DNA of 64,000 nt, taken from Mastigocoleus sp. MO_188.B34 (GTDB taxonomy: Bacteria > Cyanobacteriota > Cyanobacteriia > Cyanobacteriales > Nostocaceae). This document shows positions 1 to 64,000 of this stretch, in pieces. The position numbers were made by a program, and so were the translations under genes. The notes beneath the pieces were generated by a model. It was not told the origin of the DNA. It did no database searches and saw nothing but the letters and a program-made list of their open reading frames with translations. The stretch lies in contig NZ_JASJDK010000019.1 of assembly GCF_030065675.1 (NCBI RefSeq), positions 1 to 64,000 on the forward strand. Direction: 5' to 3'. How positions within the stretch are numbered: the stretch's first letter is position 1; the number at the start of each line of letters is the position of its first letter.

Positions 1-103
1 ATGTAATATTAAGACAATACACGTAGCAAAAAATGTGACGCCAACAATTAAAAGAATCTTTTTATTTAAAGACATATTTAAAGCCTTTTAGTTAATATTT
101 AGT

Positions 104-210
104 TATACCAATTCTTTGTGAGCCTGCATAAAATGCTCAAAGCCAAAATTATTGTTTTGCAACAGTTTTAGGTGTCGCGATTCTATGCATCTTCATATGA
201 AATTGGTATT
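104..210. repeat. Small inverted-repeat element (MITE/REP-like)
   Basis: The sequence TATACCAATT at 104-113 is mirrored by AATTGGTATT at 201-210, enclosing about 87 bp without an ORF. Elements ending in TATACCAATT/AATTGGTATA are common dispersed repeats in filamentous cyanobacteria (family knowledge). No target duplication is evident, so mobility is not shown. Confidence 0.4.
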
Positions 211-260
211 ATCCCTCTTTCAAGAAACTGAACTTCCAGAAGACTTCTCAACAAGCTTGA

Positions 261-521
261 AGCCTAAATTATGGGCTTTTTTCTGTATCTTATAAGGATT
301 GGATTAGAACAGATTTACTGGTTTTTATCGGTTCCAATGTTGCAAATAATCAACCGGTAACAGTTAAATATCTCCATTGGGCAAAGAAAGCTGGAACTAA
401 GATAGTTGTAATTAATACTTACCGCTAACCAGGAATGGAGCGTTATTGGGTTCCTTCAATTCCTGAAAGTGCGCTGTTTGGGACGAAGTTTGCTGAAGAT
501 TTTTTCCTGGTTAATTTATAT
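261..521 (+). pseudogene. Molybdopterin oxidoreductase (FdhF-like) fragment, decayed
   Basis: Translating codons that start at multiples of three gives KDWIRTDLLVFIGSNVANNQ, then VKYLHWAKKAGTKIVVIN, a TAA stop at 426-428, and [20 protein letters not shown] ending in FAEDFFLVN. This matches a conserved core segment of large FdhF/YdeP-type molybdopterin oxidoreductases, in which the stop position is normally a Glu codon (REPG), consistent with GAA to TAA. An upstream stop lies at 258-260 and similarity ends near 520. Only about 85 residues of a protein of more than 700 remain, so this is a relic. The identification rests on my memory of the family motif, not a search. Confidence 0.7.
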
Positions 522-888
522 CTTTGTCTCAATACATATAATTTTGCATCTAGATAAAACTCTAGATATTCAAGCTCGTCCCTCAGGGAAATATACTTTA
601 ATTGCAAATAGCGATATTAGTAAAGTTGAGCATATCACCCTTGTTAGATGTCCCAATCTACATCAAAGTAATCATTATGAAATTATGGCTGGTTTACGTT
701 TAGCCAAACAATATCCAAATATAAAAATTAATGCTGTTGGAGATGAAAGCAAAATTTCCGTTCATAAAGTGGGTGTAGATCGCGAAGTAGACTTGCAAGA
801 TCCAACATCCAAAAAGAATTTAATCGTGCGGGGAAATACGATCGCCGATAATGGCAAAAATATATGTTCTTTTACGATCGACCTGTAA
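469..888 (+). CDS. Hypothetical protein, doubtful
   Basis: This is an open frame of 139 codons that I do not recognise. Its first 17 or so codons overlap the molybdopterin-oxidoreductase relic in a different frame, so the N-terminus (a hydrophobic stretch around residues 8-28) may be accidental. The later part, from about residue 40, has ordinary amino-acid composition and ends with a run that looks beta-strand rich ([15 protein letters not shown]). There is no clear ribosome-binding site. It may be a second gene remnant fused to the relic by deletion, or a young ORF. Confidence 0.3.
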
Positions 889-939
889 AAAAACAAATAT
901 TAATCAAAAATAATTTATACAATTATTTCCAAGTAGTAG

Positions 940-959
940 GGGCGCACTGAAGTGCGCCC
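940..959. repeat. Stem-loop between convergent genes
   Basis: GGGCGCACT and AGTGCGCCC form a perfect 9-bp G+C-rich stem with a minimal loop. It lies between the end of the preceding ORF and the 3' end of thrS. Neither side carries a T-tract, so it could be a transcript-stabilising hairpin or a dispersed palindrome as well as a terminator. Confidence 0.5.
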
Positions 960-1024
960 TAATAACCATTTACTTACACAAATACTGTATTTATAAAAGT
1001 CACTTAAGCAACACCAAAAGCGAC

Positions 1025-2881
1025 TTAAAAATCAGTGTAGTTATTAATGGCATTTTTCATCTTATCCAAAACTTCTGCAACGGGTATGCTTCCCAATTCA
1101 CCAGAAGCACGGGTACGGATACTCAAAGAATTTGACTCTACTTCTTTAGCTCCCACTACCGCCATGACGGGAATTTTTTCTTTCTCGGCATTACGAATAA
1201 TCTTACCGAGTCTGTCGCCACTTTTATCGACTTCAGCCCGAATTCCTAAAGCTTGCATTTTTGCTACTACTTCATTAGCAAAATCTACCTGGGTTTCCGT
1301 AACTGGTAACAATCTGGCTTGAACTGGCGCTAACCATAAAGGAAAATCTCCCGCATATTCCTCAATCAAAATCCCAATCAGACGCTCCAAGGAACCAAAA
1401 GGTGCGCGGTGAATCATGATGGGATGCTGACGAGAACCATCTTCGGCGACATATTCCAAATTAAATCTTTCTTTTGATGGCAAATTATAATCTACCTGTA
1501 CGGTTCCTAATTGCCATTCTCTTTCCAAAGCATCTTTAACAATAAAATCTAACTTGGGTCCGTAGAATGCTGCTTCTCCAATTCCTTCGAAGTGCTCCAT
1601 ACCCAAGGTTTCTACAGCACGACGGATCGCATTCTCTGCTTTTTCCCAGACTTCATCAGAACCAATATACTTATTTTTGTTCTCAGGGTCGCGGAAACTG
1701 AGCCTAGCTTTGAAATTTTTGTCTAGTTTCAACTTCTTAATAACGGATAAAATCAAATCTACTACGTTGAGAAATTCGCTATCAAGCTGTTCTGGAGTGA
1801 CAAATATATGTGCATCATCTTGGGTAAATCCACGTACCCGAGTTAAACCACCTAATTCTCCTGACTGTTCGTAACGATAAACAGTACCAAATTCCGCCAT
1901 CCGCATTGGTAATTCTTTATAGGAGCGCAGCTGGCTTTGATAAATTTGGACGTGGAAAGGACAATTCATAGCTTTAAGAACAAAACCCTGTTCTTGTTTT
2001 GCTGCTTCTTCATCCTCTGCCATCATTGGGAACAAGTCTTCTTTATATTTCTGCCAATGTCCAGATTTTTTAAATAAATCTACTCGACCAACATGGGGCG
2101 TTACAACCTGTTGGTAACCACGTTTGATTTGCTCTCCTTTAAGAAAATCTTCCAGAATTGTCCGCAATAAAGTTCCTTTGGGAGTCCATAAAGGTAAACC
2201 TGGTCCAACAATATCAGTAAATACAAATAATCCTAGTTCCTTACCGAGTTTACGATGGTCGCGACGTAAGGCTTCTTCTTTACGACGTTTGTACTCGGTT
2301 AATTGCTCGGGAGTTTCCCAAGCAGTACCATAAATACGTTGCAACTGAGCTTTATTTTCATCACCGCGCCAGTAAGCACCTGCTACACTTTCTAAAGCGA
2401 TCGCTTTGGGGGTTAAATCGCTAGTATTTTCCAAGTGAGGTCCAGCACATAAATCCCACCATTCTTCTCCTAGGTGGTAAATGGTGATTGGTTCCTCTTT
2501 AATATCATCGAGAATTTCTAATTTATAAGGCTCTTTAATTTCTTGAATCCGGCGTTTTGCTTCTTCCCGGGTAACCTCTTCTCGAACGACGGGTAATTTA
2601 CGTTTAATAATTTTCACCATCTCTTTATAGATGGCTTTTAAATCCTTATCGGTAAATGGCTCTGGATTTTCAAAATCATAGTAAAAACCATTTTCAATCC
2701 AGGGACCAATTGTAACTTGCGCCTTAGGAAACAGCTTTTGTACAGCCATCGCCATCACGTGAGATGTAGTGTGACGAATCTTTTTCAGATTTTCCGATTC
2801 GCTAGTACGGGGTAAATAGATTTTTTTTGGTTCTTCGGACTGATTTTCTTCAGATTTCGGCGATATCGGCTGTTTAAGCAT
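1025..2881 (-). CDS. thrS: Threonine--tRNA ligase
   Basis: Class II aminoacyl-tRNA synthetase that charges tRNA-Thr in the cytosol; 618 aa. The editing domain is visible from the HTTSH motif (H37 and H41) and CAGPHLENTS. The catalytic core has the zinc-ligand MNCPFH, motif 2 around VYRYEQSGELGGLTRVRGFT and motif 3 around HRAPFGSLERLIGIL, followed by the anticodon-binding domain. The N-terminal TGS domain of the E. coli enzyme is absent; the protein begins with a short charged tail, as in cyanobacterial homologues I know. The ATG start is at 2881. Heterocystous cyanobacteria can carry two paralogues, a constitutive one and a zinc-responsive one; I see no obvious Zur box, so the constitutive form is more likely (inference). 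Confidence 0.97.
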   Translation of the reverse strand: MLKQPISPKSEENQSEEPKKIYLPRTSESENLKKIRHTTSHVMAMAVQKLFPKAQVTIGPWIENGFYYDFENPEPFTDKDLKAIYKEMVKIIKRKLPVVREEVTREEAKRRIQEIKEPYKLEILDDIKEEPITIYHLGEEWWDLCAGPHLENTSDLTPKAIALESVAGAYWRGDENKAQLQRIYGTAWETPEQLTEYKRRKEEALRRDHRKLGKELGLFVFTDIVGPGLPLWTPKGTLLRTILEDFLKGEQIKRGYQQVVTPHVGRVDLFKKSGHWQKYKEDLFPMMAEDEEAAKQEQGFVLKAMNCPFHVQIYQSQLRSYKELPMRMAEFGTVYRYEQSGELGGLTRVRGFTQDDAHIFVTPEQLDSEFLNVVDLILSVIKKLKLDKNFKARLSFRDPENKNKYIGSDEVWEKAENAIRRAVETLGMEHFEGIGEAAFYGPKLDFIVKDALEREWQLGTVQVDYNLPSKERFNLEYVAEDGSRQHPIMIHRAPFGSLERLIGILIEEYAGDFPLWLAPVQARLLPVTETQVDFANEVVAKMQALGIRAEVDKSGDRLGKIIRNAEKEKIPVMAVVGAKEVESNSLSIRTRASGELGSIPVAEVLDKMKNAINNYTDF

Positions 2882-3977
2882 TGGCGAAGTAACTACCTAT
2901 TATTAAGTGATTTCAACTGCATATATATTAACTAGACTTACATTAACTCACACCATATAAATACAAAGCAAAGTTAAGTCTGACAAGTAATAAGTTATTT
3001 TCAAAGTAAATTATGAGAAATTTCTGACTGTTGAAAGAGTCTCAGACATCTAACAATACTAGATCTATCTGTACTACAGTTCCAAAATTTAGATTGAAAT
3101 TAGAAACCAAAATAGAAAGCTAAAAAATAGTTCTACTGTTAACTTTATAGAAGACTATAAATTACTCAGACTTTTTTTGAAATTTTATTTCAGTTTTAGT
3201 TCTTCGCTTGATTCAGACGATAAATTGAGATTTAGTCCAAATATTCCGCCATATCAAAAATTCTCATTAATTTCTGCACAACTTGTTCTAAGGTTAGTCT
3301 AGAGCTTTCGGAAATTACATTGATTGCTTAATTAATGGATATAAATTAATGGGTATAAATTCTACTACAATTTTTTCAGCAAAAATCTCTTTACTAGAGT
3401 TTATCAGTTGGCGGTAATCATTAACTTTTTCTCAAAGCTCACCTTTTAAAGTCTCACCTTAAGACTAATAAATCATATTGTAGCTAGCAAAAGTGTCAGA
3501 TAGTCCATTGCCCTTTACCATTTTTTCAGATTTATTCTGAATAGACTCTTTTCACACCCAGAACAATTGTTAAAAAATGTTAAGAAAATAAAACATTATG
3601 AATAGAAAATCTCAATGCTAGTCATTGCGGATCTGCTTAAGCGATCCAAAACTCTAAGGATATTAGAGTTTAAAACTCAGTTTGTAACGAAAATGAGAGC
3701 AGTAAGTAATTCCAACAGTGAAGAGATTTTTGATTCTATGTCAAGCTCGTAACATATTTATAGGTACGGGTTGGGTCTCAAAACTCAAGATTTCTCTTAC
3801 TTCTTCACACTCCTTCCTTTAGGTATATACATAAAAAAATCATAATTTAATATAATAATTGTGTAGTATTATTAACATTTTTTTAAGCTACATAGTTTAG
3901 AGAAAACATTTACTAAACATTAAGAATAGTAAAGAACGTTAATATTAGTAAGAAACTTGGAATAATCCTTCTCATTT
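2882..3977. other. Intergenic region, no gene seen
   Basis: About 1.1 kb of AT-rich DNA between the divergent starts of thrS and the DUF2605 gene. It must hold both promoters. I see no convincing ORF, tRNA or long inverted repeat. Confidence 0.6.
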
Positions 3978-4301
3978 ATGCGAGACTCGAAATTACCGGA
4001 CTCAGAGTTACTTAAAACGGTATTGCAGCCGTTGTTAGAAGATTTTCAATATTGGTTTGCACGCTCGCGTGAATTTCTTGAAAAGGAAAAACTTGAGTTC
4101 ATGAGTGGTGAGGAACAATCTGCCTTACTCGCCCGAGTTAAGCAGGCTCAAGAAGAAGTAAACACAGCAAAAATGCTGTTTAGTGCAACTGAAGGACAAG
4201 TCGGAATAGATATGGATACTTTGATACCTTGGCACCATGTGGTAACAGAATGTTGGAAAGTCGCTATGCGGTTTCGTTCTCAACAAGCTAAGGGGCATTA
4301 A
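3978..4301 (+). CDS. DUF2605 family protein
   Basis: A 107-aa soluble protein of the cyanobacteria-specific DUF2605 family, recognised from LLKTVLQPLLEDFQYWF near the N-terminus, EEQSALLARVKQAQEEV in the middle and the closing IPWHHVVTECWKVAMRF. It is predicted to be mostly alpha-helical. The function is unknown. The DUF2973 gene follows 217 bp downstream on the same strand, a neighbourhood I recall as conserved in cyanobacteria, so the two products may work together (inference). No strong Shine-Dalgarno precedes the ATG. Confidence 0.85.
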   Translation: MRDSKLPDSELLKTVLQPLLEDFQYWFARSREFLEKEKLEFMSGEEQSALLARVKQAQEEVNTAKMLFSATEGQVGIDMDTLIPWHHVVTECWKVAMRFRSQQAKGH

Positions 4302-4518
4302 TGACGACACGACAGTTTGTCAAATGATAAAACACTTTAAACGTTGAACTTCAAAGTAGCTTTAGCAAATGTCTGGAGATATTTTGAGGTGACCCGACTG
4401 TAGAGTTTTTTAATACTTAAAAACTTACGTATCGTATACTACTTATCCCTAATTGTGTGGATAAGCGAAATCATAAAATATTCAATTTTGAAACTTGCTT
4501 CTCTTGGAGGAACACCCT

Positions 4519-4839
4519 ATGCTACACCTGCTTTACATTCTTGTTTTTACAATCCTTGCTTTAATAGCAGTTGCTAATTTAATCCGCAATCTAGTAATGT
4601 TCAGTTTCGATTCTGAGCAAAATTACCCTGGGAAAACTTCTTCTGTAGCAAAGAATGGTAATTTACCCTACATGGCAACAAATAAACAGCATCCAGAATT
4701 ACTGGACGAAGCGGGTAATTTGATTAAAGAGCCACTATTAGTAATGCGTTCGATTAATGTTGAAGATGCACGCCAAAAACTTGATGCACTTTATGAAGCT
4801 TCTCCTGGAAAGAAAAGAGATAATAGAGAAGAAATTTAA
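4519..4839 (+). CDS. DUF2973 family membrane protein
   Basis: A small protein of 106 aa with one N-terminal membrane segment (residues 1-20, LHLLYILVFTILALIAVANL) and a soluble tail containing the family signature HPELLDEAGNLIKEPLLVMR. I chose the ATG at 4519 because GGAGG at 4506-4510 lies 8 bases ahead of it; a TTG 24 bases upstream lies before this site and is unlikely. It is restricted to cyanobacteria and its role is unknown. It probably forms a unit with the DUF2605 gene upstream, and a terminator-like hairpin follows at 5101. Confidence 0.85.
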   Translation: MLHLLYILVFTILALIAVANLIRNLVMFSFDSEQNYPGKTSSVAKNGNLPYMATNKQHPELLDEAGNLIKEPLLVMRSINVEDARQKLDALYEASPGKKRDNREEI

Positions 4840-5100
4840 AGTTAAATATTTGGCTTAGTAATTATACCTAAAACTAATCGCATTCAAGATTATCTTTGTT
4901 AAATGCTAGGTACTAAGGACTAAATAATATTCATTTAATTTAAGTTAGGAGCAAGGTTTTCCCATCTGTGACTCCTAACTTTTAGTTTTTGATTTATGCA
5001 GGTAGCAAAGAGTAGGGAACAGGGAACAAAAAATGTTCTAGTCCAATAAGGTAGCGCTATGATTGCTAAATTTTCAGATTTTCAGATTTGATAAACATTT

Positions 5101-5134
5101 ACACACCAATCTTTAAGAAAGGTGTGTTTTTATT
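5101..5134 (+). terminator. Rho-independent terminator of the DUF2605/DUF2973 unit
   Basis: ACACACC at 5101-5107 pairs with GGTGTGT at 5121-5127 and is followed by TTTTATTTT. It lies between the DUF2973 gene and the convergent debranching-enzyme gene. Confidence 0.6.
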
Positions 5135-5148
5135 TTGAAATTGTTGGA

Positions 5149-7443
5149 TCATGCTTCAATAACAACGCGCAAGTTACCCCGCTTTTTGGCTACGCGACAA
5201 GCTGTAGTATTTCCAGAACGCTCGAATTCCAAATCGAGGATTGTCCCACCAACTTTTAAGTTTTGCAAGGACAACCTATTAATTGATTCTGGTAAAGTGG
5301 GGTCAATAATCCGCAAGCAATTGTTAGGTGCATCGGGAACCAAATTAACAATCATGTGTAATAGTTGGAAAATACTTCCAGTCGCCCAAGCTTGAGGGGT
5401 ACAAGCAACAGGATATTGTACGGGAGCATTTTCGCCATTGCGTTCGTAACCACAGAATAATTCTGGAGGACGTTGATAAGCTTGTTGAGAAGTCATATCA
5501 AACAAACCTTCAAAAATTTCTAAAGCTTGATCGACAAGACCTAGTGATCGCAGTCCCATAGCAATTAAAGCATTATCATGGGGCCAAACAGAACCAACAT
5601 GATAACCCATAGGATTATATGCGGGGGACAAACTACTTAAAGTTCGAATTCCCCAACCGTTAAACATATCTGGTGCGCGCAATCTTTCCGCAACACTGTA
5701 AGCTTTTTCGGGGGAAAATAAACCCAAATGCAAACAATGACCGGGATTAGAAGTAATACTATCAACCTGTTTACCTTCACCGTCCAAAGCTAAAGCACAA
5801 AAATCTTGGTCTTCAATCCAAAAGTCTTTATTAAAATTCTGCTTGAGTTTTCTGGCTTCTTCTTGCCAGCAATCTGCTAGATCTAAGCGCTTTTTCATTT
5901 TGGCTATTTCAGCCAATCGAAGTTTTGCAGCGTAAACGTAAGCTTGAACTTCACAAAGAGTAATCGATCCGTTGGCTAATTCTCCTTTGCGGTCAACAAC
6001 ACAATCCCCGGAATCCTTCCAACCCTGATTAACCAAGCCGCCTTTTGATTTGCGGAAATAGCTGAGATAACCAGTAATTTTCATATTACGGTCGATCCAA
6101 TCCATTGCAGCCAAAGCATTTGGCCATAACTGCTCTAAGGTTTCCCCATCATGGGTCCAAGCATAATACTCACAATAGAGCATGATCCACAATGGTGTAG
6201 CATCAACAGTTCCATAATAAGGAGTGTGGGGAATTTCTTGAGTCCGAGCTAGTTCGCCCCAACGCAATTCATGTAAAATTTTACCCGGTTCTTCTTCGCG
6301 CCATTCATCATCAACTTTACCTTGATACTGGGCTAATAGTTTTAGAGTTTCTTTAGCAATTTGGGGATTGAGCATCAAGGTTTGGGAAGCTGTAATTAAA
6401 GAATCTCGACCAAACAAAGCTGAGAACCAAGGTACCCCTGCCGAAACAGTTTTATACTTGCCAAAAGATTGGCGCAATAAATACATATCCTGCTCGGCTC
6501 TTTCAATTACGCGATCAAAGGTTCCTTTATCCGAGCGAATTTTAGTAATATGTTGTCCCCAATGTTGCTCCTCCATTAATTCAGCAGATCTTGCTTGAAC
6601 TAAAGTTACAGGAGAGCTAACAATGGAACTAGATTTATTATTAGTTAATAAATTTATTCGATAACCTAACTTTTGGGTCTCGTGGGAAGCCAACTCGAAC
6701 TGCCATACAGCAGTATAACCTTTAAAATAATCGGGCTGTCGATGTTGAAAATGAATGCGCGATTCCATTATCAACCCATCAAGACCTTGATAGGCCATAG
6801 TTAAAGTTTTATCTTCTTCAGCTTCAGATGATTTCTGATTTTGGGAAGCGCTGCTACCATCCCCGTTAGTAGTATTTTCTTCTGGCGGATTTTCTACCAA
6901 ACGTAACAGTCTACCCCTTTGGTTTCGACCATAACCGCGCACTTCAAATAAATCGGCAAAATCTGACTCAAAACTTATACTTAATTCAAAACTCGCGCTG
7001 GAGGTACTGTAGTTGGATATTTCTAATTCTTCAAATAGTGCCCCATTCAGTACTATTTCACGTCGAATTCCTACTGTATCAGGCTTTAATCCTTCATTTA
7101 TTTTTGGATTGGTACATAAGACAGATAGGGAAAACCCTTTATCTGCAGTAGAACTTAACAGTACTGGCGATCGCCCTTCAATCTGTAGTTCTAAACGATT
7201 AATAAAACGGGTATCGGAACAAAATAATCCCATACTAGGATTATTATCACCTAAAGAACATCCAGTAATATTACCTAAAGTATCTGTTACTAAAAATAAA
7301 TCATCATCTTTAACTGTCAGTGTTGGCTGAGGTCTTTCACTTACAACACAAGGCCATTCTGGGATGGGCATTTGCTCTGCATAAATGAAAGCTTTTCCGT
7401 CTAAAATGATGTTTTCTGATGTCATAAATGTATCTAAACTCAT
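5149..7443 (-). CDS. Glycogen debranching enzyme, amylo-alpha-1,6-glucosidase type
   Basis: A 764-aa protein of the amylo-alpha-1,6-glucosidase family, expected to hydrolyse alpha-1,6 branches in glycogen in the cytosol. The N-terminal beta-rich substrate domain (about residues 40-330, including LFLVTDTLGNITGC and GLFCSDTRFINRLEL) is followed by an (alpha/alpha)6 barrel with LFGRDSLITA, the acidic segment NQGWKDSGD (about 475) and HVGSVWPHDNALIA (about 615). Length and domain order are complete. Two starts are possible, at 7443 and six codons later (ATG at 7425); neither has a clear ribosome-binding site. It is transcribed alone. Serine and asparagine-rich insertion near residues 190-205 (TTNGDGSSASQNQ) is probably a surface loop. 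Confidence 0.9.
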   Translation of the reverse strand: MSLDTFMTSENIILDGKAFIYAEQMPIPEWPCVVSERPQPTLTVKDDDLFLVTDTLGNITGCSLGDNNPSMGLFCSDTRFINRLELQIEGRSPVLLSSTADKGFSLSVLCTNPKINEGLKPDTVGIRREIVLNGALFEELEISNYSTSSASFELSISFESDFADLFEVRGYGRNQRGRLLRLVENPPEENTTNGDGSSASQNQKSSEAEEDKTLTMAYQGLDGLIMESRIHFQHRQPDYFKGYTAVWQFELASHETQKLGYRINLLTNNKSSSIVSSPVTLVQARSAELMEEQHWGQHITKIRSDKGTFDRVIERAEQDMYLLRQSFGKYKTVSAGVPWFSALFGRDSLITASQTLMLNPQIAKETLKLLAQYQGKVDDEWREEEPGKILHELRWGELARTQEIPHTPYYGTVDATPLWIMLYCEYYAWTHDGETLEQLWPNALAAMDWIDRNMKITGYLSYFRKSKGGLVNQGWKDSGDCVVDRKGELANGSITLCEVQAYVYAAKLRLAEIAKMKKRLDLADCWQEEARKLKQNFNKDFWIEDQDFCALALDGEGKQVDSITSNPGHCLHLGLFSPEKAYSVAERLRAPDMFNGWGIRTLSSLSPAYNPMGYHVGSVWPHDNALIAMGLRSLGLVDQALEIFEGLFDMTSQQAYQRPPELFCGYERNGENAPVQYPVACTPQAWATGSIFQLLHMIVNLVPDAPNNCLRIIDPTLPESINRLSLQNLKVGGTILDLEFERSGNTTACRVAKKRGNLRVVIEA

Positions 7444-9457
7444 TCGCTTATTTACGTGTATGTTCTAGGATTTCTTAGACTCTTTCAGCCCAACAGGAAA
7501 AATGTGCTGTTTACAGCTGCTTGAACTATTTGAACAAAAACAAGCAATAAAACAACGGTTCTCAATTTAAATAATCAAATCTTTATCTGTCTAACCGCTG
7601 TCTAAAAGTATCAATAAAAACATTCTATATGTAAGTGTAAATTGTTTTTTCATTGGCACAGAATAAAATACTCAAACTATTTACGTGGAAAAATAACATG
7701 GAAAAATGCTTGAATTCATATCAAGCCATATTTTGAGAACACCAAAAATAAAAATAAAAAATAAAAATACTTATAACTTTAGCCAATAGTCAGAAGTTGT
7801 AGAGTCGGAAAGTAAAACTAAACAATTAGTTTACGAGGTTACCAGCTGATCGTAAACACAGAAAAAGTTTTGGGCATATTTTGAGTTAGATTTGCTAACA
7901 GGCGCTCTTCAAATCATTAGTTAAATTTATTGTATTACTGATTAATTATAAGATTTTTTGTGTCAAACAACTTTATGGGCGGCATAAGTAATCTTGGCAA
8001 GGGTAGGGAAAAGATTTGTAGAATAGGGTATTTGGAATGCTTCCTCGCCCTACCAGGATTTACCCCATCCAATTCGTTTTAAAGTTATTTAACAGCTTAT
8101 TAAGCATACCAACAAAAATTACCTCCACAGAATAAATATGTTTTTTATTTTACCTGTATTAATTAATTTTAATTACGCTGCAATAAGTTATACGAAGTTT
8201 GAAATATATTTAAGCTTTCTAAAATAGTTAATTTATTTCGGCGAATTTATACTATTTTTAAAATAAAAAGTCAATTATTTCCATCAAAATCAAGTTAAAT
8301 AACAATTTTCAACATGAGTATTAATACTCTAGGCAATGAATAATTAGTATCGCTGTTTATAAATAAAAATGTTGATTTTTTAATTTATCTTAGTAACTTA
8401 AAATTTAGATATCAACCATCAAAGTATTTTTTTTGGAAAACTATATAAATAATTTAATAAAAATCTATTTTTTGCGTCATAAAAATCGTAAATATTATTA
8501 GAATTTCTCTATATTTTTTATATTTTGCTGGTAAGCCTTGAAAAAATCGCATTTTGAGATGTTTCTTATGACTTAAAATTTATAATAAATAAGCGATATC
8601 TATCTCTATTTAAAACCTGTAATTAAATTTTATGGAGAGATAAATTATTGTTTCTATCTTAGAGATTGTTAAATCATTAAGTAAGATAAAACGCGAAATC
8701 AAAACTTCCAGTGATAAAGTGTAATTTATATAACAAAGCAATAATATTGTACTTAAGGTTAAATAGTTGTGAGCTTTATCAAAACCACATAATTTATGTA
8801 GGAAATAGCGTAAATTACAAATCTTATGAGTAAGTGCTAGCAGATTTTAGTGTTGCTCAAGATGTATATTGAGCTAGTAGTTTATGATTTAAGACATTAC
8901 GGTGTCAGCACAATGAGAAAATGTAATTTGAGTATGGATGAGCATGGTGCGAGTAACAAGTTGAGACTCGTACATGTTTATTTCCGTGAGATAAATAAAG
9001 GAGAAAACACCTGCAGTATTGATATCTGATAATTTTCAGCAAATAGCGACAAGCTTTGCAATACTGTATTGCCTGAACGCTCTTTTCCTTAAAGAGGATG
9101 GCAATAAAAATGATGAATTATCCTAACAGGTATTGTACAGACAATAAATGCTTGCGAGAGTAAGTGTTGTTGTTACGGGCGGTTTTTGGAGCGATATACA
9201 TTTGATTTGCGTATTCAGAAGGAAAGCTCAGCATCCCCTATATATTGTTATTCGATTGAATTTTATTTGATCGAGGTATGCAAATTAAAGTCCTTTTGGC
9301 TTACTTTTTGATTAATGAATCGAGCCAATCTCTCAAATTAGCTTTACTTTGCTGTTCTTTACATGTAATAGCTATGGTAGTTAACTTGGGAAACCGTTGT
9401 AATTTGTACAATGCATCTGAGTTGATGTTGTCCAGATTGTGGCTCTAAACAACATTC
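7444..9457. other. Two-kilobase intergenic region
   Basis: Strongly AT-rich DNA between the divergent debranching-enzyme and histidine-kinase genes. I see no ORF I can support. The best small candidate is a 38-codon frame at 8913-9029 (starts MRKCNLSMDEHG), but it lacks a ribosome-binding site. The 3' part (about 8880-9457) is less AT-rich than the rest and could be a long leader or hold a small RNA. Confidence 0.5.
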
Positions 9458-11473
9458 ATGAGCATTTCGACTTCAGTGCTAAGTGATTTGCTACAGGCGC
9501 TACCCCACCTCCGACCGCAGCTTTACTTTAAGGCTTCACTGACAGCACTTTCCCACGCAATGGAAGATCAAGTTTTGGCTGCTACTTTGGAGCAGCCATT
9601 GGTGATTGCGAATTTTCAAAGAGAAAGATTTTACCGCCAAGAAGCACATCGATACCAGCGTCTAGCACAAATCAGCAATCAAATCTATGTGTTATCTGCA
9701 CCAGAGACAGATTTTGCCAATAGTTCGGAGTATTATGAAAAAATTGCTTTCGAGCCAGATGATCCTTTAAGTCAGGAATGGCATTTAGTTGTAATTGCTC
9801 AGAACTATGCTACTTGTCTAGTTTGTCGTGAAAGTGTTGGTTCATTAGCAAAGCATAAGCAAATACGGGAAGTCGCCAGTAGTCTTGATATGGACGCAGC
9901 CCGAAGGTTTGAAGGAATTTGGACTGCGGAAAGGGGAGTAAGTCTCAAAGCAGCAGAATTCCTGCTCCAAAGAATTTTGACTTACCGACCTGAATTAACA
10001 GATAAAGTCGAGCAAGCAAAGCAAAGGTTGGGGATTGGGACAACAGAAGGTCAAGAGTTATCAACACCAGAGCAAAATAATGAATACGCTTGTGACATTG
10101 ATACTAATCCTTTTGTTCAACGCTTAGTAACCTATCTACAAGCTAGCCAATATAAATTACACAAAGCTTATCGTTCTATTTCTGCCCAAGCTCGCAAAGA
10201 ACGATTGGTAAATTCCATTAGTACTGCAATTCGTCGCTCTTTGGATCCGCAGGAAGTTTTAAAAGTCGCAGCACAAGAATTAGGGCAAAATATGGCAGCT
10301 TCTCGTTGTTTAATTTATCGTGCCCAAGCGACTGACAGTAAGGCGACAATCGAACATGAATTCTTAAATAATGGTTTAGTATCTGTTTTGGGGAAAAAAT
10401 GGCCCCTAGCCAATAATCCTTTGTTTCAGTCTGTTGTCCAAGATGGAGAAGGGATTTGCGTCACAGATGTAATTCACGAACCACGGGTTACCGGTTCTAG
10501 AGAACTTTGGCGCTTGGTGGAAAAATTTGCAATTCGTTCTTGGTTGATAGAACCTGTATTATTTCAAGGAAGATTGTTGGGGATTGTAGAACTGCACTAC
10601 TGTACTGAAGTTCCCCACGAATGGCAGACAGGAGAAGTAGATATGGTCAAAGCGATCGCTACTCATCTCGGTTCGGCTTTAATTCAAGCTGAAGCCTATG
10701 CCAATTTAGAAGATCTTAACCAGCAATTAGAAGCGCTCGATCGCACCCGTAGCAACTTAATTGCGATTACTGGTCATGAATTGCGTACGCCCCTTTCCAC
10801 AATTCAAGTATGTTTGGAAAGTCTTTCCACCGAACCTGATATGCCCCCAGAACTCAGGCAGGTGATGTTAAACACAGCACTTTCTGACTCTGAAAGAATG
10901 CGCAAGCTAGTGCAAGATTTCCTCACCCTTTCGAATTTGGAAAGTGGACGGGTAGAATGGCATCCCGAATCTTTAACATTAAAGGAATGTATTGACCTGT
11001 CCCTGAGTAGGGTTAATACCCGTGTTGTTCAAGAACAATTACCAGAAATCACAACTGATGTTGCCAAAAAGTTACCTTTAGTCAAAGCAGATGGTGATTG
11101 GTTAGTTGAGGTACTAGCAAAATTAATAGATAATGCCTGCAAATTTACGCCATCAGGGGGGCAAATTAAGATTTCTGCCCACTTGAACAAGCAACACATG
11201 GTAGAGGTTACCGTTGCCGATACTGGTAGGGGTATTGAACCAAATCGCCTAGAGGTGGTTTTTGACCGCTTCTACCAGGAAGAAGGAGCTTTGAGGCGAA
11301 CTGCAGGCGGAACTGGACTTGGTTTAGCCATTTGTCGCCAAATTGTTATTGGCTGGGGTGGAGAAATTTGGGCAAAGTCATCAGGTAAAGACCAAGGAAG
11401 TGAGTTTCACTTCACCATACCTGTATTTGAGGGGAGTCAGGGACAAAAACGCTCCAAGGTTAATAGTAATTAG
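9458..11473 (+). CDS. DICT-GAF sensor histidine kinase
   Basis: A 671-aa soluble hybrid sensor. Residues 1-170 form a DICT sensory domain (LVIANFQRERFYRQEAHRYQ; QEWHLVVIAQNYATCLVCRE), found in cyanobacterial signalling proteins. Residues about 250-410 are a GAF domain. The HisKA domain carries the phosphoacceptor H440 in ITGHELRTPLS, and the HATPase_c domain has LIDNACKFTPSGG (N box), DTGRGIEP (G1) and GGTGLGLAIC (G2). No membrane segment or response-regulator receiver is present, so the partner regulator must be encoded elsewhere. It lies 157 bp upstream of psaD on the same strand. GAF domains may bind a bilin or cyclic nucleotide; no canonical chromophore Cys context is obvious. The start at 9458 gives the complete DICT domain. 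Confidence 0.92.
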   Translation: MSISTSVLSDLLQALPHLRPQLYFKASLTALSHAMEDQVLAATLEQPLVIANFQRERFYRQEAHRYQRLAQISNQIYVLSAPETDFANSSEYYEKIAFEPDDPLSQEWHLVVIAQNYATCLVCRESVGSLAKHKQIREVASSLDMDAARRFEGIWTAERGVSLKAAEFLLQRILTYRPELTDKVEQAKQRLGIGTTEGQELSTPEQNNEYACDIDTNPFVQRLVTYLQASQYKLHKAYRSISAQARKERLVNSISTAIRRSLDPQEVLKVAAQELGQNMAASRCLIYRAQATDSKATIEHEFLNNGLVSVLGKKWPLANNPLFQSVVQDGEGICVTDVIHEPRVTGSRELWRLVEKFAIRSWLIEPVLFQGRLLGIVELHYCTEVPHEWQTGEVDMVKAIATHLGSALIQAEAYANLEDLNQQLEALDRTRSNLIAITGHELRTPLSTIQVCLESLSTEPDMPPELRQVMLNTALSDSERMRKLVQDFLTLSNLESGRVEWHPESLTLKECIDLSLSRVNTRVVQEQLPEITTDVAKKLPLVKADGDWLVEVLAKLIDNACKFTPSGGQIKISAHLNKQHMVEVTVADTGRGIEPNRLEVVFDRFYQEEGALRRTAGGTGLGLAICRQIVIGWGGEIWAKSSGKDQGSEFHFTIPVFEGSQGQKRSKVNSN

Positions 11474-11630
11474 CTATATGCCGTAGGCATCTGCTTTGCA
11501 ATCGGGAAATTGAATTATAAACATTGGAAAAAAAAAATAAATGACTAAAAACTGTTAAAGTTCCTTACATAATCGCAATATTTGCCCAACGGGAGTGCTA
11601 GGATGCCGTAAAAACCTTGAGAGAAACTTT

Positions 11631-12053
11631 ATGGCAGACACACTTACTGGAAAAACCCCAATATTTGGTGGTAACACGGGTGGCTTGTTGCAAAAAGCAC
11701 AAGAAGAAGAGAAGTACGCCATTACTTGGACTAGCCCTAAAGAGCAAGTTTTTGAATTGCCCACAGGTGGCGCGGCTGTTATGAATGAAGGCGAAAACCT
11801 TCTTTATTTACCTCGCAAAGAACATTGCATCGCCTTGGGTGTAAGAAAACTCAGACCCTTAAAAATTACTGACTACAAAATTTACCGAATTTATCCCAAC
11901 GGAGAAACTCAGTACCTGCACCCTGCTGATGGTGTCTTCCCTGAAAAAGTGAATGAAGGTCGCCAAAAGGTACGTCATGTTCCTCGTAACATCGGTGCTA
12001 ATCCCAGCCCCGCAACAATTAAATTTAGTGGCAAAGCAACCCACGATGTTTAG
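11631..12053 (+). CDS. psaD: Photosystem I reaction centre subunit II, PsaD
   Basis: A 140-aa peripheral subunit on the cytoplasmic (stromal) face of photosystem I; PsaD forms the ferredoxin docking site and helps stabilise PsaC. Recognised from the N-terminus [20 protein letters not shown], the segment [19 protein letters not shown] and the basic C-terminal half with [20 protein letters not shown] and [17 protein letters not shown]. The ATG at 11631 is chosen since family members begin exactly there; an in-frame GTG 36 bases upstream is not used. It is followed by a strong hairpin and then trpE, an order I recall from other cyanobacteria. Confidence 0.98.
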
Positions 12054-12121
12054 TTAAGATTGGGGAGATTTTAAAGTAAACTCCCGATCTAAACTATCTT
12101 CAAACCTGACTAGCTAAGAAT

Positions 12122-12172
12122 TACCAAGGATGAAGTAATAAATTCACCTGTTTATTACTTTTCTCCTTGGTA
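12122..12172 (+). terminator. Long hairpin after psaD, likely terminator or mRNA stabiliser
   Basis: TACCAAGGA (12122-12130) and AAGTAATAAA (12133-12142) pair with TTTATTACTT (12151-12160) and TCCTTGGTA (12164-12172), giving a stem of about 19 bp with a small internal bulge and an 8-base loop. The following T-tract is weak, so readthrough into trpE is possible. Confidence 0.55.
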
Positions 12173-12221
12173 GTTTGCAATAATTGCTAGATATGAATAT
12201 TTAATGCTTATGGCTTAGTAA

Positions 12222-13781
12222 ATGATTGCTCCAAACTTTTCCCTGTTTTCCGAACTCGCTGAGCAAGGTAATTTTGTACCTGTTTATCAGGAATGGGTCG
12301 CCGATTTAGATACTCCTGTATCAGCATGGTACAAAGTGTGTGCAGACCAACCATATAGTTTTTTACTTGAGTCAGTGGAGGGTGGAGAGCAATTAGGACG
12401 TTATAGTTTTGTTGGTTGCGATCCCTTGTGGGTTTTAGAAGCCAGAAACGATGCATCTTCACAGGATAGTCTGGAGAATTACCATACCACCCAAACCCAC
12501 CGTGATGGTTCGCAAGTCGTTTTCAAGGGCGATCCATTTACAGCTTTGGCTGAATGTCTCGAAGTATACAGACCAGTAAAAATACCTCAGCTACCTCCAG
12601 GAATCGGCGGTCTATTTGGTTTTTGGGGTTATGAATTAATTCGTTGGATAGAACCGCGCGTACCAGTTCATTTACAAAATGAAAGAAATCTTCCCGATGG
12701 TTTATGGATGCAAGTAGACCATTTATTGATATTTGACCAGGTCAAACGCAAAATTTGGGCTATTGCTTATGCCGATTTACGTCACCCACACACGGATCTA
12801 AAGCAAGCATACGAATCTGCTTGTATTCGGGTAAATCAAATGGTGAGCAAATTATCTTTACCTTTGAAACCGGAAAAAACTATCGTAGAGTGGGTACCTC
12901 CGGGAAGTAGTACTACGGGGGAACGAAGTAGACTAAATGTGCAGGATTATAAAAGTAACTTTACTAAACCACAATTCTGTGCCAGTGTCAATAAGGCTAA
13001 GGAGTATATCAAGGCTGGGGATATCTTTCAGGTAGTAATTTCCCAGCGTCTCTCTACAGAATATACCGGACACCCTTTTGCACTTTACCGTTCTCTGCGC
13101 CAAGTAAATCCTTCTCCTTATATGGCTTACTTTAACTTCAATGGTTGGCAAATCATTGGTTCTAGCCCGGAAGTGATGGTAAAAGCAGATCGCGATCCAG
13201 AAGAAGGTATCGTAACGACAGTGCGTCCTATTGCTGGGACTCGTCCCCGTGGTACAACAGCAAAGGAAGATGCTGCTTTTGCGAAAGATTTGCTACAAGA
13301 CCCCAAGGAAATAGCCGAGCATGTGATGTTGGTGGATTTAGGACGTAATGACTTGGGGCGTGTTTGTGAAAGTGGTACTGTCAAGGTTGATGAGTTAATG
13401 ACAATTGAGCGTTACTCTCACGTCATGCATATTGTCAGTAATGTTATTGGTAAGTTATCGCCGAGTAAAACTGCGTGGGATTTATTAAAAGCCTGTTTTC
13501 CTGCTGGTACTGTGAGTGGTGCACCGAAAATTCGGGCGATGGAAATTATTCATGAATTAGAACCTTGTAGACGCGGGGTTTATTCTGGCGTTTACGGACA
13601 TTACGATTTTGAAGGACAATTAAATAGCGCGATCGCGATCAGAACAATGGTGGTACAAAATAATACTGTTAGTGTTCAAGCTGGTGCGGGTTTGGTTGCA
13701 GACTCGGATCCGGAGAAGGAGTACGAAGAGACTTTGAATAAGGCGCGGGGTTTGTTAGAAGCTATACGTTGTTTGCAGTGA
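12222..13781 (+). CDS. trpE: Anthranilate synthase component I
   Basis: A 519-aa chorismate-utilising enzyme that makes anthranilate from chorismate with ammonia supplied by a TrpG subunit; first step of tryptophan synthesis. The N-terminal domain (1-190) contains [18 protein letters not shown], near the position of the tryptophan-binding ESxx motif for feedback inhibition. The chorismate-binding domain has [51 protein letters not shown] and [19 protein letters not shown]. It lacks a fused glutaminase, so TrpG is encoded elsewhere. The ATG at 12222 gives the standard family N-terminus. Confidence 0.96.
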
Positions 13782-13976
13782 ATCTAATTTAGCGGTAAAA
13801 ACCCATCGAAAAACTGCATAAAATGAAAAAATCACCCTATTAAATTAGTAGAAGTCTTAAGACTTTTAATTTGATTAAAAATCTCAGAAAATACCCAATT
13901 TACGAGAGTTAGAGAAAATCATTTATGGTGTATTTTCTGGAGATGCAAATGAGTTTGTAAGGCAGGAGAAAGTAAG

Positions 13977-14108
13977 ATGTTAAATCGTAACCATCATAAA
14001 CATTTAGATTTTGTCAAAATTGTTTATTCCAAGCAACTTATTAACGGTAAATTAGAACTAATTCCTTTAGAACTTTATGCAGATGGAACCCTGAAACGCA
14101 GCAGATGA
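13977..14108 (+). CDS. Hypothetical 43-aa protein upstream of nblA
   Basis: A short frame starting MLNRNHHKHLDFVKIVYSKQ, with AGGAG at 13964-13968 placed 8 bases before the ATG, and ending at TGA 14106-14108. It is basic at the N-terminus and has alternating hydrophobic residues suggesting a small beta-sheet. I do not recognise it. The good ribosome-binding site and position in the gap between trpE and nblA on the same strand argue for a real small gene. Confidence 0.5.
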   Translation: MLNRNHHKHLDFVKIVYSKQLINGKLELIPLELYADGTLKRSR

Positions 14109-14210
14109 ATGACAGTAGATTGTTTCAAACGAAAAACCCGGGTTATAAAGATAAATTAAGGTTAATTTTTTCATAATGTTTATTTGTTGAAAATATATGA
14201 GGAGAGAATT

Positions 14211-14378
14211 ATGTTGAAACCTAAAAAACTATCTTTGGAGCAAGAATTCAATATACGTGCATTTGCGACTAAAGTACAACAGATGAACCTCGAACAAGCT
14301 CAAGATTTTTTAGTCAAACTCTATCAACATATGATTGCACAGGAACAGATTTATAAAGAGTTGATTGGGCAAAAATAG
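14211..14378 (+). CDS. nblA: NblA-like phycobilisome degradation protein
   Basis: A 55-aa alpha-helical protein of the NblA/Ycf18 family, recognised from LSLEQEFNIRAFATKVQQMN and EQAQDFLVKLYQHMIAQEQI. NblA dimers bind phycobiliproteins and deliver phycobilisomes to Clp protease during nitrogen or sulfur starvation. I place the start at the ATG at 14211 because GAGGAGAG lies just ahead (14200-14207); an in-frame TTG at 14184 would add nine unrelated residues. The family member here is close to normal length. Several paralogues per genome are usual, so which condition induces it cannot be told from the sequence. Confidence 0.88.
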   Translation: MLKPKKLSLEQEFNIRAFATKVQQMNLEQAQDFLVKLYQHMIAQEQIYKELIGQK

Positions 14379-14580
14379 AATTTACAGTCAATCTAGTACG
14401 CCAGAATAAATATCTTTATAATGTGTAAAATATATAATGTCCTGTTATTTACTAAGTTTCAACCAAGCAAATACTTGCGTCACAGTTAAATTTAAGCTCA
14501 AAATCTCTAGAACAGGTAATTTATCTTCACCAGTCAAGTATTAATTTTAATTTAGCGCTTAGATGGGTACTCAATTACAA

Positions 14581-16860
14581 TTACAACCAAAACTGGCGAT
14601 CGCCATCTAATGCACCAGGATAAATACCTTGTAACCTTCTATAAGCCATACGGTCAGAACCGAAAAGTGGAATGGGTAAACGCGGTTCCCTAAGAGAGCC
14701 ATGATGAAGTAAGGTGAGTTTGAGTGTCGTTTTAACTAAATCTTCAATTGATACTTGATGCCCTGCTTCGTGAATTTTCAAACGTAAGGGGAGTGGTAAA
14801 CCCATATTCTCAGATTTTAATTGTGTCGTTACTAAAATCACTTCACGAGCAGATAAGCGCAGTGCTAAACCTTTTGTAGGTGCTTTAATAACTTGTTGCT
14901 GCCAGTTATAAAGTCGAGGTATTCCAGACTTATAACATTCGACTAAGATAAACTCAGAACCAATTGCTTTACCCCACTCTTGTAAGTGTAAAGCTTCATT
15001 ACCACAAAAGCGTCCATCTCGGTAAATTAACACCTTTTTCCCTTTAAGTTTGGCTCTAGGAAGAAAATTCTCTAAGACTCTTGGCGGAATTTCTTCGCCT
15101 TCAATCAAAGCGTCTTCTAATTTATAGCCGTTAAACTCACCTTGTTTGCCGTAAAGTCGTAAACTAGCACAAGCATTCAAAGTTCCAGCAAGTTTCTTTT
15201 TAGAACCTCTAGAGATATCTAAACCAATGAAATAATCAGCAATTTTTAGTGGTTCAGCTAATACAAAAGGTAAGTTACCTAATTTCGCTAATATTCCGGG
15301 AATGACTTGATTGAGAAGATAGGTCGGTTGAACAGTTTTCAGGGTGTTTTCATAAATAATTTGGCTAGCAATTCCTCTTCGCAGTAAACGCGAATAAATT
15401 AAAGAATATAGACTACCACCTTGAGTATCATCGATACTGCGATCCTCTTTTGGCAAAAAGACCAGAACCATATCAGGATCTTTTTCCATCAAATCATCGA
15501 TATTTTCCTCGACTTTTGCTCTAGCTTCAATACTAGTTAAGTTTTCTAAAGATACTGACTTAATGTTTTCTTTTGGAATAAGACTTGTAAAACCATATCG
15601 TTTTAAACGTTGTTCAACTTCCTTTAAAAAAGAAAAAGCAACCTGAAAATCACCAACCTTCAAAGCAGCTATCCTAATTTTATCTGATGGGTGAATATAA
15701 TCTTTATGACGTCGGTAAACACCACCTTTGGAAAGACCCGTGAGTATTCTACTTTGAACCTCAGCGACATTTTTCCCAAATAGCAGCTTGGTTTCTGAAA
15801 GTTTAATTGGTGGTTGCCAAAATAATTGTGGATACTTGCGACTATTTATACTTTGTCCTATTTGAAATCCATAATGAGTTAGAACAGTATTTGCTTCTTT
15901 CTTGTGTAGAGCTAAAAGTTCTTTTCTTTCTTTATAAATAACTTTGGTTGCTTTAAGTAATTTACCGTAGTCTACCTCAAATCTAGAAGCCATTTCAGCT
16001 GTTACACAAGGACGTAAAGCAGCCATCGCGTAGTGAAATTGTTGCTTGTTTTTACCAAATTTTACAGCAACTACTGGTTGTTCGTCTGGTGCTTCTTCCA
16101 ATGCTTGTTTGCTAATTGCACCAGTTGCATCTTCTTTTAATTTTTCTCTATGTTCGCCAATGCTACCGACAATTCCAGTTATTGTAGCAAAACTGTTGCG
16201 TTCGATATCTCGAACTTTTAAACCAATTAACAACTGTTCAGGATTTTGTCTGTAGGGATGATTTTGATAAAACTCAGCTAAATTACTTTTATAGCTAAAA
16301 CTACTCTTAATTGTGATTGTTAAAGCGGGTTGCAAGCGGCTTTCTATTTCTATATTTTCAGCCCAAAAATCTGCTTCGCGCTTTACTTCTACCAACTTTT
16401 CAGATAAAGCAACGATCGACGAAAAAGGGCGAGTAATTTTTAAGATTCTAACAGCTAACTCAGCAAAAACAAAAGCTGTTAACTGTGGTTGACGTACCCA
16501 TTGAATTGAATAATCGCAGTCACCAATATCTTTTCTTAGTTCCTCACAAATTTCCGTAAGTGCTTCGCGCCATTCTTCCGGGCTAGGTATTACTTCATTA
16601 GGTTTAGCTAAAGCCCAGAAAAATCTATTGTGCCAGATAACAATTAGTTCGGGAAACTTTTGACAAAAACGCCAACTTAAACGATTACCAATTTCTTTAC
16701 CTACTTCAGGAGAAAGTCGAAAACATACTAAGTTGAGGTTTGAATTAGATTTTGAGTCAGATTTTGAATTATCTTTTAAGAAAACTAGTGGGAGAATCTC
16801 ACTTAAAAATATTTTATTTACGGCAGATTTTGGAGATGGTTGAGTAATAGCAACAGTCAT
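14581..16860 (-). CDS. ago: Long prokaryotic Argonaute nuclease
   Basis: A 759-aa protein whose C-terminal half is a PIWI domain of the RNase H fold. The catalytic tetrad appears intact: D548 in [10 protein letters not shown], a glutamate-finger candidate in LIEGEE (E587, E589 or E590), D615 in LIYRDGRF and D736 in [13 protein letters not shown]. The closing segment [14 protein letters not shown] and [13 protein letters not shown] is very like the Synechococcus elongatus Argonaute as I remember it. The length fits the long-A class (N, PAZ, MID, PIWI); PAZ cannot be confirmed by eye. Such enzymes use small DNA guides to cut DNA and act in plasmid or phage defence and in chromosome decatenation. 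It overlaps the Cas4-like gene upstream by 4 bases (ATGA), so translation is probably coupled. Confidence 0.95.
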
Positions 16861-17759
16861 GCAGCAACCTCAGCAATAGCAAATTCACAGATAGAACTAA
16901 AGGGACAAAATCGACAGCTAACACCAGGGTTTGGCGGAAATATATATCTGAAATCAGCAGAGTTTTTTCGATAACGTTGCAAATCCAGTTGATGTTGTTT
17001 TGCCAACCTAGACATTATTATTTGGAAAGATTCTACAGTTTCAGGTGTTGCTGTAATTGGTTTTGAGTGCTTGCAAGTTTCTAGGTTATAAAAAGAAGCT
17101 ACCGTCTTGTATCGTGGGTAAAGATATTTTGCAGCTAACAGATAAATATAAGCTTGTCTGCGATCAAAGTCAGTTTTACCAGTTTTGAAATCTAAAATAT
17201 GCAGTGTATTATCTTCTTCTATTAAAATACAGTCAATTGCTGCATATAAATTAAATAGATAATCACCCTGTTGAATTAAAATCGGTTTTGGGAAACCCTC
17301 ATCACCTCGACTTAATTTGATTACCTTCTTACCTGAAAGAATCGGATTTTTCAGATAATTCTTCAGAATTTGAGTTACCCTTTCGCGGACTAAATCTAAT
17401 TCTCGATCTAATCGCAAAATGATTGCTAACTGATCGATAGCATCTTTATCAGAAAACATTGAAGAGTCTTGATGGAATTCGTAAACTCCTTTTTGTGCTA
17501 AGAGCCCTATCCTTTGAGGTATGTTGTCTTGCTTTAAAAGTGCTGCAACTAGAGGTTCTCGTTTTCGCGCCTTAGCAAAACCTCTTTTCATATCGCAATG
17601 TAAATGTTCAAGTCCTACTGGGGGAGAGTGCAAAGATAATAGATTGTAGCTAGCGAAGTTCCAAATTTTTTTGGAGCAAACTTTTCTTGGATTAGATACC
17701 TGATGATTCATGGGGTAGAAGTTTTTTCTCACATCCAGTATATTGTTTATATTGCCCAT
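16857..17759 (-). CDS. Cas4/RecB-like PD-(D/E)XK nuclease paired with Argonaute
   Basis: A 300-aa nuclease if started at the ATG at 17759. Features of the Cas4 family are visible: a Cys in KVCSKKIW (C28), an acidic site AID, the core HILDFKTG (D-x-K, about residue 188), the QAYIYLL helix (QxxxY motif) and a C-terminal C-x2-C-x5-C ([10 protein letters not shown], about 281-290). The four cysteines would hold a 4Fe-4S cluster. The frame is open to 17909, but that would overlap the divergent XRE gene; a promoter match places the transcript start near 17778, so 17759 or the next ATG at 17711 is used. Neither has a Shine-Dalgarno. Cas4-like proteins trim DNA ends; here it may prepare or degrade DNA for Argonaute guide loading (inference). 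Confidence 0.9.
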
Positions 17760-17784
17760 GTTGACCAACTTAATCAACACAAAG

Positions 17785-17813
17785 ATTAAACTCGATGTCA
17801 ACACTAAAGTCAA
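17785..17813 (-). promoter_or_regulatory. Promoter of the nuclease-Argonaute operon
   Basis: Reading the minus strand, TTGACT (17813-17808) is separated by exactly 17 bases from TTTAAT (17790-17785), each one mismatch from the sigma-70 consensus. The predicted start near 17778 lies about 20 bases before the chosen ATG. It interleaves with the divergent promoter, so one bound regulator could cover both. Confidence 0.55.
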
Positions 17814-17826
17814 GGTAAAGTATGAT
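17798..17826 (+). promoter_or_regulatory. Promoter of the XRE-ImmA operon
   Basis: TCAACA (17798-17803), 17 bases, then TATGAT (17821-17826). The -10 is one mismatch from consensus and the -35 two. The leader would be short, with AAAAGGAAA before the ATG at 17850. The region 17740-17830 also contains repeated TTGACCA/TTGATTA/GTCAA-type half-sites that might serve as operators. Confidence 0.45.
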
Positions 17827-17849
17827 TCTTGGATTAAAAGGAAAAAACC

Positions 17850-18218
17850 ATGAGTCAGACCTTCGGTAAACTCATTCGTCAAGCTCGTAAGCAAAAAGAA
17901 TATAGTCAACGCGAATTAGCTAAGTTAGTGGGAGTAAATTACACATACTTATCTAAATTAGAGAATGACCACGCAGGATATCCTCCTAGTGAAGACGTTA
18001 TTGACTTGCTCGCAATTAATCTCGATTTAAGGGAACAAAAAGATGAATTAAGAAGACTTGCAGGAAGAATTACCCCAGATGATGCCAAAGTCTTTGAAGA
18101 CCTGGTAAAACAATATAAACAAATGCCTGCCTTGCTCCGTAGGATGCGCGATGAGCCAAAATTTGCACAGGAAGTATTACAAAAGACTACTCAGGATACT
18201 GAGGAGAAACAGAGTTGA
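17850..18218 (+). CDS. XRE-family HTH transcriptional regulator
   Basis: A 122-aa protein with an N-terminal XRE/Cro-type helix-turn-helix (residues 5-65; [20 protein letters not shown] followed by [10 protein letters not shown]), then a helical tail with acidic and basic charges ([20 protein letters not shown]). AAGGA precedes the ATG. It overlaps the ImmA-like gene by 4 bases and diverges from the Cas4-like/Argonaute operon. XRE-ImmA pairs in mobile elements and in Deinococcus (DdrO-IrrE) work as a repressor cleaved by its partner protease (established for those systems). By analogy this protein may repress the divergent nuclease operon, its own, or both. Confidence 0.92.
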
Positions 18219-18862
18219 ATGTCATTAAGTCATATAAGTTCTTACCTAAAGAACAAATAGAACGTCTGGCGCTAGACATTTTGAATCAGGTGCAAGCAAC
18301 ACGAAAGCGCCCCTTGAAAGGAAGATGTGTTGCTGAAACAGTTGCTGATTATTTAGATATAGGTGTTATTTGGCAAAGTATACCTCCTGATGATGAAGGG
18401 TATGTAGCGGCAATGATTTTTCCACTTCAAAAAGAAATCATTATTAACGATCAAATCCCAGAACTCGAAGGTGGTTTTGGGCAATCAACCATAGCTCACG
18501 AAATCGGACATTGGTTGCTTCATATTGACCAAAATGCTGTCGGTACATTCAAAGAAAGAATGAGTTCTGAAATAGGAATGACTATAGAACCGTTTTTATG
18601 TCGTAGTATTAACACTCAAAAAGAAATTGAATGGCAGGCTCAATATTTTGCTAGTTGTTTACTTATGCCTTTATTTAAATTAGAAGAAGCACGAAGAGGG
18701 CGTGACTTAACTAAATGGCGTCATTTGTATCCAATTGCAGATGAACTTGGGGTAACGATTTCTAATCTTACGCATCGCCTAAAAAGTCTTGGCTGGATTT
18801 ATATACCTAAAGGTTCCAAGCAAATTTATTTAGGTAAAGCTCTTTCAAATAACCACCAGTAA
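18215..18862 (+). CDS. ImmA/IrrE-type metallopeptidase
   Basis: A 215-aa protein of the ImmA/IrrE (DUF955) family. The zinc site is H95-E-I-G-H99 and the third ligand is the Glu in EIEWQAQYFASCLLMP, a typical arrangement for the family. Start choice: a TTG at 18215 overlapping the regulator's TGA, with GAGGAG at 18201-18206 eight bases before it; the nearby ATG at 18219 is in another frame. The C-terminal part (KWRHLYPIADELGVTISNLT) resembles the winged-helix-like tail seen in family members. It probably cleaves the XRE protein upstream when a stress or invasion signal is sensed; this is inferred from the pairing. Confidence 0.93.
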   Translation: MNVIKSYKFLPKEQIERLALDILNQVQATRKRPLKGRCVAETVADYLDIGVIWQSIPPDDEGYVAAMIFPLQKEIIINDQIPELEGGFGQSTIAHEIGHWLLHIDQNAVGTFKERMSSEIGMTIEPFLCRSINTQKEIEWQAQYFASCLLMPLFKLEEARRGRDLTKWRHLYPIADELGVTISNLTHRLKSLGWIYIPKGSKQIYLGKALSNNHQ

Positions 18863-19311
18863 ATGCATTGAGCTTCATCCACGGTAATTGAGTTTATTCT
18901 TAATAAAAATCTTACTAAATCTCTTGATATTTACCAAGACGTAATTACCAATCTCTAATTCTTGTATTGCTTCTGTTCTCAATAATTCCTACCAATTACG
19001 ATCAACAAATACCTTGCAATTAGTTAACATATGTTTACAATAAAACCAGGTTGATACCCATTTGGATGTCCGAGTGGATATCCATCCGGATAGTACCCGG
19101 AGTAGTATTCACTTGTCAGCAAGAATAGTCAGTGGATAGTAGTAACATCTCATAAGCTTCGAGCATAATTAGCATATCGATAACTGAAGAAAAAATGCTC
19201 GACAAAAAAGAACAATTCAAACATCAAAAATTTATCCAATTTTGTAAAAGACAAAATAACTAATATTTACAACAGTACTTATATCTAAATTTGACTTTAT
19301 AAATAAGTTAA

Positions 19312-19340
19312 GCTGTTGTGCATTTTAAATGCACAACAGC
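19312..19340. repeat. Perfect 29-bp palindrome
   Basis: GCTGTTGTGCATTT at 19312-19325 is the exact reverse complement of AAATGCACAACAGC at 19327-19340, with one central base. It could form a cruciform or a 14-bp RNA hairpin. No T-tract follows, so a simple terminator is unlikely. Confidence 0.75.
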
Positions 19341-19361
19341 AAGTCAAAAGTCAAAAGTCAT

Positions 19362-19445
19362 TAGCGGATCCGTAAGGTAGCAGCTCCGGATCCGTAGGTA
19401 GCGCAGCTAGAGCCTGCGGCGTCGGCGAAGCCTCTAGCTATAGCG
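19362..19445 (+). repeat. G+C-rich dispersed repeat, copy 1
   Basis: Contains GGATCCGTAGGTAGCGCAGC at 19388, then an imperfect hairpin from AGCTAGAG (19405-19412) and CTCTAGCT (19432-19439) around CTGCGGCGTCGGCGAAG. Related copies lie at 21957-22020 and 22053-22132 in the same orientation. Its G+C content stands out from the AT-rich surroundings. Confidence 0.8.
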
Positions 19446-19730
19446 TGTCCGTAGGACATAATTGAAGAAGGTTTGAGACCTTGCTATCGAATAGAATAAT
19501 GTACAAATTAGATGCGTAACAGCTTAATCATACTGTTTTTCTACTATTAAATTTTGACTGCATATTTATTTAGCATCTCTTAAAGCTATGTAATTAGGGA
19601 CTTCAAAGTTTTATTCATATTCGTAAAAATTATCTTCTGCAATATTAGCTGTCTTTAAAACAGCTTCAAAATTACGTCTGTCCTTTGTCTTTTGTGTCAG
19701 ATTTCGTTGTAAAACAACTTTATAAATCTG

Positions 19731-20381
19731 ATGTTTTCTATTTCGCTATTATCCAGAAAATATATAATTCTACATTTAACTTGGTTCGCTTTTTTCCTAT
19801 CGTTTTTAGTATGGTTTAGTTTTGCACCTTTTGTGCTCGAAGTTCACAACGATTTAAGTCTGACTTCGAAACAACTTAAAACCTTAGCTATTTGCAATCT
19901 AGCCCTAACGATACCAGCAAGAATCTTGATTGGGATGTTGTTAGACCGTTGGGGAGCGCGAATCACCTTTGCTGGAGTCCTAGTGTTTGCTGTAATTCCT
20001 TGCTTTATGACTGGATTTGCAACTAGTTTTCACCAACTTGTCTATAGCAGTTTGACTATGGGTGTAGTGGGTGCAGGTTTTGTGGTGGGAGTACGCATGG
20101 TTGCAGAATGTTTTCCACCCCAAGAGATTGGTATTGCTCAAGGAATATACGGTGGTTGGGGTAATTTTGGTGCTGGTGCAACATTTAGCATAGTTCCTTT
20201 AATCAAGCGGGAAATTACTGGACAAATTGCAGGTAATGTTGGTGCTTATGGGAATGTGGGTGGTGTACTTTTTCTAACTCTTTATAACTTTAGCGATACT
20301 CAAACCTTGTTTAACACTATGGCTATAGCGTTGATTTGTACAAGTTTATGTGTCTTTTTCCTCAAGGAACCTAATAATTAG
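19731..20381 (+). pseudogene. NarK/NrtP-type nitrate transporter with internal deletion
   Basis: A 216-aa membrane protein of the major facilitator superfamily, where a complete nitrate/nitrite permease has about 450-500 aa and 12 helices. Residues 1-148 match the N-terminal half of the family (LLDRWGAR loop, GVVGAGFVVGVRMVAECFPP, then GIYGGWGNFGAGA). The sequence then passes directly into what is normally the last quarter, VPLIKREITGQIAGNVGAYG and FFLKEP at the C-terminus. The reading frame is intact, so about 240 residues were lost in frame near 20163-20190, perhaps by recombination between two similar Gly-Ala-rich segments. The product is unlikely to transport. The nitric oxide synthase gene follows on the same strand. 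Confidence 0.75.
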
Positions 20382-20609
20382 TTTGCGATAAATTTATTCA
20401 TTATCAATTTATTTCCTACAAATTTATTAACTCTAAATCTAATCTATTAATCAATTTGAATATTTAAGTATTTGCTATTTAGCTGCTATTCGAGCAACAC
20501 CGGAAATAGTTAGTTGATAGTAGCCATATCCCCTGCATCATTACTCAGGATTCTTTGTAAATTTACTCCACATGTATTGATAAATAAACAAATATATTTT
20601 GCAGAAAAG

Positions 20610-21893
20610 ATGAATCAGAAAATAAGAGTTAAATCAATTATTGAACAATACCGTTATTTATTTCCTGCAAGTTTAAAAAACAATCAATTAAGTAAACAAT
20701 TAAAAACATCAAGTAAAATAAATCCAGATAAGATAAATTTAGCTCAAATAAACTCAAGCAAGATAAAATCAGTTCAAAACTCTATCATCTCTGAAGCTGC
20801 AGAATTCATCAAACTTTTCTATAAGGAAAACAATCTATCAATTGCAAATCTTGAGAAACGACTGATTGAAATATGTATTGAAGTCGAAAAAACAGGAACA
20901 TATCAACAAACTAAAGAAGAAATTACCTATGGTTCCAAAGTCGCTTGGCGAAATAGTTCGCGCTGCATAGGAAGAATATTTTGGCAGACATTAACCGTTC
21001 GTGACTTGAGACATTTGTCAACTGCAGAAGAAATCTTTCAGGCAATATTAGAACATATTCAGTTAGCAACAAATGGTGGCAAAATTAGACCGGTAATTTC
21101 AATTTTTCCAGCTAATCAACCAGGAAGATCAGGTATTCGGATTTGGAATCCTTTACTAATCCGCTATGCAGGTTACGAACAGCCTGATGGTACAATTATC
21201 GGCGATCCAGCACAACTCGAACTTACAAAAATCTGTCAGAGATTGGGATGGGAAAGTAAAGGTACTCCATTCGATATTTTGCCATTAATTATTCAAATAC
21301 CAGGAGAAAATCCACAATTATTTGAAATTCCTCAAGACATAGTTTTAGAAGTTCCAATTACCCATCCCGAATTACCTTGGTTTGCAGATTTAGGTTTAAA
21401 ATGGCATGCTTTACCTTGTGTTTCTAGTCATTGTTTAGAAATTGGTGGAGTGTCATATTCTGCAGCACCATTTAATGGTTGGTATATGAGTACGGAAATC
21501 GCTTCCCGCAACTTTGGTGATGCTCATCGCTACAATTTACTTCCCATAATTGCTGAAAAGTTAGGATTGGATACTCGTTCTAAATTATCCTTATGGAAAG
21601 ACAGAGCATTAATTGAATTGAATACCGCTGTGTTACATTCATTTAGTAATAGTGGCATTTTAATGGTCGATCATCATACAGCTTCAGAGCAATTCATGAT
21701 GCATTGTAAGCGCGAAGCTAGTGAAGGTAGAACTGTTCCTGCTGATTGGGGCTGGATTATTCCACCAATTTCAGCTTCAGCAACCAAAGTATTTCATCAA
21801 GAATTTGAAAATATACTTTTAAAACCTAATTTATTTCCCCAACCCGAACCTTGGAAAAATTTAGGAGCGCGAGGAAAATGTCCATTTCATTAG
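20610..21893 (+). CDS. Nitric oxide synthase, oxygenase domain protein
   Basis: A 427-aa protein with the full NOS oxygenase fold and no reductase domain. The heme-ligating cysteine lies in WRNSSRCIGR (C119 from this start). Other signatures: GRSGIRIWNPLLIRYAGYEQ, FNGWYMSTEIASRNFGD with the arginine-binding Glu, DHHTASEQFMMHC, and DWGWIIPPISAS with the pterin-stacking Trp region. NOS converts L-arginine to citrulline and NO; reductase partners would be supplied in trans, as for Bacillus NOS. I prefer the ATG at 20610; an in-frame TTG at 20514 would add 32 residues. Residues about 20-60 are a Ser/Lys/Asn-rich linker absent from Bacillus enzymes. NOS is uncommon in cyanobacteria, so horizontal gain is plausible. 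Confidence 0.95.
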   Translation: MNQKIRVKSIIEQYRYLFPASLKNNQLSKQLKTSSKINPDKINLAQINSSKIKSVQNSIISEAAEFIKLFYKENNLSIANLEKRLIEICIEVEKTGTYQQTKEEITYGSKVAWRNSSRCIGRIFWQTLTVRDLRHLSTAEEIFQAILEHIQLATNGGKIRPVISIFPANQPGRSGIRIWNPLLIRYAGYEQPDGTIIGDPAQLELTKICQRLGWESKGTPFDILPLIIQIPGENPQLFEIPQDIVLEVPITHPELPWFADLGLKWHALPCVSSHCLEIGGVSYSAAPFNGWYMSTEIASRNFGDAHRYNLLPIIAEKLGLDTRSKLSLWKDRALIELNTAVLHSFSNSGILMVDHHTASEQFMMHCKREASEGRTVPADWGWIIPPISASATKVFHQEFENILLKPNLFPQPEPWKNLGARGKCPFH

Positions 21894-21956
21894 GATTTTA
21901 AGTAAGGAGTCAGGAGTAAGAAGTAATGAGTAATGTTAGCGCCCAGCGTTAGCGTA

Positions 21957-22135
21957 CCGGATCCGTAGGTAGCGCAGCTAGAGGCAGCCTGCGACGTCGG
22001 CGAAGCCTCTAGGTATTGCGGGGGGCGCGTAGCTAGCGTAAGCGTACCGGACGGATCCGTAGGTAGCAGTTCCGTAGGTAGCGCAGCTATAGCTAGAGCC
22101 TGCGGCGTCGGCGAAGCCTCTAGGTATTGCGCACA
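21957..22135 (+). repeat. G+C-rich dispersed repeat, copies 2 and 3
   Basis: Two further copies of the element at 19362: one at 21957-22020 and one at 22053-22132, both containing GGATCCGTAGGTAGC, a CTGCG-CGTCGGCGAAGCCTCTAGG core and TATTGCG. The spacer between them has GCGTAGCTAGCGTAAGCGTACC-like palindromic filler. Flanked by STRR-like filler (AGTAATGAGTAATG). Together with copy 1 it brackets the transporter relic and NOS gene. Confidence 0.8.
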
Positions 22136-22196
22136 GTAATGAGTAATGAGTGTTAGGGTTGCGTAGCGTGAGCAATTGAGTTGAAAATCATGAATT

Positions 22197-23237
22197 TTAA
22201 TATCTTATTTCTTCTCTTCGAAAACCAGAGTAACCACCTGTCGTAAACCAATATTCCCAACTTCCTCCAGAAGCTGTTAACCAGTTATTCAAATCGAATA
22301 AACCACTTCCTTCAGGGGTTCCAGAAATTCTATAAACTTTAATTGCTCGTCCATAATTATCCCAAATTAAAGGCGAACCGGGTTGTATTTGTTCGGGGAA
22401 AGCACCATTAGTTTGTAAAAAGTAAGCATCTTGTCCCCGGTCAGAACCATTCCCAAAAACCCGAGCAATTCCCTTTTCATCAATACCTACAAATGCACCT
22501 TCTTCTAAACCAATACCATAAACTTTATGATTCTCAGCCACCATAATTCGAGCCATTAACCCAAAGATTCTTCCATACCTTGTTTCAGGATGGCGATCGT
22601 TACGTCTATCTAAATGAGTATCAGTAATAACATGTTTGAGATAAGGAACTTGAAGAAAATCACTGTGATAAATGTCTTTAGTATTGGTATGGAAAGGATC
22701 GTTCAAAATTTCTGAACTTATCAACCCTTGTCGAGAAGGTGCATAATAATAATCTCCTAAAATCGCCATCCCGGCACTGGTTCCAGCAACAGGAATTTTT
22801 TTATGATTAATTAAATAGTTAATAGCATCTTCTGTTGCTGTTCCTTCCCAGTAATCTTCATATTCATTCTGATCTCCACCAGCAAAGAATAAAGCATCAG
22901 CATTTTTAATATATTCCACTACATCAGGATTATTTGCTGCTTCTCGACTATCAATAGAAAGTTCTGCTGCAGAATTGATTAACTGACTATAATTATCCGC
23001 TACCCACTGGGCTTGTCTACCAATTCCCCTGCAACGTAAAACTAAATAATCCCCTAGATCGGATTGTTTCAGAAACCATTGAGTCGCAGCATCTTCTCCT
23101 ACAGTTCCTCCTTCTGCACCACCAATTAAAAGAATGGCAGGTTTTTGAGCAGAAATCTTAACTTTTCCATACTCTAAAAAATATTCATAGTTTTTACTAT
23201 CGTCTGTTTGTCTAAAATCGGAGATTTTTCTTGTCAT
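22197..23237 (-). CDS. Cyanophycinase-like peptidase (S51 family)
   Basis: A 346-aa protein of the S51 / type-1 glutamine-amidotransferase-like fold. The nucleophile serine lies in VAGTSAGMAILGD, the preceding segment ADALFFAGGDQNEYEDYW fits the family, and DTHLDRRNDRHPETRYGRIFG corresponds to the cyanophycinase histidine region. Cyanophycinase breaks the storage polymer cyanophycin into Asp-Arg dipeptides. The C-terminus is longer than CphB and ends with WEYWFTTGGYSGFRREEIRY, so it may act on another peptide. I start at the ATG at 23237 (AAGG about 9 bases ahead); an upstream GTG at 23297 would add 20 residues. No export signal is visible. It stands alone. Confidence 0.82.
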   Translation of the reverse strand: MTRKISDFRQTDDSKNYEYFLEYGKVKISAQKPAILLIGGAEGGTVGEDAATQWFLKQSDLGDYLVLRCRGIGRQAQWVADNYSQLINSAAELSIDSREAANNPDVVEYIKNADALFFAGGDQNEYEDYWEGTATEDAINYLINHKKIPVAGTSAGMAILGDYYYAPSRQGLISSEILNDPFHTNTKDIYHSDFLQVPYLKHVITDTHLDRRNDRHPETRYGRIFGLMARIMVAENHKVYGIGLEEGAFVGIDEKGIARVFGNGSDRGQDAYFLQTNGAFPEQIQPGSPLIWDNYGRAIKVYRISGTPEGSGLFDLNNWLTASGGSWEYWFTTGGYSGFRREEIRY

Positions 23238-24115
23238 AAACTGGTTACCTTGACTTCTCGTAAATAACACTTTTGTGAAATTACTGCATAGCAACACTTC
23301 CTACCGGTCAATCAATGTTTTGGCAAAGTACCAAGGATTGACCTTAAAGGATAGTAGAAGCTGATAAATAAATTAATGATTTGTAATGTTTTATACTTTT
23401 AATGACGACATGTATTTTCAAACTATTATTCTTAGTACTTGCTGACTTTTGAATCTCTATAAATCCACTGGAAAAGGAGAATATGAAAAGATTTACACCT
23501 TTAGTAATTTGGATTTAAAAGGTAGAACTTAGCTTGAATACATACCCTATTTTTGTTTTCTGCGATTTAATTCCATTCCATTTTTTACTATTTCTGTTTT
23601 TTGATTTCTGTTCAATTTATCAACTATGTAGGGAGTTAATTGTTCGTCGTTACACTTTATTAAAATGCGATTGCTAGGCAGAGAGAGATATCTTTCAGGT
23701 ATATTGCTTTGCACGCACTTACAGCGAACACGCGGAACGCCTCTTAGAGGTTTATCGTTGTTTTGTATGTTCTTTTCCTAAAGGAGAAATAACATTGGCT
23801 ACATAAACTTAAAAACTAGTTAAAACATATATAGTATCTGTTTACTTATAGCTGCAAATCCGCAAAAATAGCTATGTATAAAAATATAATCAGTAGAGCT
23901 TTAATTCAATATCGCATTAGTTTAGTTAACGTTCTTGTTGCATCACAAGAAAATGTCGGGTATAGAAGGGTAATTGGTAGCGATCGCTAATTTATAGGAC
24001 AAAACCAACTGATGCAATTTAATTAATATTAACCATGATGGTGAAAGTGATGCAAAAATCTCAGCCCATTCAACTTTTATTGTAGTAATTTAAACAGATG
24101 TGAGGAGAAGCAGCT
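23238..24115. other. Intergenic region between two minus-strand genes
   Basis: About 880 bp, no supported gene. A strong AAAAGGAGA at 23473-23481 precedes an ATG at 23483, but the frame closes after 11 codons (MKRFTPLVIWI), which could be a decayed gene start or a leader peptide. A HIP1 site lies at 23980-23987. Confidence 0.5.
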
Positions 24116-25804
24116 TTACTTTAATTCAAATTCGTCAAACTTAATTGCTTCAGATTCAGGTTTACGAGTATCAAATAAATAACTACTTACCTTACCACTA
24201 CCGGTATCAAAAATACTAAAAACTGTAATTTCATTACTAGAAATATAAGGTAAAGGTTCGCCATCCTCGCTGACCATTGGTGCAATTGTGGGAACTACAG
24301 GTTCTAAACCATAGGGATCGCCAGTTTCAACATAATTTACATCAGCACTTCCATCGCTATTTTTTGGTATATGTTTTCGCTTTTTTTCCCCATAACTCGC
24401 ACCATAGGAATTACCAACATTCGAGGTTTCTAAAAAGTGCATTCCTTTGGGACTAACAAACCGATTCCATAGGTGAGAATGTCCGTAAAAAATTAGTTGT
24501 ACCCCTGCTTCTTCAAGTAAAGGAATTAAGTCTTGGGTAATATAATCTTGTTCTTTGGGATATTCATAATGCACTTCTTTTGTTCGACCATCTTCATCCG
24601 ATGTAACTACTTGTACGGGATTGGTATATGCTGGGACAATATTACCTCCTAAAGTATGGGGAGGATGGTGTAGCATCACAACTTTATATTTTGCTTGTTT
24701 AAATTCCAAACTATCAAGCTCTGATTTTAACCAATTATATTGAGCGCTACCTTTACTAATTGGTTCGTATATATGTTGTCCGTAACCCCAGTTTTCCGGA
24801 TTATCTAAATTTGCTTCTGGTTCTGCGTATTTTCCTTTGCGTCCATTTTCAGTGGTATGAAAACGCCACATTCTAGTTGCATACAAAACAACTAAACGTA
24901 CATCACCAAAAGTAACAGCATAATAAGTTTTCCCCCCTTCCTGACTTTGGGGAAGAGTAAAAATTTCCTCGTAAGTATCGCTATTAAAAGAATTATTTTT
25001 TAGAGATTTGTTATTCAAAGATTTATCATCTAAAGATTCCTCACCATAAAACTTTCGGGCAAATTTCCGGGGGATAGTATCCTTAAATTCATCCACTAGA
25101 CTTTTCTCCCGTTCAAAACGTCCCATAATTTCATGATTCCCAATACAGGTAAACATGGGTGCGTATTGAATAATTTGTCCGCCAGTATAAATATTTTCCC
25201 TACCTTCATGTGTGATCGCATATTTAGCACGACCTTGCAAACAAGGGAAAAAACCATTACCCCGATTATCATCAAACCATTCACTAGCGCGATCGGGAAT
25301 ATTTACTAGATCTCCAGCGAACCAAACCACATCAACTCTTCCAACAGTTTCTACTACTTTTTGAAGATTTGCTGCTACCATCGGTTTGATTTGATGGTCG
25401 GAAGTCAAAAGTATTTTCAAGGGGACATTGGGTGGTGGTGAGGGAGTAAGTGTAAATATACTACTACTTACTGTTTTTCCATCTCCCATTACGCTGGTAA
25501 CGCGATAACTAACCCGTTTCCCAGGAGTTAAATTAGTTAGTTCGGCTTCATGTCGCCAAATATTTCGCTTTACAGGATGTTTGTAAATTTGTCCATCTTC
25601 TATTTGCTCTCCAACTCTTGATTTTTGGTCTTCTCGTACCCGACTAAGTTGAGTTGTTTTGGCAAATACCGTTTGAGCAAGATTTTCACCGTATGCAACT
25701 AGGTGTCCATCACCATCAAACTCAGAGAACCAAACAACTCTTACGGAAGTTTCAGTCGGTAATTGTAAAAATGGATCTGTAAGCAGTTTGGGGGCTGATA
25801 GCAT
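24116..25804 (-). CDS. Purple-acid-phosphatase-like metallophosphoesterase
   Basis: A 562-aa protein. Residues about 10-130 form a fibronectin-like beta-sandwich (FLQLPTETSVRVVWFSEF; LTNLTPGKRVSYRVTS), as in the N-terminal domain of purple acid phosphatases. The calcineurin-like core has SDHQ, FAGDLVNIPDR, CIGNHEIMGRF, LHHPPHT and IFYGHSHLWNRF, that is, the five metal-binding motifs in order. A Ser/Asn/Lys-rich insertion (ESLDDKSLNNKSLKNNSF) sits between the second and third motifs. No signal peptide is clear. The ATG at 25804 is chosen since AGGTG lies 9 bases before it; GTG 25816 and ATG 25810 are alternatives. The substrate is unknown. Confidence 0.85.
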   Translation of the reverse strand: MLSAPKLLTDPFLQLPTETSVRVVWFSEFDGDGHLVAYGENLAQTVFAKTTQLSRVREDQKSRVGEQIEDGQIYKHPVKRNIWRHEAELTNLTPGKRVSYRVTSVMGDGKTVSSSIFTLTPSPPPNVPLKILLTSDHQIKPMVAANLQKVVETVGRVDVVWFAGDLVNIPDRASEWFDDNRGNGFFPCLQGRAKYAITHEGRENIYTGGQIIQYAPMFTCIGNHEIMGRFEREKSLVDEFKDTIPRKFARKFYGEESLDDKSLNNKSLKNNSFNSDTYEEIFTLPQSQEGGKTYYAVTFGDVRLVVLYATRMWRFHTTENGRKGKYAEPEANLDNPENWGYGQHIYEPISKGSAQYNWLKSELDSLEFKQAKYKVVMLHHPPHTLGGNIVPAYTNPVQVVTSDEDGRTKEVHYEYPKEQDYITQDLIPLLEEAGVQLIFYGHSHLWNRFVSPKGMHFLETSNVGNSYGASYGEKKRKHIPKNSDGSADVNYVETGDPYGLEPVVPTIAPMVSEDGEPLPYISSNEITVFSIFDTGSGKVSSYLFDTRKPESEAIKFDEFELK

Positions 25805-26213
25805 ATACATAATCACCTAGGTAAACGCACGCTTACCAGGTTAAGGTATCATTTATTAAATTTATAGAAAGTAAGGTAAGAACCAGAAGAAACTAAACAC
25901 TAATAACCACTTTACTTTATTTCTTTTTCAAATAGAAATCTTTTAGAGGTCAGATATTATTTGCAATAACTGGAATATCACATATCTACATAACATATCT
26001 ACATATATGAATCGTTGTGTAAAAATGGCTGTGCAAAAATAGATATCTTAAAATTATTTTGCAAACACTAATTATTTGATAGCGATCGCAATCACTACCA
26101 GAGCTAAATATCTATCAAAAGCAATCCTCTAATTTTATATTTGTAGAGGATATATCTTATTACAAATAATGCTAAATATATATCTGTATTATTTATCTGT
26201 ATTAATATATAAA
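25805..26213. other. Intergenic region upstream of the metallophosphoesterase
   Basis: AT-rich, no gene seen. It contains short repeats of CATATCTACATA around 25978-26005 and a HIP1 octamer at 26082-26089. It holds the metallophosphoesterase promoter and the trailer of the tRNA. Confidence 0.6.
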
Positions 26214-26287
26214 TCGGAGCGGCGGGATTTGAACCCACGACCTCCACTACCCCAAAGTGGCGCGCTACCAAGCTGCGCTACGCCCCG
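26214..26287 (-). tRNA. tRNA-Pro (anticodon GGG)
   Basis: Read on the minus strand, the acceptor CGGGGCG pairs with CGCTCCG and is followed by discriminator A. The anticodon stem is CCACT/AGTGG around loop TTGGGGT, so positions 34-36 are GGG (26253-26251 on the plus strand) and G37 follows, as expected for proline tRNA. The T arm carries GGTTCAAATCC. The 3' CCA is not encoded. Total 74 nt. Confidence 0.95.
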
Positions 26288-26410
26288 GAAAATTCGCCTA
26301 AACTTTGAAAAAATATTAGCGAACATCCAAGCTTATCAAGCCAACTAAAATATATTAACACAAACTTCAAAGAAAACAATAGATTTTTTGAAAAAGCGAC
26401 AGGGTATTAG

Positions 26411-26440
26411 AGACTGGGGACTGGGGACTGGGGACTGGGC
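26411..26440. repeat. Heptamer tandem repeat (GGGGACT)n
   Basis: About four copies of a 7-bp unit GGGGACT downstream of the DUF1818 gene. Seven-base tandem repeats of this kind (STRR) are characteristic of heterocystous cyanobacteria. Confidence 0.8.
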
Positions 26441-26475
26441 ATTGACAATTGGGAATCAAGAACAGAGTTGATGAA

Positions 26476-26841
26476 CTAAAAAACTTTCAACATCCCAGCA
26501 GCTTGCAATAAGCCAGGAACAGCAGAAGCTTCCCATTGACCTTCTACACAACGTCCAGTATTAAGAATAAAACGTAAACCATAAGCGTGGGGATAGCCTT
26601 CTACTTCCATCCACAACAAATCACTTTCAGCTTCACAAGCAATTTTTTCCTCATCCATTAACTCATAAGCAATTGTTTCTACACTTTGGGCTAATTGTTG
26701 TAGTAGCCGACAAAAGTCTTCTAGTTCTTGAGTTGTGAGTTCGATCGCCCAATAATCCGTACCAACTAAACCTTGATATATGGGAGCATTCGGGTTCCAA
26801 CCTATGCGCCAACCAGATCCACTTTTTACTACACGTTCCAT
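26476..26841 (-). CDS. DUF1818 family protein
   Basis: A 121-aa soluble protein of a cyanobacterial and plastid-lineage family, recognised from GSGWRIGWNPNAPIYQGLVG, YWAIELTTQELEDFCRLLQQ and the closing VEGQWEASAVPGLLQAA. No function is established. It is the third gene of a minus-strand series rpoZ, a 175-aa exported protein, then this gene, separated from its neighbour by a heptamer repeat tract. Confidence 0.88.
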   Translation of the reverse strand: MERVVKSGSGWRIGWNPNAPIYQGLVGTDYWAIELTTQELEDFCRLLQQLAQSVETIAYELMDEEKIACEAESDLLWMEVEGYPHAYGLRFILNTGRCVEGQWEASAVPGLLQAAGMLKVF

Positions 26842-26849
26842 GGGGAGAT

Positions 26850-26897
26850 TGGTAATTGGTAATTGGTAATTGGTAATTGGTAATTGGTAATTGGTAT
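26850..26897. repeat. Heptamer tandem repeat (GGTAATT)n
   Basis: Seven near-perfect copies of a 7-bp unit immediately upstream of the DUF1818 start codon. It belongs to the STRR class; the same unit recurs at about 46930-47000 and 53700-53870. Confidence 0.9.
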
Positions 26898-26954
26898 CTA
26901 GTAACAGTCTTACTCCTGACTTCTGACTTCTGACTCCTGACTTCTGATTTCTGA

Positions 26955-27482
26955 CTATTGAGATCTAGAAGTAAAAATATCTACAAGCACTTGTACCAAG
27001 GCGTTGCGCTCAGAACGACTTAAACTAGCAATAGCAGCGCGATCGCCCTCTAAGGGATTTTTCCTCAAAGTATCGTGACCTGGGTATTGATTATCATACA
27101 TAATTTCGTTTGCACCCAAGTAATCAGCTAATGTTAACTTCCAATCCAGACGATAATTTGGAGCGCGTCCTTTTTGCCTGAGATGATATTGAATCATCCG
27201 TCGAGCTAAAGTATTGTTTTCTGCTACTTTACGCTTTCCTTTTGCGACATATTTATTTTCTTTGGGAAAGTCAGGCAATTTTTGATAAACTTGTCGCCAA
27301 ATATTTCCAGAACTAGTGAATTGAGCTAATGCTGCTTGATGATTTACTAGTTCAAAACTAACTACACCAAAATTAAAAATTGCTGCTGTTAAAACCAGAA
27401 TTAACCCCCGCTTAAAAGGGGGGTAGGTTTGACCGTTTTCTGGTTTGAGCAATTTTGCGAGCGGTTGCAATTTTTTGCTCAT
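26955..27482 (-). CDS. Hypothetical exported protein
   Basis: A 175-aa protein that I do not recognise beyond cyanobacterial conservation by context. A basic N-terminus is followed by a hydrophobic segment (residues 25-45, RGLILVLTAAIFNFGVVSFE) and AALAQ, a possible signal-peptidase site, so it probably faces the thylakoid lumen or periplasm. The mature part is basic, with RRMIQYHLRQKGRAPNYRLDW and TLADYLGANEIMYDN. It lies 37 bp downstream of rpoZ and is likely cotranscribed. Confidence 0.75.
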   Translation of the reverse strand: MSKKLQPLAKLLKPENGQTYPPFKRGLILVLTAAIFNFGVVSFELVNHQAALAQFTSSGNIWRQVYQKLPDFPKENKYVAKGKRKVAENNTLARRMIQYHLRQKGRAPNYRLDWKLTLADYLGANEIMYDNQYPGHDTLRKNPLEGDRAAIASLSRSERNALVQVLVDIFTSRSQ

Positions 27483-27519
27483 CCTTTGAGATTAAAAAGT
27501 TTATTATTTCCGATCTAAT

Positions 27520-27756
27520 CTACATATCACCAATGATTTCTGGTTGTGTCAGTTCATCTGACATTTCGATAATTGCCCGCAATACAGGCTTCATCATTGC
27601 ATCTTCAGCACTTTCAAAATCTTCGTAGCGCCTACGTTTGGCACGATTTGCTACCTGAACTGTAATTCGGTAACGATTTGAGGCAGCACTAATCAAGTCC
27701 TCAGCACGGTGCATAATCTGAGACTGAGTTGTCTCGAATTTGGAACGCTTGAGCAT
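27520..27756 (-). CDS. rpoZ: DNA-directed RNA polymerase omega subunit
   Basis: A 78-aa cyanobacterial omega subunit, recognised from [40 protein letters not shown] and [20 protein letters not shown]. Omega binds the beta' subunit and assists RNA polymerase assembly and sigma use. Length and both ends match the family. It heads a small minus-strand cluster with an exported protein and DUF1818. Confidence 0.95.
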
Positions 27757-28446
27757 AATGACGCTATTGTTTCAGGTCTCTCTAAGTTTAGCAGTATCAT
27801 TCTGATTTGAACTTATACCTTATCAGTTACCAGTTGTCAGTTACCAATTTATGGCTAACGCCACGCCCTTACGGGCTACATTTAACGCGCAATACTTGCA
27901 GTACCTTTGTACTACAAAGCGCACGCTTTGCTAACAAGTGATAAATCAATGCCAAACAATTTCAATGCCAAATACTTTATCGTTGACGAGATAGTTAATA
28001 TATTTTGTCATAATTATTTATATACTTAGCAAATAAAAGAACAAATGAATTTTGTCACCTAAAACATGCATGCTACTTAGAAAAAGTAGTTAAAAATACT
28101 ACTTGAACTTCAAAAATAAATTTATTCTCAAAAATTCACCAACCTCAGCAAACACCTTGACTAAGCTTATCAAGTTGAATTTTAGATTTGTATTTCTCAA
28201 AACCTATATAGGTTAAAAGAAAAAACTATTAATACATAAACTTACTGCTGCAAGTTAAGCTGGATTAAAGTAGCGACTTGCGGGATTTACGCTTTCTCTA
28301 ACCGAAGAATAAAGGTTTTGAGATTTTTACTTCTCCCAAAACTTCTTTATATTACGAGAAATGACGTCATTTCCCGATGTGTTGCGCTATTTACATTAAA
28401 AGCTTTATACCCGATCGTTTTTCATTCGCGCTGCTAAAAAATTCGG
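27757..28446. other. Divergent intergenic region with palindromic repeat filler
   Basis: Between rpoZ and the TerC gene. At about 27852-27935 lies a mosaic of short palindromes (GGCTAACGCCACGCC, CTTACGGG, AAAGCGCACGCTTTG) related to the repeats beside argB and clpP. The remainder is AT-rich; no gene is seen. Confidence 0.6.
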
Positions 28447-29181
28447 ATGCTAGACCAAATTTTTGAATACCTCCACTTTAATTTCAGTGTAGAAGCTCCT
28501 ATAGTTCTGCTGTTACTGATCTTTTTAGAAGCAGTTCTATCTGCTGATAACGCAATTGCATTAGCTGCGATCGCTCAAGGCTTAGACGACAAAAAGCTAG
28601 AAGAAAAAGCACTTAATATTGGTTTGATATTCGCCTACATATTGCGAATTGGTTTACTTTTGACAGCTACCTGGGTAGAAAATTTTTGGCAATTCGAGCT
28701 TTTGGGTGCAGCATACTTACTATGGCTAGTATTTCAACATTTTTCATCTGAGGAAGATGAAGAACATCACCATCATGGTCCTCGGTTCAGTTCTTTGTCG
28801 CAGGTTATACCAATAATTGCTTTAACAGATTTAGCATTTTCTTTGGATAGTGTTACCACCGCAATTGCTGTTTCTGATGAGACCTGGTTGGTAATAGCGG
28901 GTACCACAATTGGAGTAGTTACTTTGCGGTTTATGGCTGGTTTGTTTATCCGTTGGTTGGATGAATTTGTCAATTTAGAAGACGCAGGTTACATGACAGT
29001 TGCTTTGGTAGGCTTGCGCTTATTAGCCAAGGTATTTAATGAAGCTTTTGTACCCCCACAATGGTTAATGGTTAGTATCATTGCTGTGATTCTTGCTTGG
29101 GGATTTTCTAAACGAAATGTCGCCGAACTGGCAAAAACAAGCGAGCACAATGAAGCATACAAAGAAATCAAAGGACAATAG
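28447..29181 (+). CDS. TerC family integral membrane protein
   Basis: A 244-aa polytopic protein with about seven membrane segments. The TerC hallmarks are the membrane-embedded acidic motifs SADNAIALAAI (residues 32-42) and FSLDSVTTAIAVS (about 139-151). A His/Glu-rich cytosolic loop (EEDEEHHHHG, residues 103-112) may bind metal. TerC proteins relate to metal-ion export and, in some bacteria, to manganese loading of exported proteins; the plant homologue acts in thylakoid biogenesis. Which applies here is unknown. The ndk gene follows convergently after 195 bp. Confidence 0.88.
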   Translation: MLDQIFEYLHFNFSVEAPIVLLLLIFLEAVLSADNAIALAAIAQGLDDKKLEEKALNIGLIFAYILRIGLLLTATWVENFWQFELLGAAYLLWLVFQHFSSEEDEEHHHHGPRFSSLSQVIPIIALTDLAFSLDSVTTAIAVSDETWLVIAGTTIGVVTLRFMAGLFIRWLDEFVNLEDAGYMTVALVGLRLLAKVFNEAFVPPQWLMVSIIAVILAWGFSKRNVAELAKTSEHNEAYKEIKGQ

Positions 29182-29376
29182 CTTATTCCTCAAAACAGGT
29201 GGGTGTTAGCCTAACCCTTGATCTAGAAATGGGAGATGAGGAAATTTTGAGTGCAATAAGTCTGGAGGACATACATGCTTGCGACCACAAGCTATGATTT
29301 ACTCTTACAAAAGGATAATCTAACTCTTGTCTTTATTCCCCATTTCCCATTTTCTAAGTGTGAATGTAATTGTGAA

Positions 29377-29826
29377 TTATTCTTGTAACCAAGGTTTCAT
29401 TTGTGATTCCCAAGAAACTAATTCTTCATCACTAAACCACAGAGAAATCTCTCTTTGGGCTGTTTCAATCGCATCCGAACCATGGATTAAATTGCGACCA
29501 ATATTCACACCAAAATCACCTCGGATAGTTCCTGGTTCTGCTGTTAATGGATTGGTTGCTCCAATCATCTTTCTTGCAGCAGCAACAACACCTTCTCCTT
29601 CCCAAACCATGGCGACGATCGGTCCAGAAGTAATAAAATTGACTAAGCTAGAGAAAAATGGTCTTTCTTTGTGAACATCATAGTGAGATTCGGCTAATTC
29701 TTTGCTCACCTTCATGAATTTCATTCCGACAAGTGTAAAACCCTTGGTTTCAAAGCGTCGGACAATTTCACCTACCAATCCACGCTGAACTCCATCAGGC
29801 TTAATTGCTAAAAAAGTGCGTTCCAA
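29377..29826 (-). CDS. ndk: Nucleoside diphosphate kinase
   Basis: A 149-aa enzyme that transfers phosphate from ATP to nucleoside diphosphates through a phosphohistidine. Family signatures are [17 protein letters not shown] at the N-terminus and [16 protein letters not shown], in which H115 is the catalytic histidine. Length is normal. It is transcribed alone, convergent with the TerC gene. Confidence 0.97.
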
Positions 29827-30183
29827 AGCTATCTCCTAATATTTTGATGTATGTGGTTGTCATTTATCATGTGCCATTAGCCCCTTGTCCTTACTCATGA
29901 GTCATTGACGAAATTACTATGAGTCTCGACTAATTGCTCACTACAGATGACAGATGACCGATCAGAGTGTAGTTTATCTCAGAAATTGCAATACGAACAC
30001 TAAAGTCAAGGTTGTAACTGAAGTTTTTATTTTTCCAGCTTGTTTGTTATCCAAGAGGGCATGAATTTATTGATTTAGTATCAACTGCCTGTATAAAATA
30101 TTTGAGAGTTTCAATTTGAGTGCTTCAATTTGAGAGTTTCAAGATTTTGCAATCTAAAGTCTAGGGTTTTGAAGTTTAGGGTT

Positions 30184-30355
30184 CTAAAATTGAAAAATCT
30201 GAAATTGAAAAATCTAAAATTGAAAAATCTGAAATTGAAAAATCTAAAATTGAAAAATCTGAAACTGAGAAGCCTAAATTACCGAAACCTAAATCTTTGG
30301 AGTCTAAATCTTTGGAATCTAAATCTTTGGAATCTAAATCTTTGGAATCTAAATT
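30184..30355 (+). repeat. Two 15-bp minisatellite arrays upstream of speA
   Basis: Array A (about 30184-30273) repeats a 15-bp unit like CTAAAATTGAAAAAT; array B (about 30287-30355) repeats CTAAATCTTTGGAAT. Both periods equal five codons, and one frame stays open from 30130 to 30384, reading NLKLK- and NLNLW-type pentapeptides. No ribosome-binding site or credible start is present, so I treat it as repeat DNA in the speA upstream region. Between ndk and the arrays (29827-30183) I see nothing else. Confidence 0.85.
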
Positions 30356-30576
30356 TTTTCGTTCTTTCTTCTGACTTTTTGTAAATTAATTTTTTATAGA
30401 TGAGTTTTTATAAATGAATTTTATTACCTATTTATTGAGTATATTTTGTCAAGTGTCTACTGATGCTAATGGTCTATGTTAGAACGTATAAGAAAGATAG
30501 CCAATTTTGATATTCTCCTCAAAAATAAATAGGTTAAATTGCAAGCTCGCCGGTGTTACATAAAGGTCAGGAAGAA

Positions 30577-32607
30577 ATGGGTGTTAAGTCAACTGCTGCT
30601 TCCTCTGAGGTGGTAAATTCACATTCAGATAAGACGCCAGTCTCACTCAATGGCGGTAGGAAGAAACAAGATATACAGATGTTACCGCCATCTACAGTTC
30701 AGGAAGTACCACGTGACCAATGGACAATAGAAAAGAGTGAAGCACTTTACCGAATAGAAGGTTGGGGACAACCTTACTTTTCAATTAATGCTGCTGGTCA
30801 TGTGACTGTTTCTCCGAAAGGAGATCGTGGTGGTTCTCTGGATTTATATGAGTTAGTAAATGCTCTCAAGCTACGAAATTTGGGTTTACCCCTGTTAATT
30901 CGCTTTTCTGATATCTTGGAAAATCGAATTGAAATTTTAAATGCTTGCTTTGCTAAAGCGATCGCCCGTTACAATTATCCTGGCGATTATTGTGGAGTTT
31001 TCCCCGTAAAGTGTAACCAACAACGTCATTTAATTGAAGATTTAGTTCGCTTTGGTAAACCCCATCAATTTGGTTTAGAAGCTGGTTCTAAGCCGGAATT
31101 AATGATTGCCCTAGCATTACTTGACACCCCGGGTGCACCATTAATTTGTAACGGTTACAAAGACCGCGAATATATAGAAACGGCTATGTTAGCCCAAAAA
31201 ATTGGGCAAATGCCAATTATAGTTTTAGAACAAATTGAAGAAGTCGATCTGGTCATTGAGGTCAGCGAACAATTGGGAATTAAACCCGTCCTTGGTGTTA
31301 GAGCTAAACTTAGCACTAGAGGAATGGGACGCTGGGGAACATCTTCTGGAGATCGTGCTAAATTTGGTTTGACAATTCCCGAAATTATTAATGCAGCAGA
31401 TAAGCTCAGGGATGCCGATCTGTTAGATTCTTTCCAACTGTTACATTTTCATGTCGGCTCACAAATTAGCGCAATTAACGTAATTAAGGACGCCATTCAG
31501 GAAGCCAGCCAAATTTATGTGGAACTGGCATTGCTGGGCGCAAACATGAAGTATCTTGATGTTGGTGGTGGTTTGGGTGTAGATTATGACGGTTCCCAAA
31601 CTAATTTTTATGCTTCCAAAAATTACAATATGCAAAACTATGCCAATGATATTGTGGCAGAGTTAAAAGATACATGTGCAGAAAGAAATATACCTGTACC
31701 AACACTTATTAGTGAAAGTGGACGAGCAGTTGCATCCCATCAATCAGTGTTAATTTTTGATGTACTCAGTACATCTGAAGTACCCTTTGAAGCGCCAGAA
31801 CCACCACAGGAATGTGAGTCCCAAGTTATTAGTTATCTGTGGGAAACTTATCAATTAATCAGTGAAGAAAATTATCAGGAAGCATATCACGATGCAGCCC
31901 AATTTAAAGAGGAAGCAATCAGTCGATTTAATTTAGGAATTTTACCACTCAGAGAACGCGCCAAAGCAGAGCGACTTTACTGGGCTTGTTGTCATAAAAT
32001 TCTTGGTATTACCAGACAACAGGAATATGTCCCTGATGATTTGGAAGACTTAGAAGAAATAATGGCTTCCATTTATTATGTCAATCTTTCAGTATTTCAA
32101 TCAGCTCCAGATTGTTGGGCTATTGATCAGTTATTTCCAATAATGCCCATTCACCGTTTGGATGAAGAACCAACCCATAGAGGGATTTTAGCAGATTTGA
32201 CCTGCGATAGTGATGGAAAGATTGACCGCTTTATCGACCTTCGAGATGTGAAGTCGGTATTAGAATTGCATGCTTTTAAAACTGGAGAACCGTACTACTT
32301 AGGTATGTTTCTAAATGGAGCTTACCAAGAAATAATGGGGAACCTACATAATTTATTTGGGGATACAAATGCAGTTCATATTCACCTAACACCCAAAGGA
32401 TATCAAATCGAACATGTTGTTAAGGGTGATACAATGAGTGAAGTGGTAAGTTACGTGCAGTATGACTCGGAAGATTTGGTTGAAAAAATTCGCCAACGCT
32501 GCGAACTTGCTTTGGAAGAGAAGCAAATTACTTTATCAGAATCCCAAAAATTATTACAAACCTACGAGCAAAGTTTGAGTCGGTATACTTATTTGCTCAA
32601 AAGTTAA
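30577..32607 (+). CDS. speA: Biosynthetic arginine decarboxylase
   Basis: A 676-aa PLP enzyme that makes agmatine from arginine, the first step to putrescine and spermidine, and a route of arginine catabolism in cyanobacteria. The PLP lysine is in VFPVKCNQQRHLIE (about residue 143); later motifs are LGVRAKLSTRGMGRWGTSSG, HFHVGSQISAI, YLDVGGGLGVDYDG and the active-site Cys in LADLTCDSDGKI. The start is set at the ATG 30577 (MGVKSTAASS), the usual cyanobacterial N-terminus, with AAGG about 10 bases ahead. The first 55 residues are a polar, probably flexible tail. Its stop codon lies in a 20-bp tandem duplication. Confidence 0.96.
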   Translation: MGVKSTAASSEVVNSHSDKTPVSLNGGRKKQDIQMLPPSTVQEVPRDQWTIEKSEALYRIEGWGQPYFSINAAGHVTVSPKGDRGGSLDLYELVNALKLRNLGLPLLIRFSDILENRIEILNACFAKAIARYNYPGDYCGVFPVKCNQQRHLIEDLVRFGKPHQFGLEAGSKPELMIALALLDTPGAPLICNGYKDREYIETAMLAQKIGQMPIIVLEQIEEVDLVIEVSEQLGIKPVLGVRAKLSTRGMGRWGTSSGDRAKFGLTIPEIINAADKLRDADLLDSFQLLHFHVGSQISAINVIKDAIQEASQIYVELALLGANMKYLDVGGGLGVDYDGSQTNFYASKNYNMQNYANDIVAELKDTCAERNIPVPTLISESGRAVASHQSVLIFDVLSTSEVPFEAPEPPQECESQVISYLWETYQLISEENYQEAYHDAAQFKEEAISRFNLGILPLRERAKAERLYWACCHKILGITRQQEYVPDDLEDLEEIMASIYYVNLSVFQSAPDCWAIDQLFPIMPIHRLDEEPTHRGILADLTCDSDGKIDRFIDLRDVKSVLELHAFKTGEPYYLGMFLNGAYQEIMGNLHNLFGDTNAVHIHLTPKGYQIEHVVKGDTMSEVVSYVQYDSEDLVEKIRQRCELALEEKQITLSESQKLLQTYEQSLSRYTYLLKS

Positions 32608-32630
32608 ATTATTTGCTCAAAAGTTAAAAT
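32591..32630 (+). repeat. 20-bp tandem duplication at the speA stop codon
   Basis: ATTTGCTCAAAAGTTAAATT (32591-32610) is repeated with one change at 32611-32630. The first unit contains the last codons and stop of speA; the second is non-coding. Confidence 0.9.
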
Positions 32631-32769
32631 TTAGTCACAAGTGAAAAATCAATCAAAAGTTTAAAATTTTGACTGTTTGTGATGTGAAAATCTCATAATA
32701 CTGTCATAACATCCTACTGCTGCAATTGGTTATGAACCTTAAATTTTGACTTTTAAATTCATTCTGAGC

Positions 32770-32803
32770 GACTCCTCCCCCCAAACTTTGTGGGGAGGGA
32801 GAA
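32770..32803. repeat. Imperfect inverted repeat between speA and the NDP-sugar gene
   Basis: CTCCCCCCAAA is mirrored by TTTGTGGGGAG with one mismatch and almost no spacer. It lies between convergent genes, but neither side has a T-tract. It may work as a bidirectional hairpin or be a dispersed repeat. Otherwise nothing is visible in 32608-32925. Confidence 0.5.
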
Positions 32804-32925
32804 ATAATTCACCAGCATTAAAGAAATATCGGATATAACAGATTGCTGATGTTAGGAGCATAAAAAACCCCAATTAAACAGTATTTATTAATATGGGGAT
32901 GTTAATTTGCGAACAACTACTTGTG

Positions 32926-34095
32926 TTAGCTGCCATTAGTTTGTAACAATTCAGCGATCGCTTGTCTTTCCATAGGGGTTGTAGATGGTGGCTTTTGACG
33001 AGTATCTGTAATCAACCAATCTAAAGATGCTGCTTGAACGTCAATTGATGCACCAGTTTTATCCACGCAATAGCGTCCAAAGACTAATTTGTCAACTAAT
33101 CTAACTCCTGCTCCTAAACGAGAATATTCGAAGATTACGCTATTTTCTACCGTTGCATCACTGCACACCCAGCAATTGGGACCAATCATCGTTGGACCAA
33201 TAATTTTTGCCCCATCTTCAATTTTGGTCATTGCACCAATATAAACAGGACCTTGAATATCAACTTTATCCCAATTTACATTTACGTTCAGACCAGTATA
33301 AACTCCCGGTGCAACTTCATGACCGGGTATGCCAACGTTCTTAATTTTGCCTGTTAATACTCCTTGAATTGCCTGCCAGTAATCCGGTACTTTACCAATA
33401 TCTACCCACTGAAAATCCATTGGTATCGCATAAAAAGGAGCACCGATATCTACCAGTTTAGGAAATAACTCCCCACCAATATCGTACTCTACCCCTGAGG
33501 GGATGTAGTTGAATATTTCTGGTTCAAATATATAAATACCAGTACTAATGTTAGTACTTTTGGCTTCTTCTACCTTGGGTTTCTCTTGAAATTCTTTGAC
33601 ACGACCCTCTTCATCAGTAACGACAATCCCATAACTCGAAACCTGATCCTTAGGAACAGATTTCATCACAATAGTTGCAATTGAACCTTTAGATTTATGC
33701 CACTTTACCGCTTCTGTCAAGTCTAAATCAATTAAAGCATCACCACACAAAACCACAAAGGTATCATCAAAGAAGGGAGAAAAATCCTGAATTCGTTTCA
33801 TCCCTCCTGCAGAACCAATCGCTTCACCTACTAATTTGCCGTTATCATCAATCCTTCCCTCAAAAGAATAGGCGATCTGCACGCCAAAACGTTGACCATC
33901 GCGGAAATAACTTTCTATTTCCTCAGCCAAATGGCTAACGTTGACCATAATTTGATCGAATCCATGTTGACGCAGCAACTCCAACAAAAATTCCATCACT
34001 GGCTTTTGTAGGATGGGGATCATTGGTTTGGGTGTAACGTAGGTAATAGGACGAACGCGAGTTCCTTTACCCGCTGCTAGAATCATCGCCTTCAT
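32926..34095 (-). CDS. NDP-sugar pyrophosphorylase (mannose-1-phosphate guanylyltransferase-like)
   Basis: A 389-aa nucleotidyltransferase. The N-terminal Rossmann-like domain (1-235) has the signature MILAAGKGTRVRPITYVTPK, VVLCGDALIDLDL and EFQEKPKVEE. The C-terminal 100 residues are a left-handed beta-helix with hexapeptide turns (VYIGAMTKIEDGAKIIGPTM). It activates a hexose-1-phosphate to an NDP-sugar for cell-surface polysaccharides or glycosylation; GDP-mannose synthesis is likely but the sugar cannot be fixed by eye. It lies downstream of scpA on the same strand after a 239-bp gap. Confidence 0.88.
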   Translation of the reverse strand: MKAMILAAGKGTRVRPITYVTPKPMIPILQKPVMEFLLELLRQHGFDQIMVNVSHLAEEIESYFRDGQRFGVQIAYSFEGRIDDNGKLVGEAIGSAGGMKRIQDFSPFFDDTFVVLCGDALIDLDLTEAVKWHKSKGSIATIVMKSVPKDQVSSYGIVVTDEEGRVKEFQEKPKVEEAKSTNISTGIYIFEPEIFNYIPSGVEYDIGGELFPKLVDIGAPFYAIPMDFQWVDIGKVPDYWQAIQGVLTGKIKNVGIPGHEVAPGVYTGLNVNVNWDKVDIQGPVYIGAMTKIEDGAKIIGPTMIGPNCWVCSDATVENSVIFEYSRLGAGVRLVDKLVFGRYCVDKTGASIDVQAASLDWLITDTRQKPPSTTPMERQAIAELLQTNGS

Positions 34096-34334
34096 AGATA
34101 TTTATTCCTCAACCAAAAGCCAGTTTACGATCGTCAAGTGATACTTAGTCATCAGTTTATTTGTGTTCTTAGTCATCACTGTGCCGGATGGATTAATATT
34201 CAACTCCTTACTTATTCAATTCATAAGGAGTTGTAGGAAAATCCATTATCTATCTTTAACCTATTTACTCAGATTTTGGGTTTTACTAAAAAAAACTCCA
34301 TGAAATAAAAACTTGGGTCGCAAGTTAGCCCGCA

Positions 34335-35171
34335 TTAGTTTGTTGATATATCTAAAGGTTGCTCGGGATTACTAGCTCGAGCAAGCAAACGAACTTTCAC
34401 TTCTTGGTAAAAGCCCTCTTGAAATAATTCAACTTTTGATTGTGCTGATAGTAACAACAAAGCCCAAAATACGCTCACAGTATGGGAGTTAGGGGACTCA
34501 TGACTGGGATTTTTCAACTGTAACTGTGTTTTCTGAGTCCATAATGTTACTAATTCCTCTAAGTTGACCCAGTTATGTTCTAATTGTAACTCTGAAGCAG
34601 AATGGTATAAAACTTGCTCTAACTCCCCTGCAACTTCCGTAAGATTTTCTTGGTGAGCTAGATCGAGTGCCGCCCGCATAGTTCTGACAGTCGGAACTCG
34701 ATTGCGACGGGGAGGCTTATTCCCCTTTTGCACTAATTTGAGTTGGCTTGCCATAATCTGTAACTGCTCGATCAGTTCTGGCAAAGTTACAGGGCGTTTG
34801 GCGGGCGGCATTGCTGCAGGACGACGGCGTAGTTGTCGCTCTAATGGGAGTCTGCCAGTTTTATAAAGTAATAAATTATCTTCATCCCCTCCTAATTCGT
34901 CTTCTGGCAAAACTTCTTCATCAACTTCTGGAGTAAGTTGCATTTGCATCAAGGTGTTTGCCTTGAATAAAACCAGCATTGAAGCTGACAAAAAAGCTTG
35001 CCCTGACTGAGATAGATCGGTTTCGTAATTTCGCGATCTTTTTTGGGGTGCCATTAATTCCAAGTATCGATCTATCACCTCTATTACCTGTACATCCCAA
35101 GGATCGATTTTTCCTTGTTCTGCTTGGTAAATTAATTGCTGAATTGTCTCTAAAAGCTCCGAAGCATCCAT
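34335..35171 (-). CDS. scpA: Segregation and condensation protein A
   Basis: A 278-aa kleisin subunit of the SMC condensin. The N-terminal helix region contains KIDPWDVQVIEVIDRYLELM and FLSASMLVLFKANTLMQMQL, the middle is acidic (EVDEEVLPEDELGGDEDN), and the C-terminal winged-helix part includes VSVFWALLLLSAQSKVELFQ. ScpA bridges SMC heads and, with ScpB, organises the chromosome. It lies 61 bp downstream of a LapA-type gene and is likely cotranscribed. Confidence 0.9.
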   Translation of the reverse strand: MDASELLETIQQLIYQAEQGKIDPWDVQVIEVIDRYLELMAPQKRSRNYETDLSQSGQAFLSASMLVLFKANTLMQMQLTPEVDEEVLPEDELGGDEDNLLLYKTGRLPLERQLRRRPAAMPPAKRPVTLPELIEQLQIMASQLKLVQKGNKPPRRNRVPTVRTMRAALDLAHQENLTEVAGELEQVLYHSASELQLEHNWVNLEELVTLWTQKTQLQLKNPSHESPNSHTVSVFWALLLLSAQSKVELFQEGFYQEVKVRLLARASNPEQPLDISTN

Positions 35172-35232
35172 TTACACACCCAGAGTCAAAAATTCACAAT
35201 ATAAAAGGTGATAACCTTATTTTTCATATTTC

Positions 35233-35604
35233 CTAATCAGCATTTGCTTCTTGCAAATCTTTGGTTTGCATTTCAGCTGCTGGAGGAAGTGCAAGTTTTA
35301 AGGATTGAACTTCCTCTTGATAATTTTCTATCTTGCTCTTTAATTCTCGAATCTCCATATTTTTTTGCCGAACTTTTTGGCTGGAGATTAAATTTTGTTG
35401 TAATTGGGTCCAGACACTAAATAACCATGCCAAAATTGCTCCCAAGCCAACTGCTAGCAGGAACTCCACAACAACTGGTGCTTTTACCTCAAGGTTGGGG
35501 AGAATTTGAATCGTTGCTGGCTCGCTGTTCTGGATGGCAAATAAGACCAAACCCAAACCAAGAATAAAAATAATAACAAAGTTTAATTGTCTGACTGGAA
35601 ACAT
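35233..35604 (-). CDS. LapA-domain (DUF1049) membrane protein
   Basis: A 123-aa protein with two membrane helices (residues 8-25 and 45-65) joined by a short beta-like loop (NSEPATIQILPNLEVKAP), then a coiled coil (QKVRQKNMEIRELKSKIENY). This is the layout of LapA (lipopolysaccharide assembly protein A, DUF1049) proteins. The role in cyanobacteria is not established. It precedes scpA in an apparent operon. A second, larger LapA-type protein is encoded at 45919-46701. Confidence 0.8.
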   Translation of the reverse strand: MFPVRQLNFVIIFILGLGLVLFAIQNSEPATIQILPNLEVKAPVVVEFLLAVGLGAILAWLFSVWTQLQQNLISSQKVRQKNMEIRELKSKIENYQEEVQSLKLALPPAAEMQTKDLQEANAD

Positions 35605-36045
35605 TGCACTAAATTTAGGAAGTAATTAGTTAGGTTTAAGTTTTTATTTGAAACTGATAATCAGTTTTTTAGCCAATAGAACTTTATGGTCATACAACTT
35701 TTGATTTTTCTTGTTTAGATAAACCTCTTAGCTGTAGTTCACGGCAAAATAATATGAGCATAAAATCAACGAATCAAGTATAGCATGATATTTTTATCTA
35801 AATTTAATATAAAAATTAATAGAAATTTTAAAAGTATAGAGATTTTTTGGGGATCTGAGTTCTACCCAGATAAATTTAAATAAAGATAGTTTGTTAGTTT
35901 TTTGATATTAAGCTGAATATAAGAAAATTTCAGATTTATTTATTTTTTATGCTTGGTTTTGTGGAATTTGTGGTTAAAAAACTGTAGATAATATATTTAG
36001 CTAAACAAGTAATAGGATTTAACCTCTATTTCTTCCCATTTACCC
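35605..36045. other. Intergenic region, nothing specific seen
   Basis: AT-rich sequence between two minus-strand genes, presumably holding the promoter of the LapA-scpA unit. No ORF or notable repeat. Confidence 0.6.
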
Positions 36046-37083
36046 CTAGGAATTATTGTGCTTTAAAGTATCAAATGTATCTTTAATTGTTCCAGCAATA
36101 GGAATTGCAATTAGTGTCCCAAACAATCCGGCAATTTCAAATCCAATCAGTATAGACACCAAAATCCAAACAGGATTTAAGCCAATAAAATCACCAAGTA
36201 ATTTTGGAGTGAGCAAATTATCTTTAAGTTGTTGAATCAAGATTGCGACTGCTGCAACTTCAATTGCAAGCCAGAAATTTTGCATCAAAATTAATACAGT
36301 CACTAAGCCAATACCTAAGGTTGCTCCCACAAAAGGGATGAGTTGGGAAATGCCAATAATTATGGCAAATAATAGGGCAAATGGTACTCCTAGCAAAAAG
36401 AAAATAGGTGTAAGGCTTACCACCATGAATAGTGCAAGCAAAATTTGACTCAAGAAGTAATAGTGAAAATTAAGTTGTAATGACTTGGCAAAAGGGACGC
36501 GAATTTTTTTTGGTAGTATGTTTATTAAACCGTGCCACACTCCTTTACCAGAAAGCAGCATATAAAAACTTAAGACGACAATTAATATGAAATTAATTAG
36601 TGATGAAAACAAACTTCCCGCAAATCCCACAGCACCTTCAGGAATTTGCTGAACTAAATTTTGAATGTAAGTATTAACTTGTACGCTAATTTGTTTAAAA
36701 TCTAAAGGTAATCGTCGCCTTCTAGCTAAATCTGCCAAATGTTCTATGTTAGTTTGGGAAGCAGTTAACCAATCAGGAATTTGGTGTAGTAGTTGAATTG
36801 TTTGATCTATAACTATTGGTACAAGGGTAATAACTGAAATAACTAATAATGCTAAGGAGATTCCCAAAACAGTAATTACAGCTTGAGTTCGACTAAAGCG
36901 AGCGCGCTCTAAAAATTTGACTAAATAATTAAGTAAAAAAGCAAAAATAGCCGCTGTACCGACAAGAGTAATTGGGTGTTGAAAGTACCTAAATAGTAAA
37001 GATAGCAGCCAAATGTTAAGAGCAATAATTGGACCACTTAGACCATAGAATAATAAATTTTGCACAGAGGCAGAAAGGCGCAT
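36046..37083 (-). CDS. AI-2E family (PerM-like) transporter
   Basis: A 345-aa polytopic membrane protein with about seven or eight helices. Typical features are the N-terminal helix pair, a soluble region between residues 95 and 150 (HQIPDWLTASQTNIEHLADL) and the C-terminal conserved part GISQLIPFVGATLGIGLVTV, DNLLTPKLLGDFIGLNPVWI and GLFGTLIAIPIAGTIKD. Members export small molecules or act as sodium/proton antiporters; the substrate is unknown here. The upstream gap carries degenerate repeats and the divergent pdxH. Confidence 0.88.
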   Translation of the reverse strand: MRLSASVQNLLFYGLSGPIIALNIWLLSLLFRYFQHPITLVGTAAIFAFLLNYLVKFLERARFSRTQAVITVLGISLALLVISVITLVPIVIDQTIQLLHQIPDWLTASQTNIEHLADLARRRRLPLDFKQISVQVNTYIQNLVQQIPEGAVGFAGSLFSSLINFILIVVLSFYMLLSGKGVWHGLINILPKKIRVPFAKSLQLNFHYYFLSQILLALFMVVSLTPIFFLLGVPFALLFAIIIGISQLIPFVGATLGIGLVTVLILMQNFWLAIEVAAVAILIQQLKDNLLTPKLLGDFIGLNPVWILVSILIGFEIAGLFGTLIAIPIAGTIKDTFDTLKHNNS

Positions 37084-37125
37084 AGGAGCAATCTGTGTGA
37101 TATGGGTTAGGCAGGATGTAATCTT

Positions 37126-37223
37126 TTACAAATTAAACTTTTACAGATTAAATTTTTGTAGATTGAACTTTTATAGATTAAATTTCTACAGATTAGACTC
37201 TTTACAAACTAAACTCTTTACAA
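37126..37223. repeat. Degenerate 15-18-bp tandem repeats
   Basis: About six imperfect copies of a unit like TTTACAGATTAAACT occupy the gap between the AI-2E-type transporter and pdxH. It lies where both promoters must be, so copy number might affect spacing. Confidence 0.65.
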
Positions 37224-37267
37224 GTAGGTTGATTAACTTTAGCTAGTCGCCAAGAATAAAAACACCG

Positions 37268-37912
37268 ATGGATAGAACAGTAGCCGATCTTCGCAAAGAT
37301 TACACCCTGCAAGAGTTAAATGAAACTGAGGTAGACCCTAACCCTGTTATACAATTTCAGAAATGGTTTGACCAAGCGTGTTCCGTTGACATACCAGAAC
37401 CCAATGCCATGACTGTTGCGACAGTTAGTTCTGAAGGTAAGCCCTCAGCAAGGATGGTGTTGCTTAAAGACTATGATGGTAGGGGTTTTGTTTTCTATAC
37501 GAATTACAATAGTCGAAAAGGTCAAGAACTAATAGCTAATCCCCATGCAGCGCTAGTTTTTTGGTGGGCACAACTCGAACGTCAAGTTCGCATTACTGGT
37601 AGTGTAGAGAAAATTTCGTCTCAAGAATCAGATAAATATTTTCACAGTCGTCCTTTTAACAGTCGTATAGGAGCGTGGACGTCTAATCAAAGCGAAATTG
37701 TTTCCAGTCGCGAAATTTTAGAGCAGCGCTTGCGAGAACTTCAAGCAAAATATCAAGATTTAGAAGTCCCGCGTCCTAACCATTGGGGAGGTTTTCGAGT
37801 CATCCCTGCGGAAATTGAATTTTGGCAGGGACGCTCCAGTCGTTTACACGACCGCTTACTATACAGTAAGTGTGATGGTGGTACTTGGGAAATAGAACGT
37901 TTATCACCTTGA
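37268..37912 (+). CDS. pdxH: Pyridoxamine 5'-phosphate oxidase
   Basis: A 214-aa FMN enzyme that oxidises pyridoxamine or pyridoxine 5'-phosphate to pyridoxal 5'-phosphate (vitamin B6 salvage). Recognised from ARMVLLKDYDGRGFVFYTNY, SRKGQELIANPHAALVFWW, EFWQGRSSRLHDRLLY near the C-terminus and the closing WEIERLSP. Complete length. It converges with a small minus-strand gene. Confidence 0.96.
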   Translation: MDRTVADLRKDYTLQELNETEVDPNPVIQFQKWFDQACSVDIPEPNAMTVATVSSEGKPSARMVLLKDYDGRGFVFYTNYNSRKGQELIANPHAALVFWWAQLERQVRITGSVEKISSQESDKYFHSRPFNSRIGAWTSNQSEIVSSREILEQRLRELQAKYQDLEVPRPNHWGGFRVIPAEIEFWQGRSSRLHDRLLYSKCDGGTWEIERLSP

Positions 37913-37935
37913 ATATCAAAGTTTTAGATATTTTT

Positions 37936-38166
37936 TTAGTTGGGAAAAAGTTTACTCTCATCATCATCCCAAGGCATAATATCTTGAGCAATTGATGAAT
38001 GAATAGCATTATTTTTTTTCATCTTTTGAATTCGGCGCTGAGCACAAGGATATTTCATTAAAGTCAAGAATAGCCAGCGCCATTTATTCAAATTTAAGCT
38101 TTTTCCCTTAAATTTTCTGGTGGTAAGTTTTTTTGTATTTAACGTGGAATTTTTGTTTTTATTCAT
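37936..38166 (-). CDS. Small hypothetical basic protein
   Basis: A 76-aa protein, very rich in Lys and Asn at its start, with a short helix (KWRWLFLTLMKYPCAQRRIQ) and an acidic end (PWDDDESKLFP). I do not recognise it. GAGGTG lies 10 bases before the ATG, and it begins only 14 bp after the stop of the 538-aa membrane protein, so a two-gene operon is likely. Confidence 0.6.
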   Translation of the reverse strand: MNKNKNSTLNTKKLTTRKFKGKSLNLNKWRWLFLTLMKYPCAQRRIQKMKKNNAIHSSIAQDIMPWDDDESKLFPN

Positions 38167-38180
38167 GAGAAATAATCACC

Positions 38181-39797
38181 TCACTCTAACCATTTACTTT
38201 CATTAAGTATTTTTTCTATAGCTTTAGCAAACTCCTCACCTTTCAGATTAGATAATTGCGAAAATCTATTAAGTTCCTTCAAGAGTACAAACTGCAACTC
38301 CGCAAAATTGCCTCGAATTTTTTGAAAGTCTGGGTCTTTCCCAGCCCACTTCCAAAAATTATTTTCAGTATTTCTTACCAAAGCATAAACAAGATAAGTT
38401 TGAGCTATTTTCTTGATGGAATCGCCTCCATAACCTTGAGTAAAAGTAATTGCATACCAAGTTGCCATACTGTAAATAAATGGCCCATTCATTTCTAGAG
38501 TCGCATCCCAATTTTTCTCAAGATACTCAATTTCATCTTTAGCCTCTTGAATTTGAACTAGATCCCCTACAAGTAATTGAGATATTGCTTTACGAATTCT
38601 GATTCTGCGAATTGACTCTTTATCTGTACATTTTTTTAATGCACTTTCATATTCCAAAATAGCTTTTCTTTGTAAATTTCTCCCATCACTAACATACCCT
38701 TTAATCTTCCCATCTTTAATGTTGCTAATTTGGCGTCCTTTAGTACTATAAATATCGGCAAGATTTTCATGAGGTTGATACCAGTTAGGGCATAATTTAA
38801 TTGCTGCTTGGAAATCTTCGGTTGCTAGCTTATAAAAAAAGAAACCGTGAGTCGGAGCACTAGCATAATAAAGAACGCCAAAAAAATGATGAATTTGAGC
38901 TTGGTAGCGCGTGCGTTTTTTACCAAAGTAAAATTGGTGGGGTACTGCTGCAACCATTTCTCGTCGCGATAGTTCTATTGCTAACCACCGAGTAGCAGGT
39001 TTTAAAAGTAATCGGTAACGTTCTTTCAGGGATGGTAATGCATCACTGCTTTCCTCTTCTCCTTCTTCTTCTTCGCCTTCTTCTGCTTCTAATTTTTGCT
39101 CCTGGTTGTTTTCTAGGTTTAGGGGTGATTCCCAGACAGTATAAAGTTTAGAGGCTAGGTGACCTTCAATATCTGTAATTTCAAAAGTAATACCAATTTT
39201 TTCATTATTATTTCCTCGATTCTGGAGGATACTAGTAACTTTTGTCCCATAGGTTGGGAAAATTACATTTAATAGTTGTACTACTGGATCGATTTGATCC
39301 GGTGTGAATTCATTGAGGGAGTCAACTAAATTTGCTAATCTTTTGTCTGGGGTAGCTCTTGGCAATACTAACCTATCATTGGGGCGGTAGTTTTTCGGAG
39401 CAACTTTATCAACATGTTCTCTGAGTTTATTGTGAACGCCTCTCATTTCCCGCAGCAATCTTTCTCGAGCTAATTGACTCAATCCAGGTAGTACACTATT
39501 AAGTTCTTCATTTCCAGAAGCATTTTTAAAGTTATCAACTATTAATTGTGAATAACGATTCCAAATTAAAAATAAAATTCGTTGAATAATAATAGAAATT
39601 AGTAGAATTAGGGCAACTTTACCCAAAAAGAAAAGAATAGTAGTAATACTTTTTTCTAAACTTTCTAGATTTCTTACTAAATCTGTAAATGGAGTATTGA
39701 TATCTGTTTTGAACGCTCTATAACTAGTTTCTTGGGAAGAAAATAGCCCAAATATGAATACAAATAAGATAACAAGTAGTAAAATCCGCTTATTCAT
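38181..39797 (-). CDS. Hypothetical membrane protein with TPR-like repeats
   Basis: A 538-aa protein with an N-terminal signal-anchor (residues 4-22) and a second membrane helix (about 53-80). A soluble region follows, including an acidic low-complexity tract (EAEEGEEEEGEEESSD, near 245). From about residue 310, segments such as FFYKLATEDFQAAIKLCPNW, YQPHENLADIYSTKGRQI and AILEYESALKK look like TPR helices. I do not recognise a specific family. It forms an apparent operon with the 76-aa gene downstream. Confidence 0.7.
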   Translation of the reverse strand: MNKRILLLVILFVFIFGLFSSQETSYRAFKTDINTPFTDLVRNLESLEKSITTILFFLGKVALILLISIIIQRILFLIWNRYSQLIVDNFKNASGNEELNSVLPGLSQLARERLLREMRGVHNKLREHVDKVAPKNYRPNDRLVLPRATPDKRLANLVDSLNEFTPDQIDPVVQLLNVIFPTYGTKVTSILQNRGNNNEKIGITFEITDIEGHLASKLYTVWESPLNLENNQEQKLEAEEGEEEEGEEESSDALPSLKERYRLLLKPATRWLAIELSRREMVAAVPHQFYFGKKRTRYQAQIHHFFGVLYYASAPTHGFFFYKLATEDFQAAIKLCPNWYQPHENLADIYSTKGRQISNIKDGKIKGYVSDGRNLQRKAILEYESALKKCTDKESIRRIRIRKAISQLLVGDLVQIQEAKDEIEYLEKNWDATLEMNGPFIYSMATWYAITFTQGYGGDSIKKIAQTYLVYALVRNTENNFWKWAGKDPDFQKIRGNFAELQFVLLKELNRFSQLSNLKGEEFAKAIEKILNESKWLE

Positions 39798-40019
39798 TGG
39801 TTTGCTCTTTGTTATTTTGGTACTTGTCAGAATTTACAAATCAATTTGTTATCTCAAATTGTAAGAGCTAATTCATCAAGCAGATATTAAGAAGGCTGTA
39901 TCTAAGTCTGAAATGTATACGCACTCATGATTCATCAATTTTTTATTCATCAATTTTTCGTTCTGATCAAAAATAGTTTTATAAACTCGCTGAATGAGTT
40001 ATACGAACCTTGAAAAAAT

Positions 40020-40046
40020 CAAAAAAAAATAGAGCGTTGTACGCTC
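40020..40046 (-). terminator. Rho-independent terminator of the DUF3153 gene
   Basis: On the minus strand GAGCG-TACAA-CGCTC (40046-40032) is followed by TA and nine T residues. It lies about 65 bp after the stop codon of the lipoprotein gene. Textbook structure. Nothing else is seen in 39798-40111. Confidence 0.85.
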
Positions 40047-40111
40047 ATTAACAGTAAAAGACAATCGAAAATATTTAATTTTATCTTCCCAAAATGTAAC
40101 TTTATTAATTT

Positions 40112-40954
40112 TCATTCAGTCGCTGTTGTCTGAGATAGATCCATTGCAGGAAGTGGAATAACAGTATATCTCAGGAAAATTCCACCCCAGATAAATAAAA
40201 CTATCAACAATGTACCAATAGCAAAAGGATTAGGAAGCCAGAATACAACCTCGACATGGTTAAGTTTGCCAGATTTTAGTTGCCAAACAAGTTTATCTCC
40301 TTGTTTTTCTGCTGGAAGTGCATTTTCAGATTTCTCTATGTTCTTAGCACCCCAGGGTGTATTGAGAGCAAATTCCAAATCGAGAATTGAATCAGTATTA
40401 ACTAAGGAATTACCCTTGGTTGAAATTAAGCCCAAAGAACGCAAATCCAAATTATAAATTAAGCGTTCGCGATTAAAGAAAATAAAGTTATTATCTGATA
40501 CTACTAAGTTTGATTCGATTTGATTGAATTCTGAATTAGCTTGATTCTCTTTTGACTTGACCTTAGATTTAGAATTCTTCTTAGGAGTTGGGTGGAAAAA
40601 TTTATTGAATTTCTCCTGCAACTCGTGTCCGCTACTAAAAGGTATGGTGACAATTAGTTCTTTTTGTGAAACTCGTTTGGTTTTTCCACCTACCTGACGA
40701 GCACTACTTTGAATATCATCTAACCAATCATAAACTGACTCGCCGCTAAAGCTGGTTAATCTGTCCCCTAATTGGATTTTTTGCACTAACTCACCACTAT
40801 TAGCGTTATGAAAGGTTGTGCCAACATCATATTCTACACAACCCGATAGTAGTAGGGCTATTGCTACAATGCAAATTACACGACGCATTCGCCACAAAAG
40901 CTTTCCTATAAATGACAATGTGGTGAATGAATTTTTTTTGCTTAGTCTTGACAT
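40112..40954 (-). CDS. DUF3153 lipoprotein
   Basis: A 280-aa protein with a lipobox (ALLLSGC) after the hydrophobic segment RRVICIVAIALLLSG, and a C-terminal membrane helix (IGTLLIVLFIWGGIFLRY). The early lumenal part VEYDVGTTFHNANSGELVQK and the region NTPWGAKN resemble the cyanobacterial DUF3153 family. A second in-frame ATG at 40888 would put the start directly before the signal sequence and may be the true one. The upstream TPR-type gene is 49 bp away and probably cotranscribed. Function unknown. Confidence 0.8.
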   Translation of the reverse strand: MSRLSKKNSFTTLSFIGKLLWRMRRVICIVAIALLLSGCVEYDVGTTFHNANSGELVQKIQLGDRLTSFSGESVYDWLDDIQSSARQVGGKTKRVSQKELIVTIPFSSGHELQEKFNKFFHPTPKKNSKSKVKSKENQANSEFNQIESNLVVSDNNFIFFNRERLIYNLDLRSLGLISTKGNSLVNTDSILDLEFALNTPWGAKNIEKSENALPAEKQGDKLVWQLKSGKLNHVEVVFWLPNPFAIGTLLIVLFIWGGIFLRYTVIPLPAMDLSQTTATE

Positions 40955-41003
40955 AAGCTTAATTGTGAAAAACAGAAAATATTTTTACTTAACTTTTGCA
41001 GCT

Positions 41004-41525
41004 TCAAATACTAAACCATACTAGGCTAACCACAGTTAAAGCAATAGCAAGTAATGCAATCGTAATAAAACGATTATCCTTAGTATTTACTTGAGTTAAG
41101 TCAACTAATTCTGGCTCAGGTTTTTTACGTTGTCCAGAAGATTTTTTGGGAGCAACTGAAAGACGAATTTTTGATTCATTATCAGGTATATCTGTAAAAT
41201 CTGGAATTTTCGTCATCCATTCTTCGGGGCGTTTGAGTTTGGGTGCTTGAAGAATATATTGTAAACGCTTGGCTTCCTTACTAGTTTCTGGATAAGGATG
41301 ACGTTTTAGTCGTTCGCACAACGTGATCGCATCTTCAGTAAGTCCTGCAGCTTCGTAGGCGGTCGCCAACCAAATTTCTACTTCACCTGCAAACCGGCTA
41401 TTGCGAGCTAATAACGCGGAAGATTTTTCCAGATTTTCCACGGCTTCTCGATATTTACCATTTTCGAAGGCTGCTTTGCCAGTTTTATACCTAGCTTTGG
41501 CAAGTTCTAAACTTTCTGAAGTCAC
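41004..41525 (-). CDS. Tail-anchored TPR-like protein
   Basis: A 173-aa protein. Residues 5-85 hold two TPR-like helix pairs (ARYKTGKAAFENGKYREAVE and AGEVEIWLATAYEAAGLTED). A basic linker (SVAPKKSSGQRKKPEPE) leads to a single C-terminal membrane helix (ITIALLAIALTVVSLVWFSI), so the TPR part should face the cytosol. Conserved in cyanobacteria as far as I recall, with unknown function. It is followed by the DUF3153 gene. Confidence 0.75.
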   Translation of the reverse strand: MTSESLELAKARYKTGKAAFENGKYREAVENLEKSSALLARNSRFAGEVEIWLATAYEAAGLTEDAITLCERLKRHPYPETSKEAKRLQYILQAPKLKRPEEWMTKIPDFTDIPDNESKIRLSVAPKKSSGQRKKPEPELVDLTQVNTKDNRFITIALLAIALTVVSLVWFSI

Positions 41526-41579
41526 TTTTATTACGCAAACCGCACACTGCTGTTTTTATTTTCTCATTTCTTATTGAAT

Positions 41580-41603
41580 GGGGAACAGGGAACAGGGAAC
41601 AGG
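41580..41603. repeat. Heptamer repeat (GGGAACA)n
   Basis: About three and a half copies of a 7-bp unit just upstream of the TPR-type gene. STRR class. Confidence 0.75.
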
Positions 41604-41655
41604 AAATAACTTATTAAGTTTTAATTATCACTCCCATTCAAGTCCTAATCCCAAT

Positions 41656-41710
41656 CCCCATATGCCTAACGCCACGCTATGCTAACGCCGTTAGGCGCGG
41701 GCTCACCCCA
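41656..41710 (+). repeat. 50-bp palindromic repeat, copy at argB 3' side
   Basis: A module running from TATGCCTAACGCCACGC through CTATGCTAACGCCGTTAGGC to GCGGGCTCACCCCA. An almost identical copy in the same orientation lies at 42808-42860, so the pair brackets argB. The internal AACGCCGTTAGGC part can fold. Confidence 0.85.
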
Positions 41711-41735
41711 ATCCCCAATCCCTAATCCCCAACCT

Positions 41736-42632
41736 CTAAAAATCAAGTTGAGAACTAAGAATCATTGTCCCAATACCACCATCGGTAAAGATTTCCAATA
41801 ACAAAGCATGGGGTATTCGACCATCAATAATATGGGATGCACGGACACCTTGAGCGAGCGATCGCACGCAACAATTCACCTTAGGAATCATTCCACCGGC
41901 GACTACACCCGTTTTAATTAAATTACGAGCTTCTTGAATATCTATTTTAGGAATAAGAGTTGAAGGGTCTTTATAATCTTTTAAAATTCCTGCTGTATCA
42001 GTTAACAAAATTAATTTTTCTGCATTGAGGGCTGCAGCGATTTCTCCTGCAACAGTATCAGCGTTAATATTATAAGCCTGACCATTTGCATCTGCTGCGA
42101 CGCTAGAAACAACCGGGATATAACCATTTCCAACTAATGTGTCAAGAACTTTGATATTTACGCTGCTGACTTCTCCCACAAAACCAATACCTTCTTGACC
42201 TTGGGGACGAGCAGTAATTAAATTACCGTCTTTACCACAGAGTCCGACCGCAGACCCACCAGCTTGATTAATTAGTGAGACTATTTCTTTATTAACGCGA
42301 CCAACTAAGACCATTTCCACCACATCCATTGTGGGAGCATCGGTTACGCGCAAACCATCTTTAAACAAAGGCTCAATGCCAATTTTACCCAGCCAATTGT
42401 TAATTTCAGGACCGCCCCCGTGGACTACAATTGGTCGTAAGCCAACACAGGAAAGAAAAACAATATCACGGATAACTTTATCTTTGAGATTGCTATCTTT
42501 CATCGCTGCACCACCGTATTTGACTACAACGGTACGACCGGCGAATTGTTGAATATAAGGTAATGCTTCGCTCAGAACCCTTACGCGAGTTGCAGCGTCT
42601 TCTTGAATAAATTCGGAATCGTTAACAATCAT
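41736..42632 (-). CDS. argB: Acetylglutamate kinase
   Basis: A 298-aa enzyme of the amino-acid kinase fold that phosphorylates N-acetylglutamate, the controlled step of arginine synthesis. Signatures: [12 protein letters not shown] at the N-terminus, [39 protein letters not shown] and [11 protein letters not shown]. In cyanobacteria it is activated by PII (GlnB); the N-terminal helix and C-terminal region required for arginine inhibition appear present. I set the start at the ATG at 42632 ([12 protein letters not shown]) to match the family; an upstream frame extension to 42686 would add 18 unrelated residues. Arginine made here also feeds SpeA, cyanophycin and the NOS encoded in this window. 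Confidence 0.96.
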
Positions 42633-42807
42633 GAGGAGAAGGTAGAAATTTTGAGTGTAAGTTTTTGTAATTGATGATTCTCTCAATAATGTCTCACACC
42701 TTGGGGCCAGTAATATGAGTCAAAAGTCAAATTCACAGTAGCAGTTCTGTCTCCAATCACCAATCCCCATATGCCGCTTGCGGCGTGCTATCAGCAATCC
42801 CTAGTCA

Positions 42808-42860
42808 CCATATGGCTAACGCCACGCTATGCTAACGCCGTTAGGCGCGGGCTCACCCCA
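42808..42860 (+). repeat. 50-bp palindromic repeat, copy at argB 5' side
   Basis: Matches the module at 41656-41710 with at most one or two changes in about 50 bp. It is embedded in low-complexity filler of the type CCAATCCCTAGTCGCCAATC (42720-42915), which ends next to the stop of aroK. Confidence 0.85.
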
Positions 42861-42920
42861 GTCACCAATCCCTCCCTAGTCGCCAATCCCTAGTCGCCAA
42901 TCCCCAGTCGCCAATCCCTA

Positions 42921-43472
42921 CTACCCATCCGCAGAAACAGGATTTTTGAGAACGCTGGGAATTTGCTCTAATATCCTAGTCGTAATTTGTTCTGGTGTTT
43001 CCCCTTCAGTCAACTTAATTCGTAAATCTGCTTCAGCATACAATTTTTGTCGTTGTTCGAGAATACTCTGCAGTTTACCTTTGGGATCTGGATCTTGTAA
43101 CAAAGGTCGAGTCTTATCTTCCGCAAGACGGTTGTAAAGTAATTCTACTGGTGCATCTAACCATACAATCAAACCGTGGTGTAGATAACTCCAGTTTTTT
43201 TGATTCAGTACAATACCTCCACCTGTTGCAATACTTAATCTGGTGTGAGCACAAATGTGAGACAGTACTTCAGTTTCTAATTGTCGAAAAGTTGCTTCTC
43301 CTGATTCCGCAAATATTTCATTAATCGTACATCCCGCAGCTTGAACTATCACTTCGTCAGTATCTACAAAGCTATATCCCAGTTCAAGAGCCAACAAGCG
43401 ACCTATAGTAGTCTTACCAGCACCCATCATGCCAATCAGGTACAAGTTAATTCCTTGTAATAAATTATTCAC
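42921..43472 (-). CDS. aroK: Shikimate kinase
   Basis: A 183-aa P-loop kinase of aromatic amino-acid synthesis (shikimate to shikimate 3-phosphate). Visible are the Walker A GMMGAGKTTIGRLLA (residues 14-28), the substrate motif FVDTDEVIVQAAG, the GGG loop IATGGGIVL and the lid arginine in EDKTRPLL. Complete. It precedes argB on the same strand with a 288-bp gap filled by repeats. Confidence 0.95.
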   Translation of the reverse strand: MNNLLQGINLYLIGMMGAGKTTIGRLLALELGYSFVDTDEVIVQAAGCTINEIFAESGEATFRQLETEVLSHICAHTRLSIATGGGIVLNQKNWSYLHHGLIVWLDAPVELLYNRLAEDKTRPLLQDPDPKGKLQSILEQRQKLYAEADLRIKLTEGETPEQITTRILEQIPSVLKNPVSADG

Positions 43473-43596
43473 AAGTAACTGCGCTCCGCTTCAGAATTAA
43501 GATTGCATGTTAAAAGCTTTACCACCTTAATCTCTAAATGTACCAGAAAGCGGGAAGATAACTAGAATTCAGTATAAGATTTATTTTGCGCTTATT

Positions 43597-45225
43597 TCAT
43601 TTCAGATATCTGCTTTTAAGGGCTTCCTCACGAATATAGTTTTTTAATTGAGTTTCAAAAATTGTTTGGTTAATTAAAGATAGACCGCTATTATGACGCA
43701 TTAATCTGAAGTTTTCCTCAATTAATCTTTCACCGATATACTCTATGATCACCGGTGCTATATAAAAATTAGACTCTTTTCTGATAATTAAAGAACGTCT
43801 TTGCAGGGAATCAATTGCTTCTAAAATTACTCTTTGGGAAACCCTAAGTAAAATTTCTTTTTGTAATTTACGCACGGAAACAAAATCTTGATTCAGTGCT
43901 AACCAATACATAATTTGCTTTTCTAAGGTTGATAAACGATTAAATTGTTGATCTAATACTGCCCGAATATCACCAAAAACTACGGTTCCTTGTTCGAGAA
44001 ATTCATATATGTTCCCGTTAAATAATTCTTGAATAGCTGTTGACACCAGTTTTAAAAATAAAGGATTGCCTGCATAACAATCAATTAACAGCTTAATTTC
44101 ATCATTTTTTATTTTTTTGAATCCCTTAGATTTGAGTATCTCACCACTTTCTTTATAATTTAACCCATCTAATTTTAAGCAACGGACTGGTAATGTTTGT
44201 CCGGCTAAAACCACAATTTCTTGTGGTTTTTCACGACTTGTTAATAACAAGCTACTTTGATGTTGAGAATCTCCCAAACGTCTGATCAATTCTCCATAAC
44301 CTTCATAACCAGGACGATAACAAATTTGAGCAGTATTATAACCAATGCTATTTATCTCATCCAAAATATCGGTTGTTAAATTAGAATAATCTACTTCTCC
44401 CAAACAACCATTACATAAAATTGAGTCTAAAGCATCTAAAACAATTAAACAGCGAGACGAACGCAGACAGTCAATTAATAACGAAATATTATTATCGATG
44501 TTATCAGAAATCATCCCTTCATAATCTGGAGATATTATTTTTAATATCTGCTTTAAAAGTACATCTACCGATGGTGATAAATGGAGCGATCGCCAAATTA
44601 CATAATCAAAATTTTCTTGTGATATTTGCTCTGCAAGCTTGACAGAAAGGGCTGTTTTGCCAATTCCTCCAATTCCCAAGAGTAAAACTAAACGACAATT
44701 ATCTTGGATAATCCATTCTTTAACTTGGGCTAAATCTTCATCTCTACCGCAAAAACTACTAACATCAATCGCCTCTCCCCAATCTAGTTTTGCAGCAGAT
44801 TCTATACTAACAAAATCAGCTTTTTCTTTACCTTGATAGGCTGTAACTCCATTAATTCTATTCACTCCATTGATAGATATGCGATTTTTTTTATAACCAG
44901 CTTTTTCTAATAAAGGAGTTACACGACTCCAATTTTTTACTTTTACTGAGTATCCCATTTGCTTACACAGCATCTCTTCTATATATTTATATAAACCATT
45001 AGATAGATATACTCTTACAGTGCTGCTACTATTACTGTTGTAAACAGTTTTGGCTATCTCTGCGGGACTAAAAGCGCAAAGTAAACCTCTCAAAAACTTT
45101 TTTTCTACAGGAGTTAGAGCTTTTCCTTTTGCCGATGCTAAATCCACATATAACTTTTCTAACTCCCAATTATTTTTAGCTTCTATAAATTCTTCTTCAA
45201 AGTTATTTTTGTCTGGTGCTTTCAT
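43597..45225 (-). CDS. STAND NTPase (NB-ARC type) with vMAP-like N-terminus
   Basis: A 542-aa signal-transducing NTPase. Residues 20-113 (KALTPVEKKFLRGLLCAFSP, AEIAKTVYNSNSSSTVRVYL) resemble the helical N-terminal domain of cyanobacterial vWA-MoxR-associated NB-ARC proteins. The NTPase has SSFCGRDEDLAQVKEWI, Walker A GIGGIGKT (184-191), Walker B LIVLDALD (260-267) and LLLTSREKP. The rest, to about 540, is helical and winged-helix-like (FNRLSTLEKQIMYWLALNQD). The WD40 or TPR sensor array that usually follows in this class is absent, so the protein is either a short form or truncated. Such proteins act in signalling and some in phage defence. Role here unknown. Confidence 0.85.
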   Translation of the reverse strand: MKAPDKNNFEEEFIEAKNNWELEKLYVDLASAKGKALTPVEKKFLRGLLCAFSPAEIAKTVYNSNSSSTVRVYLSNGLYKYIEEMLCKQMGYSVKVKNWSRVTPLLEKAGYKKNRISINGVNRINGVTAYQGKEKADFVSIESAAKLDWGEAIDVSSFCGRDEDLAQVKEWIIQDNCRLVLLLGIGGIGKTALSVKLAEQISQENFDYVIWRSLHLSPSVDVLLKQILKIISPDYEGMISDNIDNNISLLIDCLRSSRCLIVLDALDSILCNGCLGEVDYSNLTTDILDEINSIGYNTAQICYRPGYEGYGELIRRLGDSQHQSSLLLTSREKPQEIVVLAGQTLPVRCLKLDGLNYKESGEILKSKGFKKIKNDEIKLLIDCYAGNPLFLKLVSTAIQELFNGNIYEFLEQGTVVFGDIRAVLDQQFNRLSTLEKQIMYWLALNQDFVSVRKLQKEILLRVSQRVILEAIDSLQRRSLIIRKESNFYIAPVIIEYIGERLIEENFRLMRHNSGLSLINQTIFETQLKNYIREEALKSRYLK

Positions 45226-45698
45226 GCGGATTCTTTTTTAAATTAACTAAAGAGTACTATCTTAACGATGTTTTCATTAAGTAGCTACAAGTCAATAAAT
45301 GGAACAATAAATGATGGATAACGTATTTAATAACGTCTGTTATGTAATATGTAAGTCGTTTATTCCAGATGTTAATACTTGACTGTAATTAAAATAAATT
45401 ATTTGAAACTTTATCAAGTTCCGACAAGTCAATATAAATAAACTAACACTAAACTCTAGTAGCGTAATTTTAACTATAAATAATATAGTTTTTGATCGCT
45501 ACAGTATTACTAGTTACCAAGTTACTCGATCTAATATAAAAAAAACAATAATTTGTTTAATAAACAACTGTAAAAATGACTAATTATGAAATATTCAATC
45601 AAAAGCGTTGCGAATTTCACGGTTATTACATAACCGAGTATGCATATCGTATTTAAGACAGTCCGAATAAAAAAATGTGGTGTTGAGAGGTTTTTACC
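45226..45698. other. Divergent intergenic region
   Basis: AT-rich; promoter region of the STAND gene and of the 61-aa gene. No ORF or clear repeat. Confidence 0.6.
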
Positions 45699-45884
45699 AT
45701 GACACGAATTCGTGACGTTGTACAACAAGCCATAGCAAAAGGTTGTTTAACGCTCGAAGCAGAAAATAAATTGCGCGAGTTACTAACTCAAAAGTACGAT
45801 CTAGAAGACCTGAATGCCTTTATGTCTCTCCAAGAAGCGGCAATGGCAGGCAGAGTCAAGCAAGAATCACGCGTTCGTAGGTAG
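45699..45884 (+). CDS. Small conserved cyanobacterial protein
   Basis: A 61-aa charged, helical protein (MTRIRDVVQQAIAKGCLTLE; YDLEDLNAFMSLQEAAMAGR). GAGAGG lies 8 bases before the ATG. I recall near-identical short proteins in Nostoc-type genomes, without assigned function. The last codons and the stop coincide with a fragment CGTAGGTAGCACAGCTA that resembles the G+C-rich repeat at 19388, so the C-terminus may have been altered by a repeat insertion. Confidence 0.75.
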   Translation: MTRIRDVVQQAIAKGCLTLEAENKLRELLTQKYDLEDLNAFMSLQEAAMAGRVKQESRVRR

Positions 45885-45918
45885 CACAGCTAAAGTTTTC
45901 CTATCAGCTAATATTTTT

Positions 45919-46701
45919 CTATTTCTGAGGTCGTTTATCCTTAACCTCAAAATCATCATCTTCTAAAAAATCCCACTCATCGTCGTAATCTTCTTCTTGG
46001 TTTTTTGCTTCATCAAATTGCTCTGCGCTGGATGATTTGTAAGGAGAAGTAATCACACGATAATCAGCATCATAAATTGACTCTGCTCTCCCTACACCCG
46101 AGTTTTTTTCTTCGCGTGAGTTATACGAATAGCCAGAATCAAAATCAGAATCAGAATCAAAATCATCATCATTACTTCTACTTCTTGTTGTTTGATTATT
46201 CCGCGAAGTATTCGTATCCCTTACTTTTGTGTCTTGGTAGTAAGCTGACGTTTCTTCCCTTTCATCTTCAAAATCCCAATCATCTACTTCCCCTGCATTT
46301 TCCCAACTGTCATAACTGTCATATTGTCGAGTTTGATTTCTATTTGTATCTCTAGGTGGTGAAGTACTATTATCCTCAGACCTTGATTCTGCTGCCGTAG
46401 AGTAACGTTGGGAATAACCGCGAGTTGAAGTTTTTGTTTGGCGATCGCGGCGATTACTAAAAGATTTAAAGGTGTCTTGGGGTTGGCGAATATTTGGTAA
46501 TTTTAGCAAACTAGCAATAAGCTCATAGGCGATAGCACCAGCAATAATGCTGATTAATATCCATATCGATAAGGGAAGTGCTTGAGTTTGTACACCCAAA
46601 AACACTAGTGGGAGTGGTGGGACGACTGACAAGTTTTGCGCTATAAATAACGTTAGTCCTCCCAGTACCACTACCAAAAAAATCCAGCGATTTACAGACA
46701 T
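45919..46701 (-). CDS. LapA-domain membrane protein with long acidic tail
   Basis: A 260-aa protein. The first 70 residues form two membrane helices (RWIFLVVVLGGLTLFIAQNL and LSIWILISIIAGAIAYELIA) around a short loop, as in LapA/DUF1049 proteins. The remaining 190 residues are low-complexity and charged, rich in Asp, Ser, Arg, Asn and Tyr (DFDSDSDFDSGYSYNSREE), ending in a very acidic cluster (DEEWDFLEDDDFEV-like). The tail is probably disordered and cytosolic. It is a longer relative of the protein at 35233-35604. Confidence 0.75.
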   Translation of the reverse strand: MSVNRWIFLVVVLGGLTLFIAQNLSVVPPLPLVFLGVQTQALPLSIWILISIIAGAIAYELIASLLKLPNIRQPQDTFKSFSNRRDRQTKTSTRGYSQRYSTAAESRSEDNSTSPPRDTNRNQTRQYDSYDSWENAGEVDDWDFEDEREETSAYYQDTKVRDTNTSRNNQTTRSRSNDDDFDSDSDFDSGYSYNSREEKNSGVGRAESIYDADYRVITSPYKSSSAEQFDEAKNQEEDYDDEWDFLEDDDFEVKDKRPQK

Positions 46702-46915
46702 AGCAATTTAAAGAGGGATTTATAACAGAAGTCAGCATACACGCGATTATATGTCCCGTTCGACACATCGTACGCGCTCAAAAATTACATAATTTAAAGC
46801 TATAAGTACTTTATTTGACTTTGATGCTAACGCGTCTGCAGGAGATCCGGAATATTAAACTAATTATTCCTATATTTTTATCTTAGATCTTTGATTTCGA
46901 TATGAGTTAGGGACA

Positions 46916-47000
46916 GGGAATCGGTAATTGGTATACGCCCGCACTGCTAACGCAGTGTTAGCAAGGCGTGACGCGTAAGCGTCATATGGTAATTGGTAAT
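46916..47000. repeat. Palindromic module inserted in heptamer repeats
   Basis: GGTAATTGG units surround a module that begins TATACGCCCGCACTGC, contains GCTAACGCAGTGTTAGC and GACGCGTAAGCGTC hairpins, and ends CATATGG. The same TATACGCCCGC entry and CATATGG exit occur at 53700-53870. No gene is seen in 46702-47069. Confidence 0.75.
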
Positions 47001-47069
47001 TGGATAGCAAACTTGCGTTTTGCGGGTTGGTCGCGCTGTTCCCCGTTCCCTGTTCCCTATTCGCTCACT

Positions 47070-47708
47070 TTAAATATTACGACCTTGCCATCTTTGAATT
47101 GGAATACAATCAATATCAAGTTGATCTAAGCTTCGAGCTACAACAAAATCAACTAAGTCTTCAATGGTCTGCGGTTTATGATACCAAGCAGGAATTGCAG
47201 GAACGATTCTTACTCCAGCTTCTGCCAACATGGTCAAATTACGCAAATGAATTAAGCTAAACGGAGTTTCTCGCGGAACAACAATTAGTTTACGTCCTTC
47301 TTTAATTTGTACATCTGCAGACCGCTCCAGCAGATCGGAACTAAGACCATTGGCAAGTTTTGCTACGGTACTCATACTGCATGGCATAATAACCATTCCT
47401 AAAGTCCGGAAAGAACCACTGGCGATATTGGCTCCCACATCACCCCAAGGATGACAGCGTAACTTACCTGAGGTTTCTACTCCTGCTTGCTCTCGCCAAA
47501 ATTGCTCTTGTGCAACAGGTTCAACCGGCATTCGGGTACTTTGTTCCGATTGCCAAACCATATAACTAGATTTGGATGCAACTAATTCAATCTCGTAATC
47601 AGCTTCTAATAAAAATTTGAGGGCGCGTACTGCATAAATCAATCCAGATGCACCGGATACACCAACAATCAGGGGTTTGTTATTTGAGAGTTTATTATTG
47701 TTTGACAC
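47070..47708 (-). CDS. ubiX: Flavin prenyltransferase UbiX
   Basis: A 212-aa flavoprotein that prenylates FMN to supply the cofactor of UbiD-type decarboxylases. Signatures are VGVSGASGLIYAVRALKFL (nucleotide-binding), MVIMPCSMSTVAKLANGLSS and LIVVPRETPFSLIHLRNLTM followed by PAIPAWYHKP. In cyanobacteria this serves plastoquinone-type quinone synthesis. It lies 478 bp downstream of the RNB-family gene on the same strand. Confidence 0.94.
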   Translation of the reverse strand: MSNNNKLSNNKPLIVGVSGASGLIYAVRALKFLLEADYEIELVASKSSYMVWQSEQSTRMPVEPVAQEQFWREQAGVETSGKLRCHPWGDVGANIASGSFRTLGMVIMPCSMSTVAKLANGLSSDLLERSADVQIKEGRKLIVVPRETPFSLIHLRNLTMLAEAGVRIVPAIPAWYHKPQTIEDLVDFVVARSLDQLDIDCIPIQRWQGRNI

Positions 47709-48186
47709 GTTTTATTGATTCAGATTCAAAATTATCTAAAGTTTTTGAGGGTTAATTAATGGCAACGGGGAAGGAAATTAAAACAAAAAATAAAAGCCCC
47801 CATTTTTAGCACAAGCATCTCCCCAAGGAAGAAATGGGAACTATACGTTGAAGTAGTAGTTTTCTTGAATATTGTCCTGAAAGGGTGTTGAACTTGAGGT
47901 AATAGGATTTATTGCGCCCAGATAGACCAAAACCCATTGGTTAATAAACACATTCTTGTGAAAGAAGAAAGGGATAGGAATATTTAAACTCCTTTACCTT
48001 TCTTCATTGTCTGTTTTTGCTTTACTTCTGTAAAGCATATGATGTTCTTAACACTTCCAATTACTTTTCTGGGTCGTGTCCGATTTTCTGGACGCTTATA
48101 TGAATACAAGATCGTACTTTTGAATTCAATTTTGTGAATTCAATTTGATGAATTCAATTTTGTGAATTCAATCTTTTATTCAGAAG
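47709..48186. other. Intergenic region with EcoRI-type 14-bp repeats
   Basis: At 48121-48172 a unit like TGAATTCAATTTTG occurs four times in tandem, directly after the stop codon side of the RNB gene. The rest is unremarkable and AT-rich; no gene is seen. Confidence 0.65.
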
Positions 48187-50535
48187 TTACTCATCATCAT
48201 ATTCATCCATATCTTCAGGATCTAAGCGCTCGCTGTAATACATGTCACCTCGCTCGTCATCATTAACATTGATATCGCGACCAATGGGCAAACCATCACT
48301 ACCAACGGTGACTAAATCAATTTGCTGACGATAATAATCGACGCTTTTAACTTGTACGGATACTCTATCTCCTAAGCGATAGGAAGCACGATTCTTACGT
48401 CCAAATAATGCTTGTTGTCGAGCGCGATACTCATACCAGTCATCTTTGAGAGAACTGACATGTACTAACCCTTCAACTCTGAGGGGTAAATCATTACCTT
48501 TCTTGGAACTGGATGGTGGAACTTCAATTTCCACAAAAAATCCGTAGGATTGAACCCCAGTAATTACACCACTAAAAACCTCTCCAATGCGTTGTTTCAT
48601 CAAAGAAGCACGTTGTAAGCCTTCCAAGTCTGCTTCTGCTTCTAGGACTTGTTTTTCCCGATCGTTAAGTTGGGTAATAACTCGGGTTAAATCGCTTTGT
48701 AGTTCTTGCTGTAACTCTGGTGGTAAAACATTCCAGTTAATATCGCCATGACAGGAAGAAGAACGCAAATTAACTCGTTCTTTCACGCGGGTATTGCGGC
48801 GATCGCGTCCGTATTCATACAAGGTGTAGTATACCCTTTGCATGAGTAAATCTGGATAACGACGCAATGGAGCAGTACAATGGGTGTAACCTTCTGGCAA
48901 TGCTAAGCCAAAATGTGCACCTTGGGTAGTACTATAGGAAGCCTGCTTTAAAGTATCCTGCAATAAGTAAGTTAAAACTTGCTCGGAAGCTGATTCTCCA
49001 AACACCCGAATCAAATGTTGATAATCTAAAGGTTGAATATCTACATCTTCCGGTAATGCTAACTCAACACCCAAATTGATTGCTAATTTGAGCATTTCTT
49101 GAACATCTTCAGGATCGGGAGTACCTTGAACTCGCCAAATCGCAGGAATATTCAAAGCATTTAAATGAGATGCCATTAATTGATTGACAAGTACTACCAA
49201 TTCAGTCAATAGCGACTGTAGGGGAGAATCGGTAGATACTACACACCCCAAAATCCCCTCATCATAATAAGGATTTTGATTGGCAGGTAAGTTTAATTGC
49301 AAGCTACCCCGACTCAAACGATTTTTTTCTAAAACAGATCGCAGAGCATTCAACTCTTGCAACATTTCCACAATTTCATCCGAACGCTTAGTAGCTTCAC
49401 CAGCAATGATGGCTTTGGCTTCCTTTTGGCTTAAATTCAGATCTACTTTGACAACGCTAGGTTGAATCTCCCACTCCAGAACTTTTCCTGTATCAGGATC
49501 GATCATAATTGAAAAACATAGGGTTAAACGGTCTTTGTCTGAGAGTAAAGAACACCGTTGAATAGCAGCATCTGGGAACATTGGTAAAAATAAATCTCCC
49601 AAATATACCGCTCTACCCCGCTTCATCGCTTCCCGGTCGAGGGGCTCATCTGGTTGGATGTAATGGGAAACATCAGAAATATGAAAATTTAATCGCCAGT
49701 TCTCATCGTCATTTCTCTCTAAGTTAAAAGCATTCTCAATTGTTTTGGGATCACCCCAAGCATTAGCGATACTCACGGTCAACTGCTTGCGTAAATCCAG
49801 ACGATTTTTCAGATCTGCTTTAAGAAGTTTTTTGGGTAACTTAGATGCTAGTGCTTCTATTGTCTCGGAAAAATTACGGGAAAGGTCGTGCTTGCAGGTG
49901 ACCAAATCAATATCAGCTGCTGCTTCAGCATCGCTACCGAGGATTTGCACCACCCGACCGATTGGTGGATACTGCGCTAAGGGATAGCGTACTACCTCCA
50001 CATGGGCAAGGTGATCGATTGATTCCTCCAAAGTCATCCCGTTCATCGCGAGTTTGAGCTCGAACAACAAACGATCATCTAAAGGTACGGCGCGATAGCC
50101 ACCTTCAACTTGTTTGATCCGCGCCAGCAAGGTGTGATTGGAACGTTCTAGAATCAATTTAACTTCGCCTTCTGGAGAGCGACGGCGACTACCTTCTTTA
50201 AGAACTTTAACTAAAACGCGATCGCCATTCCAGGCATTAGACAGGTGACTTTCACGAATGTAAATATCTTCAGCACCTTCCATATCCTGAATCGCAAAGC
50301 AAAAACCTTTACTGGAACAACGAAGTTTTGCTTCAATTAGTTCTTCTTCCGCAACAAGCCGATACTTACCGCGTTCTTTGAGCAAAAGCCCAATTTTTTC
50401 CAGAACATCCAAAGTGATGTGAAGTTTTTGTAAACTTTCCTCATCTTCACAACCAAGTTTCTTTTCTAATAACTTGCGGGCTACCAATTTATTATCGGTG
50501 AAATTGGCAAGCAGTGTGGCGATTGAAAATTCCAT
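48187..50535 (-). CDS. RNB-family (RNase II/R-like, Zam-type) protein
   Basis: A 782-aa protein with the architecture of RNase R: N-terminal winged helix (1-65), cold-shock-type OB domains (66-190), RNB domain (about 245-580) and C-terminal S1 domain (about 660-745, EVFSGVITGVQSYGFFVEIE). The RNB frame is clear from FHISDVSHYIQPDEPLDREA and RRYPDLLMQR. However, the catalytic segment that normally reads as TIDxxDAKDFDDA is here VSIANAWGDPKTIENAF (254-270), with none of the usual aspartates in register. This resembles cyanobacterial Zam-like paralogues and may mean weak or no exoribonuclease activity. The acidic C-terminus (DPEDMDEYDDE) is unusual. It precedes ubiX. Confidence 0.85.
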   Translation of the reverse strand: MEFSIATLLANFTDNKLVARKLLEKKLGCEDEESLQKLHITLDVLEKIGLLLKERGKYRLVAEEELIEAKLRCSSKGFCFAIQDMEGAEDIYIRESHLSNAWNGDRVLVKVLKEGSRRRSPEGEVKLILERSNHTLLARIKQVEGGYRAVPLDDRLLFELKLAMNGMTLEESIDHLAHVEVVRYPLAQYPPIGRVVQILGSDAEAAADIDLVTCKHDLSRNFSETIEALASKLPKKLLKADLKNRLDLRKQLTVSIANAWGDPKTIENAFNLERNDDENWRLNFHISDVSHYIQPDEPLDREAMKRGRAVYLGDLFLPMFPDAAIQRCSLLSDKDRLTLCFSIMIDPDTGKVLEWEIQPSVVKVDLNLSQKEAKAIIAGEATKRSDEIVEMLQELNALRSVLEKNRLSRGSLQLNLPANQNPYYDEGILGCVVSTDSPLQSLLTELVVLVNQLMASHLNALNIPAIWRVQGTPDPEDVQEMLKLAINLGVELALPEDVDIQPLDYQHLIRVFGESASEQVLTYLLQDTLKQASYSTTQGAHFGLALPEGYTHCTAPLRRYPDLLMQRVYYTLYEYGRDRRNTRVKERVNLRSSSCHGDINWNVLPPELQQELQSDLTRVITQLNDREKQVLEAEADLEGLQRASLMKQRIGEVFSGVITGVQSYGFFVEIEVPPSSSKKGNDLPLRVEGLVHVSSLKDDWYEYRARQQALFGRKNRASYRLGDRVSVQVKSVDYYRQQIDLVTVGSDGLPIGRDINVNDDERGDMYYSERLDPEDMDEYDDE

Positions 50536-51561
50536 GCAGTGAAACGACCTTTGGTCAAAACATCATTTTTTTGTGCAATTGTGGTTCGCAGGCTTGATAC
50601 CCCTAAAACCGACAGAAACTTTTGGCAAATTGCCCCAATCGAAGGGTACTGTTAGTCTCATCAGAGTTTTTTTTGGTTCCAGTTCCTTCATCCAGACAAT
50701 CCGGTAAAGCACGCAGTCCTGTAAGGTGCGCCTTAGTGGTAGTTATGCAAGGGATTTTCTCTGGTCGAGCTGGGATAAATCATTAAATACGGTATCTTCT
50801 GAAAACGGGAAGAGAAGCCGTAAGCTATTGATTATCTTAGCTACAAAGGTGCTTTTACACCATCCAACTCTGATTTTAAACTAGGAGATATTGCCGACAA
50901 ACCAAATTGTTCCATATGTAGAATCGATAACAATCAGGCAAGTAGGTCAAATAACTCAAAAGGCGAACCTTACCTTTACTATTGTAGATTTAGAGCGTAC
51001 TTCCAGAAAATAGTTCTGGATGTCCAGTTGGGTGATTAGTATAGCATTACTTGCCGGAATACTTAACAATCGTAGGTGGCAGCCAAACATCTCTTCAAAA
51101 ACCTAATGCTACAATAGGAACATTGAAAGCCAAGCAATAAAAGGCATGATATTCGACAGTCTGGCACTAAAATAGCAGATTAAGACCAAATACAAAATTA
51201 TTAGCCATAACAATTTTGCATGCTTATCTCAACTCATATAACCAAAAAGCTTGCAGGTTGTCGATTGGTAAAGTTATCCTTTCAAACAACTGCAATTTAC
51301 CTGATTCGTTAAGTGGTGTTTAAGAGATTGAGGAGTTAAATTGTTGCCTCATTATTCTCTACAAAATTATTTCATACTCTTGCTGATGACTCGAACTTGG
51401 TAAGCAACATTAATATGAATTTAAAATAATCTATAAAGGAATAATCTCCCAGGCTCAATTGCAAATCATTATGTAGGGAGTAAGCAAATTTTAGTGAAAT
51501 TAGTTTATATTTTTTAACCAAATCTTATCTGTGATTCATGTAATTTTATAACGGTGAAGGT
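50536..51561. other. Long intergenic region between divergent genes
   Basis: About 1 kb, less AT-rich than other gaps in its first 500 bp. I see no ORF with a ribosome-binding site and no tRNA. A structured RNA would be possible around 50580-50760 but I recognise no known family. Confidence 0.5.
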
Positions 51562-52629
51562 ATGATTTTGGCTCAGTTTCAGAGCTTGTATCCTGAAGGT
51601 AGTATCATTTCTGAATTAATCCAAATTCACCATAACAAGTATATTGTTCGGGTGAATGTGCAGCTTCGGGGTGTGACTCGCGTCACAGGTATGGCAGCTG
51701 CAGAAAGTATTGAAGTCGCGGAAGATCGCGCACGAGAAAGGGCTTTGATGGTTTTACAACAAACAGACCCGCAGAATCATTCAACAAATCTTGCTAGTCA
51801 GGCTCAAGAAGCTCAAGGACATTCCCCTCATTTTAATACCAAGGAAATTAATACTCAGGAAGTTGCTGTCAAAGCAGAATTAGATTTGGATCGGCAGAAA
51901 ATAAGTCAAACGACAGAAATTCAAACAGCAGCTAGCGCGATTAAGCATAACCAAGCCTCAGTTCCAGAAAAACCAGTTGTCAAAGAGATGATCGCTGCAA
52001 AACAATTTGAATCGAGTTCAAGGGAACCGAAATTTAAAACAGCCCAAGCTGATGAAGTACTACCAGCTAGAGATAAAGATAAATTTACTGCTGCAAAGTC
52101 AACATATAGTTATCAAGGTTCGGGATTCACGGCAAATATTGATGCTCCACCCCAAGAAATAAATCAACCCAATCTTGATTCTGGGGGTATTAACGTCGAT
52201 TCCCAGTTTAAATTTGATTCTCCACTTTCAGAAAATCTGGTTAATACCCCAGAGGAAGGGGCTATTCAAAATCAGTTACCATTAATGTCTTCCACTAATG
52301 TGCAGTCATTTATGTCACCCGAACATTCCATAGAGGAAGAACCAAAAGTGACAGCATCGGTAGAAAAAAAATCTTCAGCAACCACTAGGAAAAAGAAAAA
52401 AACTGAGTCCAAGGATGCAACAAAACCTAAAAGTTTACTAGATCCAATTGCAGAAATTGATGTGGAAATGCGCCGTTTGGGTTGGACAAGGGAACAAGGA
52501 AGAGAACATTTAATTCAGACTTATAACAAACGCGCTCGTAGTTTACTCACTGACGAACAGTTATTAGAATTCCTCGAATATCTCAAATCTCAACCCACAC
52601 CTGCGGACCCATTGGATCCGGGATTTTGA
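51562..52629 (+). CDS. Hypothetical protein with two conserved ends and a disordered linker
   Basis: A 355-aa protein. Residues 1-65 form an alpha-beta unit (SELIQIHHNKYIVRVNVQLR; ESIEVAEDRARERALMVLQQ) that looks like a small nucleic-acid-binding or Rad52-like fold. Residues 70-290 are Gln, Ser, Lys and Glu rich and probably disordered, ending in a Lys-rich stretch (TTRKKKKTESKDATKPK). The last 60 residues (EIDVEMRRLGWTREQGREHL, RARSLLTDEQLLEFLEYLKS) form a helical module reminiscent of the C-terminal domains on single-strand-annealing proteins. I recall related unnamed cyanobacterial proteins; a DNA or RNA handling role is only inference. Confidence 0.75.
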   Translation: MILAQFQSLYPEGSIISELIQIHHNKYIVRVNVQLRGVTRVTGMAAAESIEVAEDRARERALMVLQQTDPQNHSTNLASQAQEAQGHSPHFNTKEINTQEVAVKAELDLDRQKISQTTEIQTAASAIKHNQASVPEKPVVKEMIAAKQFESSSREPKFKTAQADEVLPARDKDKFTAAKSTYSYQGSGFTANIDAPPQEINQPNLDSGGINVDSQFKFDSPLSENLVNTPEEGAIQNQLPLMSSTNVQSFMSPEHSIEEEPKVTASVEKKSSATTRKKKKTESKDATKPKSLLDPIAEIDVEMRRLGWTREQGREHLIQTYNKRARSLLTDEQLLEFLEYLKSQPTPADPLDPGF

Positions 52630-52708
52630 TTGGGTATTGGCGTTACCTGGATGGGGAATGAAAATTAATACTAAATTTGGCTTAATTCCTTTTAGAAATG
52701 AGAGGAGA

Positions 52709-52763
52709 GGTGTGGGGAGTGTGGGAAGTGTGGGAAGAGTGGGAGGTGTGGGAAGTGTGGGGG
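52709..52763. repeat. GT-rich minisatellite (GTGTGGGAA)n
   Basis: About six imperfect copies of a 9-bp unit GTGTGGGAA. It lies in the 386-bp gap between the 355-aa gene and clpP, which otherwise contains only the clpP terminator. Confidence 0.85.
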
Positions 52764-52912
52764 AAAATCCCAGAAAATATAAAGGGGTTTTAAAAATCGG
52801 ATTCTATATGAGATGATTCTTTCCCTTTTACTTGTGAGATTTTGCGATGAGCGCCCGCTTTGTCCACACAATCGCAAATCTTATGCAAAAATGTTGCTCT
52901 AAGTATGTTCTA

Positions 52913-52949
52913 AATAAAAATTTGGGGCGAACCTCTACCAGTTCGCCCC
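52913..52949 (-). terminator. Terminator of clpP
   Basis: GGGGCGAAC (52949-52941 read on the minus strand) pairs perfectly with GTTCGCCCC (52932-52924) around an 8-base loop and is followed by AAATTTTTATTTA. It lies about 65 bp after the clpP stop codon. Confidence 0.75.
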
Positions 52950-53015
52950 CAATATACAAGTTAAAATGACAGTAACTTTAACTATTAGCTATTAGCAATC
53001 GTTTCCCCAGACGCT

Positions 53016-53621
53016 TTATACGACTGCGATGGGACGGCTACCAGCAGAAGTTTTGTCAATTACTTGGTCGATAATGCCATACTCCTTAGATTCTTCTGGG
53101 GACATAAAAAAGTCCCTTTCAGTATCTTCGGTAATTTGCTCCAGAGATTTACCTGTATGCTCGGCTAAATATCCATTTAACCGTTGCTTGAGATAAAGAA
53201 TTTCACGAGCTTGAATTTCAATATCAGTTGCTTGTCCTTGAGCACCACCTAAGGGTTGGTGAATCATAATTCGAGAGTGAGGTAAACTCATACGCTTACC
53301 TTTGGTTCCAGCACTGAGGAGAAAAGCTCCCATACTTGCTGCGAGTCCGGTACAAACAGTACAAATGTCAGAACGAATGTACTTCATGGTGTCGAAGATA
53401 CCCAAACCAGCTGTCACTGAACCACCTGGAGAATTTATATACATATAAATGTCTTTGTCTGGTTCTTCAGCGTCTAAAAACAGCAGTTGAGCAACAATCA
53501 AGTTAGCCACGTTGTTATCAATCGGTTGTCCCAAAAAGATAATGCGCTGCTGTAATAAGCAGGAATAGATATCGAAGGCACGTTCGCCACGACCCGATTG
53601 TTCAATAACGATAGGAATCAT
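53016..53621 (-). CDS. clpP: ATP-dependent Clp protease proteolytic subunit
   Basis: A 201-aa serine peptidase that forms the chamber of Clp protease with ClpC/ClpX ATPases. The catalytic Ser96 is in [12 protein letters not shown] and His121 in [32 protein letters not shown] and [18 protein letters not shown] complete the family pattern with the catalytic Asp. It lacks a long propeptide. Cyanobacteria have several ClpP paralogues; which number this is cannot be decided by eye. It is transcribed alone, ending at a clear terminator. Clp proteolysis is also the sink for NblA-tagged phycobilisomes. Confidence 0.96.
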
Positions 53622-53699
53622 GCAGCTTTCTTGTAGTTATTTTAAAAACATTCTATCGATTCGCTGGCAGATCGTAGGTAGGGAAAGCCGTTTATTTTG

Positions 53700-53875
53700 G
53701 AATTGGTAATTGGTAATAGCACTTGCGTGCCGCCGCTTCGCGCTTTGCGCGCGTTCTTAGCGGCATATGGTAATTGGTATACGCCCGCGCCTAACAGCAA
53801 ATGGTAATTGGTTGCATCTGCAGCGCTTACGCCGGTCTAGCTTGGCGTTAGCCATATGGTAATTAGTAACGAACA
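53700..53875. repeat. Composite palindromic repeats within GGTAATT heptamers
   Basis: Units of GGTAATTGG alternate with G+C-rich modules: one with GCGCTTTGCGCGCG and TTAGCGGCATATGG, one entering with TATACGCCCGCGCC, and one with GGCGTTAGCCATATGG. The arrangement is the same as at 46916-47000. It lies upstream of clpP, in its promoter region. Confidence 0.8.
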
Positions 53876-54007
53876 ATTAATGAAATAACTATGGAATGTA
53901 GCTTTTAAGCATTTTCACTGACGAGAATCCGGATATAATCTTTCCAAGCCAGGAAATAAATAAAAGGAGGATATGTCATCTATCTCAAGATATATAAAGG
54001 TAAAAAT

Positions 54008-54160
54008 ATGTTAGAAAAATTTGTACAAGCCATTATCATTACTTTCTTGCTTAATTTAACCCTAGGATTAAGTGGTAGAAATTCAACTAACGTCAGGACA
54101 AGGCAACCTTGGCAGCCATTTCCCGAATCGATCGCTAGATTTGTACGTTCTCGTCGCTAA
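54008..54160 (+). CDS. Hypothetical 50-aa membrane peptide
   Basis: A short frame beginning MLEKFVQAIIITFLLNLTLG, with AAGG about 7 bases before the ATG and a TAA at 54158-54160. One hydrophobic helix (residues 5-21) is followed by a basic tail (NVRTRQPWQPFPE; ARFVRSRR). A small membrane protein is plausible. I do not recognise it. It is 180 bp upstream of the DUF255 gene on the same strand. Confidence 0.5.
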   Translation: MLEKFVQAIIITFLLNLTLGLSGRNSTNVRTRQPWQPFPESIARFVRSRR

Positions 54161-54340
54161 TTTTCAATTACTAAGTTATTTTTGATAAGTTTTTTTACTA
54201 AGTTATGGTTTCTAAGTTGTGATAACCGAACTGTTTTTGCTGCAAAGTAGTAAGCCTGAGATAAATCTGAAGTGGTTTGATTGTGAAGTGTAAATATCAG
54301 GTTAGACTGGGCAAAGTAGGCAATTATTCTTGTCGCAGTC

Positions 54341-56431
54341 ATGACCAATCGCCTTGCTCTTTCTCAAAGTCTTTACCTTCGTAAACACGCTGAAAATCCA
54401 ATAGATTGGTGGTACTGGTGTGACGAAGCACTCGCTACAGCAAAAGCTGAGGACAAACCAGTTTTTCTTTCCATTGGTTACTCTAGCTGTCACTGGTGTA
54501 CTGTCATGGAAGGTGAAGCATTTTCTGACTTAGCAATAGCCAAATATATGAATGCTAATTTTCTTCCCATTAAAGTAGACCGAGAAGAAAGACCCGATAT
54601 TGACAGCATTTATATGCAGGTTTTGCAAATGATTAGCGGTCAGGGGGGATGGCCTTTAAATGTTTTTCTGTCACCAGAAAATTTAGTGCCCTTTTATGCC
54701 GGTACCTATTTTCCTGTAGAACCTCGTTATGGTCGCCCGGGTTTTTTGCAAGTTTTACAAGCGCTTCGCGGTTATTATGATTCAGAAAAGGAAGATTTGA
54801 GAGAACGCTCTTCTGCGATTTTGGATTCGCTGCGAACATCTACTGCTCTACAATTTGAGAATCAAACCGAATCTGAAGATAAAGAATTGTTGGAGCGAGG
54901 TTGGAGAACCTGCATCGGCATTGTCACTCCCCACGATCACGGTAACAGTTTTCCCATGATTCCCTACACCCAATTTGCACTAGGAGCAAACAGATTTAAC
55001 TTTGAATCTGAATATGATGGGAAGCAAGTTTGTCGCCGCCGAGGATTAGATTTAGCTAATGGTGGAATTTTCGATCATGTTGGTGGTGGATTTCATCGTT
55101 ACACAGTTGACCCAACTTGGACGGTGCCCCATTTTGAGAAGATGCTTTATGACAATGGTCAAATTGTCGAGTATTTAGCAAATTTATGGAGTGCTGGTAT
55201 CAAAGAACCTGCTTTTAAAAGAGCAATCGATCTAACTGTAAAATGGTTGCAGCGAGAAATGACTGCACCAGAAGGATATTTTTATGCGGCGCAAGATGCA
55301 GATAGTTTTACTAACTCCAAAGCATTAGAACCTGAAGAAGGAGCTTTTTATGTTTGGAGCTATCAAGAACTTCAAAAAATTTTGACTCCAGAAGAACTAA
55401 CAGAATTACAACAGGAGTTCACAGTCACCCAAGAGGGAAATTTTGCTGAGCCAGGTTCTACGGAAACTATCAGTCAAAATGTTCTACAAAGGCGAAATCC
55501 GGGAAAAATTTCTGCTTTAGCAGAAGCAGCATTGACAAAATTATTTATTGCTAGGTACGGCGAAACTCCCACTCTACTAAATAATTTTCCTCCTGCAAGG
55601 GATAATCAAGAAGCAAAATCTTCCAATTGGAAGGGACGAATTCCAGCAGTAACCGATACTAAAATGATTGTTGCCTGGAATAGCTTAATGATTTCTGGTT
55701 TAGCTCGGGCATATGCTGTCTTTAAAGTTCCATCTTATTTGCAACTGGCAACAAAGGCTGCAAATTTTATCTTAGAAAATCAATTTGTGGATGGGCGTTT
55801 ACACAGGATAAATTATGCAGGTAAACCAGATATTTTTGCTCAGTCAGAAGATTATGCTTTCTTAATTAAAGCTCTCTTAGATTTGCAAAGTTGTTGTTCA
55901 GATCGCCAGTATTGGTTGGAAGCTGCGATTCCTCTTCAAGAAGAATTTGATGAGTTTTTATGGAATATGGAACTTGGTGGGTACTACAACAGTACTAGCA
56001 ATACTGGGGGAGAATTAATAGTTCGAGAGCGGAGTTATGCAGATAATGCAACACCATCAGCAAATGGAATTGCGATCGCAAACTTGGTTCGTCTTGCTTT
56101 ACTGACTGATAATCTGCAATACCTTAATTTTGCCGAACAAGGATTAAAAGCATTTCGAAGCGTTATGAGTCGTGCTCCCCAAGCCTGTCCGAGTTTATTA
56201 AATGCTTTGGATTGGTACCACCACTCAACTTTAGTTCGCACCACTGAAAGACATATAAATTCCTTATTAGTAAGTTATTTTCCTACTGTTGTTTTTGCTA
56301 ATCAGCCCGAATTACCAGAAAATAGTATTGGTTTAGTTTGTCAAGGCTTTAAGTGTCTTCCCGCTGTTGATAGTTGGGAAAAGCTATTAAAGCAAGTGCA
56401 ACAAAGTCAGTTAAGAGAAATAAAAAGATAA
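54341..56431 (+). CDS. DUF255 thioredoxin-domain protein (YyaL/SSP411-like)
   Basis: A 696-aa protein. Residues 1-170 are a thioredoxin-like DUF255 domain with [20 protein letters not shown], the redox pair in [14 protein letters not shown] and [16 protein letters not shown]. The rest is an (alpha/alpha)6-barrel, glycosidase-like region ([45 protein letters not shown]). Homologues occur from bacteria to mammals (spermatogenesis-associated protein 20); the reaction is not established. A segment around residues 180-230 ([20 protein letters not shown]) seems diverged. The stop codon lies inside the left copy of the target duplication of the MITE that follows. Confidence 0.9.
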
Positions 56432-56432
56432 T

Positions 56433-56561
56433 GAACCTATCCCACTAATATGATTTTTGCTAAAAAACTGAAGTATTTTAAGAACTAAAAACGAAAAATC
56501 AAGCTTTTCAGGCAAATTTTACTCAAACAAATAAGCATTTTTAGAATAGTGGGATAGGTTC
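56433..56561. mobile_element. 129-bp MITE with 15-bp inverted repeats and 11-bp target duplication
   Basis: GAACCTATCCCACTA at 56433-56447 is exactly mirrored by TAGTGGGATAGGTTC at 56547-56561. The element is flanked by AAAAAGATAAT at 56422-56432 and again at 56562-56572, a perfect target-site duplication. It has no ORF, so it must have been mobilised by a transposase in trans; an IS4-group element would fit the long duplication (inference). Confidence 0.9.
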
Positions 56562-56572
56562 AAAAAGATAAT

Positions 56573-57027
56573 GATTAAGGTTTACTGGCATAAGTTTTTA
56601 CTGTCAAGCACATATTCTTCTGGCAGTAAAAAAATAACAAGTAGCTAATTGGATCGGTGACAAATTGTTAATCGAAATGTATATTTATAACTGAGTTACC
56701 TCACCTACATGGTGACTGATAAGCCTCTGTTCAGTAGCATTGTGACTATTGCAAATAAGCCTGCATATTCATCCTGGGCAATAAAAGTTACGGGTAAAAG
56801 TAGAGCAATTTGCTAGTCCCCGTTGGATTCTAATAGAACTTAAAACTAAAACTTGGAATATATCCGACGGGTAACAGAAGTAACTCACCGAGAAGCCTTA
56901 ACTGTAATGCTCGCGGTCAGCGTAGGTGCGCTACATCGACATAGATTTACTGTTTTAGGGCTCGCACTGCAACAGTGTAAATATATCTGGGTTCTTGGCA
57001 AGATTTTGCCTTATGAGTTGACAAATC
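56573..57027. other. Leader region of ilvH
   Basis: No gene seen. The 200 bp before ilvH are less AT-rich than neighbouring gaps and contain a 69-codon frame without a ribosome-binding site that overlaps the ilvH start, which I do not accept. Confidence 0.5.
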
Positions 57028-57546
57028 ATGAAACACACAATTTCAGTACTAGTACAAGATGAAGCGGGCGTTTTATCCCGCATTGCAGGTTTATTTGCTC
57101 GCCGAGGTTTTAACATTGAAAGTCTTGCTGTTGGACCTGCCGAACAAATGGGAATTTCCCGAATTACAATGGTTGTACATGGTGATGACAGTATCATCGA
57201 ACAGCTTACCAAGCAATTGTATAAGCTAATTAATGTTTTAAAAGTACAAGATATTACAGAAACTCCTTGTGTAGAACGGGAATTAATGTTACTTAAAGTT
57301 AATGCCAATAGCACCACTCGTTCGGAAATTCTAGAAATTACCCAGATATTTCGTGCCAGAGTGGTAGATGTTGCAGAAGATTCCTTGACTTTAGAGATTG
57401 TTGGCGATCCTGGAAAAAGTGTTGCGATCGTACAGGTATTACAGAAGTTTGGTTTGAGGGAAATTGCTCGTACCGGCAAAATTGCTCTTACAAGAGAATC
57501 AGGAGTTAATACTGAATACCTCAAGTCTGTAGAAGTTAAAGTTTGA
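57028..57546 (+). CDS. ilvH: Acetolactate synthase regulatory (small) subunit
   Basis: A 172-aa subunit with an N-terminal ACT domain (residues 2-75; [40 protein letters not shown]) that binds valine, and a C-terminal ferredoxin-like domain ([26 protein letters not shown]). It activates the catalytic subunit IlvB and gives feedback control of branched-chain amino-acid synthesis. Length is normal. IlvB is not in the window. Confidence 0.96.
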
Positions 57547-58880
57547 TCAAGTCAACCAGGAATTTCTGTTTGGAAAATCAAAGAATATAGGGTTTATCAG
57601 TATACGATTAAGCCCTTATTTTATTATTTGATAATATTTTCACTAATATGATTTTGGTATTCGGAAAAAATATCATTGATATGAACTTAAATAATCTAAA
57701 TTTAGACATTAAAATGTGAGTGAATATAAAAAAACAATAGTTACTAGTCTAATAAAACAGATAATTGATATCTGTTAACACACTATACCTGACTATATTT
57801 AAACTACTTGCAATAACCTATAGAGAAAGATAATAAAAATAATGCCAATTTGGCATTATTTAGATCGGTAATATTGATAAAAGAAAATGTAACACGTTAT
57901 ATTAAAATCGCTCACTAGTAAAAATAGCTCGCTTCTATACATATATTGGTATATGTGATGATAAAGTAAACTATGGCGAATTAGTTAGTAATATAACTTG
58001 TAGTTTTTGATGGGAGGTTAACAATTTGAAGTTGATTATCCCAATATGTATGCTAATAGTTGCACATATGTCGGGGGTTTGAAATGTATAACAATTAATG
58101 TAATTTTCATAAACAAAGAAGTTATTATTTCAGTTAATTTAGAGATGTAGACAATTTTCAATCATAACTTCAATGATAACTGAAAGTTAAGTTTAGAAAA
58201 ATTTGAGAAATATATAAAAAGTAATCAAACAGAGATTTTTGGTGTGTTTATCTGTTTAAATTACTTTATGAACAATTGAAGAGAAATACAAAGCTGCAAA
58301 ATATTGAAAGCCCATTAACTAGAAAAAATCCGGGTTAGTAAGTTTATTTTTATTGATTCAAGGCTAGGTTTATAAAATACATTATTTACCCTAAATTATC
58401 TGATTCTAGGGTTAGTCGATTTGCCATGTTACGATTAACGTGAAAATCGCTGCATAAAAGATAAATATTCACTTTTGTCAATACATTACTGATATTTAGC
58501 TTGTTTAGATATTGGATTAGACTTACATTGTAGGTTTATAACTCATGAAATACAAAAAATTTGAGATGAAACAATATTGACTTTGTAAAAGTTATATTTT
58601 CATGCTTATGTTTTTTGGTATTTTAATAACTAAAATAATATTTGATTACCATTGAAAAATAATTTATCGCTCATTTATATATCAATATTTTATTTTAAAC
58701 TTTTAAATATATTACATATTCGCAACTATATTCAAGTTTAATTAACTCATAAATTAATGCATAAAATCACACTGTATAAGAATTATTTCAATTTTTACTG
58801 ACTAAGTTTATATAGAGCGCAAATTTAATAAATTTTAAGATAAAAATCAGTTATTACTAAGTTAATAAAATCCAAAATTT
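57547..58880. other. Long AT-rich intergenic region
   Basis: About 1.3 kb with no ORF, tRNA or clear repeat, apart from the possible ilvH terminator at its start. Base composition is strongly AT. It probably contains the promoter of the polysaccharide genes downstream. Confidence 0.6.
57589..57630 (+). terminator. Possible ilvH terminator
   Basis: AGGGTTT (57589-57595) can pair with AAGCCCT (57610-57616) with one G-U pair, followed by TATTTTATTATTTG. The stem is short. Confidence 0.4.
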
Positions 58881-59969
58881 ATGAAAAAACACGTTGCATT
58901 TTTTATTCCTAATTTACATAGTGATGCAGAAAAAGTAGTCATCAATTTACTAAAAGGTATGGTAGGTAAAGATGTTTATCTCGATCTAGTAGTGGCTACT
59001 AAAAAGGGAGGGTATGTAAATCAAGTACCAAAACAAGTTCGTATTATAAGCTTAGAAAGTCGTGGAGCCTTCAAAGCAATTCTCCCCTTGTCACAATACT
59101 TACGCGAACATCAGCCTGATACTCTAATATCACATATGAGTTACACCAATGCGATCGCTGTTTTGGCTAAGCTCTTAGCTCAAGAAAAAACTCGATTAGT
59201 ACTGGTAGAAGATAATACTTTATTTGCGCAGAAATCTAAGTCGCTCCAAAGAAAGTTTTTTTCTATTTTAATGAAGTTACTTTATCGATATGCAGATGCA
59301 ATTGTTGGAGTTTCCTACGCTACAGCGAGAGATCTGGAATCTCGACTTGGGTTGAGAACAGGAAAAGTAAAAACCATATATAACCCAGTTGTGGATTCCC
59401 GGTTAATCTTTCAAGCAAATGAATCTTTTAATCATCCTTGGTTCCAAAAAGGAACTCCACCTGTTTTTTTAGCTATGGGAAGATTAACCCAACAAAAAGA
59501 TTTTGCAACCTTAATCAAAGCTTTTTCTATTTTGAGAAGCAATAAAGTAGCTCGTTTAATGATTATTGGAGAAGGAGAATTAAGGGGTGAGTTGGAACAC
59601 CTGATAGAGAAATTGGGTATAGCTCAAGATGTCGCAATATCTGGTTTTGTGAAAAACCCTTACGTATACATGAAAAACGCTAATGCATTCGTGATGTCTT
59701 CTCGTTGGGAAGGTCTGGGTAACGTATTAATTGAAGCCATGGCTTGTGGTTGTCCTGTAATATCAACTGATTGTCCCTATGGTCCAAGAGAAATTTTAGC
59801 AGCAGGTAAATATGGAATTTTAGTTCCTGTTGAGGATGTATTTACTTTGTCTTATGCAATGTCAAAGGTTTTAGAAACTCCTATTCGAACCGAGCTATTG
59901 ATTCGTAGAGCAAATTACTTTTCTGTTAGGCGTTCTGTGTCGAAGTATTTAGCAATTTCAAATGTTTAG
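58881..59969 (+). CDS. Glycosyltransferase family 4 protein
   Basis: A 362-aa GT-B enzyme. The N-terminal domain begins KKHVAFFIPNLHSDAEKVVI. The C-terminal donor-binding domain begins at about residue 190 (FLAMGRLTQQKDFATLIKAF) and has IIGEGELRGELE and the E-x7-E motif WEGLGNVLIEAMACGCPVIS (about 275-294). It transfers a sugar to a lipid-linked or growing polysaccharide at the cytosolic membrane face. With the Wzc-like gene downstream it suggests an exopolysaccharide locus, though 1.27 kb separates them. Family members closest in pattern include amylovoran- and N-acetylgalactosamine-type transferases; the sugar is unknown. Confidence 0.9.
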   Translation: MKKHVAFFIPNLHSDAEKVVINLLKGMVGKDVYLDLVVATKKGGYVNQVPKQVRIISLESRGAFKAILPLSQYLREHQPDTLISHMSYTNAIAVLAKLLAQEKTRLVLVEDNTLFAQKSKSLQRKFFSILMKLLYRYADAIVGVSYATARDLESRLGLRTGKVKTIYNPVVDSRLIFQANESFNHPWFQKGTPPVFLAMGRLTQQKDFATLIKAFSILRSNKVARLMIIGEGELRGELEHLIEKLGIAQDVAISGFVKNPYVYMKNANAFVMSSRWEGLGNVLIEAMACGCPVISTDCPYGPREILAAGKYGILVPVEDVFTLSYAMSKVLETPIRTELLIRRANYFSVRRSVSKYLAISNV

Positions 59970-61239
59970 AATACAAAAAACTGATGGCTTAGTGAAACTT
60001 AAATTGATTCATTTACACGAATTAATTTAAATTCTTGTAGTTATTCACATAGTATACCTGAAAATATATTATACTAGCATGGCTACGGAGAAGTAAAAAT
60101 AGTCACTACATAACTCAATAAAATATAAAAAATCAAATTAAAACAAATTAAAAACTGATGCATTTGGCAAAATTAGTTCAAGAGAATTTTCGGTAATTTA
60201 TCTTTTTTTATTCTGTGTAATTTTAAACCAACAATCATTTTTTAAGACCATAATCTTAAAAATTTACTATAAGAGATATTAATAAGAATCAGCGAAATTT
60301 ACATTAAGTTCGCAAAAAAGATAAAAAATGTATTAATATTATTGCTGAAATAAAATTGTTAAAACTTTTAATCAAAAATGTAAGTAGTTTTATTTTCTAG
60401 ATTATGACAGGTCAAGCAAAATGGCATTAAATACAGAAACAAATTCCATTATCAATTATTTACAGGAGGAAATTTAGGTTCTTATTCTTTAAAGAAGCTA
60501 TTGATACAAATTGAATTGCTTCAATTGTTTATGATATTAATGTTTTTGAGACAGAAATATGTCAGCTTATAAATCAAGAGTATTCGATTGCAGTAAGCCC
60601 TGAAGTTTCTCCTGCTAATCTATCCTGTAAACTAATTACTGTATAAGCTGGAGAAAATATTAAATCTCATTTGGAATTTTATTACTACTGTTAAACCAAT
60701 AATTTATCAGCGTGCAAAACTAGTCTAGATCGGTTGCGATTATCGCAATTTTTGGATACAAGTCTTCGCTTGTTATTCATAGATTACTGGAGATGAGGCT
60801 TGAAGAACTCACCGACAAAAAACAATAGCTTGATGTTTGCATTGTTTTAAGCGCATGTGTAGAAGTCAATTTATTGTAGTTGAGAATATTGATATTGCTG
60901 TTATATTTCAATATTACACGAATCGGTGTGATTTGATAGATGAATAATCAGTATATCTAGGTCATTCAAATAAGTTGCACAAATATTTATAACATCAACT
61001 CAATTTTTTAGTAATACTAAATGAAAGCTTGAAGTATTTAGATTGACTTCATTTTACGAGGAGATATGTTTTCAAACTGTTCCTACTTACAAATTTACTT
61101 AATTAATAAATGCATCGAGAAAGAAAAATATTTTTAAATCAAAATAATTTTCAACTCAAATTGTAATTTTTGAGTTTGATTTGGATTCATCAAAATTACT
61201 TAATTATTCTACAAAAGTAACGAATTTGAAAATAATAAC
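59970..61239. other. Intergenic region with possible gene remains
   Basis: About 1.27 kb without an intact gene. Between roughly 60464 and 60700 one frame reads RRKFRFLFFKEAIDTN, stop, IASIVYDINVFETEICQLIN with QEYSIAVSPEVSPANLSCKL, stop, AGENIKSHLEFYYYC, which has coding-like composition and may be a decayed gene. An ATG at 60421 opens only 18 codons. I cannot name the source. Confidence 0.4.
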
Positions 61240-63444
61240 ATGGAATATCAAGAGTATTCTTCTAGTTTGGAAAAATATATTCATATCTTGAGAAGGAGAT
61301 GGGTACCTGCATCAATAGTATTTGCAATTATTTTTTCTTCCTCATTTATATTTATTTCGATGAGAAAGCCTATATTTGTTGCAGAAGGCAAATTGCGCCT
61401 ACAAGAAATAAATAAAGCCTCTAATATAAGTGATATAGCGACAGATTTAGGTAATTCGGATTCACGTGTAGAAGAGAAAAATATTTCTTTGAAAACTGAA
61501 GTAGAAATTATTAGTTCCACACCTTTAGTCAAGCAGACTATTAATAAATTACAATTAAAAGATAATACAGGTAAATATCTGCGATCGCAGGATATAATCA
61601 ATAATAGATTAGCTGTTAGTGGAATTAAAGGGACTGACTTGATATTGGTTTCATATCAAGATGTCAATCCTAAAATTGCTGCTAATTTTGTTAATACTTT
61701 AATGAATCTGTATCTGAATAATAATTCATCACTTCATCGTGAAAAGGTATTAGAAAATCGTCAATTAATCAAAAAACAACTACCCCAAGCAGAAAATATA
61801 GTCAGCAAATCTGAATTAGCTTTACGTAGATTCAAAGAAAAAAATAAAGTTTTATCGGTACGTGAAGAAACGGTAAAATTAGTAGATTCTCTACGAGAAC
61901 TACAAAGAAAAATAAGTGAGCAAAAATCTCAACTTGCTGGGATAAAAGCTCAGTCTCAGACCATACAGAATAGTTTAGGAATTACTGCAGAAGAAGTAGT
62001 AGTTTTAACATCATTAAGTCAATCTAATAGTGTTAATCAAATACTACAAAATATTCAGCAAGTCGAAGGTAAAATTGCAGAGAAGAGCACCATTTTAAAA
62101 GTAGATCATCCAGAACTACTGAACTTAGAAAATAAACTAATAAGTTTAGAAAAAACTTTAGGAACAAGGATTAAAAAAGTTGCAGGGGAAAGAAAAAAGG
62201 CAGTTAGGAGAAGTTTAAACTTTGGAGGTTTTAAACAACAACTAAGTTTGAAATTAATTGACTTAGAAGCACAAAAACAAGGCTTAAAAAGTGAGATTGA
62301 AGCTTTGTCAACTTTAGAAAATTCTTATCAGCAAAGATTAAATAATTTGCCAAAATTAGAACAACAGCAGCGACAATTAGAACGACAACTTCAAAATGTA
62401 CAATCTAATTATTCAGTTTTATTAAAAAAACTTCAAGATAATAAAATATCAGAAAATCAAAATCTAGGAAATGCTCAAATTGTTGCTCGAGCAGAATTTC
62501 CCGAGCGTCCCATTTCCTCCCGAGTTCTGAGTTATGTTGGTTCTGGACTACTAGGTACCCTATTTTTTATTACTACTGTATGTATTTTAGAAGTCAGAGA
62601 TAAATCGATCCGTACTGTTGAGCAAGCCAAAAACTTAACAGGATTAACCTTATTGGGAATAATTCCAGAATTTGGTAAGTCTAGCGAACTTTTTCCTGAT
62701 ATTGGAGAAGTAGAACCAGGTAACATTCATCTAATTATGAATAATCATCCGAATTCCCCTGTAAGCGAATATTATCGGATGTTGCGGGCTAACTTGAAAT
62801 TTATTAGTAGTGTTAAAGAATTAAATATTATTGTTGTTACTAGCTCAGTTCCGAACGAAGGTAAATCTACGGTAGCTGCTAATTTAGCTATGGTAATGGC
62901 ACAAATGGAAAGTAAAGTATTACTTGTAGATGGGGATCTTCATCATCCGGTTCAACATCAGGCTTGGAAAATACCGGATAATCAAGGTTTAAGTAATGTA
63001 GTTTTGGGACAATTTGATTTAAAGACAGCAGCAAAACAAGTTAAACCTAATTTAGATGTTCTAACAGCAGGGAAAGAATATATAGACAACCTACATATTT
63101 TTGATAATGATTTTTCACCACCTTCTCCCGGATTGATTCTTGATTCTAAGCAGATGGGTAATTTAGTCAAAGATTTTGCAGCTAATTATGATTTTGTAAT
63201 TATAGATGCACCTTCTTTGAGTATTGCTGCGGATGCAGGAATTTTAGGAAATTTAGCTGATGGGATATTATTTGTAGTTCGTCCCGGTGTTGTGGATCTT
63301 GCTAACGCATATTTTGCAAAAGAATTCTTAGAACATTCGGATCAAAACGTAATCGGACAAGTGGTGAATGGAGCAACTCTAAATCCTAAACGTCGTCGTC
63401 AACACAATTTTCTTAGAAACTATAAGTTTTCAGCTAGCACTTAA
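61240..63444 (+). CDS. Polysaccharide chain-length regulator with tyrosine-kinase domain (Wzc-like)
   Basis: A 734-aa inner-membrane protein. A Wzz domain starts at residue 10 with a membrane helix at 20-40 (VPASIVFAIIFSSSFIFISM). A long periplasmic coiled coil (about 180-420, many Gln, Leu and Lys) follows, then the second helix (about 428-450, LSYVGSGLLGTLFFITTVCI). The cytosolic BY-kinase has Walker A PNEGKST (about 538), Walker A' LLVDGDLHHP (about 562) and Walker B VIIDAPS (about 654). The tail has only one Tyr (RNYKFSAST) rather than the usual tyrosine cluster, so autophosphorylation may be reduced. It controls exopolysaccharide chain length and export. The start ATG is at 61240. Confidence 0.93.
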   Translation: MEYQEYSSSLEKYIHILRRRWVPASIVFAIIFSSSFIFISMRKPIFVAEGKLRLQEINKASNISDIATDLGNSDSRVEEKNISLKTEVEIISSTPLVKQTINKLQLKDNTGKYLRSQDIINNRLAVSGIKGTDLILVSYQDVNPKIAANFVNTLMNLYLNNNSSLHREKVLENRQLIKKQLPQAENIVSKSELALRRFKEKNKVLSVREETVKLVDSLRELQRKISEQKSQLAGIKAQSQTIQNSLGITAEEVVVLTSLSQSNSVNQILQNIQQVEGKIAEKSTILKVDHPELLNLENKLISLEKTLGTRIKKVAGERKKAVRRSLNFGGFKQQLSLKLIDLEAQKQGLKSEIEALSTLENSYQQRLNNLPKLEQQQRQLERQLQNVQSNYSVLLKKLQDNKISENQNLGNAQIVARAEFPERPISSRVLSYVGSGLLGTLFFITTVCILEVRDKSIRTVEQAKNLTGLTLLGIIPEFGKSSELFPDIGEVEPGNIHLIMNNHPNSPVSEYYRMLRANLKFISSVKELNIIVVTSSVPNEGKSTVAANLAMVMAQMESKVLLVDGDLHHPVQHQAWKIPDNQGLSNVVLGQFDLKTAAKQVKPNLDVLTAGKEYIDNLHIFDNDFSPPSPGLILDSKQMGNLVKDFAANYDFVIIDAPSLSIAADAGILGNLADGILFVVRPGVVDLANAYFAKEFLEHSDQNVIGQVVNGATLNPKRRRQHNFLRNYKFSAST

Positions 63445-63693
63445 CTGTACTAGAATTATGTATTAACGCACCCCGCTTGCTTCATAGAATAAAGTGCGCC
63501 AGAAGCATTAACACTTGCTAAGCAAGAAAGTATGGTAGGTATTGCGGAGCACAAGCACCGCATAAAAGGGATAGGCTAGGATGTGTTTAAAGAATTACTC
63601 CAAGGGACATCCTTTCATAGGATAGTCAAAATTTTAGGGTGTCTAAAATCATCTGCTGCAAACATCCCATTGAGGTAACGGAAACATTTAATA

Positions 63694-64000
63694 TTACGGA
63701 TTGATTGCAGCTGACCGAGCTAGTTTGTAAGCTGCATAAGCATCCACCAATCCAGTACCTGTTGCTCCGTCATGTCCGTTACCAGCTGGTTGACCATGAA
63801 TACTTTTGCCAGTTTTTACATCTCGTGCCGATGCCTTGAGAATAGACTTAATCAGTGTCGGGGAAAGACCTGGTTGCACCTGTTTTAGTAAAGCACAGAC
63901 TCCGGCAATCTGGGGACAGGCTGCACTTGTACCGCTGATCACTGCCCAACCATCGTTTGTACCTGTTTCATCCTTTTCTGGATATCCATTGCCCCCTAAG
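63694..64000 (-). CDS. Subtilisin-family (S8) serine protease, C-terminal part
   Basis: The last 102 codons of a gene that continues beyond the window end. The catalytic serine block is VISGTSAACPQIAGVCALLK, followed by LSPTLIKSILKASARDVKTG and GATGTGLVDAYAAYKLA, the standard end of an S8 domain. The Asp and His of the triad would lie outside the window. Cyanobacterial S8 proteases of this kind are exported or calcium-dependent; the N-terminus is needed to tell. The gene ends 249 bp from the Wzc-like gene, convergent with it; that gap contains TTGCTAAGCAA and TGCGG/CCGCA small hairpins. Confidence 0.9.
   Translation of the reverse strand, partial: LGGNGYPEKDETGTNDGWAVISGTSAACPQIAGVCALLKQVQPGLSPTLIKSILKASARDVKTGKSIHGQPAGNGHDGATGTGLVDAYAAYKLARSAAINP

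Follow-up and report, generated by a model that had tools for sequence, protein, structure and literature searches.

The window, a 64,000-nucleotide stretch of the genome of Mastigocoleus sp. MO_188.B34, carries a genuine, intact gene for a stand-alone nitric oxide synthase (NOS) oxygenase. Enzymes of this kind have been described before, and the gene lies downstream of what is left of a NarK/NrtP-family nitrate/nitrite transporter gene. The reading favoured here is that of a functional oxygenase that takes its electrons from flavodoxin or ferredoxin and comes from a clade in which NOS would be coupled to nitrate/nitrite transport and whose transport partner has been lost in this strain; we put its chance of being correct slightly above even. 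The evidence is taken from the gene itself, from its neighbours in related genomes, from the residues of the active site and from the wider distribution of NOS.

The NOS oxygenase gene

The gene and its N-terminal part were delimited as follows.

20610..21893, + strand: stand-alone NOS oxygenase gene, 427 aa (PF02898 at 554 bits, fold Z 47, dN/dS 0.23)
20610..20777, + strand: N-terminal extension, a conserved helix and then a disordered K/S/N-rich linker (model pLDDT, dN/dS)

The open reading frame was located on the + strand, opening at 20514 (TTG) and ending with the stop at 21893. Its match to Pfam NO_synthase covered residues 57-416 of the protein and positions 3-362 of the 362 in the profile, and no fused reductase or globin was found in the 427 aa. 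The AlphaFold model (mean pLDDT 90) was superposed on B. subtilis NOS with a Z of 47.2 and an rmsd of 1.2 Å over 361 residues. An earlier sequence-only reading, which had proposed a stand-alone NOS oxygenase lacking a fused reductase, was thus borne out. A single NOS copy was found by whole-genome search of the 7.48-Mb genome. Location on a plasmid or phage was unsupported: the contig looks chromosomal by eye, and searches of phage records returned Staphylococcus matches only.

Translation probably starts at the ATG at 20610, because the stretch just 5' of it differs from that of the congener G461 by a 2-nt indel and by codon changes of non-coding character (1 synonymous, 14 non-synonymous), and in the same comparison codons 1-24 (dN/dS 0.20) and the NOS domain (dN/dS 0.23) are under purifying selection. 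The TTG at 20514 was rejected as a start on the same grounds. The Lys/Ser/Asn-rich N-terminal extension, earlier described as unusual, was resolved into two parts. The K/S/N-rich part is a fast-changing linker, with residues 25-36 below a pLDDT of 50, and the conserved first 24 codons include a helix at residues 2-13. Over all 56 codons of the extension dN/dS was 1.16; the conserved helical part spans about 20 residues, and the linker is free to change.

Two cyanobacterial NOS clusters were distinguished by Correa-Aragunde et al. (2018; PMC6104048), cluster I being oxygenase-only and cluster II globin-NOS-reductase, and Mastigocoleus testarum was listed there among the NOS-bearing species. The novelty implied by the sequence-only reading for a stand-alone cyanobacterial NOS therefore falls away. 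By description, the window NOS resembles cluster I, a stand-alone oxygenase of filamentous cyanobacteria. The text on that cluster makes no mention of a porter neighbour, of pocket substitutions or of a CP tail, which the window has, the porter as a remnant.

Pairing of NOS with a NarK/NrtP porter

The following gene remnant lies upstream of NOS, in the same direction.

19731..20381, + strand: NarK/NrtP-family nitrate/nitrite transporter remnant, 216-aa ORF (184 bits to TIGR00886)

Neither this remnant nor the C-terminal CPFH tail of NOS had been noticed in the sequence-only reading. The remnant retains residues 1-150 and 416-486 of the congener's intact gene, and an in-frame deletion of 807 bp (269 codons) was found relative to that gene, with its joint near 20168-20180, within the short repeat TGGTGC[TG]GGTGCA. 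The remnant scores under the TIGR00886 cut-off of 311.7 bits, which is exceeded by the intact porters of G461 (336 bits) and G376 (348 bits); the porter of the G547 type (281.5 bits) also falls below it and matches NarU-type models. One other NrtP was found in the window genome, 54% identical to the linked porter of the congener. No NtcA box (GTAN8TAC) was found upstream of NrtP or NOS in the window. A dispersed GC-rich repeat flanks the porter remnant and NOS (19415-19435, 21990-22010 and 22101-22121); it has 34 copies in the genome with at most one mismatch, and a reversed control gave none.

A NarK/NrtP porter adjoins NOS in 9 of the 11 genomes of the window's cyanobacterial clade, the window remnant being counted. 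The pairing was first noticed in a sample of the family, and G679, G688 and G728 were added later by an order-level sample. Intact porters stand next to NOS in G461, G376, G450 and G434, the last three with a GAF gene between porter and NOS, 17-18 bp before NOS. A different porter, of the NarK/NarU type, follows NOS by 38 bp in G547; porter and NOS overlap in G679, which has two copies; the gap is 6 bp in G688; and the order in G728 is NarK/NarU-type porter, GAF, NOS. The spacing between the pair ranges from an overlap to 38 bp, or only the GAF gene intervenes, and is about 230 bp in the congener and the window. In the tree, the NOS-linked NrtPs separate (86/100) from the housekeeping NrtPs that the same genomes carry. 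The GAF neighbour was considered as a nitrate sensor of the NreA type and rejected, since no NreA match was obtained among solved structures and the best match was a plant bHLH-type domain.

The two remaining genomes have no porter beside NOS. A free globin gene follows NOS by 111 bp in G592 (L162:10889-11536), at the place where relatives carry the porter, and neither porter nor globin was found beside NOS in G539. In 80 NOS loci of other bacteria, most of them with 10-kb flanks, the porter protein queries used for the clade found no porter, and porters were also absent beside the other cyanobacterial NOS classes examined. No report of a NOS/nitrate-transporter pair was found in the open-access literature, and the pairing in this clade appears to be new.

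The porter might be incidental and functionally unrelated to NOS, the window gene then encoding a common Bacillus-like NOS that serves in stress protection or signalling. We regard this as rather unlikely: the pair is kept in relatives whose surroundings otherwise share no gene with the window, the congener excepted, two different porter subfamilies occupy the NOS-adjacent place, and no such porter accompanies other bacterial NOSs. The reading draws on the fold and catalytic residues, which are as in Bacillus NOS, on the lack of a porter in G539 and on the window itself, where NOS still looks selected beside a broken porter. Functional coupling of NOS and porter, as we favour it, is suggested by one line of evidence, the gene order. 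Such coupling is not essential, because the porter is broken in the window genome and absent in G539.

Active site and C-terminal tail

Residues were numbered in the window NOS in parallel to iNOS, the offset being constant (C194/C119, E371/E296), and the active site was compared across 52 aligned NOSs.

20964..20966, + strand: heme-ligand Cys119 (iNOS C194), invariant in 52/52 aligned NOSs
21153..21155, + strand: Leu182 at the iNOS Gln257 position, substrate pocket (Gln in 47/52)
21429..21431, + strand: His274 at the iNOS Met349 position, substrate pocket (Met in 45/52)
21495..21497, + strand: Glu296, binding of the arginine guanidinium (iNOS E371), invariant in 52/52
21879..21890, + strand: C-terminal CPFH tail, heme-regulatory-motif-like (motif outside the domain in 22/75 NOSs)

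Cys119, Glu296, Trp291, Tyr292, Arg300, Asn301, Arg307, Trp380, Trp382 and Phe395 are kept in the window NOS. Among the aligned proteins, Trp291, Tyr292, Arg300 and Trp380 are invariant along with Cys119 and Glu296; Trp382 and Phe395 are not. The sequence-only reading had taken all main NOS signatures to be intact, which holds for the heme-ligating Cys and the Glu that binds arginine and fails at the Gln257 and Met349 positions, now Leu and His. Substituted arginine contacts, which that reading had regarded as telling against its assignment, are therefore present in part (Leu182 and His274), alongside the retained Cys119 and Glu296. Gln257 of iNOS contacts the amino-acid end of arginine. The full arginine-pocket set with Gln257 and Met349, which is common and perhaps not strictly defining, is thus incomplete here. 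Both are active-pocket residues of iNOS (PMC3472740).

The combination of Leu at the first position and His at the second is confined to the window NOS and its two closest relatives, those of G461 and G539; position 349 is Trp elsewhere in the clade and Lys in G592. No earlier description of the two changes was found, and they could weaken or change substrate binding. It is improbable that the substrate itself has changed, with another guanidine compound or N-hydroxyarginine preferred over L-arginine. The joint replacement, at the amino-acid end of the pocket, and the Trp or Lys at 349 in the rest of the clade would fit such a shift; Glu296, Trp291, Tyr292, Asn301 and Arg307 are kept, however, and the Gln257 position is also Leu in EF-hand-type cyanobacterial NOS.

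Like the mammalian enzymes, the window NOS has Val as its gate residue, which contradicts the statement that all bacterial NOSs have Ile there (PMC6104048). Val at the gate was rejected as a unique feature, being scattered among other NOSs in the alignment, and His at the Tyr341 position was rejected as a cyanobacterial novelty, being common in Actinomycetota and Ktedonobacter.

The window NOS ends in ARGKCPFH, and its last residues are poorly ordered in the model (pLDDT 55). We take this CPFH tail to resemble the heme-regulatory CP motif. Of 75 non-redundant NOSs, 22 carry the pattern CP[FYVIWLM]x0-2H outside the NOS domain; the number expected from composition-preserving shuffles is 0.24. 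The pattern is present in NOSs of Cyanobacteriota, Actinomycetota, Bacteroidota and Paenibacillus; in Polyangium and a Rokubacterium it lies directly N-terminal to the domain. No report of a CP motif in bacterial NOS was found in the open-access literature. The recurring CP-x-x-His tail would offer a testable handle on heme delivery to, or regulation of, bacterial NOS.

The window NOS is like the Bacillus and Geobacillus enzymes (1m7v, 2flq) in being oxygenase only and in its fold (Z 46-47), heme Cys, Glu and pterin residues. It differs from them in sequence (about 50% identity), in the Gln257, Met349 and gate Ile that they have, and in its CPFH tail, which is absent from the Bacillus and Anoxybacillus relatives examined. 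The Ktedonobacter NOSs (L046, L048) are the nearest non-cyanobacterial relatives, at 58% identity (tree support 96/89 and 93/93). They share His at the Tyr341 position, whereas they keep Gln257 and Met349 and have no NarK/NrtP porter within 10 kb.

Distribution, electron supply and proposed role

Matches to NOS of any kind were found in 49 of the 217 genomes of the window's family, 14 full-length stand-alone genes among them, in agreement with the earlier description of NOS as sporadic in cyanobacteria. In the trees, the window NOS falls among the stand-alone enzymes of bacteria and is separate from mammalian NOS and the SyNOS type. Its clade is placed close to Ktedonobacter (Chloroflexota), and a second clade of stand-alone cyanobacterial NOS is placed close to Actinomycetota. 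Two separate origins of stand-alone cyanobacterial NOS, as the trees suggest, were not adopted, since a single clade was not rejected (p-AU 0.22).

Two fused cyanobacterial classes stand elsewhere in the tree. One is the six-domain SyNOS type; in the other, EF-hands, a BFD-like 2Fe-2S domain and an FNR-like reductase precede the NOS domain. The latter was met in L134 (7097-10759), L164, L165, L135 and L137, with domains scanned in L134 and L164; several of these proteins have Leu at Gln257 and Phe at Trp366.

Stop-bearing or partial NOS matches are frequent in cyanobacteria (L010/L018/L020 in G131; also G403, G405, G420, G453, G493 and G557), which suggests repeated loss. The window gene might itself be decaying, on its way to loss with the porter already broken. 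The porter deletion and the many fragments and stop-bearing copies in related genomes would agree with this, but an open frame, a complete set of catalytic residues and a dN/dS of 0.23 against the congener, an average that includes time before the deletion, make it very unlikely.

The second stand-alone clade (L143, L133, L140, L141, L047) lies within a conserved gene cluster of SDR, NOS, SDR, desaturase, aminotransferase, SRPBCC, GNAT and acyl-CoA dehydrogenase genes. In Nostoc sp. C052 this cluster is carried by a conjugative plasmid (pC052_E), and parts of it recur beside Streptomyces NOS (L050, L056, L065). That the window NOS likewise supplies NO for natural-product biosynthesis, by analogy with the SDR/NOS/SDR/desaturase/aminotransferase cluster of pC052_E, L133, L140, L141 and L047, is scarcely credible, as none of those cluster genes lies near it and the genes around it include the porter remnant, an S51 peptidase and an argonaute pair.

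SyNOS of Synechococcus PCC 7335, a globin-NOS-diflavin reductase on a distant branch, is unlike the single-domain window NOS, and has been reported to mobilise arginine nitrogen to nitrate (PMC6104048, PMC12922734). Searches of the window genome returned no diflavin reductase (FAD_binding_1) and no free globin (PF00042) that could act as NO dioxygenase. Four matches to truncated globins were found elsewhere in the genome, as were flavodoxin-like and PTPS-family genes. Because no diflavin reductase was found, the electron donor is likely a general flavodoxin or ferredoxin together with ferredoxin-NADP reductase.

In the mechanism we favour, the window NOS would be a catalytically competent homodimer converting L-arginine to NO and citrulline with electrons from that source. 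The NO would pass to nitrite or nitrate, through O2 or a globin, and the dedicated porter with which NOS is normally paired in the clade would move nitrite/nitrate across the membrane, in a direction on which gene order is silent. NOS would therefore link arginine nitrogen to the nitrate/nitrite pool. As the linked porter is broken in the window strain, NOS would work there without it or depend on the other NrtP that the genome encodes.

A broader proposal, offered tentatively as possible though not likely, is that the porter (with or without GAF) and a NOS with a retuned pocket form a widespread unit that turns arginine nitrogen into nitrite/nitrate for movement across the membrane. Such a unit would correspond to SyNOS, with a coupled porter where SyNOS has a globin of its own. 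The conserved porter pair gives a direct and cheap test of the role of a stand-alone NOS, and of the fate of its NO, in oxygen-evolving cells.

Other genes were noted around the window NOS. A class II prokaryotic argonaute (1228 bits) adjoins an argonaute-associated Cas4-like nuclease (455 bits) at 14581-17909 on the - strand, a defence-type pair also present in G461 at 70-75% identity. Directly beside it, at 17850-18862 on the + strand, lies a helix-turn-helix and M78 (IrrE-like) peptidase pair with capH/capP-like matches. On the other side of NOS, at 22197-23297 on the - strand, an S51 peptidase was found with a weak cyanophycinase match (50 bits, cut-off 126.6). It is kept beside NOS in G461 (93% identity, dN/dS 0.09), and a link to arginine storage is possible.
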